Shown: positions 1 through 64,000 of the stretch, one piece after another
Layout: the number at the start of each line of letters is the position of its first letter
Numbering within the stretch: position 1 is the stretch's first letter
NCBI RefSeq assembly: GCF_011064545.1
Contig: NZ_JAAMFG010000035.1
Coordinates: 124,001-188,000, forward strand
Origin: Wenzhouxiangella sp. XN24
GTDB taxonomy: Bacteria > Pseudomonadota > Gammaproteobacteria > Steroidobacterales > XN24
Direction: 5' to 3'
Length of the DNA: 64,000 nt
Program-made: the position numbers and the translations under genes
Notes under the pieces: generated by a model
The model's database searches: none
The model's input: only the letters and a program-made list of their open reading frames with translations
What the model was told of the DNA's origin: nothing

Positions 1-432
1 GACGGCGCGTGCCGGGGCAATCCCGGTCCGGGTGGCTGGGGTGCGTTGCTGCGTGCGGGCGGCCGGGAGCGCGAGCTGAAGGGCGGCGAGTTGCTGACGA
101 CGAACAATCGCATGGAGCTGATGGCGGCGATCATGGCGCTGGAGGCCTTGAAGCGGCCGTGCAGCGTCGATATCTACACGGATTCGCAATACGTGCGTGG
201 CGGGATCACGCAGTGGATGGCTGCGTGGAAGCGCAATGGCTGGCGCACGTCGGGGCGCCAGGCGGTGAAGAACCAGGACCTGTGGATGGCGCTGGAGGCG
301 GCCGCGGCGCGGCACGAGATTCGCTGGCACTGGGTGAAGGGGCACAGCGGGCATCCGGAGAACGACCGCGCCGATGCGCTGGCGAACGAGGCCATTGATG
401 AACTCATGGAGCGGGCGGCGCCGGGCGCCTGA
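1..432 (+). CDS. rnhA: Ribonuclease HI, 5' end outside window
   Basis: Cleaves the RNA strand of RNA-DNA hybrids, for example R-loops and Okazaki primers, in the cytoplasm. The reading frame is open from base 1, so about nine N-terminal residues of the usual ~150 are missing. The visible 143 residues start at the first catalytic Asp ([12 protein letters not shown]). The other three acidic residues of the DEDD site are visible: Glu39 in NNRMELMAA, Asp61 in TDSQYV and Asp125 in NDRADALA. The handle region (WKRNGW) and the KGHSGHPEN loop are also typical. It is followed by dnaQ on the same strand, the usual gammaproteobacterial pairing. Seen directly; the assignment is very safe. Confidence 0.97.
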
Positions 433-473
433 ATCGAGCGGGAGCGGACGGCAATCGAGCGGGAGCGGACGGC
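432..473 (+). repeat. Perfect 21-bp tandem duplication carrying the dnaQ ribosome binding site
   Basis: Two identical 21-base units (432-452 and 453-473, beginning AATCGAGCGGGAGCGG) fill the whole spacer between the rnhA stop and the dnaQ ATG. Each unit contains a GGGAG Shine-Dalgarno-like core, so dnaQ has a doubled ribosome-loading site. It looks like a recent slippage or duplication event. Confidence 0.9.
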
Positions 474-1208
474 ATGAGACAGATTGTTCTTGATACGGAA
501 ACGACCGGGCTGGAGCCGGCCGAGGGGCACCGGGTGATCGAGATCGGCTGCGTGGAAATCGTCAACCGGCGGCCGACGGACCGGACTTTTCATTACTACC
601 TGAACCCGGAGCGCGAGATCGACCGCGAGGCGGAGAACGTGCATGGCCTGTCCAGCGCGTTTCTCGCGGACAAGCCGAAGTTCAGTGACATTGCGGGCGA
701 GTTTCTCGCGTTCATCGAGGGCGCGGAGCTCGTGATTCACAATGCGGCGTTCGACGTGGGGTTTCTCGACGCGGAGTTCGCCCGGCTCACGCCGCCGGGG
801 CCGGCGGTGGCGGGTGTGTGCGGGGTGCTGGATACCTTGATGCTGGCGCGCCAGTTGCATCCGGGGCAGCGCAACAGCTTGGATGCGCTGTGCAAGCGCT
901 TCCAGATCGACAACTCCAACCGCGAATTGCACGGTGCTCTGCTCGATGCGCAGCTGTTGGCGAACGTCTACCTGCTGATGACGGGCGGGCAGGCGGAGCT
1001 TGTGTTGGCCGCGGAGGAGACGACTTCGTCCGGTGCCGAGAGGCGCAAGCCGAAGCAGGTGCGGCGCAAAGGGCTGAAGCTGGTGGTCCAACGCGCCAGC
1101 GAGGACGAGCTGGCAGCCCACGAGGCGGCGCTGGACCGGCTGGACAATGCGGTCGGTGGTCCGTGCATGTGGCGCCAGGCGATGCCTGAGGCCCTGGCCA
1201 AGTCCTAG
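474..1208 (+). CDS. dnaQ: DNA polymerase III epsilon subunit, 3'-5' proofreading exonuclease
   Basis: Proofreading subunit of the replicative polymerase core, partner of the alpha and theta subunits. The protein is 244 residues, close to the 243 of E. coli. The DEDDh exonuclease domain occupies roughly residues 1-175: ExoI is LDTETTGLEP near the N-terminus, ExoII is HNAAFDVGFLDAEF near residue 90, and ExoIII is HGALLDAQLLANVYL near residue 150. The C-terminal 60 residues form the charged tail that binds alpha. The start is the ATG directly after the duplicated 21-bp spacer. The stop codon overlaps the stop of the convergent minus-strand gene by four bases (1205-1208), leaving no room for a terminator between them. 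Confidence 0.96.
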   Translation: MRQIVLDTETTGLEPAEGHRVIEIGCVEIVNRRPTDRTFHYYLNPEREIDREAENVHGLSSAFLADKPKFSDIAGEFLAFIEGAELVIHNAAFDVGFLDAEFARLTPPGPAVAGVCGVLDTLMLARQLHPGQRNSLDALCKRFQIDNSNRELHGALLDAQLLANVYLLMTGGQAELVLAAEETTSSGAERRKPKQVRRKGLKLVVQRASEDELAAHEAALDRLDNAVGGPCMWRQAMPEALAKS

Positions 1209-3514
1209 TCGCAGCCCGCCAGCCCGGCGATCCACGCGCTGATGAGCGCCAGCCCGTCTTCGTCCACTGCCAGGCTGCCGATCGGTGGCATCGCGTGCGT
1301 GTCGCGCAACCCCATGCGCAGCCAGATAAGCGAGCGGCCCGGGTCCCCCGGGCTCAGCAGCCGGGCGTTCTCGATACCCAGGTTGCTGCCCGTAATGCCA
1401 GGGACATCGCATGTCGCGGTCTCGCCGAGGGTTACGTCATAGCGCAAGTCCATGGCCGAGGGCGTCGGCCCGCCCGGCCGGTGACAACCCGCGCAATTGG
1501 TGTGCAGGTAGGCACGCGCCCGTTCAGCCAGCGCAGCGCTGCCGAAGGGATCCGGCAGGGCCGATAGCTCGGCGGGTTCGGCAGTCAACGGCGGATCGAG
1601 CAGTTCGATCGCGTTCAGGGTGAGTAGCTGGTTGGCGCTGCGACCGGTCTGGGGATAGAGCAAGTCGCCGTTGAGCTGCGCGATCTCCAGGCCCAAGGAG
1701 CGACCGGCTGCCGCCGTGTGGCATTGCAGGCATTCGACTTCACTCGGGAACAGCCAAGGGCGCCCGGAGATATCGACGAGTGCCCCGCCGACGACCCGTG
1801 TCGCATCGGTCTGTGCTTCGTTCCAGGCGTAGGTGTAGCCCGCCCATACGCCGTCGGGATGGCGCATGAAAAGTCGCGTCTCGATCAGCCGGCCCTGGCG
1901 CCGGAAGCTCTTCATCAGCACGGCGCCCGGCGGGAAGTCGAAATCACCCTCCGGCGTGAGCGCGACGCGCGTTGCCTCGGGGAGCGCGAGCCAGCGGTCC
2001 TTCTCCGCGCCGTCCGACCAGAAGGGCGCGTTCGGCGCATAGGGAATCAATCCGGCGGCAGCTTGGGTGGGCTCGGCGGGCGCCACGCAGCCGGTGTCCG
2101 AGAGCCGATCGGGTATCGTGTTCGTGGCGCCGCCGCCCGCTGCCTGCAGCGCGTAGATACCGCCGCCGTAATCGACGATGAAAAGCGTACCGTCCTCCGC
2201 CTCGCCGAAGGACGCGATGTTGCGGCCGGTCTCCGCCAGTAGGGTCTTGCCATACTGTCCGGATTCATCCGCCTCGAGCACCCACAGGCGCCCGGAGACG
2301 AAGTCACCGAACAGGTAGCGTCCCTGGAACTCGGGCAGCGCCGGCCCGCGATAGACGTAGCCACCGGTCACGGAGCTTCCCTCGCTGTGGGGATAGTCCA
2401 GCACAGGATCTATCAGCCCCGCGGAAGGGCAGCCGGTCGCAGGGTTGTAGCAGACGAAACCTTCGCGAAAACGCCAACCGTAGCTGCCGCCGCGCTCGAT
2501 GATGTCGATCTCCTCGCGCGCGTTCTGGCCGACGTCCCCGGCCCATAGGCGGCCCGTGGCGCGATCGAAGCTGAAGCGCCAGGGATTACGCAGGCCCCAG
2601 GCGAAAATCTCCGGGCAGTCCGTTGTGCCCTGGCCGGTGGCGCAGCGCGGATTTCCGGCGAAGGGGTTGTCGGGCGGAATCGTGTAGTCACCGCCGCCGG
2701 AGACGTCAATGCGCAATAGGGTGCCGAGCAGGTTAGTCGTGGTCTGGGCATTGTTCAGCGGATCGCCGCCGGAGCCGCCGTCGCCGATGGCGATGTACAG
2801 CAAGCCGTCGGGGCCGAAGCTGATGCCGCCGCCGTTGTGGTTGTTGAAGGGTTGGTCGATGGTGAGCAGCACTTGCTCTGATGCGGGGTCCAGAGAAAGT
2901 CCGCTATCCGTGCTCTGGAATCGTGAGATCACCGACTGCATTCCGCCCGCGGGGGGCGTGCGTGTATACGAAACGTAAGCGGTGCGGCTGCTGGCGTAAT
3001 CCTGTGCGAAGGCAAGGCCCAGCAGGCCGCCTTCGGACGCAGTGTTGACGACTCCGGAAAGATCCAGGAACAGGCGGGCGCTCGATGCGTCCGGCTGGTT
3101 CTCGAAGCTATATGCACGCCCCGTCTTCTCCAGGACGTACCACCGTGACGCGTCGCCTGGAGCCTGCAGCATGAACAGGGGTTGCTGGAAGCTGAGGGCG
3201 GGGAAAGCGCGCTGCACCGAAAGCGCCAGCGTGCTGACCGGGCGGGGCGGCGCGATGCAGGTGGTATTCGCCGGCCGCGCGTCCAGACCGGGTGGTGGTG
3301 CCGGATCCGGGTCGTTGTCGTCACCGCCACCATCATCAGGCGGCGGAGGCGGTGGAGGAGGCGGCGGAGGTGGAGGTGGTGGGTTGCCGATGTCGCCCGA
3401 TGGGGGTTCGCTCGATGATCCGCCGCACCCTGCCAACGGCATCGCCAACGCCAGTAGCAGGGTGATGGCTATACCGCCCTTAACTGATGCGGTTGTACTT
3501 TTGAAACTACCCAT
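1205..3514 (-). CDS. PQQ-dependent sugar dehydrogenase-like domain fused to dihaem cytochrome c domain, lipoprotein
   Basis: A 769-residue exported protein. The N-terminus is a lipoprotein signal with lipobox LAGC (Cys30), followed by a low-complexity linker with fifteen consecutive prolines and an Asp/Gly stretch (about 44-72). Residues ~90-460 have the glucose/sorbosone dehydrogenase propeller pattern (NHNGGGISFGPDGLLY, GDGGSGGDP, GLRNPWRFSF, GGSYGWRFREG). The C-terminal ~300 residues carry two haem motifs, CLQCH and CAGCH. Inference: it oxidises a periplasmic sugar or polyol and passes electrons to its own c-haems. PQQ binding is a family prediction. Start ATG follows AGGGGTAGGT. Monocistronic, convergent with dnaQ. 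One CGGGTCGGACCG repeat end lies about 100 bases upstream. Confidence 0.85.
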   Translation of the reverse strand: MGSFKSTTASVKGGIAITLLLALAMPLAGCGGSSSEPPSGDIGNPPPPPPPPPPPPPPPDDGGGDDNDPDPAPPPGLDARPANTTCIAPPRPVSTLALSVQRAFPALSFQQPLFMLQAPGDASRWYVLEKTGRAYSFENQPDASSARLFLDLSGVVNTASEGGLLGLAFAQDYASSRTAYVSYTRTPPAGGMQSVISRFQSTDSGLSLDPASEQVLLTIDQPFNNHNGGGISFGPDGLLYIAIGDGGSGGDPLNNAQTTTNLLGTLLRIDVSGGGDYTIPPDNPFAGNPRCATGQGTTDCPEIFAWGLRNPWRFSFDRATGRLWAGDVGQNAREEIDIIERGGSYGWRFREGFVCYNPATGCPSAGLIDPVLDYPHSEGSSVTGGYVYRGPALPEFQGRYLFGDFVSGRLWVLEADESGQYGKTLLAETGRNIASFGEAEDGTLFIVDYGGGIYALQAAGGGATNTIPDRLSDTGCVAPAEPTQAAAGLIPYAPNAPFWSDGAEKDRWLALPEATRVALTPEGDFDFPPGAVLMKSFRRQGRLIETRLFMRHPDGVWAGYTYAWNEAQTDATRVVGGALVDISGRPWLFPSEVECLQCHTAAAGRSLGLEIAQLNGDLLYPQTGRSANQLLTLNAIELLDPPLTAEPAELSALPDPFGSAALAERARAYLHTNCAGCHRPGGPTPSAMDLRYDVTLGETATCDVPGITGSNLGIENARLLSPGDPGRSLIWLRMGLRDTHAMPPIGSLAVDEDGLALISAWIAGLAGCD

Positions 3515-3615
3515 ACCTACCCCTAAATCGGCTACATGGAGCCCTGAGGCCGTCGATCACCAACAAGAATTGTGCTTCGTCGCTGGCCGAGTCAAGGAAA
3601 GGTTTCCAACCGGAT

Positions 3616-3841
3616 CGGGTCGGACCGGCTTAAAGCATTGAAAAATATTGGTTTGGGTGTGAGAAGTCGGCTGATTCGGGCCTTAGGTGACACAGAATCC
3701 CGAGATTGCTGTCACGTAAAGCTTAGACAGCTGCGCTTACGCGACACGAAATAAGGGCGATCGTGTAACGTAAGGCGCTCGGGATGCTAGGAAACCGCAG
3801 TCTAGTTTATTAAAAACAATAACTTAACCCGGTCCGACCCG
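3616..3841. repeat. Intergenic element bounded by outward CGGTCCGACCCG inverted ends
   Basis: This 226-base stretch fills most of the gene-free region 3515-3844. It starts with CGGGTCGGACCG (3616-3627) and ends with the reverse complement CGGTCCGACCCG (3830-3841), one base-set from the stop of the antiporter gene. Inside are GTGACA/TGTCAC arms (3687-3715) and a longer imperfect hairpin (about 3733-3778, arms GCGCTTACG and CGTAAGGCGC). Subterminal AATAACTTA next to the right end is shared with the copy at 55.5 kb. No ORF of note. It could be a MITE or REP-like element, or a structured RNA or terminator region; undetermined. Confidence 0.6.
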
Positions 3842-3844
3842 CCG

Positions 3845-5530
3845 TCAGGCGTAGCGGGCAATCATGAAGCCGGCGAGCAGGACGGCAACCCAGAGCAGCA
3901 TACTGCCGGTCGGCCAGGCGCGGGCCAGCACGCCCTCGGCACCGTGGTGGCGCATCAGCTCCCGGTTGATGCGCTGGAGCAGGCCGGTAGAGAGCGCAGC
4001 CAGGCCGACGCGCAGGCGGTTCAGCCCGCGCTCGACCAGACGGAACAGCTCCACCCAGGCCACCCGCCAGAACCAGTCGAGATCGAGGCTCACGGTCAAG
4101 GTGCGCTTCATCATCGGCAGCATCACGAAGAACGCCAGTCCCGCGAACAGCAGCAACTGTAACTGCGTCACCACGTGGTCCGGCGTGTACGGCACGTACT
4201 CCACCGGGTACGGCAGCAGCCCGTACAGCAGTTGCGGGAACACGCCCAGCCCGATGCAGATCACCGACATCAGCACCATCGCCGCCTGCATGTTCCACGG
4301 CGGATCCTTCGGCCGCAGCCCTGAATCCTTCTGGAAGAACACGAACCACGGGAACTTGATGCCCGCGTGCAGGAACACCCCGGCCGACGCCGCGACCAGC
4401 ATGAACCACACGAACGCCATGTGCATGTCAGCCGCCGCCGACACCGTCATCGACTTGCTGATGAAGCCCGAGGTGAGCGGGAACGACGAGATCGCCAGCG
4501 CGCCGATGGTGCCGCAGATCGTGGTCAACGGCATGCTCCGGTACAACCCGCCGAGTTCGGAACACTTGTTCTTCCCGGTCTGGTAGATCACCGCGCCCGC
4601 GCTCATGAACAGCAGCGCCTTGTAGAAGATGTGCGCAAACGCATGCGCCGCTGCGCCGTTGAGCGCCAGCTCCGTGCCGATGCCCACCGCCACCACCATG
4701 AACCCGACCTGGTTGATGATCGAGTACGACAGGATGCGCCGGATGTCGTTCTCCAGCAGCGCGTAAATGATGCCGTAGAACACCATCCACAAGCCGATCC
4801 AGATCAGCAGCGGCTGCCCCGGGAACAGCAGCATCATGGCCAGCACGGCCGTCTTGGTGGTGAACGCCGAAAGAAACACCGAGCCCGTCGGCGAGGACTG
4901 CGGATAGGCATCCGAAAGCCAGGCGCTGACCGGCGGCGCCGCGGCATTCACCAGGATGCCGATGAACACCAGCCACGTATCGAAGTTGTCGAGCGCCAGC
5001 GGACGGATCTCCACGGAGCCCGTGTGCACCATGATGCCCTCGATGCCCACCTTGAGGATGATGCCCCCGAGCAGGTGCATGATGATGTAGCGGATCCCGG
5101 CGCGCTTCGAACCGAAGGTCCCCCCGGCCCACACCACGATGACCGAAAACAGCGCCATCAGCTCCCAGAACAGGAACATGACGATCAGGTCGCCCGCGAA
5201 GCTCACCCCGATGGCGCCGGCGGCATAGGCCATGGCCGCCGCGAGTTCGTACCACTTCGCCTGGCGGAAGGCGAACAGGATGCCGCCGAAAGCCATCATC
5301 GCGAACACGGTGGCGAACAGCCGCCGCTCCGGCCCGCCCTCGACTACCTGGACCTCGTAGCCGAGGAACGTGGCGGTCAGCTGGATGCCGTCGGGAACCT
5401 GCCAGATGGCATACAACGTGACCAGCGGCGCCGCCAGCGCGATGACCGGCCGCAATCCCCGCCGCGAGACCGCGACGAGGAACGCCCCGATGAGCATCAC
5501 GAAGGCCGGCGGCAGGACGAACTCAAACAT
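3845..5530 (-). CDS. Cation/proton antiporter, third MrpD/NuoM-type membrane subunit
   Basis: A 561-residue polytopic inner-membrane protein of the proton-conducting antiporter family (NuoL/M/N, MrpA/D). The conserved core is visible: FWELMALFSVIVVW, the lysine helix region, FTTKTAVLAMMLLFPG, and HAFAHIFYKALLFMSAGAVIY with the broken-helix HIFYKA pattern. After the ~450-residue antiporter core there is a ~100-residue extension with an amphipathic Trp/Arg-rich section and a last helix near the C-terminus, not found in the two other D paralogues here. It is the last gene of the operon; its ATG overlaps the preceding 90-aa gene by eight bases. Likely translocates H+ or Na+; which ion cannot be told from sequence alone. 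Confidence 0.9.
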   Translation of the reverse strand: MFEFVLPPAFVMLIGAFLVAVSRRGLRPVIALAAPLVTLYAIWQVPDGIQLTATFLGYEVQVVEGGPERRLFATVFAMMAFGGILFAFRQAKWYELAAAMAYAAGAIGVSFAGDLIVMFLFWELMALFSVIVVWAGGTFGSKRAGIRYIIMHLLGGIILKVGIEGIMVHTGSVEIRPLALDNFDTWLVFIGILVNAAAPPVSAWLSDAYPQSSPTGSVFLSAFTTKTAVLAMMLLFPGQPLLIWIGLWMVFYGIIYALLENDIRRILSYSIINQVGFMVVAVGIGTELALNGAAAHAFAHIFYKALLFMSAGAVIYQTGKNKCSELGGLYRSMPLTTICGTIGALAISSFPLTSGFISKSMTVSAAADMHMAFVWFMLVAASAGVFLHAGIKFPWFVFFQKDSGLRPKDPPWNMQAAMVLMSVICIGLGVFPQLLYGLLPYPVEYVPYTPDHVVTQLQLLLFAGLAFFVMLPMMKRTLTVSLDLDWFWRVAWVELFRLVERGLNRLRVGLAALSTGLLQRINRELMRHHGAEGVLARAWPTGSMLLWVAVLLAGFMIARYA

Positions 5531-5795
5531 TGCGGTCCTCGTAATAGGACTCGGGCCGCTTGACGAGATAACCCAGCAGTTTCGCCACCACGACCATCAC
5601 GACGCAGGCGAGAAACCCGAACCACGCGTTGAAGCCGAAGGTGCCGTCCACCCCGAAGTAGCCGTGCGGCTCGATGAACCACTGCGCCGCCACGGTCAGG
5701 GCGAGCACCACGCCGAAGATCCGCCACAGCCAGCGGATCGTCGCCGGGCGCACCAGCCAGTGCTGCGCCTGGTCTTTGTCCTGGGGTTCGTTCAT
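5523..5795 (-). CDS. Small two-helix membrane protein in antiporter operon, unrecognised
   Basis: A 90-residue protein that I do not recognise. It has a short polar N-terminus (MNEPQDKDQAQHW), a first hydrophobic segment around residues 22-41, a glycine/aromatic loop (EPHGYFGVDGTFGFNAWFG) and a second segment around 57-77, then a charged tail PESYYEDRNV. The ATG overlaps the upstream D-type subunit stop (ATGA at 5792-5795), and its own stop overlaps the downstream D-type start by eight bases. It is therefore translationally coupled on both sides, which argues that it is a real accessory subunit. The start chosen is the ATG in the ATGA overlap; longer upstream frames read inside the preceding gene. 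Confidence 0.85.
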   Translation of the reverse strand: MNEPQDKDQAQHWLVRPATIRWLWRIFGVVLALTVAAQWFIEPHGYFGVDGTFGFNAWFGFLACVVMVVVAKLLGYLVKRPESYYEDRNV

Positions 5796-7264
5796 CCGGG
5801 CCCCTTGAGAATGCCGTACTCGAGATCCACCACCGGCCCGTTGAAGACGAAGAACAACAGCGTCAACGAGGCCGTGGTGACGAGCGCCACGACCATCGGC
5901 CACGGCGCTTCACGATGGTCCTTCTTCGGCGGCACGTCCTCCGTGTCGAAGAAGGCGCGGAAAATGATCGGCAGGAAATACCCCGCGTTCAAGGCCGTGG
6001 CGATGATCAGCACGGCGAGCACGAAGTAATTGTCGTTCTGGAAGGCCCCCGCGATCATGTACCACTTGGAGACGAAGCCCGCGGTCGGCGGCACGCCCAC
6101 CATCGACAAGCCCCCGATGGCGAAGGCCGTCATGGTCCAGGGCATGCGCCGGCCGATGCCGGACAGTTGCGGGATGTCGGTCTTCTTCGACGCCACGTAG
6201 ATCGCCCCGGCGGCGAAGAACAGCGTGATCTTGCCGAAGGCGTGCGCCACGATGTGCACCGCCGCGCCGATCTCCGACAACGGCGCGAGCACCAGGGCCG
6301 CCAGCACGATGTAGGACAACTGGCTGATCGTCGAATACGCCAGCATGCGCTTGAGGTTGGTCTGGCGCAGCGCGACCACCGACGCCACGATGATGGTGAA
6401 GCCGACCAGGTACACCAGGATGCGCTCTTCCGGCACCTCCACGAGGAAGTCGAGCCCGAAGATGTAGATGATGATCTTGGTGATGGCGAACACGCCGGCC
6501 TTCACCACCGCCACGGCATGTAGCAGCGCGGACACCGGCGTGGGCGCCACCATCGCCGCCGGCAGCCAGCGGTGCATCGGCATCACCGCCGCCTTGCCGA
6601 TGCCGAGCACGAACATCAGCAGCATCAGCGTCGCCAGCCCGCCGCTCATGTGACCCTCGAGGATCCCGCCGGGGGTGAAATCGGTCGTGCCCGCCACCGA
6701 CCAGGTCCAGATGATCGCCGGCAGGAACAGCCCGATGGAGGTCGCGATCAGAATGCCGAGGTAGGTGCGCGCGCCTTTTTTCGCCGCCTCGTCACCCTTG
6801 TGCGCGACCAGCGGGTAGGTGGACAGCGTCAGCACCTCGTAGAACACGAACAGCGTCAGCAGGTTCGCCGAGAACGCCACGCCCATGGCCGCCGACAGCG
6901 CGATGGCGAAGCAGGCATAGAAGCGCGTCTGGTGCTGCTCGTTGTTGCCGCGCATGTAGCCGATCGAGTAGACCGAGGTGACGATCCACAGGAAGCTCGC
7001 GATCAGCGCGAACAGGATCGACAGCGGCTCGGTGTGGAACGCGATGCTCAGCCCGGGCAGCATCTCGATGAGGGTGATCTCGATGATCTCCTCGCGCGTC
7101 AGGCTCCACAGGATGCGCAGCACCACCGCGAACAGCGCGATGGCGGTCGTGAGGGTGATGGCCTCGCGCAGGTTCGGCCAGCGCCCCGCCAGCACGATCA
7201 GCACCGCGCCGACCAGGGGGACGAGGATCGCGATCTCGAGGGCCGTGGAGGCGCTGAGGATCAT
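5792..7264 (-). CDS. Cation/proton antiporter, second MrpD/NuoM-type subunit
   Basis: A 490-residue polytopic membrane protein of the proton-conducting antiporter family. Family marks are FVFYEVLTLSTYPLVAHKG (TM5 Glu), the lysine motif in MFVLGIGKAAVMPMHRWLPAAMVAPTPVSALLHA split over adjacent helices, and NLKRMLAYSTISQLSYIVL. This signature is typical of NuoM/MrpD. Its ATG overlaps the stop of the upstream paralogue (ATGA, 7261-7264). It is more like NuoM/MrpD than MrpA, because it lacks the ~250-residue MrpA C-terminal extension, which in this operon is encoded by the separate 9086-10090 gene. Confidence 0.92.
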   Translation of the reverse strand: MILSASTALEIAILVPLVGAVLIVLAGRWPNLREAITLTTAIALFAVVLRILWSLTREEIIEITLIEMLPGLSIAFHTEPLSILFALIASFLWIVTSVYSIGYMRGNNEQHQTRFYACFAIALSAAMGVAFSANLLTLFVFYEVLTLSTYPLVAHKGDEAAKKGARTYLGILIATSIGLFLPAIIWTWSVAGTTDFTPGGILEGHMSGGLATLMLLMFVLGIGKAAVMPMHRWLPAAMVAPTPVSALLHAVAVVKAGVFAITKIIIYIFGLDFLVEVPEERILVYLVGFTIIVASVVALRQTNLKRMLAYSTISQLSYIVLAALVLAPLSEIGAAVHIVAHAFGKITLFFAAGAIYVASKKTDIPQLSGIGRRMPWTMTAFAIGGLSMVGVPPTAGFVSKWYMIAGAFQNDNYFVLAVLIIATALNAGYFLPIIFRAFFDTEDVPPKKDHREAPWPMVVALVTTASLTLLFFVFNGPVVDLEYGILKGPG

Positions 7265-8721
7265 GGCGCCACCCCGGTGAGCAGCGCCGCCGCCTGTTCG
7301 GCGAGGCCGACCGTGAGCCGCGTGTCGATGCCGAACCAGAAGTTCGCCAGCACCAGCACCCAGGTCGGCAGCAGCAGCGACAGCGGCGCCTCGCAACGCG
7401 TCATGTTATCGGCCTGCTGGAAATAGGCGACCTCGACGACCCGCCAGATGTAGATCACCGCCAGCAGCGAGCCGATGATGATCACCGCGACGATCGGCCA
7501 CCAGCCGAGCTCGATGGCGGCCAGCACCAGGTGCCACTTGCTGATGAAGCCGACCGTCAGCGGCACCCCGATCAGGCTGAGCCCGCCGGCGACGAACGCC
7601 GCCATGGTGAACGGCATGCGCCGCCCCAGGCCGCGGAACACATCGATGCGCGACGTGCCGAGCCGATAGGCGATGCAACCCAGCGCCATGAACAAGGCAC
7701 CCTTCATCATCGCGTGGTTGAACACGTGCAACAGCGCCGCGGTCAGCCCGGCGCTGGTGGCCATGCCGATGCCCAGCACCATGTAGCCGATCTGCGCCAC
7801 GGAGGAATAGGCCAGCATGCGCTTGATCTTGTCCTGGCCGATGGCCACCACCGAGGTGCTCAAGAGGCCGACCACCGCCAGCGGCACCAGCAGGTACAGC
7901 GTCGGCATCTCGCCGAAGGAAAACTCGGGCCCGAACACCGTGTAGACGAAGCGCACCAAGACGTAGATCGCCACCTTGGTGGCGGTAGCGGCGATCAGCA
8001 CCGTCACGGCGCTGGGCGCGTAGGTGTAGGCGTTCGGCAGCCACAGGTGCAGCGGGAACAGCGCCAGCTTCAGGCAGATACCCACCACGATGAAGGCGTA
8101 GGCCGTGTGCACGGTGCGCGTCTGTGCGACGTCCGGGATGCGCGCGGCGAGGTCCGCCATGTTCAGCGTGCCGGTCATGGCATACAGCAGGCCGACGCCG
8201 ATGAGAAAGAAGGTCGCGCCGACCGTGCCCATGATCAGGTAGGAGAACGACGCGGTCAGCGCGCGGCGGTCGCGGCCGAGCGCGATCAGCGTGTAGGTCG
8301 CCAGCGACGAGATCTCGAGGAACACGAACACGTTGAACGCGTCGCCGGTGACGGCGATGCCCATCTGTCCGGAGAGAAACAGCAGCATCGCGGCATACAG
8401 CCAGGGCGTCTTCTCGACCGGGATTTCGTGGCCGAGGCTGCGGCCCGCGAAAGGCATCACCACCGCGGCCAGCCCCGCGATCAGCAGCGCCAGCAGCGCG
8501 TTCGCCGCGTCGAGCCGGTACTCGATGCCGATGGGCGGCATCCAGGCGCCCATCCAGTAGCTCAGCACGCCGAGTTCCAGCACGTCCGCCGCCAGCGCGG
8601 CGGCCGCGAACAACATGAACCAGCTGACCGCCGTCGCCCACAGCCAGGGCAGCCGGCCGGCCGGCAGCAATGCCGCCACGGCCGCGCCCAGCAGGGGCGC
8701 GACCACGATCAGCGGGAGCAT
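7261..8721 (-). CDS. mrpD: Na+/H+ antiporter subunit D
   Basis: A 486-residue membrane protein, the canonical MrpD (MnhD/MbhH) position directly after MrpC. Visible motifs: FVFLEISSLATYTLIALGRD, LKLALFPLHLWLPNAYTYAPSAV with the conserved Lys and His-Leu-Trp-Leu-Pro, KIKRMLAYSSVAQIGYMVLG, and HVFNHAMMKGALFMALG. About 14 transmembrane helices are expected. It starts 14 bases after the mrpC stop, the only non-overlapping junction in the operon, and overlaps the next D-type gene by ATGA. Together with C and the other subunits it should form the ion-translocating module in the inner membrane. Confidence 0.93.
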   Translation of the reverse strand: MLPLIVVAPLLGAAVAALLPAGRLPWLWATAVSWFMLFAAAALAADVLELGVLSYWMGAWMPPIGIEYRLDAANALLALLIAGLAAVVMPFAGRSLGHEIPVEKTPWLYAAMLLFLSGQMGIAVTGDAFNVFVFLEISSLATYTLIALGRDRRALTASFSYLIMGTVGATFFLIGVGLLYAMTGTLNMADLAARIPDVAQTRTVHTAYAFIVVGICLKLALFPLHLWLPNAYTYAPSAVTVLIAATATKVAIYVLVRFVYTVFGPEFSFGEMPTLYLLVPLAVVGLLSTSVVAIGQDKIKRMLAYSSVAQIGYMVLGIGMATSAGLTAALLHVFNHAMMKGALFMALGCIAYRLGTSRIDVFRGLGRRMPFTMAAFVAGGLSLIGVPLTVGFISKWHLVLAAIELGWWPIVAVIIIGSLLAVIYIWRVVEVAYFQQADNMTRCEAPLSLLLPTWVLVLANFWFGIDTRLTVGLAEQAAALLTGVAP

Positions 8722-8735
8722 GTTGGAGGCGGCGT

Positions 8736-9089
8736 TCAGGGCAGGTCGTCCTGTGCCTGGACTTCGTCCTCCTCGACCGTGCCGTAGGCCTCGCGGATGC
8801 GGACCACCAGCGCGAGGCCCAGCGCCGTGGTGGCCACGCCGACCACGATGGCCGTGAGGATCAGCACGTGAGGCAGGGGATTCGAGTAGTTCTCCTGGCC
8901 CGCCTCGAGAATCGGCACGGTGCCGCCGTCCAGCACGCCGATGCTGATGAACAGGATGAACACCGAGACCTGGAAGATGTTCAGCCCCGCGATCTTCTTC
9001 ACCAGGTTGGTGCGCGAGATCATCGTGTAAAAGCCGATCATCGAGAGCACGATGGCGAGGTGGTAGTTGTAATGCTCGAAGAAGCTCAT
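8736..9089 (-). CDS. mrpC: Na+/H+ antiporter subunit C (NuoK-like)
   Basis: A 117-residue three-helix membrane protein homologous to NuoK and MrpC. The first helix runs from residue ~7 (YHLAIVLSMIGFYTMI), the second covers IFQVSVFILFISIGVL, and the third is HVLILTAIVVGVATTALGLALVV, with the PLPHVLILTAIVVG signature of the family. The acidic C-terminal tail (TVEEDEVQAQDDLP) is cytoplasmic. The start is the ATG in the ATGA overlap with the preceding fused A/B gene. Its position between B and D is as in all Mrp operons. Confidence 0.92.
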   Translation of the reverse strand: MSFFEHYNYHLAIVLSMIGFYTMISRTNLVKKIAGLNIFQVSVFILFISIGVLDGGTVPILEAGQENYSNPLPHVLILTAIVVGVATTALGLALVVRIREAYGTVEEDEVQAQDDLP

Positions 9090-10090
9090 GCGCCGGCCTC
9101 TTCGTCGCCGGTGCGCCGCCCGCGCCCCCGCTCCGCGAAGCTGAAATAGAACACCAGCATCGAGGACGCGACGGTCACGCCGACCCCGATCTCCACGAGG
9201 ATGATGCCGATCTGCTGGGCGAACTTCGGGTCCTCGGCGAGCTGGTTGTAATCCAGGTAGTTGCCGCCCAGCAGCATGGTCGCGAGGCCCACCCCGCCGA
9301 AGATGAGTGCACCGATCGCCGGGAGGCGGTTCAGCCACGCCGGCGGGATCACCTTGCGCGCGGCCTCCAGGTCGAACACCAGCGCATAGAGAATGATCGC
9401 CGCCGCGAAGATCACGCCCGCCTGGAACCCCCCGCCCGGGCTGTACTCGCCGTGGAACTGCACGTACAGGCCGAACAGCAGGATCACGGGGACCACCATC
9501 TTGGCGATGATCTTGAGCACGTCGTGCTGCTCCATCGCCACCGACCCCGCCGTGACCCCGGGCGGGCGGCGCCGCAGGCCGATCAGCGACGTCACGCCCA
9601 CCACCGCGGCGAACACCACGAGGACCTCGCCGAGCGTATCGAAGCCGCGATAGCTGGCGAGCACGGCGGCGACGATGTTCGGGATGCCGATCTCGTCCGG
9701 GGATTCCTGCAGGTAGTGCGGCGCCACGTGGTTGTGCGCGGGGGCGTCCGGGTCGCCGAAGGCCGGCAGGTCCGCCGTGCCGTAGATCAGCACCGCGCCC
9801 GTGACCCACACCACCGCGAGGGGCAACAGCACGCTGCGCTTCGGTCGATGCACCTCGCGCCGCGCCGTCTGGGCGAGGGTCGTGAGGATCAGGATCGTCG
9901 AGATGCCGGCGCCGACCGCGGCCTCGGTGAAAGCCACGTCGGGGGCGTCCATCGTGGTGAACAGGCCGGCGGTGATCAGGCTGAACAGGCCGAACATCAT
10001 GGCCATGGCGAACAGGTCGCGCAGCCGCAGGATCGAGATCGCGCAGACCGCGAGCAAGGCCAGCAGCACGATATCGACGAGCACATCCAT
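9086..10090 (-). CDS. Fused antiporter subunit: MrpA C-terminal (DUF4040, MbhD/E-like) plus MrpB domain
   Basis: A 334-residue membrane protein combining parts that are separate in many systems. Residues 1-75 are a DUF4040/MbhD-type domain (RDLFAMAMMFGLFSLITAGLF, DVAFTEAAVGAGIS). Residues ~85-172 match the MbhE-like end of MrpA (DTLGEVLVVFAAVVGV). Residues ~190-320 form the MrpB/MbhF domain (HGEYSPGGGFQAGVIFAAAIILYAL). In classical Mrp the first two parts are the C-terminus of the ~800-residue MrpA. Here no MrpA N-terminal half is attached, and D-type paralogues probably take that role. The ATG overlaps the mrpG stop by one base (TGATG); the stop overlaps mrpC (ATGA). Confidence 0.9.
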   Translation of the reverse strand: MDVLVDIVLLALLAVCAISILRLRDLFAMAMMFGLFSLITAGLFTTMDAPDVAFTEAAVGAGISTILILTTLAQTARREVHRPKRSVLLPLAVVWVTGAVLIYGTADLPAFGDPDAPAHNHVAPHYLQESPDEIGIPNIVAAVLASYRGFDTLGEVLVVFAAVVGVTSLIGLRRRPPGVTAGSVAMEQHDVLKIIAKMVVPVILLFGLYVQFHGEYSPGGGFQAGVIFAAAIILYALVFDLEAARKVIPPAWLNRLPAIGALIFGGVGLATMLLGGNYLDYNQLAEDPKFAQQIGIILVEIGVGVTVASSMLVFYFSFAERGRGRRTGDEEAGA

Positions 10091-10425
10091 CAGCCCTGGC
10101 GCTCCTTGCCGGTATTCCCGTCGTAATGCTTGCCCGGCTCGAGGCCGCTGTGCAGCGCCGCCTTGGCGAGCGCATGCGAGGCCGTCGGGCTGGTGAGGAA
10201 CAGGAACACGATGAGGAACAGGAGCTTGACGGTGACCAGCGTGAAGCCCGACTGCAGCATGAATCCGGCGATGATGCAGGGCGCGCACATCGAGTCGGTC
10301 ACGCTCGCCGCATGGATGCGGCTGAAGAAATCCGGCAGGCGCAGCAGGCCGATCCCCCCGATGATGCCGAAGGCGCCGCCGACGAGGATCAGCACCCAGC
10401 TGAGCAGGTCGATCGCGACGGCCAT
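10090..10425 (-). CDS. mrpG: Na+/H+ antiporter subunit G
   Basis: A 111-residue three-helix protein of the MrpG/MnhG/MbhC family. Characteristic residues are GGAFGIIGGIGLLRLPDFFSRIHAAS in the first third, followed by a helix with GFMLQSGFTLVTVKLLFLIVFLFLTSPTASHALAKAA. The Thr-Ser-Pro-Thr-x-x-His ending is the hallmark of the family. The start is the ATG in TGATG shared with the mrpF stop. The C-terminal tail is hydrophilic (PGKHYDGNTGKERQG). It acts as a small membrane subunit needed for complex assembly. Confidence 0.93.
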   Translation of the reverse strand: MAVAIDLLSWVLILVGGAFGIIGGIGLLRLPDFFSRIHAASVTDSMCAPCIIAGFMLQSGFTLVTVKLLFLIVFLFLTSPTASHALAKAALHSGLEPGKHYDGNTGKERQG

Positions 10426-10700
10426 CACTCGCCCTCCGGGCGCGTCGCCGCGTCGCCGTCGTACTCGAAGAAGCGCAGCACCGCGATCACGCCGATGAAG
10501 TTGATCAGCGCGTAGGCGAGGGCGATGTCGAGAATGTCCGGCCGGCCGCTGAGAAAAGCCAGCGCCGCGATCAGCAGCACGGTCTTCGTGCCGAACACGT
10601 TCACGGCGAGGATCCGGTCGTAGACCGTCTTGCCGAGCAGGGCCCGCGTCACCGCGAGCGCCATGGTGATGAGGATCGAGAGAATCGCGGCGACGATCAT
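10425..10700 (-). CDS. mrpF: Na+/H+ antiporter subunit F
   Basis: A 91-residue protein with three hydrophobic segments, typical of MrpF/MnhF/MbhB. The family motif VYDRILAVNVFGTKTVLLIAAL is visible around residues 28-50, followed by DIALAYALINFIGVIAVLRFFE. Its ATG overlaps the mrpE stop (ATGA, 10697-10700). In Bacillus, MrpF has been tied to solute efflux and Na+ handling; no such specificity can be read here. Confidence 0.92.
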   Translation of the reverse strand: MIVAAILSILITMALAVTRALLGKTVYDRILAVNVFGTKTVLLIAALAFLSGRPDILDIALAYALINFIGVIAVLRFFEYDGDAATRPEGE

Positions 10701-11218
10701 GACGCCCCCGCTTCGCCGGGCCGGGGCACAGGCAGGCGCCGCTCCGCACGGCTCACCCGCCGGTCCATCTCGCCCTCCAGCAGCGCCTCGACGGTGTCGC
10801 GCGACAGCGCATGCACGCGCAGGCGCTGTCCTTCCACGTCCAGCGTCACGGTGCCGGGGGTCAGGGTGATCGAATTGGCATACACGACCCGCCCCACGGT
10901 GGTCGTCTGGCTCGCATCGAGCTCGAACACCGTCGGGCTGATCGGCATCGAGGGCGACAGCACGCGGCGCGCCACGTCGAAGCTCGACTTGACGATCTCG
11001 ATGCTCAGCCACGGCCAGTAGGGGACATAGCGGATGCCCGCCCAGATGGGGTTGGTGTACGCATCGAGGATGTTCATGCGCCACGTGAGCAGCAGCGTCA
11101 GCAGCACCGAGGCGGTGCCGAGACCCAGCAGGATGGGCTTGTACAGGCCGGACAACAGCAGCCAGATGGCCGCCAGCAGCAGGCCCATCAGCAGGAAATT
11201 CACGAGTGGCTTGTACAC
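10697..11218 (-). CDS. mrpE: Na+/H+ antiporter subunit E
   Basis: A 173-residue protein, first gene of the nine-gene antiporter operon. Two N-terminal hydrophobic segments (FLLMGLLLAAIWLLLSGLYKP, LLGLGTASVLLTLLLTWRM) are followed by the MrpE domain with YVPYWPWLSIEIVKSSFDVARRVL and ANSITLTPGTVTLDVEGQRLRVHAL. I chose the GTG at 11218 because AGGAC lies eight bases upstream and MrpE proteins normally start at this point. The longer open frame upstream (to 11524) would read into the divergent promoter region and lacks family similarity. Confidence 0.9.
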   Translation of the reverse strand: MYKPLVNFLLMGLLLAAIWLLLSGLYKPILLGLGTASVLLTLLLTWRMNILDAYTNPIWAGIRYVPYWPWLSIEIVKSSFDVARRVLSPSMPISPTVFELDASQTTTVGRVVYANSITLTPGTVTLDVEGQRLRVHALSRDTVEALLEGEMDRRVSRAERRLPVPRPGEAGAS

Positions 11219-11523
11219 CGGCTGTCCTGTTTCCTTGGGCCCGGGGGATCGGATCTCGGCCAGAAAAAACCCGGGCAGGGCGCCTTGCGCGACCCGCGAC
11301 GGGATTTTCGGGCAGCGGCAATAATAGACGGCCGGGCGAGCCGCGCCAACAACGGGCCGGCTGGTAATGGCTAATGTGACGGTGTTCGAGTCATTCCGGG
11401 GCGCCGGCTCACATATAATGTCGCGTTGACGCTTTGTCGTGGCCGCGCCCGTGGCGGGCCGGGGCGAACCGCAGGGCATCCAGCTCGTTTTGCGCGAGCG
11501 CCACCGGAACCGAGGAGAAGACA
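11219..11523. other. Divergent intergenic region between antiporter operon and UDP-sugar dehydrogenase
   Basis: About 305 bases separating two divergent units, so it must hold promoters for both mrpE (minus) and the dehydrogenase gene (plus). I see a strong ribosome binding site (AGGAG, 11513-11517) for the plus-strand gene. An AT-richer patch near 11400-11430 (ACATATAATG) could be a -10 element. No RNA gene or convincing operator was recognised. Confidence 0.4.
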
Positions 11524-12807
<1,284 letters not shown>

Positions 12808-12873
12808 GGACTGGGACTGCGCGCGCCAAGAGCTGCTCCGAAGCAGCCGCGCCTGACAAGAAGGAAGAAAACA

Positions 12874-13890
12874 ATGAAAGTGCTAGTCACCGGCGCGGCC
12901 GGGTTCATCGGTTCCCACGTGGCGAAGAAGCTGCTGGCCCGGGGCGACGAGGTCGTGGGGCTCGACAATCTCAACGAGTACTACGATCCCACCCTCAAGC
13001 GCGCCCGGCTCAGCCGGCTGCAGAACGAACCGGAATGGCGCTTCCGCAAGCTCGACCTGGTCGATCGCAGCGGCATGATGGAGCTGTTCAAGACCGAGCG
13101 CTTCGACCGGGTCGTGCACCTCGCGGCCCAGGCGGGGGTGCGCTACTCCATGGAAAACCCGATGGCCTACGTCGAGAGCAACCTGGTCGGCCAGACCAAC
13201 CTGCTCGAGGGCTGCCGCCACGGCGGGGTGCAGCACCTGGTCTATGCCTCGACCAGCTCCGTGTACGGCGCCAACACGAAGATGCCGTTCTCGGTGCACC
13301 AGAACGTCGATCACCCGCTGTCGTTCTACGCCGCGACGAAGAAAGCCAACGAGCTGATGGCGCACACCTACTCGGCGCTCTACCAGCTGCCGACCACGGG
13401 CCTGCGCTTTTTCACCGTGTACGGGCCCTGGGGAAGGCCCGACATGGCGCTGTTCAAGTTCACCAAGGCGATCCTCGAGGGCCAGCCGATCGACGTGTTC
13501 AACTACGGCAACCACCGGCGCGATTTCACCTACATCGACGACATCGTCGAGGGCGTGGTCCGCTGCCTGGACAAGGTCGCGACGCCGAATCCCGACTGGG
13601 ACGCCGACGCGCCCGACCCCGGCACCAGCTTCGCGCCGTATCGGCTTTACAATATCGGCAACCAGGGCCCCATCGAGTTGATGCGCTACATCGAGGTGCT
13701 CGAGGAGCGCCTCGGCAAGACCGCGGAAAAGCGCATGCTGCCGATGCAGCCCGGCGACGTGCCCGATACCTGGGCCGACGTGGAGGCGCTGGTGAATGAT
13801 GTCGGCTATCGCCCCGCGACCCCGGTCGAGGAGGGCATCGCGCAGTTCGTGGACTGGTACGTGTCTTATTATCGTAACGGGCAGGGATGA
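12874..13890 (+). CDS. UDP-glucuronate 4-epimerase-type SDR
   Basis: Extended short-chain dehydrogenase that interconverts UDP-glucuronate and UDP-galacturonate, or the N-acetylated acids made by the gene upstream. 338 residues, the usual length. The NAD motif [16 protein letters not shown] is at residue 6, the Ser/Thr site [15 protein letters not shown] near 127, the catalytic [16 protein letters not shown] near 150, then [20 protein letters not shown] and [14 protein letters not shown]. The ATG follows AAGGAAGAAA. It lies 66 bases after the dehydrogenase and 37 bases before pgi, so the three may be cotranscribed. Confidence 0.88.
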
Positions 13891-13927
13891 TGATGCAGGG
13901 CTGTCGATCCTTTACAGGACATCGCGC

Positions 13928-15565
13928 ATGGGGAGCAGGGACGTGAGCTGGCCCAAGGGCCTGAAGTCCTGGCGGGCGCTCAGGACGCACTACCGCGAGG
14001 ATCTCGCGAAGCGTCACCTGCGCAGCATGTTCCGGCGCGACCCCGAGCGCTACACGCGGTTCTCCGCCGAGTTCGAGGGGATCCTGGTCGATTACTCGCG
14101 CAACCAGGTGACGCGCAAGACGATGCGCCTGCTCAAGCGCCTCGCCCGCGAGACGGGCGTCGAGGCGATGCGCGAGCGGATGTTCGCCGGCGAGCACATC
14201 AACAACACCGAAGACCGCGCCGTGCTCCATCCCGCTCTAAGAGCCGATCGAGACGACCCTTATTTCGACGGCGATTTCGACGCGACGGCCGCCGTCCACG
14301 AGGTGCTCGACCGCATGGACGCTTTCGTGCGCGCGGTGCACTCCGGCCAGTACGCGGGCCACGCCACCGGGCGCAAGTTCACCGACGTGGTGAACATCGG
14401 CATCGGCGGCTCCGACCTGGGCATCGCCATGGCCGTGGACGCGCTGGCCGGATATGCGGTGCCGGGCATGAAAGTCCACTGCGTCTCGAACATCGACGGC
14501 GTCGGGCTCGCCGACGTGCTCGAACAGGTCGAGCCGGGCACCACCCTGTTCGTCATCTGTTCCAAGACCTTCACCACCCTCGAGACGCTCACCAACGCCC
14601 ATGCCGCGCGCGAGTGGTTCACCGAGCGGATGGGGGCCGAAGCCGTGGCGACACACTTCGTCGGCGTGTCCACCAACCACGACGCCATGGACGCTTTCGG
14701 CATCTCGCCGACCAACCGCTTCGGCTTCTGGGACTTCGTCGGGGGGCGCTACTCGCTGTGGTCCGCCGTGGGGCTGTCGATCGCGCTGGCCGTGGGCATG
14801 GACAACTTCCGCGCGCTGCTGGCCGGCGGACGGATCATGGACCGCCATTTCCGCGATGCGCCGCTCGACGACAACCTGCCCGTGCTGCTCGGCCTGCTCG
14901 GGGTCTGGAACACCGCCTTCCTCGGCTACGAGAGCCTCGCGGTGCTGCCCTATGACAGCCGCCTCGCGCGCTTCCCCGCCTACCTGCAGCAGCTGCACAT
15001 GGAATCCAACGGCAAGCGCGTCCGGCGCGACGGCAGCCGCGTGAGCGTCGGGACCGAGCCGGTGCTGTGGGGCGAGCCGGGCTCCAACGCACAGCACAGC
15101 TTCTACCAGTTGCTCCACCAGGGCACGCGCAAGGCCTCCGTGGATTTCCTCGCCCCGGTCCAGGCCTCCGGTCCCTCGCAGGTCCAGCACGATCTCGCCC
15201 TCGCCAACCTCCTCGCGCAGGCCCGCGCGCTGTCCGAGGGGCTCGACGAGGACACGCTCAAGGCGGAACTGGGCGACGACCACCCGCTGGTGCCCCACAA
15301 GGTGCACCCGGGCAACCGGCCCAGCACCACGATCCTGTTCCAGAAGCTCGACCCCGCGACGCTCGGCAAGCTGATTGCGCTTTACGAGCACAAGGTGTTC
15401 GTCGAGAGCGTGATCTGGGGCATCAATGCCTTCGACCAGTGGGGCGTCGAGCTCGGCAAGAAGCTGGCCGGCGAACTCGCCGGGGCCGTGAGCGATCCCG
15501 ACGGTTTCCAGGGCGGAGATGCGTCAACGCGCGGGTTGCTGGACGCGATCGCGCGCTGGCGTTGA
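13928..15565 (+). CDS. pgi: Glucose-6-phosphate isomerase
   Basis: Interconverts glucose-6-phosphate and fructose-6-phosphate, feeding glycolysis and nucleotide-sugar synthesis. 545 residues versus 549 in E. coli. Visible: GIGGSDLGIAM, SKTFTTLETLTNA (phosphate binding), the catalytic Glu in LHMESNGKRV, His in GSNAQHSFYQLLHQG, and the signature ending SVIWGINAFDQWGVELGKKLA with the catalytic Lys. The ATG at 13928 is preceded by AGGA. A GTG at 13943 after GGGAGCAGGGA is possible and would shorten the protein by five residues. Its place next to UDP-sugar genes is consistent with precursor supply. Confidence 0.95.
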   Translation: MGSRDVSWPKGLKSWRALRTHYREDLAKRHLRSMFRRDPERYTRFSAEFEGILVDYSRNQVTRKTMRLLKRLARETGVEAMRERMFAGEHINNTEDRAVLHPALRADRDDPYFDGDFDATAAVHEVLDRMDAFVRAVHSGQYAGHATGRKFTDVVNIGIGGSDLGIAMAVDALAGYAVPGMKVHCVSNIDGVGLADVLEQVEPGTTLFVICSKTFTTLETLTNAHAAREWFTERMGAEAVATHFVGVSTNHDAMDAFGISPTNRFGFWDFVGGRYSLWSAVGLSIALAVGMDNFRALLAGGRIMDRHFRDAPLDDNLPVLLGLLGVWNTAFLGYESLAVLPYDSRLARFPAYLQQLHMESNGKRVRRDGSRVSVGTEPVLWGEPGSNAQHSFYQLLHQGTRKASVDFLAPVQASGPSQVQHDLALANLLAQARALSEGLDEDTLKAELGDDHPLVPHKVHPGNRPSTTILFQKLDPATLGKLIALYEHKVFVESVIWGINAFDQWGVELGKKLAGELAGAVSDPDGFQGGDASTRGLLDAIARWR

Positions 15566-15610
15566 GCGGGGTTTGCGGGCCGCGCTCTCGGCGGGAAGCC
15601 GGGTAATAAA

Positions 15611-15650
15611 GAATAAAACGGGCGATCCCGCCTTTCGCGGGATCAGCCCG
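15611..15650 (-). terminator. Intrinsic terminator of the mvaT-like gene
   Basis: Read on the minus strand: CGGGC-T-GATCCCGC, loop GAAAG, GCGGGATC-GCCCG, then TTTTATTCTTTATT. The stem is 13 base pairs with one bulge and is followed by a U-tract, so it ends the minus-strand H-NS-like gene. On the plus strand it lacks a good U-tract after the stem. Confidence 0.8.
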
Positions 15651-15704
15651 TACTTACCGGATCAGCCCGTAATTACCCGTAATTAAAGTAATTCCGGTAA
15701 TTAC
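15640..15704. repeat. Short direct and inverted repeats at the mvaT 3' end
   Basis: Two direct copies of GGATCAGCCCGTA (15640-15652 and 15659-15671, 19-base period) are followed by a perfect 9-base inverted repeat, GTAATTACC (15669-15677) and GGTAATTAC (15696-15704). The inverted repeat reaches into the last codons of the mvaT-like gene. Function unknown; it may add structure to the mRNA 3' end. Confidence 0.6.
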
Positions 15705-16093
15705 TCGCCGGCGACCCAGCTTTCGACGACCTCGGAACCGTGTTCCGCCTTCCAGGCCTTGAGCACGCGGTGGTTGCCGCCGCGCGTCTCGACTTTCTCG
15801 CCGGTGTGCGGGTTCAGGTAGACCTTCAGCTTGCGGCGCCGGCGCTTGCGCACGGGGGCTTTGGCCGCCTTGGCGCCGGCGCGCTTGCGCCCGCGGGCCG
15901 GGGCCGGGCGCAGGTCGAACAACACGGCGAGATGTGAGACCGGGCGACCATGTTTTTTCAACAGCGCCTCGATCTCGTCGCGCAACTTGATATCGCTCTT
16001 GAGTTCCTTGTCGTTCTCCAACGCCTTCAACTCCTCCGTGAGCTTGGCGAGCAACGCTTCCTTGTTGCGCAATTCCTTTAATTTTGCAGACAT
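15701..16093 (-). CDS. MvaT/H-NS-family nucleoid protein (xenogeneic silencer)
   Basis: A 130-residue DNA-binding protein. The N-terminal half is a coiled-coil oligomerisation region (KLKELRNKEALLAKLTEELK, KDIKLRDEIEALLKKHG-like pattern). There is a basic Ala/Arg/Lys linker at about residues 66-88 (RGRKRAGAKAAKAPVRKRRR), and the C-terminal domain reads VYLNPHTGEKVETRGGNHRVLKAWKAEHG. This last part is the MvaT/MvaU pattern (NPHTGE, GGNH, LK.WK). Such proteins bind AT-rich foreign DNA and repress it. Its gene precedes an AT-rich horizontally acquired polysaccharide locus, a natural target; that link is inference. It has its own AT-rich promoter region and terminator. Confidence 0.88.
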   Translation of the reverse strand: MSAKLKELRNKEALLAKLTEELKALENDKELKSDIKLRDEIEALLKKHGRPVSHLAVLFDLRPAPARGRKRAGAKAAKAPVRKRRRRKLKVYLNPHTGEKVETRGGNHRVLKAWKAEHGSEVVESWVAGE

Positions 16094-16392
16094 GTTTAAT
16101 AGGCCTTGTTATGTCGATCAAATATAAGAAGCAGGCCGTTAAACCATAACTCCCGAATTAATAAGTTGCAATAATAAATTAATAATACATTCGCCGGATA
16201 TTCAGCGCGGACGAAAAATATCGTGCCGGAATAATTGGAAAACCCATCAAGTTGCGCCTGGATCGAAGCGGCGGGTCGCGCCGGGTGCGGGTCGCAATCT
16301 CCCGCGCGGAACCGATTGATAATCGCTCGCGTCGGTTATGCTGCAATGCGATAAACTCGGAGGGAGCCCAGCGAACCGGGACCATCGTGAAC
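16094..16392. other. AT-rich divergent spacer between mvaT-like gene and ndh
   Basis: About 300 bases. The part next to the mvaT-like gene (16110-16220) is strikingly AT-rich compared with its surroundings, as expected for an autoregulated silencer promoter. The ndh side is GC-rich, with a GGAGGGAG at 16361 that is too far from the chosen ndh start. No gene seen. Confidence 0.5.
16143..16171 (-). promoter_or_regulatory. Candidate sigma70 promoter of mvaT-like gene
   Basis: On the minus strand TTGCAA (16166-16171) is followed after exactly 17 bases by TATGGT (16143-16148), about 50 bases before the start codon. This fits -35/-10 spacing. The surrounding run of A/T could also bind the gene's own product. 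Prediction from sequence only. Confidence 0.45.
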
Positions 16393-17682
16393 ATGCACAG
16401 GATCGTCATTGTCGGGGGCGGCGCGGGCGGCATCGGCACGGCCACCCGCCTCGGGCGCAAGCTCGGGCGCAAGGGAAGTGCGCACGTCACCCTCGTGGAC
16501 CGGGTCGAGAGCCACGTGTGGAAACCGCTGTTGCACGAGGTCGCGACCGGCGCGCTCGACACGGGCATCGATGCGGTCAGCTACCGCGGCCATGCGGCGG
16601 CCAACGGCTACCATTTCCAGCAGGGCCGGCTCGCGGGGCTCGACCGGGCCAACCGCCGCGTCGTGCTGGCGCCGATCTATGACGGGGCCACGGAGTTGTT
16701 GCCGGCGCGCGACCTCGAGTACGACTACCTCGTGATCGCCATCGGCAGCGTGGCAAATGACTTTGGCATCCCGGGCGTGAAGCGCCATTGCCTGTTCCTC
16801 GACGACACCGAGCAGGCGATGGGGATCCGCAAGATCCTGCTCAATCGCTTCCTGCGCTACGCCAGCCACGAGCAACGCCAGGAACGCATCAAGGTGGCGA
16901 TCGTCGGCGCGGGGGCCACGGGCACCGAGATGGCGGCGGAGATGCACCATGCGGTGGACCAGTTGCGTGGCTACGGCTACAAGATCGACACATCGCTGCT
17001 CGACGTCACGCTGATCGAGGCGGATGAACGGATCCTGCCCAAGGTCGGCCGCGACAAGATCTCGGACTCCGTGGCGCGGGAACTCGAACGGATCGGTGTG
17101 CAGGTGCTGACCAACACGCGCGTCGTCGAAGTCACCGACCGCAATATTACGTTCCAGGGCGGCTATGTCGTGGCGGCGGACATCGTCATCTGGTCGGCCG
17201 GGATCCGCGGGCCCGACGTGCTGAGGGAGCTGGGCGGTCTCGAGACCAACCGCATCAACCAGCTGGTGGTGCGGCCCACGGCCCAGACCACGCGGGACGA
17301 CCGGGTGTTCGCCATCGGCGACTGCTGTGCCTGTCCGCAGGATGACGGCAGCTGGGTCCCGCCGCGCGGCCAGGCTGCCCGCCAGCTGGGGCACGTGGCG
17401 GCCGACAACATCATGTCCATGATGCGGGGCGAGGCGCCGGACAACGTTTATGTTTACAAGGACCTGGGGTCGCTGGTGAACCTGTCCAGGTTCCATACCG
17501 TGGGGAACCTGTTTTCGTTCCTCGGCGGCGGGGTGATGGTCGAGGGGCGCATTGCGCGGTTCACTTATTTGAGCCTTTACCGGCGGCATCTCATCGAGTT
17601 GTATGGGCCGGTGCGGGGGGTGTTGATGATCCTGTTGAAGAGTTTGCACCGGGTGATCCGGCCGCATTTGAAGTTGCATTGA
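16393..17682 (+). CDS. ndh: NADH dehydrogenase type II (NDH-2)
   Basis: Single-subunit, non-proton-pumping NADH:quinone oxidoreductase on the cytoplasmic face of the membrane. 429 residues. The FAD-binding motif VIVGGGAGGIGTATRLG is at residue 5, the second Rossmann motif VAIVGAGATGTEMAAEM near 170, and the FAD-contact motif VFAIGDCC near 310, followed by RGQAARQ. The C-terminus has a basic/hydrophobic amphipathic region (LILLKSLHRVIRPHLKLH-like) expected to attach to the membrane. The start is uncertain: ATG 16393 gives the usual NDH-2 N-terminus, and GTG 16387 is two codons upstream. No clear Shine-Dalgarno is adjacent. Confidence 0.9.
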   Translation: MHRIVIVGGGAGGIGTATRLGRKLGRKGSAHVTLVDRVESHVWKPLLHEVATGALDTGIDAVSYRGHAAANGYHFQQGRLAGLDRANRRVVLAPIYDGATELLPARDLEYDYLVIAIGSVANDFGIPGVKRHCLFLDDTEQAMGIRKILLNRFLRYASHEQRQERIKVAIVGAGATGTEMAAEMHHAVDQLRGYGYKIDTSLLDVTLIEADERILPKVGRDKISDSVARELERIGVQVLTNTRVVEVTDRNITFQGGYVVAADIVIWSAGIRGPDVLRELGGLETNRINQLVVRPTAQTTRDDRVFAIGDCCACPQDDGSWVPPRGQAARQLGHVAADNIMSMMRGEAPDNVYVYKDLGSLVNLSRFHTVGNLFSFLGGGVMVEGRIARFTYLSLYRRHLIELYGPVRGVLMILLKSLHRVIRPHLKLH

Positions 17683-17765
17683 TAGAGGCGGTGGCATCGC
17701 CTGTACCGGGTTGCCAATGTCGCCGGAAAGGCATACATTAGGCATCCATACGATGAGGCTGGCTC

Positions 17766-18047
17766 ATGAAATTGGTTGCATGGGACCCGGACAAGAATCT
17801 CAGGCTGAAGCTGGAACGCGGAGTCTCTTTCGAGGAGGTTCTTTTTCACCTCGAGGCGGGCGATGTGTTGGATGTGGTGGATCACCCGAATCCGGAACGC
17901 TACCCGGGTCAGAAGATCTACGTCGTCCTGGTCGACGGGTACGTGTACCTTGTGCCGTTCGTGGAGTCCGAGGGTGAAATCTTCCTGAAAACCATCATCC
18001 CGAGCCGTAAAGCCACGCGATTATTCCGAGGTGTGCACGATGAATGA
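17766..18047 (+). CDS. BrnT-like toxin candidate
   Basis: A 93-residue protein resembling the BrnT-type RelE-fold toxins. It opens with WDPDKNLRLKLERGVSFEEVLFHL and ends with GEIFLKTIIPSRKATRLF, matching the BrnT plan (WD..K...N...HG..FEEA ... RIISARKAT). In this branch, a middle block HPNPERYPGQKIYVVLVDGYVYLVPFV replaces the usual region. It is immediately followed, with an eight-base overlap, by a ribbon-helix-helix-type antitoxin gene, which supports a type II toxin-antitoxin pair. Toxicity (RNase) is inferred from the family. Confidence 0.75.
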   Translation: MKLVAWDPDKNLRLKLERGVSFEEVLFHLEAGDVLDVVDHPNPERYPGQKIYVVLVDGYVYLVPFVESEGEIFLKTIIPSRKATRLFRGVHDE

Positions 18048-18351
18048 ATTGAGCCGCGAAGAACAAGACATCCTGGAGGCATTCGAGGCCGGTAAGCTCA
18101 AGTCTACGCGCGGAGCGAAGGAGTTGATCGCCCGGCATCAGGGATATGCGCGCGCCGCCTTGAAAAAAGATGCGCGTATCAATATCCGGATTTCCTCCCA
18201 GGACCTGCGCTCCCTGCAGAAGCGCGCATTGGAAGAGGGCATGCCGTACCAGACCCTGATCGCGAGTGTGCTGCACAAGTACGTGGAAGGCCGTCTTCGG
18301 GACACAACGGCTGCGCCTGAGAATCAGACCCAGGGGACCGGTCGACGATAG
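18040..18351 (+). CDS. CopG/BrnA-like antitoxin
   Basis: A 103-residue partner of the toxin gene upstream; the ATG at 18040 lies inside the last codons of that gene. The N-terminus is acidic and helical (MNELSREEQDILEAFEAGKLKS). The middle INIRISSQDLRSLQKRALEEGMPYQTLIASVLHKYVEGRL is the ribbon-helix-helix (CopG/Arc) DNA-binding pattern. It should neutralise the toxin and autorepress the pair. The order toxin-antitoxin is as in brnTA. Confidence 0.78.
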   Translation: MNELSREEQDILEAFEAGKLKSTRGAKELIARHQGYARAALKKDARINIRISSQDLRSLQKRALEEGMPYQTLIASVLHKYVEGRLRDTTAAPENQTQGTGRR

Positions 18352-18385
18352 CGCGAGCTTGGTTTTACGCTAGCTGTGTCGGCTC

Positions 18386-18646
18386 CTAGGCCGCCGATTC
18401 GCGATCGACGTCCCAGCCCGGAAACACCAACACCGCCGGATGGCAATGAAGTGCCCGCGCCAGGGTCTTCGCCCGCTCGACGCCGAGATTGATCCGGTCG
18501 CGCTCGATGGCCGAGATGGTCGATTGCGGAATCCCTGTGATTGCTGCCAGCTCGTTCTGGCTGAGCTCCTGGAGTTCGCGCATGATGCGGACGGACTCAC
18601 CGATCGAGACTGAAATGCGCTGTCGGGCCCTCCGATAATCACTCAT
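18386..18646 (-). CDS. XRE-family antitoxin (HigA/HipB-like)
   Basis: An 86-residue protein with a helix-turn-helix of the Cro/C1 type (RELQELSQNELAAITGIPQSTISAIERDRINLGVERAKTLARAL, residues ~20-65). A short tail HPAVLVFPGWDVD is common in antitoxins of RelE-type toxins. The ATG 18646 sits one base after the toxin stop and directly after GGAGGAAATAAG, a strong ribosome binding site formed by the toxin's last codons. Expected to repress the operon by binding its promoter near 18940. Confidence 0.85.
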   Translation of the reverse strand: MSDYRRARQRISVSIGESVRIMRELQELSQNELAAITGIPQSTISAIERDRINLGVERAKTLARALHCHPAVLVFPGWDVDRESAA

Positions 18647-18647
18647 C

Positions 18648-18929
18648 TTATTTCCTCCGGTAGTCATGTGCATTTATGTCCACGACTTCTACGATCACTT
18701 GGTCCCGCACAATCCTGTAGATGATTCTATATTGCTCGTTAAGGCGCGAAGAGCGATGCCCATTCCAGATCCCTGACAGGGATTCGTCTCGGAATCCCCT
18801 GATCGCCCGAAGCCCGAATGGCCCCGACATGCGAACCACGTCTTTCCATTTTTCATATCGTTTCAGGATTCTTGGAGGGAGCTTATCCAGCTGGCGTGCC
18901 GCGCGACGATGCTCAAGTATTTCCCACAT
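18648..18929 (-). CDS. RelE/ParE-superfamily toxin (HigB-like)
   Basis: A 93-residue protein with the RelE/HigB fold signature: HRRAARQLDKLPPRILKRYEKWKDVV, then LRAIRGFRDESLSG-WNGHRSSRLNEQYRIIYRI and VEVVDINAHDYRRK at the end. The RLNEQYRIIYRI strand and the terminal HDYR are typical of ribosome-dependent mRNA interferases. It precedes the XRE antitoxin on the same strand (toxin first, as in higBA). The TATACTAAATATAGTATG palindrome-like stretch just upstream (about 18944-18962) is a likely operator. Confidence 0.85.
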   Translation of the reverse strand: MWEILEHRRAARQLDKLPPRILKRYEKWKDVVRMSGPFGLRAIRGFRDESLSGIWNGHRSSRLNEQYRIIYRIVRDQVIVEVVDINAHDYRRK

Positions 18930-18943
18930 TCCGAGAGCATAGA

Positions 18944-18962
18944 TATACTAAATATAGTATGT
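18944..18962. promoter_or_regulatory. Candidate operator/promoter of the HigBA-like pair
   Basis: ATACTAAATATAGTAT is an inverted repeat (ATACTA ... TAGTAT) about 15-30 bases upstream of the toxin start, in otherwise GC-rich DNA. This position and symmetry suit autoregulation by the XRE antitoxin. Visual prediction only. Confidence 0.5.
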
Positions 18963-19073
18963 CAAAGGCAGTTTATGGGCAATGCCCTCGGATTCTCAAG
19001 CCGATGGCAAGTCACATTCGAGCGAACGGTGAGATGCCAGTCAGTGTCTCTGAGTGAGGGCAAAGAAACCGGC

Positions 19074-19406
19074 TTAGCTGCCGCGCGACAACTTATGTGT
19101 CACCAGCCGATTCAGACTGATCCCCGATTCCGCGGCCTGGGTCGCGAGGCTGCGGTGCAGATCGGGAGGCACGCGCACAACGAACCTCCCGCTAAAACGC
19201 CGGGTCGATAAAGGCTCCGGCAGGGGCTCCCCTGATCGCTCCATGTCGGCGACACTGTCTTGCACAAGCTTGCGTATGCCACCAAGAGCCCGCTCGGGCG
19301 CCGCGTCCAGCCAGCTCAGGGCCTGAAATTCTGCGCAGGTAGCGACGAACTCGTGATCTTCGTCGGACCAGCTGACCCGATAAGTGTAAAGATCAATGTG
19401 GCTCAT
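19074..19406 (-). CDS. HicB-like antitoxin, orphan
   Basis: A 110-residue protein with a partly degenerate RNase-H-like HicB domain (YTYRVSWSDEDHEFVATCAEFQALSWL ... ALGGIRKLVQDSVADM) and a C-terminal Arc-type ribbon-helix-helix (RFVVRVPPDLHRSLATQAAESGISLNRLVTHKLSR). This is the antitoxin and repressor half of hicAB. I find no hicA-like small ORF on either side, so it may be an orphan or act as a plain regulator. The ATG 19406 was chosen. A TTG seven codons upstream is possible. Confidence 0.8.
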   Translation of the reverse strand: MSHIDLYTYRVSWSDEDHEFVATCAEFQALSWLDAAPERALGGIRKLVQDSVADMERSGEPLPEPLSTRRFSGRFVVRVPPDLHRSLATQAAESGISLNRLVTHKLSRGS

Positions 19407-19455
19407 TTGGTCTGTCCAACCTCTCAATCGAGGAAAGCGGCGGGCCGAATGATAT

Positions 19456-19466
19456 CACTATTAGTG
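19456..19466. promoter_or_regulatory. Palindrome upstream of hicB-like gene
   Basis: CACTA-T-TAGTG is a perfect palindrome around 19461, inside an AT-rich patch 50 bases upstream of the hicB-like start. The ribbon-helix-helix domain of that gene would be expected to bind such a site, which suggests autorepression. Confidence 0.4.
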
Positions 19467-19674
19467 TCATATAGCTCAGGCCCTGAGCCAACGCGATCTA
19501 GCCACGCCGCCGCCCCAACCGGCAGATCCCATTCCCCGTCACACCGCGCGAATATCCGCCTGCTTGTCCCCACCGTCCCCGCCCCCTATCATGCGTGAGT
19601 CGCGGCTCGGCCCGACTTATTTGGCACTGCACGACCACGGGGAGCAGAAGCGCTTACGGAAGGATCCAGGCGCG

Positions 19675-21216
19675 ATGCACATGCCTGAAACCATGAGACT
19701 TATTATTGGCGCAGCGGCCATCATCCTGGCCCTTGCGGCGACCCCGCTTTGCGCCGATCCGTGGGTGAAACCGGGCGACCTCGCCTTGCGTCACGACATC
19801 CAGCTGCTGGCCGACGCCGGCGTCATCAAGTCTCCCGTCACGACCTGGCCGCTCCCCTGGGCGACCATCGCCGCGGACCTCGCGAGCGACCCGGCGCCAG
19901 GGACCCTCTCGCCGGCGGTCCTCGCGGCGCGCGCCCGGGTCCAGCAGCGCTTCGATACGGTGCGCGGGCTACGCGGGCTGCAACCCAATTCGAAACTCTC
20001 CGCGCGGACCGACAGTTTCTGGACGCGGACTTTCGAGGACACGCCGCGTGAAGAATCGGAGGTACGGGTCGGCGCGTCCTGGCTGGGCGACCGGTTTGCC
20101 GCCAGGGCCCAGGTCAGCTTCGTGGCCGACCCGCTGCCGGGCGACCAGGAATGGCGCGGCGACGGTTCCTACCTCGCGGCCGTGATCGGTAACCACATTC
20201 TCCACGCCGGGGCGCTGGACCGCTGGTGGGGACCGTCCCACGACGATGCCCTGGTGATGTCCTCCAACGCGCGGCCGATCCCGGGGCTCGGGCTCGAGCG
20301 CAACGTGGCAAAACCCTTCGAGACGCGCTGGCTGTCGTGGCTCGGACCCTGGACCTACTCCTTTTTCTGGGGGTTTCTCGAGACCAACCGGGCGGTGCCG
20401 GATGCGCGCCTCGTGGCGTTTCGCGTCAACTTCCGGCCCTTCAACGATCTCGAGATCGGCCTGACGCGTTCCGCGCAGTGGTGCGGGCGAGGGCGGCCGT
20501 GCGGTTTCAGCACCTTCACGGACCTGGTGCTGGGACAGGACAACCGCGGCGACGACGACCTCACGGCGGACACGGAGCCCGGCAACCAGCTGGGGGCCTT
20601 CGACGTGCGCTGGAGCTCGCCGTTCGGTGACGGGCCTTGGGCGCTCTATGCCCAGGCGGTAGGCGAGGACGAGGCGGGCGGCCTGCCATCGCGCTACTTC
20701 GCCCAGTTCGGTGGCGAGACCTGGGGCACGATGAGCAACCGCCTGTTCACCGGCCAATGGCGGGCGCATCTCGAGTACACCAACACCACGGTGGAGTTCT
20801 GGCAGAGCGAGCCGCGCTACGGCACCGCCTATAACCATTCGATCTACACGACCGGCTACCGTTTCGAGGGTCGCGCCATCGGCGCCGGGGTGGATGGCGA
20901 CAGCGAGGTGCTGACCGCCGGGCTGATGCTCAGCGATGCGCGGCAGCGGACGTGGAACGGCTTGTTGCGCACCGGGACAATCAACGAACGGGGTAACGGC
21001 GCCGGGCTCAGCGCGTTGCATACCGTTTCGCCGGATGAGCTGGACTTCGTCGGCCTGCAGCTGAGCCATCGCCGTGCGATCAAGCACGAATCGCTGGATC
21101 TAGGTACGCTCAGCCTCGGGCTTGGCGTACAGTACGCGGATAACCGCGTGACGGACGAGAGCGAAACCGATGTGCAGGCCTTCGTGCAATGGACGTGGGA
21201 TTACTCCGGGCTGTGA
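19675..21216 (+). CDS. wzi: Capsule assembly outer-membrane protein, Wzi family
   Basis: A 513-residue outer-membrane beta-barrel predicted to anchor capsular polysaccharide at the cell surface. A Sec signal peptide is visible (LIIGAAAIILALAATPLCA, cleavage before DPWVKPG). A helical domain (LRHDIQLLADAGVIKSP) precedes many aromatic-ended amphipathic strands. The barrel ends in WTWDYSGL. Wzi-family marks include the HAGALDRWWGPSHDDALVMSSNARPIPGLGLERN block and the GDIGLTRSAQWCG-like strand (RPFNDLEIGLTRSAQWCGRG). The start is ATG 19675; ATG 19681 is equally close to the signal. It opens the polysaccharide locus, 35 bases before the exporter gene. Confidence 0.85.
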   Translation: MHMPETMRLIIGAAAIILALAATPLCADPWVKPGDLALRHDIQLLADAGVIKSPVTTWPLPWATIAADLASDPAPGTLSPAVLAARARVQQRFDTVRGLRGLQPNSKLSARTDSFWTRTFEDTPREESEVRVGASWLGDRFAARAQVSFVADPLPGDQEWRGDGSYLAAVIGNHILHAGALDRWWGPSHDDALVMSSNARPIPGLGLERNVAKPFETRWLSWLGPWTYSFFWGFLETNRAVPDARLVAFRVNFRPFNDLEIGLTRSAQWCGRGRPCGFSTFTDLVLGQDNRGDDDLTADTEPGNQLGAFDVRWSSPFGDGPWALYAQAVGEDEAGGLPSRYFAQFGGETWGTMSNRLFTGQWRAHLEYTNTTVEFWQSEPRYGTAYNHSIYTTGYRFEGRAIGAGVDGDSEVLTAGLMLSDARQRTWNGLLRTGTINERGNGAGLSALHTVSPDELDFVGLQLSHRRAIKHESLDLGTLSLGLGVQYADNRVTDESETDVQAFVQWTWDYSGL

Positions 21217-21251
21217 ACGCACCCGGCGCAACTGGATTCTCGAGTGACTCA

Positions 21252-23927
21252 ATGAACAGACTGTTGACTCTTTCGGCCGTGCTGGCGGTGCTGCTCTTGT
21301 CGCTGTTGTCCGTCGGCCCTGCTTTAGCCCAGACGCCGACGCCCGCGCAGCTGGAAATGTTCCGGCAGTTGCCGCAAGCCGAACAGCAGCGGTTGATGCG
21401 CCAGTACGGCATCCAGCCGAGCCAGCTGCAGCCGGGCCGCCAGCCGCAGGCACTTGACGATACCCGGGACGAGCGTGCCTTCCGGGACGGGCGTAACGGC
21501 GAGGCGATGGGTGACGGGCAGAACGGCGAGAACGGTCAGAACGGACGGGGCGAGGGTGCGGAGCGCGGACCGGCGCAGGTGATCGATCCGGCGACCGGGC
21601 TGCCCTTGTTTGGCTACGACCTGTTCAGCGATGTGCCGAGCACCTTTGCGCCGGTGACCGATGTGCCGGTGCCGGTGGACTATGTCCTCGGGCCGGGCGA
21701 CGTGGTCAATGTCCAGCTGATGGGCGCGACGCCGGGCAGTTTTACCCTCGCGGTCAACCGTGATGGGGCGATCAATTTCCCGGAACTCGGCCCGATCACC
21801 GTGGCCGGGATGACGTTCGACGAGGCCCGCCGGATCCTCCAGGAACGGGTCTCGCAGCAGATGATCGGCGCGACCGCCAGCGTCACCATGGGTGAGCTGC
21901 GCTCGATCCGTGTCTTCGTCCTCGGCGACGCGCAACGGCCGGGCTCGTATACCGTGAGCAGCCTCTCGACCATCACCAATGCGCTGTTTGCCAGCGGCGG
22001 GGTGAAGCCGATCGGCTCGCTGCGCAACATCGAGCTGAAGCGTAATGGCGCGTTGGTGACGCGGCTGGATCTCTATGACCTGCTGTTGCGCGGCGATACC
22101 CGCGGCGATGTGCGGCTCATGCCGGGTGACGTGATCTTCATTCCGCCGGTGGGTACCCAGGTCGCGGTGGACGGCGAAGTGCGCCGGCCGGCCGTTTACG
22201 AGATCAAGGGTGCGACGACGACGGCGGAGCTGGTCGAACTGGCTGGCGGTCTCACCGCGGGAGCTTATCCGCAGGGCGGGAGGCTCGCGCGGATCAGCGA
22301 AGACCAGGCGCGGATCCTGCTGGATGTCGATTTGAAGAGCGCCGCGGGCCAGGGCCTGCGGTTGCGTGGCGGGGATCTTCTCGAAGTGCCCTCGGTGCTC
22401 GAGCGGGTAGACAACACTGTGCAACTCCTCGGTCATGTCTACCGGCCGATGCGGATGCAGTACCGGCCTGGCCTGCGCATCAGCGACCTAGTGCCGTCGC
22501 TGTCGGCGCTGAAGCCATTGGCCGACGCGAACTACGTGCTGATCCGCCGCGAGCGCGCGCCCGACCGCCGCATCATGGCGGTTTCGGTGGACCTGGAAGC
22601 GGCGTTGCGCGCGAAGGGTTCGGCTGCGGACATCGAGCTGCAACCGCGCGACCGGGTGACGGTGTTCAGCCGGGTGCCGCTTGAACTCGAGGAGCAGGGA
22701 CAGAACGGGCAGAATGGATCCGCCCGGTCCCGGAACGGCGTGGCACAAAATGGCCAGGCGCGGCCCGGGGTGTTGAACGGGATGGCGCTTGGCGCCGAGG
22801 GTCCAGAGGAGCTCCAGGCCTTGCTGGAGGCAGACCGCCGGATCGTGGTGGATGAACTGCTGGACGAGTTGCGCCTGCAGGCGGATTTCGATTCGGCGGC
22901 GGAAGTCGTGCGGGTCGGTGGGCGAGTGCGTGCGCCGGGTCTTTACCCGCTCGAACCGGGGATGCGCGTGAGCGATCTGCTGCGCGCGGGCGGGAGCCTC
23001 GCGGAGAGCGCCTATATCACCGAGGCCGAGGTGACGCGTTACGAGGTGGTCAACGGCGAGTATCGCGAGGCGGAGTTGATCAGTATTGACCTGGCTGCGG
23101 TCCGCGCGGGCATCCCGGGAGCGGATCTGTTACTGGGTTCCTATGATTTTCTCCACGTGAAAGAAGTCACGAATTGGACCGAACAGCACTCGGTGGAGTT
23201 GCGCGGCGAGGTCCGTTTCCCGGGGACTTACCCGATCCGCGTGGACGAGACATTGCTGTCGGTGATCCAGCGTGCCGGGGGGCTCACGGAGCGAGCGTTT
23301 ATCAACGGCGCGGTGTTCACGCGGGTCAAGTTGCGCGAGCGCGAGGCGCAGCAGCTTCGCGAGCTTGCGGAGCGTATGGAAGCCGATATGTCGGCGTTGG
23401 CCCTCCAGCAGGCGCAGGAGGGCGGCGCCCAGACCACTGAGGCACTGGCAACGGGACGCGGGCTGCTCAGTGAGCTCAACCAGGCGACTGCGGTGGGGCG
23501 GCTCGCGATGGATCTTCGGCGAGTGCTTGCAGCCGAGCCCGGTTCGCGTGACGACATCATCCTCGAGGACGGCGACGTCTTGATGGTGCCGGGTCCGATG
23601 CAGTCGGTTACCGTGCTTGGCGAAGTGCAAAGCCCGACGTCGATTCTGTTCGAGGAGAGGCTCAGTCGCGATGATTACATCAACCTGAGCGGCGGAACCA
23701 CGCGTCGGGCAGACAGCGCGCGGATTTACATCGTGCGCGCTAATGGCCATGTGACGGCCAGTGGCTCGCGCAAGTGGTTCCAGGCGACGAATATGCAGAT
23801 CGAGCCGGGCGACACGATCGTTGTGCCGACGGATATCGAGCGAATGAGGCCGCTGTCGCTTTGGAGTGCCGTGACGACGATTATCTTCAACCTCGCTGTC
23901 GCGGTGGCGGCGGTGAATTCGTTCTAG
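21252..23927 (+). CDS. Polysaccharide export protein, Wza-like with several SLBB domains
   Basis: An 891-residue exported protein that should form the outer-membrane/periplasmic channel for capsule export. The signal peptide ends PALA-Q27, with no lipobox cysteine, unlike classical Wza. A Poly_export domain is at about 140-220 (DYVLGPGDVVNVQLMG). It is followed by repeated SLBB-type modules, each with a V.VLGDV..PG.Y pattern (for example VFVLGDAQRPGSYTV, VAVDGEVRRPAVYEI, VRVGGRVRAPGLYPL, VELRGEVRFPGTYPI, VTVLGEVQSPTSILF). Two Asn-Gly-rich low-complexity segments lie near 78-100 and 480-510. The last ~20 residues are hydrophobic. About twice the length of Wza (~380), more like the large SLBB exporters. 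No lipidation site is the main oddity. Confidence 0.85.
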   Translation: MNRLLTLSAVLAVLLLSLLSVGPALAQTPTPAQLEMFRQLPQAEQQRLMRQYGIQPSQLQPGRQPQALDDTRDERAFRDGRNGEAMGDGQNGENGQNGRGEGAERGPAQVIDPATGLPLFGYDLFSDVPSTFAPVTDVPVPVDYVLGPGDVVNVQLMGATPGSFTLAVNRDGAINFPELGPITVAGMTFDEARRILQERVSQQMIGATASVTMGELRSIRVFVLGDAQRPGSYTVSSLSTITNALFASGGVKPIGSLRNIELKRNGALVTRLDLYDLLLRGDTRGDVRLMPGDVIFIPPVGTQVAVDGEVRRPAVYEIKGATTTAELVELAGGLTAGAYPQGGRLARISEDQARILLDVDLKSAAGQGLRLRGGDLLEVPSVLERVDNTVQLLGHVYRPMRMQYRPGLRISDLVPSLSALKPLADANYVLIRRERAPDRRIMAVSVDLEAALRAKGSAADIELQPRDRVTVFSRVPLELEEQGQNGQNGSARSRNGVAQNGQARPGVLNGMALGAEGPEELQALLEADRRIVVDELLDELRLQADFDSAAEVVRVGGRVRAPGLYPLEPGMRVSDLLRAGGSLAESAYITEAEVTRYEVVNGEYREAELISIDLAAVRAGIPGADLLLGSYDFLHVKEVTNWTEQHSVELRGEVRFPGTYPIRVDETLLSVIQRAGGLTERAFINGAVFTRVKLREREAQQLRELAERMEADMSALALQQAQEGGAQTTEALATGRGLLSELNQATAVGRLAMDLRRVLAAEPGSRDDIILEDGDVLMVPGPMQSVTVLGEVQSPTSILFEERLSRDDYINLSGGTTRRADSARIYIVRANGHVTASGSRKWFQATNMQIEPGDTIVVPTDIERMRPLSLWSAVTTIIFNLAVAVAAVNSF

Positions 23928-23938
23928 AGCGCAGGCGA

Positions 23939-24877
23939 ATGGCCGACAAACCCCCCGAGGAAAGAGTTGCCGCCATTAATGCACCGGCAGGAGCTAGCGA
24001 GCGCCTCGTCTACGTGATGCCAGAGCATTTGATGCGAGATTCATCCGACGACGAGATCGATCTGCGTGAGCTTTGGGGGATCATATGGGCGGGCAAGTGG
24101 CGGATCATTGCTGTGACCGTTCTTTTCGCGACCGCATCAGTCGCGTACGCCTTGCTCGCGACGGAGTGGTACCGAGCCGAGGCCCTATTGGCGCCTGCGG
24201 AAGAAAAGAGTGCGCCTTCGCTCGGCGGCCAGCTGGGTGGTTTGGCCGCGCTCGCTGGCTTGAGTATCGGGGGTGGAGATTCTGTAGACGCGATCGCGAC
24301 GCTCAAGTCTCGCGAGCTTGCAAAAGAGTTTATTTCGGACAATCAATTGCTGCCCATACTCTTCCGTGAGCGCTGGGATGCATCTAACAGCCGTTGGATC
24401 GGGGATGACCCGGATACCTACCCTGACGAACGGGACGCAGTGCGCTTTTTTCATCAACATATTCTCCAGGTCAGTGAGGATAGAAAGTCGGGTCTTACGA
24501 CCGTTGCCATCGAGTGGCATGACCCGGATCTCGCGGCCGCATGGGCAACGCAACTTGTTGAGATGGTGAATGACAAGCTTAGGGAGAGAGCGTTGGCTCA
24601 GGCAGAGGCTAATGTTGCCTATCTTCAACTTGAATTGGCTAAGACCTCCGTGGTGACCCTCCAGCATGCGATCGGGCGCTTGCTGGAAACCGAACTCCAG
24701 AAGGTGATGCTCGCTCGCGGCAATAACGAATTCGCATTCCGTGTGATTGACGCGGCTCAGTCGCCAAAATATAGGGCCAGTCCGAAGCGCTCGTTGATTG
24801 CGATCGTGGGCACCTTGGTCGGAGGTCTTCTCGGGCTTTTGTGGGTGTTCGTCGCCAACGCGTTCAGATCTCATTAG
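23939..24877 (+). CDS. wzz: Chain-length determinant (Wzz/PCP family)
   Basis: A 312-residue inner-membrane protein with two transmembrane helices, at residues ~54-74 (WRIIAVTVLFATASVAYALLA) and ~285-307 (LIAIVGTLVGGLLGLLWVFVA), and a large periplasmic part between them, the PCP topology. The Wzz-type N-terminus DDEIDLRELWGIIWAGKWRI is plain. The P-rich motif before the second helix is SPKYRASPKRSLI. There is no cytoplasmic tyrosine-kinase domain, so it is a PCP without a fused Wzc kinase, and no separate kinase gene is visible in the window. It controls polymer length together with the Wza-like protein encoded 11 bases upstream. Confidence 0.88.
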   Translation: MADKPPEERVAAINAPAGASERLVYVMPEHLMRDSSDDEIDLRELWGIIWAGKWRIIAVTVLFATASVAYALLATEWYRAEALLAPAEEKSAPSLGGQLGGLAALAGLSIGGGDSVDAIATLKSRELAKEFISDNQLLPILFRERWDASNSRWIGDDPDTYPDERDAVRFFHQHILQVSEDRKSGLTTVAIEWHDPDLAAAWATQLVEMVNDKLRERALAQAEANVAYLQLELAKTSVVTLQHAIGRLLETELQKVMLARGNNEFAFRVIDAAQSPKYRASPKRSLIAIVGTLVGGLLGLLWVFVANAFRSH

Positions 24878-25032
24878 CTCGAAACCCGGCTTCCGCCCCC
24901 CCGCGTCAAGTCGGCTCGCGCTTGTAGTTAATACAGGATTGAAGAACTGACGTGACGTCCCACTTTTCGACCCCACTTTAGAATTGGACTAGGCAGGCGT
25001 TTGGGACCCTCCAGCCGGAGATTAGGAAGTGA

Positions 25033-25625
25033 AGAAGTCGAGGTTTAGGGGAGATGTGAGGTACGTACCGCGCCAGCCCGAATGCGGCACGGGGGTAGCG
25101 GAAGTATCCCGGCGGTTTGTAAGTTAGCGGGGCACGTTGCCACATTTGTAAGGAGACTTGCGCCAAGCTGGATCTGACGGAGTTGCGAGAGCTACGAGAT
25201 CCGCGCGACGAGAGCATTCCGCGGAAGCGAGTGGTGGCTTGGCTGACGCTGGACAAGCGCATCCTGAGCGAGTTTGTGCGGAAAAAGCTCTGGAGCTGGC
25301 CATGAGCCGTGCGGTGGTCGGTTGGATCAAGGAGGGTTATCAGTTGAGCAGCTGCAAGACCTGCCGCCAGGCACAGTTCTACGGCTCGACGTATAGCCGT
25401 AAAAGTCAGGCGATAGACGAACCGCCTTGCAGCGAAAGAGATCTGGGAGATCGCCTCGGTGCGACCTCGCTTCGGCTTTCAGCGAATCCATGTGATGCGA
25501 CGGCGGGAGGGCTGGGAGTTGAACAAGAAGCGCGTTCTGCGCCTGTACCGCCTCGAGCGGCTGCAGCTCAGGATGCAGCGGGCGGCGCAAGTACACACGT
25601 GCCTGCATCGGGTCCGGTCGATTAT
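25033..25625 (+). mobile_element. Decayed IS3-family relic, copy A
   Basis: This lies in the 830-base gap between wzz and wecB. Translated in shifting frames it reads like an IS3-family OrfA end (LRELRDPRDESIPRKRVVAWLTLDKRILSEFVRKKL) and the OrfB beginning (SRAVVGWIKEGYQLSSCKTC, then RPRFGFQRIHVMRRREGW and KKRVLRLYRLERLQLRMQR). The frame is broken repeatedly and the catalytic part is missing. The same relic, 199 bases identical without a difference (25169-25367 = 37854-38052), recurs in the same direction at 37.7 kb. The remaining bases 24878-25032 and 25626-25707 show no gene. Confidence 0.8.
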
Positions 25626-25707
25626 GGACAACTCCGCTAAGCAAAAGATCCAACCGTTCGATTTGCGTCCGAAAATGGCATCGCTATGGAGATTTCGCGG
25701 AGGATAA

Positions 25708-26853
25708 ATGAGTAAACGGAAGAAGGTCATGCTGGTTTTTGGGACGCGACCAGAAGCTATCAAAATGGCTCCGCTTGTGCACAAGTTCAAAGCCGAGCCC
25801 GAGACGTTTGATGTGCAGGTGTGTGTGACAGCACAGCATCGTCAAATGCTGGACCAAGTATTGAAGATTTTTGAGATCGTCCCGGATATTGATCTAGACG
25901 TCATGAAGCCAGGTCAGGATCTATTTGATGTTACGACGAAGGTTCTCCAAGGTATGAAGGACATTTTTAGATATGACAAGCCGGATATTATTTTGGTGCA
26001 TGGTGACACCACAACAACACTAGCTACCGCGGTGGCTGGCTTCTATGAAGGCATAGCTGTTGGCCACGTAGAGGCAGGCCTTCGAACGTATGATCTTTCC
26101 GCACCTTTCCCGGAGGAGTTCAATCGCCAAGTCGCCAGCAAGGTCACACGTTGGCATTTTACTCCCACTGAAAATGGTCGTGCCAACTTGATCGCCGAAC
26201 GCGTGGCAGATGAATTCATAACCGTGACCGGCAATACTGTGATTGATGCACTGCATTGGGTGTTGAACCGTATTGACGCCGACGATGAACGATCAACGAG
26301 ACTCGAGGAGTCTCTTGATCTAACTCTGCCATTTAACTGGCGGATAGACCGTTTTGTGCTTATTACGGGACACAGACGAGAGAACTTTGGTGAGGGTTTC
26401 CTTCAGATATGCGAGGCATTATGTGAGCTGGCATCGAGATTTCCCAAGGTGCATTTCGTCTATCCCGTGCACTTAAATCCAAATGTCCAGAATCCTGTCC
26501 GTAAGATTCTGGGCGGCCTATCCAATGTGCATTTGATTGAGCCCCTGGGGTATGAGCCGTTTTTGTGGCTGCTTAAGCAGAGCCATGTGGTATTGACGGA
26601 CAGTGGTGGTATCCAAGAAGAAGCACCAAGCTTGGGAAAGCCAGTTTTGGTGATGCGCGATGTGACTGAGAGGCCGGAGGCCGTGGAGGCGGGAACCGTG
26701 GAGTTGGTTGGCGCGGACAAGGCACGTATTGTCGCAGGCGTTTCCCGCCTTCTCGAAGATGACGTTCACTACGCAAAAGTTTCACGTGCTCACAATCCCT
26801 ATGGAGACGGTAAGGCTTGTGATCGAATTATGGATGTGCTCAGAAATAGTTAA
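25708..26853 (+). CDS. wecB: UDP-N-acetylglucosamine 2-epimerase (non-hydrolysing)
   Basis: Converts UDP-GlcNAc to UDP-ManNAc in the cytoplasm. 381 residues, as expected. FGTRPEAIKMAPLVHKF opens the first Rossmann domain. QHRQMLDQVLKIF, the HGDTTTTLATAVAGFYE segment and HVEAGLRTYD follow. ITGHRRENFGEGF and the UDP-binding TDSGGIQEEAPSLGKPVLVMRDVTERPEA complete the family pattern. It is followed 16 bases later by the UDP-ManNAc dehydrogenase gene, so the pair makes UDP-ManNAcA for the polymer. Codon use is AT-richer than upstream wzz. Confidence 0.95.
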   Translation: MSKRKKVMLVFGTRPEAIKMAPLVHKFKAEPETFDVQVCVTAQHRQMLDQVLKIFEIVPDIDLDVMKPGQDLFDVTTKVLQGMKDIFRYDKPDIILVHGDTTTTLATAVAGFYEGIAVGHVEAGLRTYDLSAPFPEEFNRQVASKVTRWHFTPTENGRANLIAERVADEFITVTGNTVIDALHWVLNRIDADDERSTRLEESLDLTLPFNWRIDRFVLITGHRRENFGEGFLQICEALCELASRFPKVHFVYPVHLNPNVQNPVRKILGGLSNVHLIEPLGYEPFLWLLKQSHVVLTDSGGIQEEAPSLGKPVLVMRDVTERPEAVEAGTVELVGADKARIVAGVSRLLEDDVHYAKVSRAHNPYGDGKACDRIMDVLRNS

Positions 26854-26869
26854 AGAAAGGTGTTTTCTT

Positions 26870-28090
26870 GTGAAGAATAAGTTAATAAGCGTTTTTGGGC
26901 TTGGCTACATTGGCTTACCGACCGCGGCCCTACTGGCAAGCGAGGGCTATACCGTTTTAGGTACGGATATTAGTCAGCACGCCGTCGAAACAATTAATCA
27001 GGGCAAGGTTCATATTGTCGAGCCTGACTTGGATGAGTTCGTTCGTTCGGCGGTAGCGGTAGGGCGCCTAAAGGCATCGACATTCCCGCAAGCGGGCGAT
27101 GTATACATGATTTGCGTGCCCACTCCGTTTCACGAAGCTGGCGAAGTCCCACAGCCCAACATTGATTACGTGCTTGCCGCAACGCGAAGTATTGCAGCTT
27201 TCGTCAAGACAGGTGACTTGGTAATTTTGGAGTCCACCTCGCCCGTGGGAACTACTGAGCAGATGCAAGCCGTGCTGCGTGAATTTGGCGTCAACGTCGA
27301 GGGCATTCACATGGCGTATTGTCCGGAGAGAGTTCTTCCGGGCAGAATCATGACCGAGTTGGTCGAAAATGACCGCATTGTCGGTGGGTTGACACCGGAG
27401 GCGACCACAGCAGTGGCGGACTTTTACAGGACATTTGTGCGGGGTGCTGTTCTGGAGACGGATGCCAAAACGGCAGAAATGTGTAAGCTGACTGAAAATA
27501 GCTTTCGAGATGTCAATATTGCTTTTGCGAACGAACTCTCGCTGATTTGCGATGCAGAGGGTATAAATGTTTGGAATCTGATCCAGCTAGCCAATCGACA
27601 CCCAAGGGTCAATATTTTACAGCCCGGCGCCGGTGTTGGTGGTCATTGCATCGCAGTAGATCCATGGTTTATTGTTGCGCGTGATTTAAAAAATACTCGT
27701 CTAATCCGAACAGCACGTGAGGTCAACGATTACAAGACTAGGTGGGTAATTGAGAAGATTGAGATTATTGCAGGCAATATGGAAGCGGCCACGGGAAAAT
27801 GCCCCACGATCGCGTGCTTGGGGTTGGCGTTTAAACCGGATATTGATGACCTGCGCGAATCTCCGGCCTTGCATGTTGCGTCAGTGCTAAAATCGCAGGG
27901 TTACGATGTGATTGCCGTAGAACCCAACATTGAGTCGCACGAAGAGTTTTCTTTGGTCGGGATCGAGCAGGCGATAAGCCAGGCAGACGTTATTGCCGTG
28001 TTGGTGAGGCACCGTCAGTTTTTCGATCCTGCTATACAGAAACAGCTAGTCGCACACTCGGCATTGGACTTTTGCGGCGCACTCAAATAG
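26870..28090 (+). CDS. wecC: UDP-N-acetyl-D-mannosamine dehydrogenase
   Basis: NAD-dependent oxidation of UDP-ManNAc to UDP-ManNAcA. 406 residues versus 420 in E. coli. The NAD motif VFGLGYIGLPTAALLA is at the start. ESTSPVGTTEQMQ, YCPERVLPGRIMTELVENDRIVGG and the catalytic Cys in GVGGHCIAVDPWF follow, then LGLAFKPDIDDLRESPA in the C-terminal domain. The start is GTG 26870, just after an AAAGG-containing leader, and gives the standard N-terminus. Longer open frame upstream overlaps wecB and is not used. Confidence 0.94.
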   Translation: MKNKLISVFGLGYIGLPTAALLASEGYTVLGTDISQHAVETINQGKVHIVEPDLDEFVRSAVAVGRLKASTFPQAGDVYMICVPTPFHEAGEVPQPNIDYVLAATRSIAAFVKTGDLVILESTSPVGTTEQMQAVLREFGVNVEGIHMAYCPERVLPGRIMTELVENDRIVGGLTPEATTAVADFYRTFVRGAVLETDAKTAEMCKLTENSFRDVNIAFANELSLICDAEGINVWNLIQLANRHPRVNILQPGAGVGGHCIAVDPWFIVARDLKNTRLIRTAREVNDYKTRWVIEKIEIIAGNMEAATGKCPTIACLGLAFKPDIDDLRESPALHVASVLKSQGYDVIAVEPNIESHEEFSLVGIEQAISQADVIAVLVRHRQFFDPAIQKQLVAHSALDFCGALK

Positions 28091-28120
28091 TCATAAGCAC
28101 CGGCTGGTGTATCCCGGGAA

Positions 28121-28213
28121 GTGCACATTCTCTTTCTGACAGATGAATTCCGCCCTCAGTTGAATGCATTGCGTATTTGAGTCTTTGCGCGCCGCGGTCA
28201 TCCGGTTAACTGT
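28121..28213 (+). pseudogene. Remnant of a WbuB-type glycosyltransferase start
   Basis: GTG at 28121 begins a readable stretch VHILFLTDEFRPQLNA, then a stop codon, then VFARRGHPVNC before a further stop. This is the N-terminal pattern of the GT4 family protein encoded intact at 43918 ([16 protein letters not shown] ... [16 protein letters not shown]). It is a broken 30-codon remnant of a related but not identical gene. It belongs to the 630-base gene-free stretch 28091-28721. Confidence 0.65.
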
Positions 28214-28329
28214 AGATCGTCTCCCTGATAGCTGAGCCAAAAATACCGGGGAAAATCTCGTTAAGATCTCCCTTCGTGCGCGGTGGGCGATTGACCCGAG
28301 TTTATCTGAACGTAGCTTGACCTTAGGTT

Positions 28330-28490
28330 CTACCTCTGGTCGGTGGGAATGTTTGATTTAGCGTTGGTTCTTGTCGCTGGAAGATGTTAGGGCAAAGATC
28401 GAGAATTGGCAGCAAGACCACAAACATGAACAACCGCACGGTATGGTCGGGCACATGGCGAATCAGTACACCCCAAGCGCGGCTGGAACG
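28330..28490 (+). mobile_element. IS3-family OrfB C-terminal relic, copy B
   Basis: Reads ECLI-stop-RWFLSLEDVRAKIENWQQDHKHEQPHG, the C-terminal block of IS3-group transposases (ECLN.HWF.SL.DAR.KIE.WR.DYN..RPH). The internal stop and altered ending show that it is dead. The region after it, 28491-28721, has no recognisable content. The pieces here and at 25.0, 33.9 and 37.7 kb are consistent with debris of one element type. Confidence 0.7.
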
Positions 28491-28721
28491 GCGCACCCCT
28501 GGCATTCAACAAGGCTGATTGTTTTCAGACTACATCTGAAGACGCCCCATATGCTCAAGTCCCGAGATCCTAGCCGGCCCCGTCTAAGGAGTGCAGTCTC
28601 CAGAAGGGATACCTACGACGGCTTAAAGAGGAGACTTCTCCCAACAATAATTCGTCCGAAGAAGCTCGGCAGGCCACACCATCCAAAAGCGCAAGCGCTA
28701 CCATAACCCTAAGAACCACAA

Positions 28722-29564
28722 ATGGCGACGCACCAATTAACGACCATCACGAAATCGTATGTCAAGCATGTCCAGTACAGCATAGAAGACAAAATATTTC
28801 CATCCGGGATCCGCCTTGATTGGGTCCGCGACAATAACTTTGGGGACGTGCTAAATCCAATATTAATCAACTGGATCACTAACCGACGGGTGTTACATAC
28901 CAACCCCGCTTACTATGATGGAGTTTATCTCTCCGCAATAGGCTCGATTTGCCAGCGCGCACGTCCAAACACAATCATCTGGGGCAGCGGATTTATCTCC
29001 GAATCCGCTGCTCCATTAGGCGCGCCTCGCAAGATTCATGCTGTACGGGGGCCGAGGTCACGCCAAATATTCGATGATTTAGGTGTCTCTTGTCCCGAAA
29101 TATATGGGGATCCGGCGCTTCTAACCCCGAAATTCTACAAGCCACCATCCACAAAAAGTCACAAGTATGGAGTGGTTCCGCACTACACTGATCTGACATC
29201 CAAGTTTATCCAAGAGTGCATAAGATATCCGAATATAAAAGTAATAAACCCGCTAAGAAAAAATCCATTAGAGGTCATCAGTGACATCGTCGCCTGTGAA
29301 AAGATCGCATCCTCTTCTTTGCATGGGTTGATAATCGGTGATGCCTATGGCGTCGAGACCATGTGGATTGAAATTGGACAAATGTTAAGCGGCGGGGCGT
29401 TTAAGTTCCATGATTATTATGAAAGTATTGGGATAAAAGGGGAAGCGCCCTTACCAGTATCTCGCGCCAAAGAAATCTCGGCCCTGTCGACCGATTTCCG
29501 AGTGAAGCCAATCAACTTAGATCTTGAGAAACTGTTACAAGCGTTTCCGACGCATGCCGAGTAA
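28722..29564 (+). CDS. Polysaccharide pyruvyl transferase family protein
   Basis: A 280-residue cytoplasmic enzyme predicted to add a pyruvate ketal from phosphoenolpyruvate to a sugar of the lipid-linked repeat unit. Family features (PF04230-like): RDNNFGDVLNPILINWI near residue 35, WGSGFISES, VRGPRSRQIFDDLGV, YGDPALLTPKFY, and ACEKIASSSLHGLIIGDAYG near 200. It is AT-rich and the first gene after the debris-filled spacer. Its last eleven bases overlap the flippase gene, so the two are cotranslated. The acceptor sugar is unknown. Confidence 0.85.
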   Translation: MATHQLTTITKSYVKHVQYSIEDKIFPSGIRLDWVRDNNFGDVLNPILINWITNRRVLHTNPAYYDGVYLSAIGSICQRARPNTIIWGSGFISESAAPLGAPRKIHAVRGPRSRQIFDDLGVSCPEIYGDPALLTPKFYKPPSTKSHKYGVVPHYTDLTSKFIQECIRYPNIKVINPLRKNPLEVISDIVACEKIASSSLHGLIIGDAYGVETMWIEIGQMLSGGAFKFHDYYESIGIKGEAPLPVSRAKEISALSTDFRVKPINLDLEKLLQAFPTHAE

Positions 29565-30750
29565 ATTGAAAGCTGTCGTCGCGCTTTTCTTAAGTCGTGC
29601 CTTGTTCGCTGTTTCTTCAGCCGCCACGACCTTGCTCATCGCACGAACCTTGGGTGCAGACCAAAATGGCATATATGCATCTATCGTGTTGATTGCGAAT
29701 ATGATCGCAGTGTTGGCTTCTTTCGGGCTGCCAGTAGCAGCAACCTACACTTTAGCCAAGGGTGGTTCCGATGACACAAATTTCTTGTTACTTTGCTATC
29801 AATTCTTCGGGTATTTTATTTCGGCGATCCTTGTACTTGGTGCGGTAAAACTCCTCAATGAGGATTTCGCCTTAACCACACTCGCCCTCGCGGGAGGACT
29901 CGGTTTTGCCCGGACTATGAATGCCCTTTTTCAGGGGATGGCTTTAGGGAAAGACCAATTCATCTACGCTTCTAAAGTGCTGGGGTTTGTTGCCTGTTCT
30001 TCACTAGTTTCCGTTTTCCTTTATGGGTATTATTGGACTCCTACCGTAAGTGGCTTCTCGTTAATATCGATTTTTTACGCAGTCGTGCCGTCGTTGCTTT
30101 TTCTGCGGCTTTTCCATTTAGAGCCCAAAATACCGTGGGTCCACCGACCGTTACTTTCCTATGGCCTGAAGTCCTACGCGAATAACGTGATTGCCTTCCT
30201 GGTTTATCGCATCGACCTTTTGGTTATTGGCTATTTTCTAGGAACTAAGGCTCTAGGTATATATTCGATCGCAATTTCTATTATTGAAATGCTAATGTTA
30301 CTCACGTCCTCTGCTATGACCGTCTACTTCAACTGGGCCGCAGCTGGTAAATCCAAGAAAAGCAGCTTGACGGCCTTAGTTGCTCTAGCCTTGACGCAAG
30401 GAGTAGCGTTATGCATCTTATTATATTCGTGGTTTTCCGAATCTCTTGTAGCATTCTTAGGCGCGGAGTACGCGCAGTTATCAGAAGTGCTCCCTGTCTT
30501 GGCTCTTTCATTGGTGGTGGCGAACATAACAAAGGTGCTAGCAACGCACTACTCAGCGATAGGGCGGCCGAGCCTTAATACCATCGCCTCATTGGCGATG
30601 CTGTCGTCAAGCATAATAGTTAGTGTTTCGCTCGTTCCAGAATACGGCCTCGTTGGAGCGGCTTACGCAAGCGTATTCGCATACCTTGTCAACTTGACTG
30701 TAAAAGCGATCCAGTACAGGCGATTGGGAAAATGGGAATCATCCAATTAA
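29554..30750 (+). CDS. wzx: Oligosaccharide flippase, Wzx-like
   Basis: A 398-residue polytopic inner-membrane protein with about 12 predicted helices, starting KAVVALFLSRALFAVSSAATTLLIARTLGADQNGIYASIVLI, a polysaccharide-biosynthesis (MATE/MOP-like) flippase N-terminus. Conserved pattern LLSYGLKSYANNVIAFLVYRIDLLVIGYFLGTKALGIYSIA marks the centre of Wzx proteins. It should move the undecaprenyl-linked repeat unit to the periplasmic side. Start ATG 29554 is internal to the pyruvyltransferase end; a TTG ten codons upstream is less likely. It overlaps the next gene by 19 bases. Confidence 0.88.
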   Translation: MPSKLKAVVALFLSRALFAVSSAATTLLIARTLGADQNGIYASIVLIANMIAVLASFGLPVAATYTLAKGGSDDTNFLLLCYQFFGYFISAILVLGAVKLLNEDFALTTLALAGGLGFARTMNALFQGMALGKDQFIYASKVLGFVACSSLVSVFLYGYYWTPTVSGFSLISIFYAVVPSLLFLRLFHLEPKIPWVHRPLLSYGLKSYANNVIAFLVYRIDLLVIGYFLGTKALGIYSIAISIIEMLMLLTSSAMTVYFNWAAAGKSKKSSLTALVALALTQGVALCILLYSWFSESLVAFLGAEYAQLSEVLPVLALSLVVANITKVLATHYSAIGRPSLNTIASLAMLSSSIIVSVSLVPEYGLVGAAYASVFAYLVNLTVKAIQYRRLGKWESSN

Positions 30751-31682
30751 TAAGAAGCAAGAATAAGCCATTAGTTATTGGGCCAACGCCGCCCCCTTGG
30801 GGAGGCGTTTCCGTTTTTATCGACCGCCTAAAATCGGCGACGGGCGCTGAAGTATTTCGGACGGGCGAACTGGGGTTTGCAAAGTACTTAATGTTAGCAC
30901 TAAAGCTTATGTTTGGGAAACATGACTTAATACACCTCAATGTAGTCACAGTCAAGTATTTAACGATTTGTTTTTTGTTTTTTCGAGGGAAGCGATATGT
31001 CATGGATCATAACTCAAGGGCGTTTGATAAAAGAGGGTTAAGGGCTCAAGTTCTTGTGACTATTCTAAATAAGTTCGATGGTATTATTGTGGTAAGTGGG
31101 ACGATTCGGGATGCCTACTTGGACCAGGGGGTGAAAGCACCAATAACGGTAGAAAGTTCCTTCCTAGCTCCTAACGAGAGCCGTGCGGCAGCCATTTTAG
31201 CTGGTTATCCGAGCAGCCTTTTTGAATTTTTTGGCTCAGGGAAAGTGATCGTTGTTAGCGGATATCGGCTGACGTTCGTTGGCGGGCGTGATCTTTACGG
31301 CTTTGATACGGCGCTTCGAGTGTTCAAGGCGATCTCTCACAGAGCCCCCTTGGCGCGGCTCTTAATCATTATTCCAGAATGTCCCTCGAACACGCTTGAG
31401 TACTTAAATGGATTGATCTCACGCTTCGAAATTGACAGCGAGCTAGTTTACATCTTCGGGAGGCAAGGTGAGATTTGGCCGCTATTCAAATTGGCCAGCG
31501 TTCTGATTCGCCCTACCATATCCGATGGTTTCGGAATTAGCGTAGCGGAAGCGGTGCATTTGGGCTGTCCGGCGATTGCTTCGGACGTTTGCGAAAGGTA
31601 TCCGGGGGTTATCAAATACCGTGTGTTCGATGATAGGGACCTCGAGACTAAGCTTTTCCAAGTGCTGGAGGGTGACAGTTAG
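30732..31682 (+). CDS. Glycosyltransferase, GT4-like
   Basis: A 316-residue protein. The N-terminus PLVIGPTPPPWGGVSVFIDRL is the donor-independent start of GT-B enzymes. A C-terminal part with FGRQGEIWPLFKLASVLIRPTISDGFGISVAEAVHLGCPAIASDV matches the GT4 nucleotide-sugar binding region (EX7E-like, with Glu in SVAEAVHLG). It is predicted to add one sugar to the lipid-linked repeat unit at the cytoplasmic membrane. Donor and linkage cannot be read. It begins inside the end of wzx. A little shorter than the usual ~370 residues. Confidence 0.8.
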   Translation: MGIIQLIRSKNKPLVIGPTPPPWGGVSVFIDRLKSATGAEVFRTGELGFAKYLMLALKLMFGKHDLIHLNVVTVKYLTICFLFFRGKRYVMDHNSRAFDKRGLRAQVLVTILNKFDGIIVVSGTIRDAYLDQGVKAPITVESSFLAPNESRAAAILAGYPSSLFEFFGSGKVIVVSGYRLTFVGGRDLYGFDTALRVFKAISHRAPLARLLIIIPECPSNTLEYLNGLISRFEIDSELVYIFGRQGEIWPLFKLASVLIRPTISDGFGISVAEAVHLGCPAIASDVCERYPGVIKYRVFDDRDLETKLFQVLEGDS

Positions 31683-31853
31683 AATACACAAGTGATCCTA
31701 GGCGCTTAATGGCCCTGGAGGTTCCGCACGGGTTGAGTCCCTGTTATCGGCGGTTTGGTCGCGAAAGCCTCATTCGGGGCATCTCCGCACGGAATTGGAT
31801 TCAGGCGGCAATCATCCCATGGGAATTACACGTAAACACGAAACTAACGGATC
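31683..31853 (+). other. Spacer with an unrecognised 59-codon open frame
   Basis: 171 bases between the GT gene and the heparinase-like gene. An ATG frame (31709-31888) reads LSPCYRRFGRESLIRGISARNWIQAAIIPWELHVNTKL and ends inside the next gene. I do not recognise it; it may be a fragment of a lost gene. No terminator or strong promoter seen. Confidence 0.3.
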
Positions 31854-33767
31854 ATGACAATGAGTCGGTTACGTTACATGTGGGCTAGAGCGTTAGAAGC
31901 GGGGCCGGCGGGTGTCTCAATTAAAATTTGGCAGAAAATATCGCCATTGATTTATTTTTTTTGTTACTTTCCGCGGCGGCTCCCGCGAACGGGGTTGGCG
32001 GAGCGAGTGCAGTTACGGCGTTTCGGAGCGCTCTGCGCCCAGGCATTTCTCGATGCCAGTAGTAAAGATGCCTCTCGTGGGGAAAGAACGCTGAGACGCC
32101 GTGATGACGCTCTAAATCGTGTTCATCGGGTGCTTGGATACGGTCCCGTCGGTGCGTGGACAGAGGGTTCCTGGCATTCCGACCCATTGCACGGCTATTC
32201 GTGGCCTTTGGTTTATTTCCCGTTCTGTGACTTTGTGGCCAATAATGTTCGTTCAGACGTGAAAATTCCCTGGGAAATGAACAGACTTCAAAATTTGGTC
32301 TGGCTTGCCGAAGCAGCAATTGCAGCATCTCCTTCGGAACGTTTGAGGCTGGAAACTGAATTTCTCGATGTCGTCAACAGTTGGTCCGAATCTAACCCTG
32401 CAGGGTTCGGTGTCAACTGGACATGCGGAATGGAGGTAGCGATTCGTGGATCCAATTTGGCGTTAGCAGCCGCCGTGTTCTCCATATGGCTCGATGACTC
32501 CGCGACAGATAAAGTTTGTAGGCTTTTGCGCGCTCATCAGAGGTTTGTCGCTAGGTTCCGGGAAGTCAGCGACGTGCCGGGTAATCACTATCTGGCGGAT
32601 TTATTGGGCGAGGTTGTATTGCACGCTGCGTTGGATGGATTGGAATCTTCGGCGACAAGCGATGCGTTGATACGTTTTGCCGCAGCTGCAGATGAGCAGT
32701 TTGAGCTAGGCGGTTGCCATATCGAACGCGCTACTGGATATCATCGCCTGACAGTCGATATGGTGGCGATTTCGCTTGCGATAGCACGGAGGGCAAGCCA
32801 TCGATCTGTGGAAATACTGGAGCGAGTGATGGGACGGGCCTTGTCATTCTTGGCACAGATCACAGACTGTGGCGGTAACTTGCCTGCTTTCGGTGATCAC
32901 GACAGCGGCTTCGTTTGGTGGTTCGGAGAAAAACCACTCTACATCGATAAAAGGTTGTGCGGAGCCCCTGCCGCACCCCTGACTGACCTGTACTCTTTTC
33001 TTTGTGAATTAGCCGGCCAATCAGGCAGTTTTTTGCCGCAAGTCGTGAGACAGGATGGTTGCCGTAGTGGCTTTGCAACCTTGTCGGCTTCGGATTTTCG
33101 GCTAACGATAAAAACAGGCCCGACTGGCCTAGCCGGCCGAGCGCCACATGATCACGACGACGCGCTCGCGGTTGTTGTTAGTTATCGCGGGAAACCCCTG
33201 ATTGTCGATCCAGGCTGTCATTCATATACACTGGATCCAAACATCCGACGCGAAGCGCTTTTATCCTCAAGACACAACGCTCCTCGGCCCGCAATGCGTG
33301 AACGCCATTTCCCAGTGAGGGGTTCTATTAATCTGACTATGCGGGGCGTGCCGACTGCGAAAATTGTTTCTAGAAACGAAAGCACCGTTGCTGCTCGAAT
33401 TGAGAATCAAAATAGCCTCGGCATGGAAATTGAGCGGCAAGTTACTAGGCATATGGATTCTCTTGTGATCCGAGACCAATGGCGGTTCGAAAGGCCGGAG
33501 GGTGCCCGCTTATTCTGGCTGCTGAATTCCGATTGGGTCGTAGGGCAAGCCCGAGAAAAGATTCAGGGCAATGTTATAGAATTTGGCTTACGTTGCGATG
33601 ACATGGTTGTCAAAGCAATCATTACTGTCCCGGACGGTTCAAACGTGACAACCCGTAGAGACCACTACTTCCCAGATTATGGCGCTTGTGTGTCGTGCTC
33701 GGCGATTTCCATTTTGACCCCCCCTAGTATTGAAGGATACGCACAATTGGAAGTCGCCCTTCGATGA
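31854..33767 (+). CDS. Heparinase II/III family protein (polysaccharide lyase-like), first copy
   Basis: A 637-residue protein with an alpha-toroid N-terminal part (about 60-370; GVNWTCGMEVAIRGSNLALAAAVFS, NHYLADLLGEVVLHAA, GGCHIERATGYHRLTVDMV, FGDHDSGFVWW) and a beta-sandwich from ~390 (APHDHDDALAVVVSYRGKPLIVDPGCHSYT, SSRHNAPR). This is the heparinase II/III architecture. In polysaccharide clusters such proteins are thought to act as uronate epimerases or lyases during synthesis or release. No signal peptide is visible, so it may act in the cytoplasm; that is inference. It probably pairs with uronic acids from wecC or the UDP-sugar dehydrogenases. Confidence 0.85.
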   Translation: MTMSRLRYMWARALEAGPAGVSIKIWQKISPLIYFFCYFPRRLPRTGLAERVQLRRFGALCAQAFLDASSKDASRGERTLRRRDDALNRVHRVLGYGPVGAWTEGSWHSDPLHGYSWPLVYFPFCDFVANNVRSDVKIPWEMNRLQNLVWLAEAAIAASPSERLRLETEFLDVVNSWSESNPAGFGVNWTCGMEVAIRGSNLALAAAVFSIWLDDSATDKVCRLLRAHQRFVARFREVSDVPGNHYLADLLGEVVLHAALDGLESSATSDALIRFAAAADEQFELGGCHIERATGYHRLTVDMVAISLAIARRASHRSVEILERVMGRALSFLAQITDCGGNLPAFGDHDSGFVWWFGEKPLYIDKRLCGAPAAPLTDLYSFLCELAGQSGSFLPQVVRQDGCRSGFATLSASDFRLTIKTGPTGLAGRAPHDHDDALAVVVSYRGKPLIVDPGCHSYTLDPNIRREALLSSRHNAPRPAMRERHFPVRGSINLTMRGVPTAKIVSRNESTVAARIENQNSLGMEIERQVTRHMDSLVIRDQWRFERPEGARLFWLLNSDWVVGQAREKIQGNVIEFGLRCDDMVVKAIITVPDGSNVTTRRDHYFPDYGACVSCSAISILTPPSIEGYAQLEVALR

Positions 33768-33929
33768 GATTTTCTGCTGCCTATCTTTGACTGATTCGAG
33801 TCAAGACGACACGGCCGTTGGTGTCGGTAGTCCCATCACCGCGGCCACACCGACCGCCAACGGGCCGGAATCGTGACCGCCGACCGGAATCAGAGACCGG
33901 CAGGGCCGGAGTACGCATTCCGTGGCCCG

Positions 33930-34026
33930 CCCCGATCCACCTTCTGCGACAACGGCAGCGAGTACGAGGAATTTGCGATTGTAGCCTGTGTGCACAGACG
34001 CAAAAGTTTCAGCTGGAATGCTCAAG
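33930..34026 (+). mobile_element. IS3-type OrfB fragment interrupted by the IS2-group element
   Basis: In one frame it reads RSTFCDNGSEYEEFAIVACVHRR; FCDNGSE is the second-Asp block of IS3/IS407-type transposases. It runs straight into the left end of the intact IS2-group element. The rest of the spacer 33768-33929 shows no gene. Confidence 0.55.
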
Positions 34027-34080
34027 TGGAGTGGCCCCCTTTTCGACCGGACACCAGGCTGACCGTTAGGAGATAGGTGT

Positions 34081-34488
34081 ATGCCTGGTTCTATGACTAG
34101 TGCTTCGGGGTTTGAACGAATCGAGGTTGTGACGGGCGTGCAGCGTCGGCGCCGCTGGAGTCTCGATGAGAAGATTCGGGCGGTGGAGGAATCCAGCATC
34201 CCCGGCATGACGGTGTCCTTCGTGGCCCGCAAGTATGGTATTTCTCCCTCCCAGTTGTTCCGCTGGAGGAAGCTGATGGCCGAGGGAGACAAAGTGGCGG
34301 TGGGCGCCGATGATGCGGTGGTCAGCGCGCAGGAGAAGCGCGAGCTGATGCGTCGTATCCGCGATCTCGAGCGTGCCCTGGGCCGCAAGACCCTGGAGGT
34401 GGAAATCCTCAAGGAAGCCATTGAGGTCGGGCGCGAAAAAAAACTGATATCGCGTGTGCCGTTGCTGCCGGAGGACGATTCACGATGA
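34081..34488 (+). CDS. IS2-group transposase OrfA
   Basis: A 135-residue protein with a helix-turn-helix (RRRWSLDEKIRAVEESSIPGMTVSFVARKYGISPSQLFRWRKLM, residues ~20-65) and a leucine-zipper-like helix near 88-125 (EKRELMRRIRDLERALGRKTLEVEILKEAIEVGREKK). This is the OrfA plan of IS2. An A8 run at 34436-34443 in the last third is a likely -1 slip site; slipping there gives an open frame into orfB (KTDIACAVAAGGRFTMKP) and would produce the OrfAB transposase. GC content is higher than the capsule genes around it. Confidence 0.9.
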   Translation: MPGSMTSASGFERIEVVTGVQRRRRWSLDEKIRAVEESSIPGMTVSFVARKYGISPSQLFRWRKLMAEGDKVAVGADDAVVSAQEKRELMRRIRDLERALGRKTLEVEILKEAIEVGREKKLISRVPLLPEDDSR

Positions 34489-35330
34489 AACCGATCGCTG
34501 AGACCCTCGGGGTATCGCGCTCTCAGCTGGCTTGCCGGGTCGCAGGCAGTGCTCCCCGCCGTGGTCGCTACACCAAGGCCGACGACGCCTGGCTGCTGCC
34601 CATGATCCGCCGGATCGCCGATGGCCGGGCCAGCTACGGCTACCGGCGCGTGACGGCGCTGCTGAACCGCGAGTTGCGCCAGGAAGGCCGCGACCTCGTC
34701 AACCACAAGCGGGTTTACCGCCTGATGTCGCAGAACGGCTTGCTGCTGGCGCGACATACCGGCCGTGGACGACAGGTCAATCACGACGGCAAGTTGATCA
34801 CGTTGCGTTCCAACCTGCGCTGGTGCTCGGACACCTTCGAGATCCCGTGCTGGAACGGTGAGAAGGTGCGAGTTGGCTTCGTGCTGGATACTTGCGACCG
34901 GGAGGCTATCCGGTATGTCGGCACGACCGCGGGCATCTCCGGTGAGATGATAAGGGACCTGATGGTCGAGGCCGTGGAGGTGCGCTTCGGCGCTACAGAG
35001 ACCTCTCATGCGGTGGAGTGGCTGACCGACAACGGCAGCTGCTACACGGCCAATGAGACGGTTGAGCAGGCCTATGCGCTGGGCATGATCCCGTGCTTCA
35101 CGCCGATCCGCAGCCCAGAGTCCAATGGCATGGCCGAGGCGTTCGTGAAAACCTTCAAGCGTGATTACGTGTATCTGCACGATCGTCCCGATGCCAAAAC
35201 CGTCCTCGCCCAGTTCCATGAGTGGTTCGAGGACTACAACGAGGTTCATCCTCACAAGGGGCTGAAGATGCGCTTCCCAAGGGAGTTCATCCGCACCCAA
35301 TCAGCAACCGCCTCTTTTCCGGTCAATTAG
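34485..35330 (+). CDS. IS2-group transposase OrfB (DDE integrase core)
   Basis: A 281-residue integrase-type catalytic part of the IS2 transposase. The DDE residues are visible: Asp in CSDTFEIPCWNGEKVRVGF, Asp in WLTDNGSCYTANE, Glu in SPESNGMAEAFVKTFKRDYVY. RRVTALLNRELR and NHKRVYRLMSQNGLLL precede them (the HTH_21-like part). Its ATG overlaps the orfA stop (ATGA). The active product is probably the frameshifted OrfAB fusion rather than this stand-alone form. Confidence 0.92.
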   Translation: MKPIAETLGVSRSQLACRVAGSAPRRGRYTKADDAWLLPMIRRIADGRASYGYRRVTALLNRELRQEGRDLVNHKRVYRLMSQNGLLLARHTGRGRQVNHDGKLITLRSNLRWCSDTFEIPCWNGEKVRVGFVLDTCDREAIRYVGTTAGISGEMIRDLMVEAVEVRFGATETSHAVEWLTDNGSCYTANETVEQAYALGMIPCFTPIRSPESNGMAEAFVKTFKRDYVYLHDRPDAKTVLAQFHEWFEDYNEVHPHKGLKMRFPREFIRTQSATASFPVN

Positions 35331-35440
35331 GGGCAACTCCATTCCGACACGCTCATTTTCGTAAATGACTCCTCTGAGCACGCTGGCCGCTAAATAGTGT
35401 CAATTAGCCTCCGCATCCCCATGAGCGAGAAGATATTAAC

Positions 35441-36511
35441 GTGCATCTAAGGAACCCATACGGCAAGCTTGGTTTTCTAATAGGCCTCGCAATCTCCGCT
35501 TGGCTTACATATAAGAAATTTGAAGCGGCTCGATTAGTCGGCTTGGAGATCAGCCTAACCCTTAGCGATGGTTTCGACTATGGGGCACATGCAGATCAAC
35601 TGATTCTTTATAACGATGAGTTAAAGTATTTGACATGGTTTGTTTTTCGTTCGGATCATATTTTTAACTTTTCCCTACCCGAGGGCCTTTTTAATATAAA
35701 CCTGTATGGTTACTTCTTGTCTGGTTTATATATCTCGTTAGGCGATTGGCGACCGCTTTTCGCCTTAGGCATCTTGTATTATTTTTATTTTTTAGTGTCC
35801 GTCAGGCGTTTGGCAGAGCGACTCTTCCCAGCGCGATATCGCGATTTTCTGCTATTTTTTATCGCGATTTCTCCCACTGTGATTGAGTTATCCTCAGGTT
35901 TTATGAGAGATCTTTTACTGCACGCATTCATTGCTCGTGCAATTCTAGCATTAATTGACAGAAGGCTTGTTGCTTTTTTGTGTTTCGCGGTGTTAATTGC
36001 GTCTATGCGGAGCTTCTATCTAATTCTGCTTATGCCCGTTTTCTATTATGCATATTCAAAGAGTCTTAGCAGGGCGGTCGTATTAGCCTGTGTTTGTCTC
36101 GCGTTATCGGTTGTTTTAATTATCAATATCGATTTCGGTAGGCGTGATTTCCTTGAGGTAGGATATCGGATTGTTGAGCTCTTTTTCGGGGTTTCACAAG
36201 TGCTCCTTGATCCGGGAGGACACCCGCCATTCTCGCCGGGGGCGTTCGAGTTTTATTCGGCGGTGCAGTATTTTGTGGTTTGTCAAGTGTTTTTTATGCT
36301 TGTTTTGTGGCGAAAGTTTCGAGTCAATAGAGAGTTCTCCCTGATTCTCATCACTGGCCTGACCTTGGCGTTATTCTACGGATATTCTCTCGGGTTTTTC
36401 GTGCCGCGAACGAAACTAATATTTTACTTGGCTATGTTGTTTGGGCTTACTAAACTCGTGCTCGGGGAAAGAAGCCGGCGTTGGAAGAGATGGAGAATAG
36501 ATGAGCATTAG
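35441..36511 (+). CDS. Polytopic membrane protein, candidate Wzy polymerase
   Basis: A 356-residue protein with about nine to ten predicted transmembrane helices (for example LGFLIGLAISAWLTY, WRPLFALGILYYFYFLV, ILALIDRRLVAFLCFAVLIASMRSFYLILLMPVFYYA, VVLACVCLALSVVLIINI). No family motif is certain. A periplasmic loop holds FDYGAHADQLILYNDELKYLTWFV and another LDPGGHPPFSPGAFEFYSAVQYF. Wzy polymerases have poor sequence conservation, and this is the only integral membrane protein in the locus left for that role, so the call rests on position. Start GTG 35441. AT-rich; overlaps the following GT gene by eleven bases. Confidence 0.6.
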   Translation: MHLRNPYGKLGFLIGLAISAWLTYKKFEAARLVGLEISLTLSDGFDYGAHADQLILYNDELKYLTWFVFRSDHIFNFSLPEGLFNINLYGYFLSGLYISLGDWRPLFALGILYYFYFLVSVRRLAERLFPARYRDFLLFFIAISPTVIELSSGFMRDLLLHAFIARAILALIDRRLVAFLCFAVLIASMRSFYLILLMPVFYYAYSKSLSRAVVLACVCLALSVVLIINIDFGRRDFLEVGYRIVELFFGVSQVLLDPGGHPPFSPGAFEFYSAVQYFVVCQVFFMLVLWRKFRVNREFSLILITGLTLALFYGYSLGFFVPRTKLIFYLAMLFGLTKLVLGERSRRWKRWRIDEH

Positions 36512-37634
36512 ACAGAAAGGCCCAATAGGGGACGCGGTTTTTGTCCGCCTTGGGAGTAGACCGATTCCCCGGGTGACAAGGATGATGGAGGTTGCAAAAA
36601 AGCTCGGGTATGGGGCGGTATTTCTTGGGGCCCGCCGGGAGATGGGGTTGCCGGATGATGAAATTTATAGAGGGCAAGAAATTAAACGAATTGGCCCTTT
36701 TTTTCCGTTATTAAATGGCAGGAATCCTGCATTATATTTGTCCTCCTTGGTTAGGTTTAATATCAGCCTAATCGGGAAGTTAAAAGAAATGAGGCCCGTG
36801 GTTTTACATTGCTCGGATATTGAGACTATGCCGGCAGGTGTGATCTACAAATGGATCTTCGGTGCTCATGTGATATTTAATATTCACGATAATCTAGCGC
36901 AAAGGTACAATGTTTGGGGTTGGTTGAGAGTGGTTCTCAACCTAATTGAGGGCTCTGCGGTGCTTTTCTCAGATGTGGCTATTGTGCCTGAGCAGTTCCG
37001 GAGGGACGCATTGCCGCGGTGGTGCAGGCGCCATGTAACTGTTGTTCGGAATACGCCGAAGGACAGAGGGATGGCCCCACCATATGAACTAACTGGCAGA
37101 ATTAGGATTTTTTTCGGGGGGTGGCTCGATGAAGGGCGTGGCCTTAGACAGCTGATGGAGTTGGTCAGAACCAACGAGGATCTCGAACTCACAGTGGCTG
37201 GGGAAGGATCATGTGAATTGGTTATGGAGCTTTCAAGCCTTGAACGCGTCCGCTATCTCGGATTCATTACTCATGAAGAAATAATGGCCGAGACAGCGCG
37301 GGCTCACGTTGTAGCAGCGCTTTATGATCCTGGGAGGTTAATAAATCGCTATGCAGCGTCTAATAAATTGGCCGAAGCGTTAGCGTGTGGGCGCCCCGTC
37401 TTAGTTAATAGCGAAATGTTGATTGCTAGAGAGTTGGAAGGATTTGGGTGCCTTTTCGAGGTAAATTATCGTAACGTTGTTTCGAATGGGGCTTTATTGT
37501 TGCGAACGATTAAGGAGAATAATGGGATCGCTTATGTGGAAAAATGTAAATCAGCGCGTAGCGCATACGAAAATTTGTATAGTTGGGCAGATGCGGAGGC
37601 GGCGATGGAACGGGCATTTCGACTGAAGCAGTAA
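36501..37634 (+). CDS. Glycosyltransferase, GT4-like
   Basis: A 377-residue GT-B fold protein. The N-terminal half has GSRPIPRVTRMMEVAKKLGYGAVFLG and VLHCSDIETMPAGVIYKWIFGAHVIFNIHDNLAQRY. The C-terminal half has IRIFFGGWLDEGRGLRQLMELVR, VRYLGFITHEEIMAETARAHVVAALYDP and YAASNKLAEALACGRPVLVN, the GT4 donor-binding end (NK..EA...G.P). It should transfer a sugar to the lipid-linked intermediate in the cytoplasm. AT-rich. It is the last gene before relic copy C, so it closes the IS-bounded block. Confidence 0.82.
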   Translation: MSIRQKGPIGDAVFVRLGSRPIPRVTRMMEVAKKLGYGAVFLGARREMGLPDDEIYRGQEIKRIGPFFPLLNGRNPALYLSSLVRFNISLIGKLKEMRPVVLHCSDIETMPAGVIYKWIFGAHVIFNIHDNLAQRYNVWGWLRVVLNLIEGSAVLFSDVAIVPEQFRRDALPRWCRRHVTVVRNTPKDRGMAPPYELTGRIRIFFGGWLDEGRGLRQLMELVRTNEDLELTVAGEGSCELVMELSSLERVRYLGFITHEEIMAETARAHVVAALYDPGRLINRYAASNKLAEALACGRPVLVNSEMLIARELEGFGCLFEVNYRNVVSNGALLLRTIKENNGIAYVEKCKSARSAYENLYSWADAEAAMERAFRLKQ

Positions 37635-37718
37635 TCATTTCCGCCTGAACCGCATCAGGATTGTCGGACAGTTTTTCTCTTTGTGAATAGCTCCTTGCCG
37701 GGGAGCGAACAGCCGTGG

Positions 37719-38765
37719 AGAAGTCGAGGTTTAGGGGAGATGTGAGGTTTGTACCGCGGCAGTCCGAACGCGGCACGGGGTAGCGGAAGTATCCCGGCGG
37801 TTTGGAAGTTAACGGGGCACGTTGCCACGTTTGTAAGGAGACTTGCGCCAAGGTGGATCTGACGGAGTTGCGAGAGCTACGAGATCCGCGCGACGAGAGC
37901 ATTCCGCGGAAGCGAGTGGTGGCTTGGCTGACGCTGGACAAGCGCATCCTGAGCGAGTTTGTGCGGAAAAAGCTCTGGAGCTGGCCATGAGCCGTGCGGT
38001 GGTCGGTTGGATCAAGGAGGGTTATCAGTTGAGCAGCTGCAAGACCTGCCGCTAGGCACAGTTCTACGGCTCGATGTACAGCCACAAAAGTCAGGCGACG
38101 GACGAACCGCCTTGCAGATCTGGGAGATCGCCTCGGTGCGACCTCGCTTCGGCTTTCAGCGAATCCATGTGATGCGATGGCGGGAGGGCTGGGGTTGAAC
38201 AAGTAGCGCGTTCTGCGCCTGTACCGCCTCCAGCGGCTGCAGCTCAGGAGGCGGCGGGCGGCACAAACACACGTGTGCCTGCATCGGTCGGTTCCGGTAT
38301 CGTAACCAGCGACTTCCGGGCAGCGCGGGAGTATGGATTTCGTGCATGATCTAGTCTCGGACGGCAGGCCGTTTCGGATACTCACGGTGGTCGAGCAGTT
38401 GAGTCACTGGTCACAAGGTCTCATTGGCCCTCAAACGGGCGCTTGGCTTTTGGCCCAGTGCTCATGTCAATAACAGGTCGGTCACGGCACGGAGTCCACG
38501 TCGAAGAGGTTGGAGGAAATGGACTGGGTTGGGTGGGAACCTGCTCAATTTCGTACGACCGGGAAAGCGGACAGAAAATGGTACAACTCCAGGCAATTCT
38601 TCCAACGGCAGGTGGCGGGAGGCGAAAATCGAGGCTTGGCGGCTGGACTAAAATTACGACCGGCCATTTAGTTAACTCGGGCACCTGAGACCGGAGGAAT
38701 TTATCCAAGGCCGTCAGGGCAAGCTGACCTTGGAGGCGGCGGAAGTCCAGTTATAGGTGGCACAA
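37719..38765 (+). mobile_element. Decayed, nearly full-length IS3-family relic, copy C
   Basis: Same element and orientation as copy A, but longer. In broken frames it shows the OrfA end (LTLDKRILSEFVRKKLW), the OrfB start, the RPRFGFQRIHVMRWREGW block, the first-Asp block SMDFVHDLVSDGRPFRILTVVEQLSHWS (about 38330-38415), and the C-terminus KIEAWRLD-stop-NYDRPFS-stop-LGHLRPEEFIQGRQGK (about 38622-38720). Several stops and a ten-base deletion relative to copy A (near 38119) show long decay. Bases 37635-37718 and 38766-38818 hold no gene. Confidence 0.8.
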
Positions 38766-38818
38766 AATCGGACAAGAAGCAGGGGAAACTGCAGGAAGGA
38801 CAAAGGTAAGGCACACTA

Positions 38819-39985
38819 ATGGCAACAGAATCTTATTTGGATCAGCCGCTTTCCTATAAGTTGCGTAAGGTCGCAAGGTACGCGAACCTTTACGGCATAG
38901 GTCGCACGATTGAGAAGGTACGGGCGCAGTATCATATGGGTGCCCAACTTGGGTTTGACGGCGTCCGCTATGAAAACAGGGAGTGCAACTCCCCCGATGA
39001 TCCTAACCGCACGATCGGCCTAATGGGCTGCGGGTCCTTCGCCTACTCGACTATCGCCTTTTATTTGAATAAATTTGATCCTGGTTGCATTCGTGCTGCC
39101 ATGGATACTGACAGCGCTCGAGCGCGTTCGCTGGTCGACCGGTACGGTGCCGCTTATGCGACGACGGATCCAGCCGTTATTGTCAACGATCCACGCATCG
39201 ATCTGGTCTTTGTTGCCTCAAATCATGCATCCCATGCTCCGTATGCCGTGATGGCTCTCGATGCGGGCAAGGATGTCCATATCGAGAAGCCTCATGTGGT
39301 GACGTCGCAGCAACTTTCCGAGTTGGTCTCGGCGATCCAGCGTAACCCGGACCGAAAGGTCTATCTTGGTTTCAATCGGCCTCGCTCAAATCATTTCGTG
39401 CGTCTCCAGCGAGTGCTCTTGGAGGAAGAAGGTCCGGCGATGATCAACTGGTTCATCGCGGGACACGAGATCGCAGAGGGGCATTGGTACTTTGACGAGG
39501 CTGAGGGCGGGAGAATTCTTGGCAATTTGTGCCATTGGAGCGATCTGACACTTCAAATCGTCGGCCTCGAAAAAGCGTTCCCATGTCGGATTGTGCCGTG
39601 TTCTCCGGTTGGTGCGAAATCCGATTTCGTCACTTCGATCGAGTTTGCGGACGGTTCGATGGCTGCGCTGACCTTTTCCGCAAAGGGTCATACCTTTGAG
39701 GGTGTGAGGGAAGTGCTTAATCTCCATAAGGGACAGGTTCTTGCTGAGATCAAGGATTTCAAGTCGCTCTCCCTTATGCGGGGTGCGACCCGATGGACGC
39801 ATAGCAGTTGGTGGCGCGATCACGGGCACAGAGCCAACATATTGAATAGCCATAAGGGATCTAGATATGGCGAGCCGAAAAGTGCTGCCGATCTGGCTTA
39901 TTTGGTCGCCACTGCCGAGCTGTTCTTGAAGATCCGTGAGGCTCATGACCAACGACGTGAGATCATTGTTGAGCGGCCATTGTGA
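38819..39985 (+). CDS. Gfo/Idh/MocA-family oxidoreductase
   Basis: A 388-residue NAD(P)-dependent sugar oxidoreductase with an atypical N-terminal extension of ~65 residues (SYKLRKVARYANLYGIGRTIEKVRAQYHMG) before the Rossmann motif IGLMGCGSFAYSTIAFYL. DLVFVASNHASHAPYAVMALDAGKDVHIEKPHV is the EKP catalytic block. NRPRSNHFVRL and the substrate-domain helix EGGRILGNLCHWSDLTLQIVGLE follow. It precedes a two-domain dehydrogenase whose second half belongs to the same family, and the two should act in one sugar-modifying path. Substrate unknown. 49 bases separate it from the next gene. Confidence 0.85.
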   Translation: MATESYLDQPLSYKLRKVARYANLYGIGRTIEKVRAQYHMGAQLGFDGVRYENRECNSPDDPNRTIGLMGCGSFAYSTIAFYLNKFDPGCIRAAMDTDSARARSLVDRYGAAYATTDPAVIVNDPRIDLVFVASNHASHAPYAVMALDAGKDVHIEKPHVVTSQQLSELVSAIQRNPDRKVYLGFNRPRSNHFVRLQRVLLEEEGPAMINWFIAGHEIAEGHWYFDEAEGGRILGNLCHWSDLTLQIVGLEKAFPCRIVPCSPVGAKSDFVTSIEFADGSMAALTFSAKGHTFEGVREVLNLHKGQVLAEIKDFKSLSLMRGATRWTHSSWWRDHGHRANILNSHKGSRYGEPKSAADLAYLVATAELFLKIREAHDQRREIIVERPL

Positions 39986-40034
39986 GCCGAGGTTCGTACT
40001 GGTTGGCGCCGTACCACAAGAAGGAAGTAGCTAA

Positions 40035-42152
40035 GTGAAACAACTCCTCCAATCCCTCAAGGATGGGCGCACGACTGTGACGGATGTGCCTGCACCTCGT
40101 TGTAGTGCGGGGCAGGTTCTGATTAGAACTTCTGTCAGCCTGGTCTCAGCGGGAACGGAGAGGATGTTGGTCGAGTTCGGCAAAGGCAACCTGATTCAGA
40201 AGGCTCGCTCGCAGCCGGACAAAGTGAAGATGGTTTTGGAGAAGATGCGTACGGATGGGGTCGCCGCAACGCTCGACGCCGTTCAGTCCAAGCTTGATCA
40301 GCCCTTGGCTCTTGGGTACTGCAACGTTGGCCAGGCAATAGAGAGTTGTTCAGATGGCTTTGACATCGGAGATCGAGTTGTATCAAACGGCAAACATGCC
40401 GAAATCGTTGCGGTTCCACAGAACTTGTGTGCGCGTATTCCTGACGCTGTTTCCGACGAGGCCGCCAGCTTTACTGTCCTTGCTGCCATCGGCTTGCAGG
40501 GTATTCGCCTGGTGCAGCCCACGCTTGGCGAGTGTGTGGTAGTGACCGGACTCGGATTGATTGGCCTGATGACCGTACAGATGCTCCGGGCGCAAGGATG
40601 CCGCGTCCTCGGAGTTGATTTCGATCCCCGCCGGCTTGAATTGGCAAAAAACCTGGGCGCGGAGGTCGTCAATCCAGGCGTGGGCGAAGACCTGCTTGCG
40701 CGTGCAGTGGCGTTTTCCCGCGGCCGTGGGGTCGACGCGGTCCTGATTACCGCGGCGACCAAGAGTAATGAGCCCGTCAGCCAGGCGGCGAGGATGTGTC
40801 GCAAGCGGGGGCGTATTGTGCTGGTCGGGGTAGTCGGTCTCGGGCTAAACCGTGATGAATTTTATGAGAAGGAGCTGACGTTCCAGGTTTCCTGTTCATA
40901 TGGGCCTGGTCGTTACGACCCGAGTTATGAAGAGGGTGGTCAAGATTACCCGATCGGATTCGTCCGCTGGACGGAGCAGCGCAACTTTGAGGCCGTACTG
41001 GATCTCATGGCCTCAGGTGCGCTGAATGTGGATCAGCTTATTTCGCATCGGTTCCTGATCGAAGAGGGCGAAATGGCCATGACCCTTTTAACTTCCGGGG
41101 AGCCTTCGCTGGGCATATTGCTCAAGTATCCTACTGCAGCGTCTTCTGAACCGGTCGCCCGACGTGTGCGCCTGCAATCAACGCCGATTGCGGGTCAAGG
41201 TGTAGTTGCCTTTTTCGGGGCCGGCAACTACGCGGGACGCGTGTTGATTCCAGCCTTCAAGGCCGCCGGAGCGAAGCTACATACCGTAGTGAGCGGTGGA
41301 GGTGTCAGCGCCGTCCATTTTGGCAGGAAGTTCGGTTTTGAGGAGGCCGCAACGGAGATTGATCCCGTACTCCAAGACTCGGATATCGACACTGTGGTCA
41401 TTGCAACGCGCCATGACGCGCATGCCAGCCAAGTGCTGGCCTCTCTACAGTCAGGAAAGCACGTCTTCTGTGAGAAACCGCTATGCCTCACGCACGATCA
41501 GCTGACGCAAATCGAGACCGAGGTTGGAGCGCGCCCGGAGCAGCAGCTCATGGTCGGATTTAACCGCCGCTTTGCACCTCACGTGGCCAAGATGAAGTCT
41601 TTGCTGGACCCGATTGGAGAACCGAAGAGTATCGTCATAACCATTAACGCCGGTGAGATTCCGCCCGATCATTGGACACAGGATCCGGCAGTCGGCGGTG
41701 GGCGAATCATCGGCGAGGCCTGTCATTTCATTGACCTGGCGCGCCATCTTGTTGGTTATCCCAGTACTTCACTGCACGCTGCGGCCATTGGGCGCCACCC
41801 AGCGATCGCCGTCCGTAGCGACAAGGTCAGCTTGACGCTCGAATTCGAGGATGGGTCCGTGGCTACAATTCATTACCTTGCTAATGGCCATAAGAGCTTT
41901 CCCAAGGAACGCGTTGAAGTGTTCACTGCCGGCCGTGTGCTCCAGTTGGATAATTTTCTGAAGCTTCGCGGTTGGGGTTGGCCGGGATTCTCAAGGATGA
42001 GGCTCTGGCAACAAGATAAGGGTCAGGCCGCCTGCGCCCGGCAGTTCTTGCGGGCGGTGACTGAGGGGGGGGGATCCGCAATACCTCTGGCGGAAGTCAT
42101 CGAAGTCTCGAGGATCACCATTGATGCGGCCGAAGCCGTACAGTCTGGGTGA
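40035..42152 (+). CDS. Bi-domain oxidoreductase: zinc-type alcohol dehydrogenase plus Gfo/Idh/MocA
   Basis: A 705-residue cytoplasmic protein. The N-terminal ~350 residues are a medium-chain dehydrogenase (SLVSAGTERMLVEFGKGNLIQKARSQPDKVKMVL, LALGYCNVGQAIE, then the NAD motif VVTGLGLIGLMTVQMLRAQG). The C-terminal ~350 form a Gfo/Idh/MocA oxidoreductase (VAFFGAGNYAGRVLIPAFKAAGA, VVIATRHDAHASQVLASLQSGKHVFCEKPLCLTHDQL, VGFNRRFAPHV). This fused pair is commonly found in polysaccharide clusters next to heparinase-like and WbuB-like genes, as here. The reaction is not established. A run of nine G (42065-42073) lies near the 3' end. The stop overlaps the next gene. Confidence 0.88.
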   Translation: MKQLLQSLKDGRTTVTDVPAPRCSAGQVLIRTSVSLVSAGTERMLVEFGKGNLIQKARSQPDKVKMVLEKMRTDGVAATLDAVQSKLDQPLALGYCNVGQAIESCSDGFDIGDRVVSNGKHAEIVAVPQNLCARIPDAVSDEAASFTVLAAIGLQGIRLVQPTLGECVVVTGLGLIGLMTVQMLRAQGCRVLGVDFDPRRLELAKNLGAEVVNPGVGEDLLARAVAFSRGRGVDAVLITAATKSNEPVSQAARMCRKRGRIVLVGVVGLGLNRDEFYEKELTFQVSCSYGPGRYDPSYEEGGQDYPIGFVRWTEQRNFEAVLDLMASGALNVDQLISHRFLIEEGEMAMTLLTSGEPSLGILLKYPTAASSEPVARRVRLQSTPIAGQGVVAFFGAGNYAGRVLIPAFKAAGAKLHTVVSGGGVSAVHFGRKFGFEEAATEIDPVLQDSDIDTVVIATRHDAHASQVLASLQSGKHVFCEKPLCLTHDQLTQIETEVGARPEQQLMVGFNRRFAPHVAKMKSLLDPIGEPKSIVITINAGEIPPDHWTQDPAVGGGRIIGEACHFIDLARHLVGYPSTSLHAAAIGRHPAIAVRSDKVSLTLEFEDGSVATIHYLANGHKSFPKERVEVFTAGRVLQLDNFLKLRGWGWPGFSRMRLWQQDKGQAACARQFLRAVTEGGGSAIPLAEVIEVSRITIDAAEAVQSG

Positions 42153-43899
42153 GACCCGGGATGTCACGGTGTGGATCTACTTGCGGGCTGATGCTGCGAG
42201 GCCATTGCGTCCGCAGCTCACTTTCCAGAATCAAGAGACCGGAATCGCTGCGCAGCATACATCTCCCGTGGTGACTCGCTACTGGCACACGCTTCGCCAT
42301 CTGCGTCCCATTCAGCTATATGGCCGAGTGTGGTTCAGGTTTTACCGGCCGCGGCTACACCTCGCTCCCCCTCCATCCGTGAGGGTCCGCACCGGAACGT
42401 GGGTTCCATGTGCCAGGCGATGCGCTTCTCTGGTTGGCCCTGGGCATTTCCAGTTTCTAGGTGTAGCGGGTGCGCTCGAGGAATTTGGCTGGGACGGACC
42501 CCAGCGCGAGAAGCTGTGGCGATATAACCAGCACTACTTCGATGACCTCAATGCTTCGAAAGCGGAGTCTCGGCGCGTGTGGCACGAATACTTGCTGGAG
42601 GACTGGGTTGCGAAAAACCCTCCGCCGCATGGTAGCGGATGGGAGCCCTACCCCACGTCGCTGCGCATCGTGAACTGGATCAAGTGGATTCTTTCCGGGA
42701 ACGATTTGCCGAAGGCATGTGAGCATAGCCTGGCGGTCCAGGCTCGCTGGCTGGTCAGGCGCTTGGAGTTTCACCTGCTCGGCAACCACCTCTTCGCGAA
42801 TGCGAAGGCGCTTGTCTTCGCTGGGCTCTACTTCGACGGCGCGGAGGCGCAACGATGGCTTAAGACCGGGCTGCGAATCCTGCGCCGGGAGGTGCAGGAG
42901 CAGGTTCTCGATGATGGAGGGCACTTCGAGCGAAGCACGATGTACCACGCGTTGGCGGTCGAAGATATCCTGGACTTGTGTAACCTGGCGAGCTGCTTTA
43001 GCGATGTTCTGGATGCCGAGCAGCAAGCGCAGGCAGAGGAGTGGCGTGGAACTGTTCCCCGGATGCTGCGCTGGTTACGTGCTATGTGCCATCCGGACGG
43101 TGAGATAGCGTTTTTTAATGATGCTGCATTAGGTATTGCTCCTACGCCGGCTGAGTTGTACGGCTACTCGGACAGACTTGGATTTCCTTCGAGTTTGGCC
43201 GTCGAAAGATCGGTCTGGCTTCCGGACAGTGGCTATGCCCGTTTGTCGTCAGGCGATGCGGTTGTCTTGCTGGATGTCGCGCCTGTCGGCCCGGACTACC
43301 TTCCTGGGCACGCTCACGCGGACACCTTGAGTTTCGAGATGTCTCTGGGGGAGCAGCGCGTACTCGTTAATTCTGGAACTTCCTGCTATGGCGCGAGTGC
43401 GGAAAGACTTCGACAGAGGGGAACGGCGGCCCACAACACCGTTCTGGTGAATGGCGAGGACTCGTCCGAAGTATGGAGCGGTTTCCGTGTCGCTCGTCGT
43501 GCATACCCGATAGATGCTGAATTCAACGACGAGAACGGCATTGAGGTTTCGAGCGCGCACGACGGATTCGAGCGTTTGCCGGGCGGTCCAGTGCATCGCC
43601 GAGCATGGAGATTGGAGTCTAAGTGCCTGATAGTCTCGGATTCGGTCGAAGGACCGCACACGAGCGCTGAGGCGCGATATCACTTGCATCCCGCTGTCGA
43701 GGTGTCTCCAGAGACTAACGAAGGTGGTGGACGCGGTGTGTTGCCTGACGGGCGGGTCATTTCCTGGCGCGTTGACAAGGGCGATAGCCGTATCGAGCCG
43801 ACGACCTGGCATCCTCGCTTTGGGGCTAGCGAGTCGAATCTCTGTATCGTGTTGAGCTTGGACAAAGGTCAGGGCCGGATATGTTTTTTCTGGGACTAA
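42124..43899 (+). CDS. Heparinase II/III family protein (polysaccharide lyase-like), second copy
   Basis: A 591-residue protein of the heparinase II/III family, only distantly like the copy at 31.9 kb. Helical part: YNQHYFDDLNA, GWEPYPTSLRIVNWIKWIL, RRLEFHLLGNHLFANAKALVFAGLYF, DDGGHFERSTMYHALAVEDILDL. Beta part: PGHAHADTLSFEMSLGEQRVLVNSGTSCYG and RGTAAHNTVLVNGEDSSEVWSGFRVARRA, with the expected His and Tyr/Arg residues. The start is uncertain. TTG 42121 or ATG 42124 follow GAGG and overlap the previous gene, but family similarity begins at YWHTLRHLRPIQLYGR, just after in-frame GTG codons 42268 and 42271. It probably tailors the uronate-containing polymer. Confidence 0.8.
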   Translation: MRPKPYSLGETRDVTVWIYLRADAARPLRPQLTFQNQETGIAAQHTSPVVTRYWHTLRHLRPIQLYGRVWFRFYRPRLHLAPPPSVRVRTGTWVPCARRCASLVGPGHFQFLGVAGALEEFGWDGPQREKLWRYNQHYFDDLNASKAESRRVWHEYLLEDWVAKNPPPHGSGWEPYPTSLRIVNWIKWILSGNDLPKACEHSLAVQARWLVRRLEFHLLGNHLFANAKALVFAGLYFDGAEAQRWLKTGLRILRREVQEQVLDDGGHFERSTMYHALAVEDILDLCNLASCFSDVLDAEQQAQAEEWRGTVPRMLRWLRAMCHPDGEIAFFNDAALGIAPTPAELYGYSDRLGFPSSLAVERSVWLPDSGYARLSSGDAVVLLDVAPVGPDYLPGHAHADTLSFEMSLGEQRVLVNSGTSCYGASAERLRQRGTAAHNTVLVNGEDSSEVWSGFRVARRAYPIDAEFNDENGIEVSSAHDGFERLPGGPVHRRAWRLESKCLIVSDSVEGPHTSAEARYHLHPAVEVSPETNEGGGRGVLPDGRVISWRVDKGDSRIEPTTWHPRFGASESNLCIVLSLDKGQGRICFFWD

Positions 43900-43917
43900 C
43901 ACGTTAAGCAGCCGGCA

Positions 43918-45147
43918 ATGCACATCCTGTTCATTAGTGACAACTTTCCACCGGAGGTCAATGCACCGGCAAGCCGCACGTTCGAGCACTGTAGAGAATG
44001 GGTTCGAGCGGGGTGCCGGGTCACGGTAGTTACGTGCGCGCCGAATTTTCCACGGGGCCGTGTGTTCGAGGGGTACAAGAATCGATTGTGGCAACGTGAG
44101 GATATCTCCGGAATTCAGGTGGTTCGGGTTTGGACATACATCACCGCAAACGAGGGCTTCACCAGGCGGATTCTTGATTACCTTAGCTTTATGTTCTCGG
44201 CCGTGATCGCATCGTGTTTTGTTCGCAGGGTTGACGTGGTGGTCGGCACATCGCCGCAGTTCTTCGCCGCCTTCGCGGCTTATGTCGCCGCGGCGATGAA
44301 GCGCGTGCCGTGGGTTTTCGAGCTCCGCGATATTTGGCCTGAATCCATTCGGGCCGTTGGAGCTATGAAGGAATCCAGGGTTCTGGACTGGTTAGAAAAG
44401 GTCGAGATGTTTCTCTATCGAAAGGCCGCCGCGATTGTCTCGGTTACGCATGCCTTCCGGGATACGCTGATTCGTAGGGGGGTCGATGCAGGAAAGATTC
44501 ATGTTGTTACCAATGGCGTGGACACCGACAGATTCTCGCCACTGCCCAAAGACGCAGCATTGGTCGAGCAGCTTGGGTTAGCTGGAAAATTTGTGGGCGG
44601 CTACATCGGGACGCATGGCATGGCGCACGCTCTCGACACGTTGCTGGATGCCGCGGAGATCATTTCAAAAGAGCCAGGGGGTGATCGGTACCGGTTTTTG
44701 CTGCTTGGTGATGGGGCAAACAAGAAGGCCCTGATGGAAAGAGCAACCAAAGAGGGCTTGTCAAACGTTGTTTTTGTAGATTCCGTGCCTAAAGATGAAG
44801 TCGTTCGCTATTGGTCCGCGCTCGATGTGGCAATCATCCACCTGAAGCGGACAGAGTTGTTCACGACAGTTATTCCATCGAAGCTGTTCGAGTGTATGGG
44901 TATGGCCATCCCTGTGCTTCACGGCGTGGCAGGCGAGTCGGCAGATATCGTCGCGCGGGAGGAGGTTGGCCTGGCTTTCGAGCCAGAAAACCCTGCGGCG
45001 CTGTGTGAGGGCATGCGTCGGCTGAGCAGGGATCAGGCGCTGTATGATCGGTTTCGGGGCAATGGACCGCAAGCTGCCAAGCGCTATGATCGATCAGTCC
45101 TTGCCCATGAGATGCTCGATATCATATCCGGAGTTGTTGTGCGCTAG
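43918..45147 (+). CDS. Glycosyltransferase family 4 protein, WbuB-like
   Basis: A 409-residue GT-B enzyme typical of O-antigen and capsule clusters. N-terminus [23 protein letters not shown], then the [16 protein letters not shown] block, [12 protein letters not shown], and the donor-binding region [28 protein letters not shown]. It transfers a sugar (often an N-acetylhexosamine in this family) to the lipid-linked intermediate. It starts 18 bases after the heparinase-like gene and its stop overlaps the convergent cysNC stop by four bases. A broken relative lies at 28.1 kb. Confidence 0.88.
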
Positions 45148-47057
45148 GCATCTGATAGCGCCGATCGCTGGTTGAGCAGGGCAATTACTCTCTCGGCCGA
45201 CTGATTCGGCTCGAGTTGGCCGGATGCGATTATCAGCTCGGCTTGTTCCGGCTTCTCATACGGTGCATCCACTCCCGTAAAGTTCTTCAGCTCCCCGCGC
45301 CGCGCCTTCTTGTAAAGCCCCTTCGGGTCGCGTTCCTCGGCCACTTCCAGCGGAGTATCCATAAACACCTCGATGAACTCGCCCTCGGGAAAAAGCTGCC
45401 GGGCCATCCGGCGCTCGGATCTATAGGGCGAGATGAAGGCTGTCAGAACGATCAGGCCTGCGTCCACCATCAGCTTCGCCACCTCCGCGACGCGACGTAT
45501 ATTCTCGACCCGGTCCTCCTCGGTAAAACCCAGGTCGCGGTTCAGCCTGTGACGGACGTTGTCGCCGTCCAGCAAATACGTGTGATAGCCCATGGCATGC
45601 AGCTTCTTTTCGACCAGGTTCGCTACGGTCGACTTACCTGACCCTGACAAGCCCGTGAACCACAAGACACATGGCTTCTGGCCCTTAGCAGCAGCGCGCG
45701 CGGCCTTGTCGATGTCGGTGTGCTGCAGGTGGATGTTCTGCGAACGGCGCAGAGCGAAGTCGAGCATCCCCGCGCCGACGGTGTTGTTGTTGAGCCGGTC
45801 GATGAGGATGAAGCTGCCCGTGTCCCGGTTTTCCTCATAGGGATCGAAGGGCATCGATCGATCGAGACTCAGGTTGCAATAAGCGATCTCGTTGAGCTCG
45901 AGCTTCTTAGCCGCGATATGCTCCAGCGTGTTCACGTTGACCTGGTACTTGATGTCGGTGATCGAGCAGGGCACGAGGTTGGCGCCGATCTTCATCAGGT
46001 AGCCACGGCCGGGCAACAGCGCTTCTTCGGCCATCCACACGACCTTCGCTTCGAACTGGTCGGCGACCTGGGCGGGCGAGTCCACGCCCGAAATCACCGC
46101 GCCCCGCGAAATATCGATCTCGTCGTTGAGCATCAATGTGACCGACTGCCCGGCCACAGCCTGTTCGAGATCGCCGTCGAAGCTGACGATGCGCTTGACC
46201 GTGCTTTCCTTGCCGCTCGGTTGCACGCGGATCCGCTCGCCCGGGCGAATCACGCCGCTGGAGATCATCCCGGCGAAACCACGGAACGACGAGTCCGGCC
46301 GATTGACCCACTGCACCGGCAGACGGAACGGCGACTGCTGCATGATCCGTTCGTCCACCTCGACGGTCTCGAGATAGCCGATCAACGTCGGACCGTGATG
46401 CCAGCCCATTTCCACGCTGGGCTTGACTATGTTCTCGCCCTTCAACGCAGACACCGGAATCGCCGTAAATTCCTCGATCCCGATCTTCTTCGCGAACTCC
46501 GCGTACTCCGCGCGAATCTCCTCGAACCGATCCTGCGAGTATCCCACCAAATCCATTTTATTGACCGCCAGTGCCACATGCCGGATGCCCAGCAGCGACA
46601 CCAGGTAGCTGTGCCGTCGCGTCTGCGTCAACACGCCTTGCCGTGCATCCACCAGGATCACCGCCGCATCCGCCGTGGACGCCCCGGTGACCATGTTGCG
46701 CGTGTACTGTTCGTGGCCCGGCGTGTCCGCGACGATGAACTTGCGATGCTCAGTCGCAAAAAACCGATACGCTACGTCGATCGTGATGCCCTGTTCGCGC
46801 TCGGCGGCGAGGCCATCCACCAGCAGCGCGAAGTCGATCTCTTCGCCCTGCGTGCCCCACTTCTTCGAGTCCTTCTCGATGATGCTGAGCTGGTCCTCGA
46901 ACAGCAGCTTGGAGTCGTAGAGCATCCGCCCGATCAACGTGCTCTTGCCGTCGTCCACGCTGCCGCAAGTGATGAACCGCAGCAGGGTCTTGTGCTCGTG
47001 CTGGCGCAGGTAGTCCTCGACGCTGGCCGGGAGCAGTCCGGTCGTGACCTCGTCCAT
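45144..47057 (-). CDS. cysNC: Bifunctional sulfate adenylyltransferase large subunit / APS kinase
   Basis: A 637-residue fusion making activated sulfate. Residues 1-430 are the CysN GTPase: P-loop [17 protein letters not shown], switch [28 protein letters not shown]. Residues ~440-637 are the APS kinase Cys[55 protein letters not shown]. With CysD it forms APS and then PAPS. The arrangement is like NodQ. PAPS is the donor for sulfotransferases. Its start shares one base with the cysD stop (TGATG). Placement inside a polysaccharide locus hints at polymer sulfation, but no sulfotransferase gene is visible here. Confidence 0.93.
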
Positions 47058-47971
47058 CAGAAATACCCCTCCTGCTTCTTGCGCTCCATGGACGCGCCGC
47101 CATCGTCGTAGTCGATGACCCGCCCCTGGCGCTCGGAGGCCGTCGCGAGGAGGATCTCACCGAAGATCTCGGGCAGACTCGTGGCATCCGATTCCACCGC
47201 GCCGGTCAGCGGATAGCAGCCCATGGTGCGGAACCGGACACGCTTGATCATCGGCTTCTCGCCCGGGTTCAGCGGCATGCGCTCGTCATCCACCATGATC
47301 AGCATGCCGTTGCGCTCCACCACCGGCTGCTCGGCCGCGAAATACAGCGGCACGATCGGCACGTTGTGCAGCCAGATGTATTGCCAGATGTCGGTCTCGG
47401 TCCAGTTCGACAACGGGAACACGCGGATGGTTTCGTCCTTGCGTTTGCGGGTGTTGTAGAGCTTCCACAGCTCGGGCCGCTGGTTCTTCGGGTCCCAGCG
47501 ATGCTGGGCCGTGCGGAACGAGAAGATGCGTTCCTTGGCGCGTGACTTTTCCTCGTCGCGCCGCCCGCCGCCGAAGGCCGCATCGAAGCGGTACTTGTCG
47601 AGCGCCTGCTTCAGCGCGACGGTGTTCATGACGTCGGTGTACAACGCCGAGCCGTGCGTGAAAGGATTGATCCCCTGCGCCACGCCTTCCTCGTTGATGT
47701 GGACAAGCAGCTCCATCCCGACCTCTTCGACCATTTCCGACCGGAACGCGTAGAGGGCGCGGAAATTCCAGGTGGTGTCGATGTGCAGCAGAGGGAACGG
47801 CGGCTTGCCGGGATAGAAGGCCTTCTGCGCGATATGGAGCATCACGGCGCTGTCCTTGCCGACCGAGTAGAGCATCACCGGGTTCTCGGTTTCGGCAACC
47901 ACTTCGCGCATGATGTGGATGCTTTCCGCCTCGAGTTGCTCGAGGTGGGTGAGGGTGCGGGTATCAGTCAC
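47057..47971 (-). CDS. cysD: Sulfate adenylyltransferase small subunit
   Basis: A 304-residue ATP-sulfurylase catalytic subunit. The PP-loop [17 protein letters not shown] appears after residue 35. [41 protein letters not shown] and [24 protein letters not shown] follow in the order of the family, and [15 protein letters not shown]-type sequence ([15 protein letters not shown]) closes it. It works with CysN to adenylate sulfate. It is first of a two-gene operon whose promoter must lie in the 190-base gap 47972-48161, divergent from wecA. Confidence 0.95.
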
Positions 47972-48161
47972 CTGGGTTTCCTGCGCGAACGAGGTTCGGT
48001 GGCTGGCAATTGTACCGGAGTAGCATTAGGCTATGCGCCACCTGAGATGGTCTGGCCTGGATTCTTTGTGGGAATTCATGACCACATTTGGGCCGAATGG
48101 CTTGTGAGGCGCCGCTTGGATAGGTATAAATACGTATCAATTTTTCGGGGTTCATATCTGC

Positions 48162-49235
48162 ATGTCATGGATTGACGCAGCCCTCATCGGATTCCTCGTC
48201 ACCGCCGTCTTCATCCTCGCATTGCGTCCCGTCGCTTTCGCGATCGGTTTCGTCGACCGCCCCGGGGGGCGCAAGGGCCACCAGGGGATCGTGCCCGTCA
48301 TTGGCGGCGTCGGTATGTACCTCGGACTGGTCACGACGTTGCCATTGCTCGCGGAACCGATGGTCGGGCAGACAGCATTCCTGGTTGCCGGCGGACTGCT
48401 GGTACTGGTCGGTGCTCTTGACGATCGATTCGACCTCCCGCCGAGCGTGCGCCTCGTCGCCCAGGCGACGGCGGCCCTGATCGTCTGTCTCGGCGCGGGG
48501 CTCGTCGCGGAGAACCTCGGCAATATCCTGTTTTTCGGGGATATTGCTCTTGGTCCCTTGGCGTTGCCGTTCACCGTGCTGGTGATCATCGCGGTCGTGA
48601 ACGCGTTCAACATGATGGACGGCCTGGACGGCTTGGCAGGCGGTATCGGCCTTGCATCCCTGACGGCGGCGACACTCGCGGCACTGGTCTTCGGTGACGG
48701 GGCCGGGGCATCGCTTGGGTTCGTCGGAATCGCGGTGGTGCTGAGTTTCCTGCTCTTCAATTTCCCGATGGTGCGCAATCGCAAGGTGCGCACTTTCATG
48801 GGCGACGCCGGCAGTACCTTGCTGGGCTTTGCCGTGGTCTGGATGGGGTTGAAGCTGGCGCACGGCCCGACGCCCGTGATCTCACCGGTCACCGCCCTCT
48901 GGCTTGCAGCCCTGCCGATTTTCGACCTGTTCATCAGCTTCGTCCGACGCATTGCCAAGGGCCAGAATCCGTTGCATCCGGACAGCGAGCATCTGCATCA
49001 CATCCTGTTCCGCGCCGGCTTCTCGGTCCGCCAGGTGGCGCTGATCATGACGACCATCGCGTTCCTGGTCGGGATTACCGGCGTGTTGTCGCATCGGGCC
49101 GGCGTCCCCGACGGCGTGTTGTTCTTCGGGCTCATCCTGATCGGGATTACCCAGGCTTTCACGGTGCGTCATGCCTGGAAGTTCGCAAGCTGGCTGCGGC
49201 GGCGGCGGCACGTTGAGGGCAAGGTGGAGGCCTGA
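48162..49235 (+). CDS. wecA: Undecaprenyl-phosphate N-acetylhexosaminyl-1-phosphate transferase
   Basis: A 357-residue integral membrane enzyme of the WecA/TagO/Rfe group that loads the first sugar phosphate onto undecaprenyl phosphate. Eleven helices are expected. The Mg/phosphate motifs are visible: VGALDDRFDLPPSVR, NAFNMMDGLDGLAGG, FMGDAGSTLLGF, and the HIP-like loop HPDSEHLHHILFRAGFSVRQ. The start is the ATG 48162 next to a weak GGGG. It completes the capsule locus. The C-terminal WLRRRRHVEGKVEA is cytoplasmic. It ends 21 bases from the convergent TRAP permease gene. Confidence 0.92.
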   Translation: MSWIDAALIGFLVTAVFILALRPVAFAIGFVDRPGGRKGHQGIVPVIGGVGMYLGLVTTLPLLAEPMVGQTAFLVAGGLLVLVGALDDRFDLPPSVRLVAQATAALIVCLGAGLVAENLGNILFFGDIALGPLALPFTVLVIIAVVNAFNMMDGLDGLAGGIGLASLTAATLAALVFGDGAGASLGFVGIAVVLSFLLFNFPMVRNRKVRTFMGDAGSTLLGFAVVWMGLKLAHGPTPVISPVTALWLAALPIFDLFISFVRRIAKGQNPLHPDSEHLHHILFRAGFSVRQVALIMTTIAFLVGITGVLSHRAGVPDGVLFFGLILIGITQAFTVRHAWKFASWLRRRRHVEGKVEA

Positions 49236-49256
49236 CCCGGTCAGCGCGCGCTACCC

Positions 49257-51548
49257 CTAATCCAACCCCCGCGCCACGTCCGAGGCGTGCACCATCCGCT
49301 TGTTGATCGCCCACACGACGATCGCCACGCTGAGCCCGACCGCGTCGGAGAACCAGCCGCCGGCGATCATGCTCAGCGCGCCGATGCCCAGGAGGCCGCG
49401 CAGCCACATCGACAGCGGACCGAAGAAGTACGCCTGCACCGCCGCGGCGAGCAGGAAGATGCCGAAGCCGGCGGAGATCGCGACGTGCAGGATGTCGTAC
49501 CACGCGCCCTGCATCAGCAGCTGCGGCGACGAGAAGAACATGAAGGGCACGACGAACGCCGCCAGGCCGATCTTGAAGCTTTCCACGCTGGTCTTCATCG
49601 GGTCGGATTGCGCGATGGCGGACCCCGCGTAGGCGGCCAGCGCCACCGGCGGCGTGATGGCGGACATCACCGCGAAATAGAAGATGAAGAAATGCGCGGT
49701 GAGCGGCTCGATGCCCATCTCGATCAGCCCGGGCGCGATCACCGACGCGGCCACGGCGTAGGCCGCGGTGGTCGGCATGCCCATGCCGAGGATGATCGAC
49801 ACCACCATGGCGAAGAACAGCGCGATCAGCTGGTTCTGGTCGGCCAGGGTGAGCAGCAGCGAGGAGAAGCGCGTGCCGATCCCGGTCAGCGCGATGACCC
49901 CCACGATGATCCCCGCGGCGGCGCACACGGCCACCAGCTGCAACGACATGCGCGCGGCAATCTCGAAGGCGTGCACCACGGCGCCGGGGCCCATCTTGTA
50001 GGGCGTCAGCCAGCTGATCATCGCCGCCGCCGCCATCGCCACGGTGCCGGCGCGGATCACGGAGTAGCCGGAGAACAGCAGGCCGATCAGCATGATGATC
50101 GGGATGAACATGTAGACCTGGCGCGCGAGGCGGGCGAACTTCGGCAGCTCGGAGCGGGGCAGGCCGCGCATGTTGCTCTTGATGGCGGCGAGATCGACCA
50201 TGAAGTAGATCGACGCGAAATACAGCACCGCGGGGATGATCGCCGCGACGACGATCTCGGTGTACGGGATGCCGGTGATCTCGGCCATGATGAACGCGCC
50301 CGCGCCCATGATCGGCGGCAGGATCTGGCCGCCGGAGGAGGCGGCGGCCTCGACCGCGGCGGAGGTCTGCGGCGGGTAGCCGACGCGCTTCATCAGCGGG
50401 ATGGTCAATGAGCCGGTCGAGACGACGTTGCCCGCCGAGGTGCCGTTGATCATGCCCATCAGGCCGGAGCCGAACACCGCCACCTTGGCGGGCCCGCCGC
50501 GCGAGCCGCCGGCCGCGGCGAAGGCGAAGTTGACGAAGTACTCGCCGACGCGCGAGACCTGCAGGAATGCGGCGAAGGTGACGAACAGGATGATGTAGGT
50601 GGAAGAGATCGCGGTGGTCGGGCCGAGGATGCCCTGGTCGGTGTAGATGTAGGTCAGAAAGCGCATCGCGGTGTATCCGCGGTGCTCGAGGATGCCCGGG
50701 AGCCAGGGGCCGACCAGGCTGTAGAGCATGAACACGCCCGCGATGGCCACGAGGGCGAGTCCGGCGAGGCGGCGGGTGATCTCGAGGATCAGGATCACAC
50801 CGGCCAGCGCGGCGTACATGTCGGCGCTCTTGGCCAGCGCGGTGCCGGCGCGCAGGCGCAGGAACTCGGCGTGGAAGATGAGATACAGGGCGACGGTGAT
50901 CGCGGCCAGCGCCAGCAGCAGGTCGGTGGGGTCGATGACGCCGCGTTTGCGCAGTGGGGCGATCCAGCTCAGCAGCAGCGCCCAGCCGGTGCCGGCGGCG
51001 AGCGGGATGCCGAAGGTCCACAGCATGGCGTCGCGGCCCGCAGCGTGGTCGAGCCCGGTGCCGGTCGCCCAGAAGCCGACGCCCTGGACGAAGGCGGTGA
51101 TGAGGGCCGCCGCGGCGGGCAGCAGCGCGAGCCAGTAGGCGAGGCCGGGCAGGCGGCGCGCGGGCCGGGTGTCGTCGGCGCGGAAGTTGCCGGAGGAGAA
51201 CAGCAGGAAACCGAGCGTGAGGCCGCCGGCGACGTGGATGAGGCGGTAGGTCCAGGTTTCCAGCGGGTAGAAGTTCATCACCCCGATGTGGAACACCGTG
51301 TAGGCGATGCACAGGGCCGCGAGGAGCCGGCCCGTGAGGCCGGGGGCCTGCCGCTGGTTGGGCGCGATGGCTTCGCCGTCGACGCCGGCGCCGAGGTTGG
51401 ATGGCGCGGCCGAGCCCTGCGCGGTCGGTGACGTTTCAGCGGCCGGGGTCGCGGAGCCGGCCGGCGCGATCGCGCCGGCCGCATTCGCCGCGGTCCCGAG
51501 TTCGTCTGGTGCGCCCGGGTCCGCCGAGCCGCCCTTTGTCTCAGTCAC
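49257..51548 (-). CDS. TRAP transporter fused permease, TAXI type
   Basis: A 763-residue inner-membrane protein with fused 4TM (DctQ-like) and 12TM (DctM-like) parts, as in TAXI-type TRAP systems. The first ~70 residues are an Ala/Pro/Gly-rich hydrophilic extension. Then come LLAALCIAYTVFHIGVMNF and, in the DctM part, GSLTIPLMKRVGYPPQTSAAVEAAASSGGQILPPIMGAGAFIMAE and GMGMPTTAAYAVAASVIAPGLIEMGI, hallmark sequences. It couples uptake of an organic solute to a cation gradient, possibly Na+, together with the binding protein. Its ATG overlaps that gene by eight bases. Substrate unknown. Confidence 0.92.
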   Translation of the reverse strand: MTETKGGSADPGAPDELGTAANAAGAIAPAGSATPAAETSPTAQGSAAPSNLGAGVDGEAIAPNQRQAPGLTGRLLAALCIAYTVFHIGVMNFYPLETWTYRLIHVAGGLTLGFLLFSSGNFRADDTRPARRLPGLAYWLALLPAAAALITAFVQGVGFWATGTGLDHAAGRDAMLWTFGIPLAAGTGWALLLSWIAPLRKRGVIDPTDLLLALAAITVALYLIFHAEFLRLRAGTALAKSADMYAALAGVILILEITRRLAGLALVAIAGVFMLYSLVGPWLPGILEHRGYTAMRFLTYIYTDQGILGPTTAISSTYIILFVTFAAFLQVSRVGEYFVNFAFAAAGGSRGGPAKVAVFGSGLMGMINGTSAGNVVSTGSLTIPLMKRVGYPPQTSAAVEAAASSGGQILPPIMGAGAFIMAEITGIPYTEIVVAAIIPAVLYFASIYFMVDLAAIKSNMRGLPRSELPKFARLARQVYMFIPIIMLIGLLFSGYSVIRAGTVAMAAAAMISWLTPYKMGPGAVVHAFEIAARMSLQLVAVCAAAGIIVGVIALTGIGTRFSSLLLTLADQNQLIALFFAMVVSIILGMGMPTTAAYAVAASVIAPGLIEMGIEPLTAHFFIFYFAVMSAITPPVALAAYAGSAIAQSDPMKTSVESFKIGLAAFVVPFMFFSSPQLLMQGAWYDILHVAISAGFGIFLLAAAVQAYFFGPLSMWLRGLLGIGALSMIAGGWFSDAVGLSVAIVVWAINKRMVHASDVARGLD

Positions 51549-52521
51549 GCAGCTGGGCGGGCAGGGCGACGCCCTGCTCTTCCAGGTAGCGCGCCGCCCC
51601 CGGGTGGAACGGCATGAAGGTGTTGTTGCTCCAGTTCTCCAGGCGCGTCTCGCGGGCGGCGGAGTGGATCTGCGCGAGGCGCTCCGGGTTCTCGAGGACG
51701 AGGCGGGTGATCTCGTAGGCGAGGCTGTCGGGCAGGTCCTTGTGGGCGATGGCGAAGTTCCACATGGAGACCGTGGCCTGGTCCGCGTCGTGCCCTGCGT
51801 AGGTGCCGCCGGGGATAACCAGTGCCGAGACCGAGGGGAAGGCGGCGAGGGTTTTGGCCTGTTCCTCGGGCTGGAAGGCGAAGATCACGACGTCGTTCTC
51901 GGCGGCGAGTTGGCTGAAGGCGGAGATCGGCAGGCCGGCGGCGAACGCGAAGGCATCGACCAGGCCGTCTTTCAGCTGGCTGATGGCGTCGGCGGCGCCG
52001 GCGTTGGAGATGCGTGCCTTGACGCCGAGGGCCTCGAAAAAGCGCGGCCAGTAGATCCCCGCGGTGCCGCCGGCGGGGCCGACGGAGACGCGCTTGCCGT
52101 CGAGGTCGGCGATGGAGTCGATGCCGGAGGAGCGCAGCGCCACCACCTGGAAGGGTGTCTGGTACATGGGGAACAGCGCGCGGACGTCGGTGTGCGGCAG
52201 GCCGGGGGCGAGGGGGCTTTCGCCTTTCCAGGCCTCGTAGGCGGGGCCCATGGTGACGAGGCCGACCTGGTGGTCCTGCATCTGCACGAGGGTGACGTTC
52301 TGCACCGGGCCGCCGGTGACTTCGCCGGAGCTCCTGATGTCGAGGTTCTCGGAGATGAAGCCGGCGAGGCCGTTGCCGTAGATGAAATACGTGCCGCCCT
52401 GGCTCGCGGTGCCGATGGTGAGGTTGCGCGGCCAGCCCTTGCGGTCCTGCGCCTCGGCGCTGCCGATCAACATGACGGCGCTGGCGACGGCGACCGCGGC
52501 TTTCGTGAACATCGGGTGCAT
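51541..52521 (-). CDS. TRAP transporter solute-binding protein, TAXI family
   Basis: A 326-residue periplasmic binding protein. A signal peptide is seen (MHPMFTKAAVAVASAVMLIGSAEAQ, cleaved before DRKG). TAXI-family features follow: LTIGTASQGGTYFIYGNGLAGFISE, VQNVTLVQMQDHQVGLVTMGPAYEAW, LDGKRVSVGPAGGTAGIYWPRFFEALGV, AISQLKDGLVDAFAFAAG. The ATG 52521 is seven bases after AGGAG and 46 bases from a CGGGTCGGACCG repeat end. A longer open frame exists but would lack a signal peptide. It delivers substrate to the fused permease. Confidence 0.9.
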   Translation of the reverse strand: MHPMFTKAAVAVASAVMLIGSAEAQDRKGWPRNLTIGTASQGGTYFIYGNGLAGFISENLDIRSSGEVTGGPVQNVTLVQMQDHQVGLVTMGPAYEAWKGESPLAPGLPHTDVRALFPMYQTPFQVVALRSSGIDSIADLDGKRVSVGPAGGTAGIYWPRFFEALGVKARISNAGAADAISQLKDGLVDAFAFAAGLPISAFSQLAAENDVVIFAFQPEEQAKTLAAFPSVSALVIPGGTYAGHDADQATVSMWNFAIAHKDLPDSLAYEITRLVLENPERLAQIHSAARETRLENWSNNTFMPFHPGAARYLEEQGVALPAQLRD

Positions 52522-52566
52522 TGACGGGCTCCTGGCGTCGAATTCCGGTTGGCGGAGGATATCCGG

Positions 52567-52680
52567 CGGGTCGGACCGCAACAACTGGTTGAATTACCTA
52601 CAAAACGACCCGGATTTCGGGCAATTTCGGCTCTTAGAGGGCGTTTTTCACGCCAAAAAACGGGTTCTAAGCGGGCGGAA
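52567..52680 (-). repeat. Repeat-family element, leader side of the TAXI gene
   Basis: It ends in CGGTCCGACCCG (minus strand, 52567-52578) preceded by CAGTTGTTG, the family end pattern. A perfect hairpin GGCGT-TTTTC-ACGCC lies at 52640-52654, and TTAGAG/TTCTAA motifs sit on either side. The element occupies the whole gap between the TAXI gene leader and the stop of the EAL/HDOD gene, with no ORF. Confidence 0.55.
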
Positions 52681-52687
52681 CGCGCGG

Positions 52688-53986
52688 TCAGGCGTCGCTG
52701 GCTGCCATTCGGGCGTCGTCGTCGAATCGCCCGTGCGAAAGCTCGTTCGCCCAGCTCATCGCGGCAATTTGCAGCGCCGGCAGGTCCCCGATCGCGCAGG
52801 GCGGATCATCGCCGAGCAGTTTCGGCAGCTCCCGGGCGTTCTTGCGCTCCAGTGCCTCGACCAGCTGGAGGAGCTGTCCCAGGCGGCCGCGCCGATGCAG
52901 CAGGGCGTCATGGATGGCTTGTCCGAGGTTGACCTGCTCGAGCAGCGTCTCCATCGGCGCATCCATCAGCGTATCGACCAGCGACATGATCCCCGTCATG
53001 AAAGCCTGTTCATGAAGATCCGTATTCGGCGAACTGCGCTGGGCGAGCAGTTCCATCAACCGCCCGCGGGTGGAGGCGAGGGTCATCAGCGGCGTGGCAC
53101 CGTCCTGGCCGCCGGCGTGGGCGAACACCAGCACCTGCAGCCAGCGATGCAGCTGCCGGTCACCGAGCACGACGAGCGCATGAGAGAGACTCTGGATGCG
53201 GTTCGGGATGCCCATGCCGACCGAGTTCACGAGGCGCATGAGCTTGTAGGTCAGCTCGGGCGCGCGCTTGAAGGTCGCGGCGATGTCCTGTTTCGAGCTG
53301 CCGTCGGCGACCTGCTGGAGGAGTTGCAAAAGCACGTGCCGGTCGGGCTGCGTGTGCCGCCCTTCGAGCAGCACGGGACGCGCGAAGTAGTAGCCCTGGA
53401 ACAGGTCGAAGCCGAGTTCGCGGCAGCGATCGGCCTGGAACAGGCTGTCCACTTTTTCGGCGAGCAGCATCACGCCCGCAGCCTTGCCGGCCCTCGCGAT
53501 GGCCGGCACACGGTTGGCCGATGTCATCGCGAGATCGACCTTGACGATGTCGATCAGCTCGAGCACGTCTTCGGGCAATTCGTCCGGGCGGGTCACGTCG
53601 TCGAGCGCGAAGCGGAAGCCCTGGCGCTTGAGGGCATGGCAGCGTTCGAGGATTTGCGGCGTGATCTCGACGGTCTCGAGGATCTCGATGACGATGCTCT
53701 CCGCCGGCAGCAGTTCAGGCACGTCCGACAACAGCAGCTCGGCGTCGAAGTTGATAAAGCCCTGGCATCCGCCGAGGGCCGCGTCGATCCCCAGGTCGCT
53801 GAAGGCATGTGCGATGACGGCGGCAGTGGCGGCGCGGTCGTCGGTGACCACTACGCCGTTGTCGTTGCTCGGGCGGAACAGCAGCTCGTAGGCCACGGTC
53901 GTGCCGCGCCGATCGAGAATGGGTTGCCGGCCGAGGAAGAACGGCGGGATGTCCTCTAAGTCCATTTGGAGGCGTGCTGCAGTCAT
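52688..53986 (-). CDS. EAL/HDOD-domain signalling protein, degenerate EAL
   Basis: A 432-residue protein of the YuxH/CdgJ type. Residues ~15-205 are an EAL-like fold (FFLGRQPILDRRGTTVAYELLFRP, FINFDAELLLSD, VIEILETVEITPQILERCHALKRQGFRFALDDV, DIVKVDLAMTS). The signature is ELL instead of EAL and other catalytic acids are not in place, so c-di-GMP hydrolysis is unlikely. Residues ~215-400 are HDOD (LLQQVADGSSKQDIAATFKRAPELTYKLMRLVNSVG). Probably a signalling scaffold or motility regulator. I chose ATG 53986; the longer frame up to 54208 reads backwards through a repeat element. The gene lies between two outward repeat ends. Confidence 0.88.
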   Translation of the reverse strand: MTAARLQMDLEDIPPFFLGRQPILDRRGTTVAYELLFRPSNDNGVVVTDDRAATAAVIAHAFSDLGIDAALGGCQGFINFDAELLLSDVPELLPAESIVIEILETVEITPQILERCHALKRQGFRFALDDVTRPDELPEDVLELIDIVKVDLAMTSANRVPAIARAGKAAGVMLLAEKVDSLFQADRCRELGFDLFQGYYFARPVLLEGRHTQPDRHVLLQLLQQVADGSSKQDIAATFKRAPELTYKLMRLVNSVGMGIPNRIQSLSHALVVLGDRQLHRWLQVLVFAHAGGQDGATPLMTLASTRGRLMELLAQRSSPNTDLHEQAFMTGIMSLVDTLMDAPMETLLEQVNLGQAIHDALLHRRGRLGQLLQLVEALERKNARELPKLLGDDPPCAIGDLPALQIAAMSWANELSHGRFDDDARMAASDA

Positions 53987-54070
53987 GGGTGCATCGTAAG
54001 GGTTTGGCGCCGGCGGGTTGTGGATGCAGTTCGCAGATTCAGGCGAGGCGGGTGTCCGACCTGTTGTTGC

Positions 54071-54175
54071 CTTAGAATGCATTTTTTCGGCCTGAATCAC
54101 GCTTCTAAGGTCGAAATCCGGGTAAATTTTTGCGGATAATGTCGGTGGATCAGCAACTTGCTCGGGTCCGACCCG
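54071..54175 (+). repeat. Repeat-family element upstream of ugd
   Basis: It begins with CTTAGAA/TTCTAAG inverted arms (54071-54110), continues GAAATCCGGGTAAATTTTT and ends ATCAGCAACTTGCTCGGGTCCGACCCG (to 54175). This matches base by base, with scattered changes, the sequence 55681-55784 upstream of manC. Its end lies 22 bases from the ugd start codon, just before the ribosome binding site. Confidence 0.7.
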
Positions 54176-54197
54176 CGAAAACACAAAGGGAACCATT

Positions 54198-55556
54198 GTG
54201 AAGATCACGATTTTTGGCTCGGGCTATGTGGGCCTGGTGACAGGCGCATGCCTGGCGGACGTGGGCAACCAGGTGGTGTGTGTCGACATCGACCAGGACA
54301 AGATCGATCGGCTCAACGCCGGCGAGATTCCGATCTTCGAGCCGGGACTCACCGCGGTCGTGGCGCGCAATCGCGAGTCGGGACGACTGAAGTTCACGAC
54401 GGACGTGAAAGTCGGGGTGGCGCACGGACTGTTCCAGTTCATCGCCGTCGGCACGCCGCCCGACGAGGACGGCTCGGCCGACATGCAATACGTGCTCGCG
54501 GTGGCGCGGTCCATCGGCGAGTCGATGGAGGATTATCGCGTCGTGGTCGACAAGTCGACGGTACCGGTCGGCACGGCGGACAAGGTCAAGGCGGAGATCG
54601 CCAGGACGCTGGAGGAACGCGGCGCGAGTATCGATTTCGACGTCGTGTCCAACCCGGAGTTTCTCAAGGAAGGCGCCGCGGTAGACGACTTCATGCGGCC
54701 GGACCGCATCATCGTCGGCACGGACAATCCGCGCACCACCGAGTTGCTGCGCCTGCTTTACGAGCCGTTCAACCGCCAGCAGGATCGGCTCATCGCGATG
54801 GACATCCGCTCGGCTGAGCTGACCAAGTACGCGGCGAATGCGATGCTTGCCACCAAGATCAGCTTCATGAACGAGCTCGCCAACCTCGCCGAGCGTTTCG
54901 GCGCCGACATAGAGCATGTGCGACTCGGCATCGGCTCCGACCCGCGCATCGGCTATCACTTCATTTATCCCGGCGCGGGCTATGGCGGTTCGTGCTTCCC
55001 CAAGGACGTCACTGCGCTGGCGCATTCGGCGCGGCAGGCGGGTCATCCGGCGCAGTTGCTGGAGGCGGTCGAGGCCGTGAATGCGCGCCAGAAGCAGGTG
55101 CTGTTTGACAAGATCAGCGCGCACTATGGCGAGTCTTTGGCCGGTCGGACGATTGCGTTGTGGGGACTGGCGTTCAAGCCGAACACCGACGACATGCGTG
55201 AAGCGCCGAGCCGCGTGCTCATGGAAGCGCTTTGGGATGCTGGCGCCAAGGTGCGGGCCTATGATCCGCAGGCGCGCGAGGAGACGCACCGCATTTACGG
55301 CGACCGTGGTGACCTCGTGCTGTGCAAGTCGGCGGAGGCGGCGCTCGAGGGCGCCGATTGCCTGGTCGTGATCACCGAATGGATGGAATTCCGCAGCCCG
55401 GATTTCGATGCCATCAAGGATGCGCTGACCGAGCCGGTCATCTTCGACGGCCGCAACGTCTTCGACCCCGATTTCGTCCGCCGCTTCGGCTTCACCTACT
55501 ACGGCATCGGCCGCGGCGACCGCGGCGGGTCGGACCGTGATAAGTTATTGAGTTAG
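54198..55556 (+). CDS. ugd: UDP-glucose 6-dehydrogenase
   Basis: NAD-dependent oxidation of UDP-glucose to UDP-glucuronate, the precursor for uronate-containing polymers. 452 residues. [19 protein letters not shown] is the NAD motif, [11 protein letters not shown] and [24 protein letters not shown] are the middle motifs, and the catalytic Cys is in [34 protein letters not shown] opens the last domain. The start is GTG 54198, after AAAGGGA. The final ten residues ([10 protein letters not shown]) are encoded by the repeat element that begins at 55526, so the native C-terminus has been replaced or extended by it. Confidence 0.95.
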
Positions 55557-55784
55557 AATTATTTTTCATCCAAAAACAGGCTCATACGAGCCTTAGAGGC
55601 GAAAAATCGGGTGCAAAATCGCGTTCTAACGGGAGTTCCAGCCGGCTCCAAGCCAGGCCGAATAGCCGACAAGGCAAGCGTTAGAATGAATTTTTCGGGC
55701 CTGAATCACACTTCTAAGCGCAAAATCCGGCCATATTTTCAGACATATTCCATTTAGATCAGCAGCTTGCTGCGGTCCGACCCG
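55526..55784. repeat. Repeat-family element with both outward ends, between ugd and manC
   Basis: It starts CGGGTCGGACCG (55526-55537, inside ugd) and ends CGGTCCGACCCG (55773-55784), giving 259 bases with inverted ends. Next to the left end is ATAAGTTATTGAG, the reverse complement of the AATAACTTA seen at 3.82 kb. Inside are a perfect hairpin AGGCTC-ATAC-GAGCCT (55578-55593), TTAGAA/TTCTAA motifs, and, from 55681, a close relative of the ugd-upstream element. It fills the ugd-manC spacer. Confidence 0.7.
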
Positions 55785-55804
55785 AAACAGTAAAGGACAT
55801 CCGC

Positions 55805-57217
55805 ATGATCGTGCCCGTCATCCTCTCGGGCGGCTCCGGCACTCGGCTTTGGCCGCTGTCGCGCCAGCTCTACCCCAAGCAGCTGTTGCCGCTGGTCGGC
55901 AAGGACACCATGCTCCAGGCGACACTGCGCCGGCTCGAAGGCCTCGACGGCGTCGCGGACCCGATCATCGTCTGCAACGAGGAACACCGCTTCCTCGTCG
56001 CCGAACAGCTGCGCCAGATCGACGTCGACCCCGCGGCCATCCTGCTCGAGCCCGCCGGGCGCAACACGGCCCCGGCCGTCGCGCTTGCCGCCGCGGCCGC
56101 CCTGCAGGACCGCGAGCAGGGCGACGACCCGATTCTCCTCGTCCTCCCGGCCGACCACGTGATCCGCAACGCCGAAGCATTCCGCGCCGCACTGCAAGTC
56201 GGCGCCCGGCTCGCCGCCGAGGACAAGCTCGTCACCTTCGGCGTCGTCCCCGACCGCCCGGAAACCGGCTACGGCTACATCCGCGCCGCCGCGCGCAACG
56301 GCGCCGCCGCCGTCGAACAGTTCGTCGAAAAACCCGACCCCGCGCTCGCCGAGAAATACGTCGCCTCGGGCGATTACTTCTGGAACTCCGGCATGTTCAT
56401 GTTCCGCGCCGGCCGCTACATCGAAGAGCTGCGCAATCACCGCCCCGAAATCGTCACCCAGTGCGTCGCCGCCATCGCCGCCGCCAAGAACGATCTCGAT
56501 TTCACCCGCGTCGATCGCGACGCCTTCGAAGCCTGCCCCTCCGACTCCATCGACTACGCCGTCATGGAAAAAACCGAGTACGCCTGGGTCGTGCCGCTCG
56601 ACGCCGGATGGAGCGACGTCGGCAGCTGGGCCAGCCTGCATGACGCCTGCGACGCCGATCCCGCCGGCAACGTCACGGTCGGCGACGTGCTGATGGAAGA
56701 CACGCAGCGCTGCTATCTCTACGCCGAGAGCCGCCTCGTCGCCGCCGTCGGCCTCGCCGACTGCGTGGTGGTCGAGACCAAGGACGCCGTGCTCGTCGCA
56801 CCGCGCGACCGCGTCCAGGAAGTGAAGCAACTCGTCGAGCGCCTGAAAAAAGACGGCCGCTACGAGACCAGCCTGCACCGCGAAGTGTTCCGTCCCTGGG
56901 GCAGCTACGACAGCGTAGACAACGGCGACCGCTTCCAGGTCAAGCGCATCACCGTGAACCCGGGCGCACAGCTCTCACTGCAGATGCACCACCATCGCGC
57001 CGAGCACTGGATCGTCGTCTCCGGCACGGCCAAGGTGACCTGCGGCGAACAGACCTTCCTGCTCGGCGAGAACCAGTCCACCTACATCCCCATGGGCACG
57101 ACGCATCGCCTCGAGAACCCCGGCAAGATGCCGCTGCATCTCATCGAGGTGCAGTCCGGCTCCTACCTCGGCGAGGACGACATCGTGCGCTTCGAGGACA
57201 CCTACGGGCGCGGTTGA
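55805..57217 (+). CDS. manC: Mannose-1-phosphate guanylyltransferase / mannose-6-phosphate isomerase
   Basis: A 470-residue bifunctional enzyme (AlgA/ManC/XanB type) that supplies GDP-mannose. The N-terminal nucleotidyltransferase ([67 protein letters not shown]) occupies ~1-340. The C-terminal cupin isomerase ([50 protein letters not shown]) is the rest. The ATG lies after AAAGGA, 20 bases behind the repeat end. With manB it makes GDP-mannose or GDP-rhamnose precursors for surface polysaccharide. Confidence 0.94.
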
Positions 57218-57287
57218 GCCGTGGAGCTCGGAAATTCGTCGCGCTCGTCTTGAGATAGCGCTCCAGCAACGCGCGTCCTCGCACAGA

Positions 57288-57536
57288 TCAGTAACGTGCA
57301 TCCCCGCGCAGTTTGCCGATGAACCTCCCCGTTGATTCAGCTTGGCGCGGCATCGGATCGATGACTCCGGTGAGCGTCTCCAGGTCGACAGGCTTGCGCG
57401 CTGGACTTGCGCTCGTAAGCCGCGCCACCGGCCGGCCACGCCGAGTGATGACGACGATTTCGCCTGACCGCGCCCGTTCGACGAGCTCACTTAACCGTGC
57501 CTTGGCATCTGCCAGGCTCACAGTGTTTGTCGTCAT
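57288..57536 (-). CDS. Phd/YefM-type antitoxin, orphan
   Basis: An 82-residue protein with the Phd/YefM antitoxin N-terminus (TTNTVSLADAKARLSELVERARSGEIVVITRRGRPVARL). The C-terminal part (PVDLETLTGVIDPMPRQAESTGRFIGKLRGDARY) is the toxin-binding tail. The usual partner, a VapC- or Doc-like toxin, would follow on the minus strand, but only 70 bases remain before the manC end and they do not encode one. It lies antisense to the manC-manB direction. Regulatory role or relic of a lost pair. Confidence 0.85.
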   Translation of the reverse strand: MTTNTVSLADAKARLSELVERARSGEIVVITRRGRPVARLTSASPARKPVDLETLTGVIDPMPRQAESTGRFIGKLRGDARY

Positions 57537-57723
57537 CGCTCACCTCCGGCAACGGACTCCCCACGCGGTGAGACAGTAGCACCGCCAGCGCCGACACCAA
57601 AAGCCACCTCCGTTCATCGAGATTGCTAGAATGCCCTGCGCTGGAATAGTCCCTGAACTCGCCGAGGATTGGACCCGTTCCGAATCATCCCCGTTCCGAC
57701 TCGGCGGCCGTCCTCAATACCGG

Positions 57724-59073
57724 ATGAAACACATGAACTGCTTCAAAGCCTACGACGTCCGCGGCCGCCTCCCCGACGACCTCAACCCGGACATCGCGCG
57801 GCGCATCGGCCGCGCTTATGCTGCGGTGATCGGCCCGCGCCGCGTGGTGATCGGGCACGATGTGCGCCTGTCCTCGCCCGCGCTGTCCCGGGCCCTGGCC
57901 GAGGGGCTCATGGACGCAGGGGTGGACGTGCAGGACATCGGTCTGTGCGGCACGGAGATGGCGTATTTCGCGGCCAGCCACCTCGACGTGCACGGCGGGA
58001 TCATGGTGACGGCCAGCCACAACCCGCCGGACTGGAACGGCATGAAGTTCGTGCGCGAGCAGTCGAAGCCGATCAGCGGCGACTCCGGCTTGAAGGAGAT
58101 CGAGGAACGCACCGAGCGCGGGCGCTTCGAGGCGACGCCGAAGCGGGGGCGCCACACCGAGGTCGATGTGCACGACGCCTACATCGAACACCTGCTCGGC
58201 TACGTCGAGGTCGCCGCGCTAAAGCCGCTGAAACTGGTCGTCAACGCGGGCAACGGCGGGGCAGGGCTGGTCATCGACCGGCTCGAGAAGCGCCTCCCTT
58301 TCGACTTCGTCCGCCTGCAGCACGAACCCGACGGCACCTTCCCGCACGGCGTGCCCAATCCTTTGTTGCCCGAGCATCGCGCCGTCACGGCCGAGGCCGT
58401 CGTCGCCAGCGGTGCGGACTTCGGCATCGCTTGGGACGGCGACTACGACCGCTGTTTCCTGTTCGACGAGACCGGCCGCTTCATCGAGGGCTACTACATC
58501 GTCGGCCTGCTGGCCGAGGCGTTCCTGTTGAAGCACCCCGGCGCGAAGATCGTGCACGACCCGCGCCTGACGTGGAACACCATCGACATGGTGGAGCAGG
58601 GCGGCGGCGTGCCCATCATGTCCAAGACCGGGCATGCCTTCATCAAGGAGCGCATGCGCCTCGAGGACGCGGTGTACGGCGGCGAGATGAGCGCGCATCA
58701 CTATTTCCGCGACTTCGCCTACTGCGACTCGGGCATGATCCCGTGGCTGCTGGTGGCCGAGCTCGTCTCCCGCGCCGGCCGCCCGCTCTCGGCGCTGGTC
58801 GAGGAGCGCATGGCGGCGTTCCCGGCCTCCGGCGAGATCAACCGCTCCATCGCCGACCCGCCCGCGGTGCTGGCGGCGGTCGAGGCGGCCTATGCCGACG
58901 AGGCCGTGACCTTAGACCGCACCGACGGGCTGTCGATGGAATTCGCCGACTGGCGCTTCAACCTGCGCGCCTCGAACACCGAGCCGCTGGTGCGGCTCAA
59001 TGTCGAGAGTCGCGGGGACGCGGCGCTGATGGAGGCGAAGACGGCGGAGTTGCTGGCGTTGCTCGATCGCTAG
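57724..59073 (+). CDS. manB: Phosphomannomutase
   Basis: A 449-residue phosphohexomutase converting mannose-6-phosphate to mannose-1-phosphate, the step before ManC. N-terminal [24 protein letters not shown] is typical of ManB/CpsG. The phosphoserine loop is [16 protein letters not shown], the Mg loop [20 protein letters not shown], the sugar-binding loop [20 protein letters not shown], and the phosphate-binding loop [15 protein letters not shown]. Start ATG 57724; ATG 57733 is possible. The stop overlaps the convergent kinase gene end by four bases. A copy of its last ~25 codons recurs at 62.8 kb. Confidence 0.94.
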
Positions 59074-60098
59074 ACAAGACAGGCAGCCTTAAGCGTCCTC
59101 GCGATCACCGGGCGAGCCGCCAGGAAACGCTCGATGTCTTTCGCGAAGGCCCGGGGTGACTCGTAGCGCCGCTCGGGATCCGGGTCGATGGCCTTGAGGA
59201 TGATCCGGTCCAGGTCGCCGCCGGTCGAGGGGCCGCCCGGTCGGTGGTGCTGCGGCAGGCAGCCGGTCACCAGTTCGCACAATGTCACGCCGAGCGAATA
59301 CACATCGGTTCGCGTATCGACAGCGCCGGCGCCGCCGAGTTGCTCTGGACTCATGTATTCAGGCGTCCCCACCGGGAGGCCGGCCTCGGTGAGCTTCGAG
59401 CTCGTCCCGGCGTCCGCCGAGATCGCCATGGCGACGCCGAAATCGATGATCTTGGGCTGGGCGCCGTGCTCCTGCGTCATGACGAGAATATTGGCCGGCT
59501 TCAGGTCACGGTGGATCAGCGCCTTATTGTGCGCATGCTGGACTCCCTCGCAGACCCGCAGGAAAAGTCGCAGCCGGGCGCGGAGGCCGAGCCGGTGTGC
59601 GTCGCAATACCGGTCCAGCGGCATTCCTTCGACATACTCCATCACGAAGTAAGGTCGTCCGAGCGTGGTTTCCCCGGCATCCAGAACCGCCGCAATCGCG
59701 GGGTGGGACAACGTGGCCAGCGCCTGCCGCTCTGCCTCGAAGCGCGCAACGGCCTGGCGCGTGTCCATGCCGGCCTTGATCATCTTGATCGCCACCTTGC
59801 GGCGGATCGGCGCGGACTGTTCCGCAAGCCACACTTCGCCCATTCCGCCCTCGCCCAGCATCGACTCGAGCCGGTAGGGACCCGCCATCCGATCCTTCCC
59901 CGCCGACAGCGCAGCGTTCAACACCGACTCGACCGCCGCCAGCCGGTCGCCCTCGCAGCCCAGTAACCGGCGAACGTCTGCCACGACTTCGGGTCGGCCC
60001 AGTGATTCCCGCTCCAGTGTGCGCTCCCTGTCCGCCGGCTCGAGTTCGTCCACCCGGTCAAACAGCGCGCGCACCTCGGCGAAGACCTCGGGACTCAT
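59070..60098 (-). CDS. Short Ser/Thr protein kinase coupled to an ECF sigma factor
   Basis: A 342-residue Hanks-type kinase. A ~70-residue N-terminal helical region ([37 protein letters not shown]) precedes the kinase domain: [17 protein letters not shown] with the ATP lysine 105, [44 protein letters not shown]. The protein ends 10 residues after the kinase domain ([21 protein letters not shown]). Related kinases of this type usually continue with a membrane helix and TPR repeats, so this one seems truncated at its C-terminus, where it overlaps manB. Its start overlaps the sigma gene (ATGA). Likely target is the sigma factor or a partner; inference. Confidence 0.88.
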
Positions 60099-60673
60099 GC
60101 GGAGTCCTCCGCCAGGGCCTCGGCCAGCCAGGCCCTTGCGAAGCGGACATCGCGCTCGATGGTGCGTGTAGAAAGCCCCAGCAGGGTCGCCACTTCCTCG
60201 AGACCGCAACCCCATACGAAATGCAGGCGGGCGACCTCGGCCGACCGCTCATCAAGCGCCTCGAGCCGGTCCAACGCCGCAGCGAACTCGTCGATGGTGG
60301 TGGTATCGACGGTCACCAGTTCCTCAGCGACGCCCGTGAAAGTCACGCGCAACTGGTCTCCGCCGCGCTTTTGGCGTTTCTTGCCGCGCTCATGATCGGC
60401 GAGCACCCGGAGCATCACGCGGCTCGCAATGGCGATGAAATGGCGGCGATTCCGGTATCCCGACCGCTGGCGCAACAGGCCGAGGTACGTCTCGTTCACC
60501 AGCGCCGCGGGCTCGAGCGTTGCCCCGGGGAGGCCCCTGCCGTAGCGATCCCTGAGCACCCGGACGGCCACGCCGTGCAGGTCGCGGTACAGGAGCGCCA
60601 TCGCCTGGTCGAGAGCGCCGGGCTCACCGTCGTGCGGCTGTTCCGGCAAACGGGTGATGGGTTCGCCCCTCAT
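60095..60673 (-). CDS. ECF-type RNA polymerase sigma factor
   Basis: A 192-residue sigma factor. Region 2 is MALLYRDLHGVAVRVLRDRYG ... LEPAALVNETYLGLLRQRSGYRNRRHFIAIASRVMLRVLADHERGKKRQKRGG. Region 4 is LDRLEALDERSAEVARLHFVWGCGLEEVATLLGLSTRTIERDVRFARAWLAEAL. This subfamily, with the EPAALVNE start, is usually linked to serine/threonine kinases instead of a membrane anti-sigma, and here the kinase follows by an ATGA overlap. Probably controls the divergent secreted-protein gene; inference from position. Confidence 0.92.
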   Translation of the reverse strand: MRGEPITRLPEQPHDGEPGALDQAMALLYRDLHGVAVRVLRDRYGRGLPGATLEPAALVNETYLGLLRQRSGYRNRRHFIAIASRVMLRVLADHERGKKRQKRGGDQLRVTFTGVAEELVTVDTTTIDEFAAALDRLEALDERSAEVARLHFVWGCGLEEVATLLGLSTRTIERDVRFARAWLAEALAEDSA

Positions 60674-60789
60674 CCCGGCAACCGTCCCTTTGCAGACCGT
60701 GTCGGGATTCCCGTCGCGATGTCGCGTTCAGGTTTAAGGGCCGAGTCTGCCCGTGACCAAAAAACACTTAATACAAGAGGGATGTTGTG

Positions 60790-61371
60790 ATGCTGAAGAA
60801 TCATTGCCTGGCGGCGATCTTGTGCGGGGCCTTGCTGGCGGGCTACATGCCCGGTGCAGAGGCCGGGAACCAGGGTAACGATCCGGTCGGCACCTGGTTG
60901 GTGCAAGTCAGCTTTCCGGAAGCGTCGTCCGGCGCGCCGCCCGCGCCGCCGCCGTTCATGGAGTTCCTCACGTTCCATGCCAAGGGCACCCTGACCGAGA
61001 CCAACAGCTCGCTGCATGCCAACCCGGTGCCGTTTGCCCCGCTGAACATCACCGGGAGCACCGGATTTGGCGCATGGGAACGCGCGGAGAAAGGCCGGGT
61101 CCGCTTCAGCTTCCTGAAGATGGTGTTCTGCGGGCCTGATTTCGACGCGACCACGGACCGCGCCACGGCTGAGTTGGGCTGCGGGATACCGGGACAGCAG
61201 CTCGGCTACCTGCGAGTACGGGCCGAGGCCACGCTGCGCGGCGACGTCTACACCGGCGGCGAGTCGTTCGTCGATTTGCTGGTCGGGCCCGACCCGGACG
61301 CGCCCTTCTTCACGGTGAAATTCGGCCCGGCGGCTTCGGCCGGCAAGCGGATCGTCGTGCAGGCGCCCTGA
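60790..61371 (+). CDS. Secreted protein of unknown function
   Basis: A 193-residue protein with a clear Sec signal peptide (LKNHCLAAILCGALLAGYMPGAEA, cut before GNQGNDP). The mature part starts PVGTWLVQVSF, then has strands such as MEFLTFHAKGTLTETNSS, GFGAWERAEKGRVRFSF and EATLRGDVYTGGESFVDLLV, a beta-barrel, lipocalin-like layout with one Cys pair (FCGPDF, LGCGIP). I do not know the family. It is divergent from the ECF sigma-kinase operon, which suggests control by that sigma factor. Start ATG 60790, GAGGG nine bases upstream; a GTG one codon earlier is possible. It has its own terminator. Confidence 0.85.
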   Translation: MLKNHCLAAILCGALLAGYMPGAEAGNQGNDPVGTWLVQVSFPEASSGAPPAPPPFMEFLTFHAKGTLTETNSSLHANPVPFAPLNITGSTGFGAWERAEKGRVRFSFLKMVFCGPDFDATTDRATAELGCGIPGQQLGYLRVRAEATLRGDVYTGGESFVDLLVGPDPDAPFFTVKFGPAASAGKRIVVQAP

Positions 61372-61395
61372 TGCCCGCTGGTTGATGCCGTGCAG

Positions 61396-61456
61396 CGCCG
61401 TCCCTCGAGCGTCATCGTCCACCGTGACGAGGATCGCTCGAGGGACGGCGTTTTTT
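61396..61456 (+). terminator. Strong intrinsic terminator after the secreted-protein gene
   Basis: A perfect 16-base inverted repeat, CGCCGTCCCTCGAGCG (61396-61411) and CGCTCGAGGGACGGCG (61435-61450), with further pairing in the loop (CGTC/GACG), is followed by TTTTTT (61451-61456). It isolates the secreted-protein gene from the lipoprotein gene downstream. Confidence 0.93.
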
Positions 61457-61580
61457 ATCCCGTCGCGGTCCTCTGTTAACCTGACATAAGTCACGGACGG
61501 GACGCGCTAGAAAAGGTGCAATGGTCGCAGCGGTTCAATGCCGCTGCGACCTGGCAACCTGGCTTGCGACGGGAGAGGAC

Positions 61581-62765
61581 GTGCTTGAGCTCACGGTGCG
61601 ATTGCGGGCAACGGCCTTGATGGCGGCAGCGCTGCTGTCGGCTTGCGCATCGACCCAGTCCGCCGGGCCGGCCCGCCCGGGTCCGGCCGCGCTCGCGAGC
61701 GGCGTCGAGATCGGTATCGACGGGGCATTGCCGCTGGTCGACACGCGCGGCGATCCACTGTTGGCCGGCCGCGTCGGGATCGGCGACGACTCTGCGCCGC
61801 TGCGCTACCACGCGACGTACATGCTCGAGCCAGGCGACGTGTTCGCGAACCCGACAGCACGACCCAAGCGCTTCGGCGGCCAGCGCTTCGGCCAGGAGCT
61901 GCGCATGCGGCTGCCGGTGGTGGCCGGTTCCCCGCTGGCGCTTAAGTTCCGGGCGGAGGCGCGCGACGTATGGCAGACCGATCGCGCTATCGTCGAGCAG
62001 CAGCGCCAGCTGGCGAAGCTGGAATGGTCTCCCGGTCTCGCCAGCCTCGCCCTGCAATGGGGTGCCGGCGACGCCACGGCGGATTCGCGACTGGCGCTCG
62101 ACTGCGCCTTGCGCGGCACCTTGCAGGTGTCGCTGCCGGACGGCAGCGCCGCGGCCGCGCCGGCGATGCACGTCACGGGGCGCGATTGCCACGTGCGGAC
62201 CTCCGATCCCCGCTACAGTGAACTGGCGGCGGCCACCTGGGGCGTGGCGCTCGCCTGGCACAGTTCGGAATACCAGACCGAGTTGCTCTTCTCCGTCATC
62301 GATCCCGGCGGCGGCGAGGCGACGCTGCACCAGGAGATCGACGCCAGCTATGAATTCGGCCTGAGCCATCGCAGGGCGCACGGCGACTGGAGCACGGAAG
62401 CCCTGGTGGCGATGCGTTATGCGCCGTCCTGGGACCTCTCCGCGCGCTCGGGTGCGGTCGGCGCTTACGCCGGCGATAGCGACGCTTACTGGATGGCGAA
62501 GATGTCCCTGACACGTCACCTTCCGGCCGTCTCGCTGAGCGCCAACTGGTCGCACAGCGCCGACCCGATGTGGTTCATGCCCGAGATCGGCCAGCAGAAG
62601 CACCGCCTGGACGTGCGTCTCGACCTGTCGCGCATGGTCGCGGCCGTCGCGCCGGACGTGAACCCGCAGCTGTCCATGCAATGGAACTGGCACGAGGCGC
62701 GTTCCCGCGCCGACGCCGTCACGGGCGACAACGCGATCAAGCTGAGCATGGCTGTGGCTTGGTGA
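61581..62765 (+). CDS. Putative outer-membrane lipoprotein, unrecognised
   Basis: A 394-residue protein with a lipoprotein signal (LRATALMAAALLSAC, lipobox LSAC). The mature part is rich in alternating hydrophobic/polar strands ending in aromatic residues (GQELRMRLPVVAGSPLALKFRAEARDVWQ, TWGVALAWHSSEYQTELLFSVI, DASYEFGLSHRRAHGDWSTEALVAM, VNPQLSMQWNWHEARSR) and ends KLSMAVAW, an outer-membrane barrel type ending. I do not recognise the family. The start is GTG 61581 just after GGGAGAGG; a longer frame to 61521 lacks a good site. It is alone on the plus strand. Confidence 0.75.
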   Translation: MLELTVRLRATALMAAALLSACASTQSAGPARPGPAALASGVEIGIDGALPLVDTRGDPLLAGRVGIGDDSAPLRYHATYMLEPGDVFANPTARPKRFGGQRFGQELRMRLPVVAGSPLALKFRAEARDVWQTDRAIVEQQRQLAKLEWSPGLASLALQWGAGDATADSRLALDCALRGTLQVSLPDGSAAAAPAMHVTGRDCHVRTSDPRYSELAAATWGVALAWHSSEYQTELLFSVIDPGGGEATLHQEIDASYEFGLSHRRAHGDWSTEALVAMRYAPSWDLSARSGAVGAYAGDSDAYWMAKMSLTRHLPAVSLSANWSHSADPMWFMPEIGQQKHRLDVRLDLSRMVAAVAPDVNPQLSMQWNWHEARSRADAVTGDNAIKLSMAVAW

Positions 62766-62804
62766 ACACCAGTTGTTCCGGGGGGATCTGCCTGCAGGGC
62801 TCGC

Positions 62805-62879
62805 CACCGAGCCGCGGGTGCGGCTCAGTGTCGATACCCGCGGTGATGCGGGGCTGATGGAGGGGAAGAGGGCGGAGAC
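62805..62879 (+). pseudogene. Fragment of a phosphomannomutase gene 3' end
   Basis: Bases 62805-62879 match the manB region encoding [24 protein letters not shown] at about 58977-59048, with roughly ten differences in 73 positions. Translation is TEPRVRLSVDTRGDAGLMEGKRAE. It is an isolated piece without start or rest of the gene, in the spacer between the lipoprotein gene and the RHS gene end. It probably marks an old rearrangement involving a second manB-like gene. Confidence 0.75.
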
Positions 62880-62914
62880 TCCAGGGCTGCCCAACAGGGG
62901 CATGCGTTCCACCA

Positions 62915-64000
62915 TCACTTGAAGCTCGACCAGGATCCTGTTTCCAGCGCCTCCAGCAGCAAGTTCTTGCCTGGTTTCTTGAGGTCCTCCTCCGTATAGC
63001 CGGGATACCCTATGGGAGCTGTTTCCGGCGCGGGCTCGGCCTCGAGATTCTTGCTGCCGTAGAACTCGTCGCCAAGGTCATCGACTTGCTCGAGAGTCAT
63101 GGCGACCGGATCTTCCTTGAACGGGCTCGAACCCAAGAACGGAATGGGAGGAAGATAATCGAGAACGCACTGGAAAATCTTGAGAGCCTTCCGTCCTTTA
63201 ATCAGCGTGGGATCGTCCAGCGTTTCTCTAATGCTGATGCTGTCTTCAGCAACTTCGTTAGCCTTCTCGATATATTTCTTACCTTTTTCGGTCGGCGCAG
63301 AAATCTTATCGTAGAATTTCTTAGTTGCTGCGGCGAAATCGAAGAGCTTGTCAAATACCTTATTGAAAGACCACAGACCGGCTGGGTCGACTCGATTCAC
63401 CGGATCATTCATCGCGTACACGTAAAGATTAGTCTGGCCGCCGAGGAACAGAATCGGATCCTTGGAGGTCCATCTTCCCACTGAAGAGTCGTAGTCGCGC
63501 GCGCCGAATCGCACGAGAGTTGTATCCGGATCGTAAAGCCCGCCTGCGAATCCAAAAGGTTGAAATCCCGGCGCAGTATCACGCAAAACGTTACCGAACT
63601 CGTCATAATCGAGGCGTTGTACGATCGTGCCAGTGCCAATATCAACGACCAGTCGCACACTACCGATCTGGTCGGTAATCAGGCGATATGTCGCGCCGGC
63701 CCTGATCATGTATGCAGGTACGTTGACCGCGCCCGCGTAAACAAAATGGCTCATGATTGACCCGGTTCCGTCGAGTTCCGCAATTGGCTTCAAGCCGTCG
63801 AGATACAGAAAGCCCTTTACCAAGGTTCCGTCTATCGTCTTGCCAATCCGCCGATTTAAAGCATCGGTCTTGTACTCGATTAGACGCCCGTCCGGCAGCT
63901 CCACGGATCTCAGATTCCCAAGCGCGTCATAAGCGTAGCTCGTCGCTGTCCCATCAAGACTCTTTCGAATCAGGTCACCACGCGCATCGTACTGGTAAGT
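62915..64000 (-). CDS. RHS-repeat protein, C-terminal part (5' end outside window)
   Basis: Open from the window edge; the visible 361 residues are the C-terminal end of an RHS/YD-repeat protein. YD repeats are at the beginning (YQYDARGDLIRKS, YAYDALGNLRSVELPDGRLIEYKTD). The RHS core follows (FVYAGAVNVPAYM, LITDQIGSVRLVVD, YDEFGNVLRD, FGFAGGLYDPDTTLVRFGARDYDSSVGRWTSKDPILFLGG) and ends in DPAGLW near residue 208. The last ~150 residues are a different, AT-richer tip (KVFDKLFDFAAATKKFYDKIS, DDPTLIKGRKALKIFQCVLDYLPPIPFLG). Such tips are often toxins released from the RHS shell; this one I do not recognise. No obvious immunity gene follows. Confidence 0.88.
   Translation of the reverse strand, partial: TYQYDARGDLIRKSLDGTATSYAYDALGNLRSVELPDGRLIEYKTDALNRRIGKTIDGTLVKGFLYLDGLKPIAELDGTGSIMSHFVYAGAVNVPAYMIRAGATYRLITDQIGSVRLVVDIGTGTIVQRLDYDEFGNVLRDTAPGFQPFGFAGGLYDPDTTLVRFGARDYDSSVGRWTSKDPILFLGGQTNLYVYAMNDPVNRVDPAGLWSFNKVFDKLFDFAAATKKFYDKISAPTEKGKKYIEKANEVAEDSISIRETLDDPTLIKGRKALKIFQCVLDYLPPIPFLGSSPFKEDPVAMTLEQVDDLGDEFYGSKNLEAEPAPETAPIGYPGYTEEDLKKPGKNLLLEALETGSWSSFK

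Follow-up and report, generated by a model that had tools for sequence, protein, structure and literature searches.

A nine-gene Mrp-type operon in Mbh gene order from Wenzhouxiangella sp. XN24, with a D2-x-D3 cassette also found in complex I loci

Introduction

It is not settled how the coupling ratio of Mrp antiporters and of complex I depends on the number of their antiporter-like subunits and on the chemistry of these subunits. The window analysed here, a 64,000-nucleotide stretch of Wenzhouxiangella sp. XN24 DNA, holds an operon in which Mrp-type genes are followed by three D-type (antiporter-like) subunits, and we asked what kind of machine such a set of genes would build. The sodium module of Mbh has the gene order EFG-A'-B-C-D, and the operon has this order as well. 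Judging from sequence comparison, we think that the nine proteins probably form one membrane complex (probability about 0.7). It would be a monovalent cation/H+ antiporter of Mrp type (CPA3), from the branch with Mbh gene order, and D2-x-D3 would stand in for the N-terminal half of MrpA (MrpA-N). The operon is a ready comparison for the study of coupling in a simple, non-redox machine.

Operon layout and subunit identities

Nine reading frames are open on the minus strand of the window, running from 11218 to 3845 in the order E, F, G, A'B, C, D1, D2, x, D3, and their identities were assigned by Pfam and NCBIfam profile searches (Table 1).

Table 1. The nine genes of the operon, in reading order, with window positions
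Gene product	Positions	Strand	Length and evidence
E (MrpE/MbhA-like)	10697..11218	-	173 aa, GTG start; PF01899 MNHE E 2.7e-29
F (MrpF/MbhB-like)	10425..10700	-	91 aa; PF04066 MrpF_PhaF E 1.8e-17
G (MrpG/MbhC-like)	10090..10425	-	111 aa; PF03334 PhaG_MnhG E 1.3e-24; TIGR01300 above cut-off
A'B, MrpA C-terminal part (MbhD+MbhE domains) + MnhB/MrpB fusion	9086..10090	-	334 aa; PF13244, PF20501, PF04039; NF009161 399 bits vs cut-off 272
C (MrpC/MbhG/NuoK-like)	8736..9089	-	117 aa; PF00420 Oxidored_q2 E 1e-21; NF005621 above cut-off
D1 (MrpD/MbhH/NuoN-side antiporter-like subunit)	7261..8721	-	486 aa; PF00361; PDB matches, tree, residues
D2 (antiporter-like subunit, own clade)	5792..7264	-	490 aa; PF00361 + PF00662; tree, residues
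x (small two-helix membrane protein, unnamed family)	5523..5795	-	90 aa; 8-base overlap with D3
D3 (distal antiporter-like subunit, NuoL-type architecture)	3845..5530	-	561 aa; NF009310 674 bits vs cut-off 564

Subunits E, F, G, C and B and the C-terminal part of MrpA, the set that marks Mrp/CPA3 antiporters, are all present in these searches, the MrpD-type D1 gene comes directly after C as MrpC-MrpD adjacency would have it, and Pfam finds Proton_antipo_M in three of the proteins (E 1.5e-63, 1.2e-55 and 2.2e-43). The order EFG-A'B-C-D1-D2-x-D3 is not the classical mrpABCDEFG order of groups 1 and 2; group 3 Mrp permits irregular gene order (PMC5703873). The first-pass annotation, made from the letters of the window, had stated that all junctions but one overlap by 1-8 bases, and this is exact because the C/D1 junction, with a gap of 14 bases, is the sole gapped one; the other seven overlap (E/F 4, F/G 1, G/A'B 1, A'B/C 4, D1/D2 4, D2/x 4 and x/D3 8 bases). 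We considered whether the frames could be chance or mis-called ORFs and rejected this, since all nine are kept in order in other genomes. The neighbours of the operon are a glucose/sorbosone-dehydrogenase-like protein (GSDH), an exonuclease, a UDP-sugar dehydrogenase, an epimerase and PGI. Scanning the flanking genes in the window, we found no redox module (hydrogenase or sulfane-reductase) beside the operon, and there are no nuoA-K, nuoM or nuoN genes in the operon or the scanned flanks.

The missing half of MrpA

The same annotation held that the NuoL-like N-terminal half of MrpA is missing, a claim that a full MrpA encoded elsewhere would have undone. The genome is 98.7% complete, and a genome-wide search with PF13244 gives three matches only, each in an Mbh-order operon and with open frames of 192, 194 and 466 aa; no full-length MrpA with the NuoL-like half was found by this search. 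The claim is thus borne out, with PF13244 confined to three short-A' operons.

What remains of MrpA is joined to MrpB. Among solved chains, A'B matches MbsE/D, MbhD/E/F and MrpB, and in alignment it keeps the MrpA-C motif RGFDT...E. When aligned with full MrpA, A'B has the sequence TEAAVGAG in the helix with the cation-site Glu, one haloarchaeal A' has TEAAIGAG there, and the Glu is one turn off its position in MrpA, so that the cation site of A'B need not match that of MrpA. The best solved matches of D1 are MbsH, MbhH and MrpD, and together with the solved relatives of A'B these uphold the earlier reading of the E-F-G-A'+B-C-D order as that of the Mbh/Mbs sodium module.

Phylogeny and key residues of D1, D2 and D3

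A phylogeny of the D paralogues had been proposed as a check on whether one of them groups with MrpA and has its long C-terminus. In a tree built with a quick method and carrying SH-aLRT supports only, D1 falls on the MrpD/MbhH/NuoN side, while D2 and D3 each form a separate clade on the L/M/MrpA side, and all three lie outside the MrpA-N/NuoL/HyfD clade (support 98). The closest NCBIfam model of D2 is NF006236, with 583.6 bits, below its cut-off of 663. We also considered D2 as a detached MrpA-N, as it carries PF00662 like MrpA and NuoL and scores well with NuoL and MrpA models, and rejected this on its place in the quick tree, outside the MrpA-N/NuoL clade. The quick tree places D3 closest to MbsH' (support 87), which is also its nearest solved relative by sequence.

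The AF2 model of D3, made for D3 alone, has a pLDDT of 89 and shows a 46-residue lateral helix (aa 484-529) after the core, followed by a terminal TM helix; confidence along the lateral helix is uneven, with block means of 65-90. In a fold search the model aligns with E. coli NuoL across residues 3-561, and D3 is therefore predicted to have the architecture of a NuoL-type distal subunit (core, long lateral helix, terminal TM helix). D3 does have a long extension at its C-terminus, but it is of the NuoL HL-helix kind and not the MrpA C-terminus, and neither of the two findings that would have refuted the annotation, a full MrpA elsewhere or a D paralogue of MrpA type, was made.

The key charged residues set D3 apart. 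In the window, D1 has the TM5 Glu, TM7 Lys, TM8 Lys and TM12 Lys, and D2 is likewise complete. Across loci, no row of D1 (73/73) or D2 (77/77) lacks the TM5 Glu, the TM7 Lys or the TM12 Lys, and the TM8 Lys is found in 71/73 D1 and 76/77 D2 rows. The window D3 keeps three of the four and has Asn195 at the TM7 Lys site, so its canonical proton-translocating set is incomplete. D3 proteins generally keep the TM5 Glu (84/84 rows), TM8 Lys (84/84) and TM12 Lys (83/84), a count without L069, where D3 is split. At TM7, 75 of the 97 D3 rows carry Asn and form a single block of the tree that requires one change, and the other 22 carry Lys (L026, whose full ORF was not recovered, is left out).

With Asn in place of this Lys, the window D3 would in our view more likely act as a brace or a gating cap, and less likely provide a third full proton path. 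If D3 were a third working path, 3 H+ instead of 2 would pass per cation, and this "low-gear" antiporter would need less proton motive force to export Na+. We regard this as possible but the less probable role: a 2 H+ : 1 Na+ mechanism has been proposed for two antiporter-like subunits (PMC7419157), the three retained residues and the lineages with Lys speak for a third path, and against it stand the single block of Asn-bearing proteins, the window D3 among them, and the loss of activity in the mutants MrpA K223A and MrpD K219A (PMC5703873).

The small protein x

Standard annotation leaves x as a "hypothetical protein", and it belongs to no Pfam or NCBIfam family. Searches with the family against Pfam and NCBIfam gave scattered unrelated matches only (best E 0.00042, MFS_1, 7/34, and 0.0075), matches to solved structures had E 0.47 or worse, and the AF2 model is middling (pLDDT 70.5, pTM 0.40). 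It is nevertheless a conserved two-helix protein, kept in sequence across phyla with a C-terminal signature (E/D)-x-Y-Y-D. When 229 genomes were sampled from the class, D3 was present in 43, and x adjoined it in all 43; only 1 of the 186 genomes without D3 has x. It lies between D2 and D3 in 78/80 loci, a count that leaves out loci without D2 (L068, L071, L092 and L109), and it is found beside D3 in complex I loci too.

From this pattern x is most likely a small subunit specific to the D2/D3 end, where it probably fills or holds the interface between them, and what was a hypothetical protein becomes a candidate subunit. Small two-helix proteins can also serve in assembly, and x could instead help D3 to insert or assemble and be absent from the finished complex. 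We consider this rather unlikely. The x gene overlaps or abuts D3 nearly always (gaps of -8 to 91 bases in 44/45), as an assembly factor's might, but the cross-phylum conservation, the signature and the constant adjacency to D3, complex I included, fit a subunit equally well or better. Haloarchaeal operons of the same order have no x, so a subunit x would be dispensable for some such complexes.

Distribution of the arrangement

The first-pass annotation had called the arrangement unusual, and this did not hold. It is widespread: NCBIfam models exist for all three D types, and it was seen earlier in Nitrospira. Among the best 80 of at least 500 loci in other genomes, a set skewed to the window's type, 66 have D1 immediately upstream of D2-(x)-D3, which argues that the gene order is not due to chance, and E and A'B also lie upstream in the same order in 55 of those. 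The gene strings behind these two counts lack x in L042, L057 and L099, where the separate count of x finds it; another set of strings, made with a small number of queries for each gene, misses some small genes.

The same E-F-G-A'-B-C-D-D-D order occurs in haloarchaea. The Mrp operon on a Haloterrigena sp. KLK7 plasmid has orthologues of D1, D2 and D3 in this order, and NCBI names its D3 product "Na(+)/H(+) antiporter subunit D", which is also the name of the model passed by the window D3. It differs in having separate A' and B, an acidic insertion in D2 and no x between D2 and D3. In 'Ca. Nitrospira alkalitolerans', two NuoM-/NuoL-looking genes follow mrpD in a group 3 Mrp and were taken as probably extra mrpA/mrpD-like genes (PMC7784846); the available text of that account makes no mention of a small protein, a link to green complex I or a lost lysine. 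Searching for the names mrpD1/mrpD2/mrpD3 gave nothing relevant.

These data bear on whether the operon encodes an ordinary group 3 Mrp antiporter with redundant MrpD copies and nothing functionally distinct. Cyanobacterial group 3 clusters do have irregular order and two mrpD genes (PMC5703873). But D1, D2 and D3 form deep, separate clades, their order is the same in haloarchaea and several bacterial phyla, and they have a dedicated partner in x, which argues against recent redundancy and makes this explanation improbable.

It is also very unlikely, in our view, that the operon is part of a redox-driven Mbh/Mbs-like machine with its catalytic module encoded elsewhere. Pyrococcus Mbh and Mbs share the sodium-module order and provide the closest solved relatives of D1 and A'B, D3 is nearest to MbsH' as noted above, and the same cassette serves complex I. 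However, redox reactions drive both of those complexes, Mbh with a single D-type subunit and Mbs with two, whereas no redox subunit lies beside the window operon. Complex I genes occur in only 2 of the best 80 of at least 500 loci, against the 66 in which D1 adjoins the cassette in an Mrp-type operon. Finally, the Mbh redox module joins its single D-type subunit directly (PMC7419157), and that side would here be taken by D2-x-D3.

Proposed complex

In the antiporter that we favour, E, F, G, A', B and C would form the cation-translocating block, with D1 adjoining it in an MrpD-like position. D2-x-D3 would follow in place of the N-terminal half of MrpA, lengthening the proton-side array to D1-D2-D3, and D3 would be distal, with a lateral helix of about 70 angstroms running back over its neighbour, as in NuoL and MrpA. 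Inflow of H+ through D1 and D2, which have complete key residues, would drive cation export. Compared with classical Mrp (mrpA-G), the window operon has no MrpA-N, has D2-x-D3 and has another gene order. The earlier description of two additional D-type subunits plus a small protein is right as to the genes, but they are better described as D2-x-D3 in the MrpA-N/NuoL position; since they occupy that place, the net gain would be one antiporter-like subunit. Such a complex would be a widespread natural three-subunit antiporter whose outermost subunit lacks a residue deemed essential, with sister lineages that have it.

The D2-x-D3 cassette in complex I

Rhizobial "green" complex I has been described as having two MrpD-like subunits in place of NuoL (PMC9040806, PMC7415380). 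By NCBIfam models and the tree these two are D2 and D3, with x between them, and the window operon carries the same D2-x-D3 set. The loci read nuoJ-nuoK-D2-x-D3-nuoM-nuoN, with the cassette in the NuoL position, and further MAG loci show the same replacement. In Manganitrophaceae, Complex_I_3 and TO_2 each have two MrpD-like subunits, those of Complex_I_3 being nearest to their rhizobial counterparts; both are redox complexes, and Complex_I_3 has five pumping subunits (PMC9040806).

On the tree, the antiporter or complex I context changes at least three times. We see about an even chance that D2-x-D3 is a portable three-protein end-module of complex I-like machines that brings along an undescribed subunit, x. 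On this view cation/H+ antiporters and respiratory complex I have exchanged the module on more than one occasion, and its D3 works without the TM7 Lys in most lineages of both machines. If so, the three-subunit antiporter would test whether subunit number or the lysines set ion stoichiometry. Through this cassette, the MrpD-like pair of green complex I is tied to an antiporter operon.

In green complex I, unlike the window operon, the cassette is joined to a complex with a redox arm. The D3 of green complex I also has at its end a NuoL-type tail (QTG...Y), which is absent from the window D3. Past a conserved Trp, most proteobacterial antiporter loci have a D3 tail of 73-90 aa, and the complex I loci in the same comparison have one of 99-101 aa. 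We rejected the idea that the length of the lateral helix simply reflects how many subunits there are, as tails of 100-128 aa are also found in most desulfobacterial and nitrospiral antiporter loci. A pattern search of the best 80 of at least 500 loci found a QTG/QSG tail in 2/2 complex I loci and 0/78 others, and by eye it is present in L033, L034 and L146 and absent from L144. It is this tail, and not its length, that separates the complex I from the antiporter contexts. An ordinary nuo operon is present in the same genome as the window, on contig C34.

The nine-gene operon and its gene identities

The operon reads E, F, G, A′B, C, D1, D2, x, D3, where D1, D2 and D3 are antiporter-like subunits and x is a 90-aa protein. 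A check of the ORFs bore out the genes, coordinates and strand proposed in the first-pass annotation, along with its statement that all junctions but one overlap: 7 of the 8 do so, by 4, 1, 1, 4, 4, 4 and 8 bases, and the only non-overlapping one, C/D1, has a 14-base spacing. Using Pfam and NCBIfam, we recognized E, F, G and C, found A′B to be the C-terminal part of MrpA (MbhD + MbhE domains) joined to MnhB, and identified three of the proteins as Proton_antipo_M. NCBIfam cut-offs are reached by A′B (NF009161) and D3 (NF009310), with D1 and D2 below the model cut-offs. The operon is real, was correctly described and is a variant of the Mrp kind. A gene about 330 bases downstream of D3 encodes a protein that resembles glucose/sorbosone dehydrogenases and has two CxxCH motifs.

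Coordinates of the operon, its downstream neighbor and further antiporter-like loci of the host
Feature	Location	Strand	Basis
Nine-gene operon	window 11218 -> 3845	minus	ORFs in window
Glucose/sorbosone-dehydrogenase-like gene	window 1205-3514	same as D3	
L009/L010, two further Mrp-type operons	G000:C21, about 110.6-129.6 kb		
L151, NuoL-like gene and its partner	L151 2039-6057 (G000:C34, about 340-344 kb)		

A full MrpA is absent from the host

The N-terminal part of MrpA had been claimed to be missing. The host assembly (37 contigs, 98.69% complete) contains three copies of the MbhD domain PF13244, one in the operon of the window and the others in two further Mbh-order operons of contig C21; a search with A′B leads to the same three places. 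No antiporter domain is fused to any of the three copies. A tree of D subunits (97 rows, quick method) puts MrpA-N (five references), NuoL and HyfD in one clade (98, starred). D3 is a clade apart (100, starred; 22 of 22 rows), adjoined by Pyrococcus MbsH′ (support 87); the D2 rows make up one side of a branch (91), with three proteins encoded in other operons of the host joining at 97 and 100 (both starred); and D1 groups with MrpD, MbhH, MbsH and NuoN. Because the three MbhD places lack an antiporter fusion and D2 and D3 fall outside the MrpA-N/NuoL/HyfD clade, with D1 beside MrpD, there is neither a full MrpA elsewhere in the host nor a D paralogue that groups with MrpA, and the claim stands. 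Since D2 and D3 are both on the L/M/MrpA side of the tree and D2 contains PF00662 (Pfam), a domain typical of NuoL and MrpA, it is plausible from sequence that these two occupy the MrpA-N position.

Protein x is tied to D3

Of 80 loci holding both D2 and D3, a profile of x detects the protein between them in 78; the two loci without it are haloarchaeal. In an even sample of the class, D3 is present in 43 of 229 genomes, x in all 43 of these and in 1 of the 186 genomes without D3, where it sits 430 bases from the contig start, so that a D3 gene may lie beyond the contig end. In the same sample x is upstream of D3 on the same strand for 45 of 45 D3 genes; for 44 of them the gap is between -8 and 91 bases, and for one it is 419. 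The predicted structure of x (pLDDT 70.5) has two TM helices, 17-40 and 55-78, and its C-terminal signature is (E/D)-x-Y-Y-D. Neither Pfam nor NCBIfam has a fitting family, and no description of x was found in the literature searched, a search that the key paper on the 'green' complex I lay outside. The x family and its strict tie to D3 seem to be new.

Distribution of the three-D arrangement

D3 is above the family cut-off in 16 of 59 relatives (host counted in), including all 7 searched members of the host's family. We also examined the best 80 of at least 500 loci from a scan of named genomes, a set that leans towards the window's type. D1 is immediately upstream of D2-(x)-D3 in 66 of these 80 (E and A′B are also upstream, in the same order, in 55 loci), D2-x-D3 is ahead of E...D1 in 2, complex I genes are present in 2, and 10 are truncated or without assignment. 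By record titles they span Gamma-, Alpha- and Betaproteobacteria, Desulfobacterota, Nitrospirota, Planctomycetota and Brocadiaceae. Haloarchaeal plasmids have the order E F G A′ B C D D D, and passages of PMC7784846 already remark on two mrpA/mrpD-like genes after mrpD in Nitrospira. Thus, the three-D arrangement is widespread and partly in print. In one Deltaproteobacteria MAG, a single contig carries two three-D operons (L112/L147), one per strand; the order of one of them, D2-x-D3-E-B-F-G-A′-C-D1, is unusual.

The D2-x-D3 cassette is shared with complex I

The best plasmid matches of D3 are rhizobial symbiotic plasmids, where the order is nuoJ-nuoK-D2-x-D3-nuoM-nuoN-nuoA... and x and D3 overlap by 8 bases, as in the window. 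Such clusters encode the 'green' complex I, whose NuoL is replaced by two MrpD-like subunits (passages of PMC9040806; PMC7415380). A Nitrospiraceae MAG, whose contig starts within D2, and a Desulfobulbaceae MAG have the same arrangement, and a Euryarchaeota MAG has it in two copies; for the euryarchaeal case, though not for the rhizobial one, binning errors could play a part. One euryarchaeal copy (L144, on a short contig) reads nuoK-D2-x-D3-nuoN, with no nuoM between, unlike the second copy.

When a tree is built from D2+D3 without the D3 tail, the complex I/antiporter label has to change three times: starred branches require all three changes, and the share of the 200 bootstrap trees with a single change is 0%. 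Such recurrent sharing of the cassette between antiporters and complex I seems to be new. A NuoL-like D3 tail is present in 5 of 6 complex I rows examined versus 0 of 78 other loci, a contrast that fits a re-tailing of D3 upon its move.

D3 often lacks the TM7 lysine

All of 84 D3 sequences have TM5 Glu and TM8 Lys, and 83 have TM12 Lys. At TM7, by contrast, 65 carry Asn and 19 Lys (75 and 22 of 97 with relatives added). TM7 is Asn in D3 of the window, its two congeners, haloarchaea and 6 of 6 complex I rows, and one change on the tree (quick method, TM7 column omitted) is enough for the split. The lysine is kept in all 73 D1 and all 77 D2 rows, and passages of PMC5703873 report that mutating it in MrpA or MrpD abolishes activity. 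This stable Lys/Asn split seems to be new.

The AF2 model of D3 (35 sequences, pLDDT 89.3, pTM 0.83) has an antiporter core followed by a helix of 46 residues (484-529), which at 1.5 angstroms per residue is about 69 angstroms long, and by a terminal TM helix (539-560). Its alignment with E. coli NuoL spans 3-561; the rmsd is high owing to the swing of the helix. Superposed by itself, the core aligns to NuoL, MrpA, MrpD and MbsH′ at 2-3 angstroms.

Passages of the 2020 Mrp structure paper (PMC7419157) propose that protons passing via MrpA-N and MrpD drive one Na+ via MrpA-C/C/F/G, and that the array can grow or shrink in length. With this model applied to the operon, D1 and D2 would be complete proton paths, D3 would be the end of the row and its brace, and x would act at the D2/D3 end; if D3 also conducted, the ratio would be 3:1. 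For an Asn-type D3 we infer that a 2:1 ratio is more likely, D3 acting as a brace or gate, and for a Lys-type D3 3:1 is possible.

Other antiporter-like loci of the host and a relative

The host's two further Mbh-order operons (L009/L010) lack both x and D3. In each, E F G A′ B C precede a set of four antiporter-like subunits that includes an MrpD-like and a D2-like one and ends with a HyfB-like one (857 aa in the first operon). PF00361 has 15 matches in the host genome, including nuo and a DabB-like protein. Wenzhouxiangella limi has similar operons (L149 and L150, reached via locus L104) with several D subunits, the last HyfB-like, and also a separate D2-x-D3 operon; therefore, the host is not alone in having such a set of three operons. 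At L151, another host locus, a NuoL-like protein is followed by one that we take, from its motifs, to be DabA-like, with a divergent LysR-type gene alongside; judged by sequence, the two are probably a DAB inorganic-carbon uptake pair.
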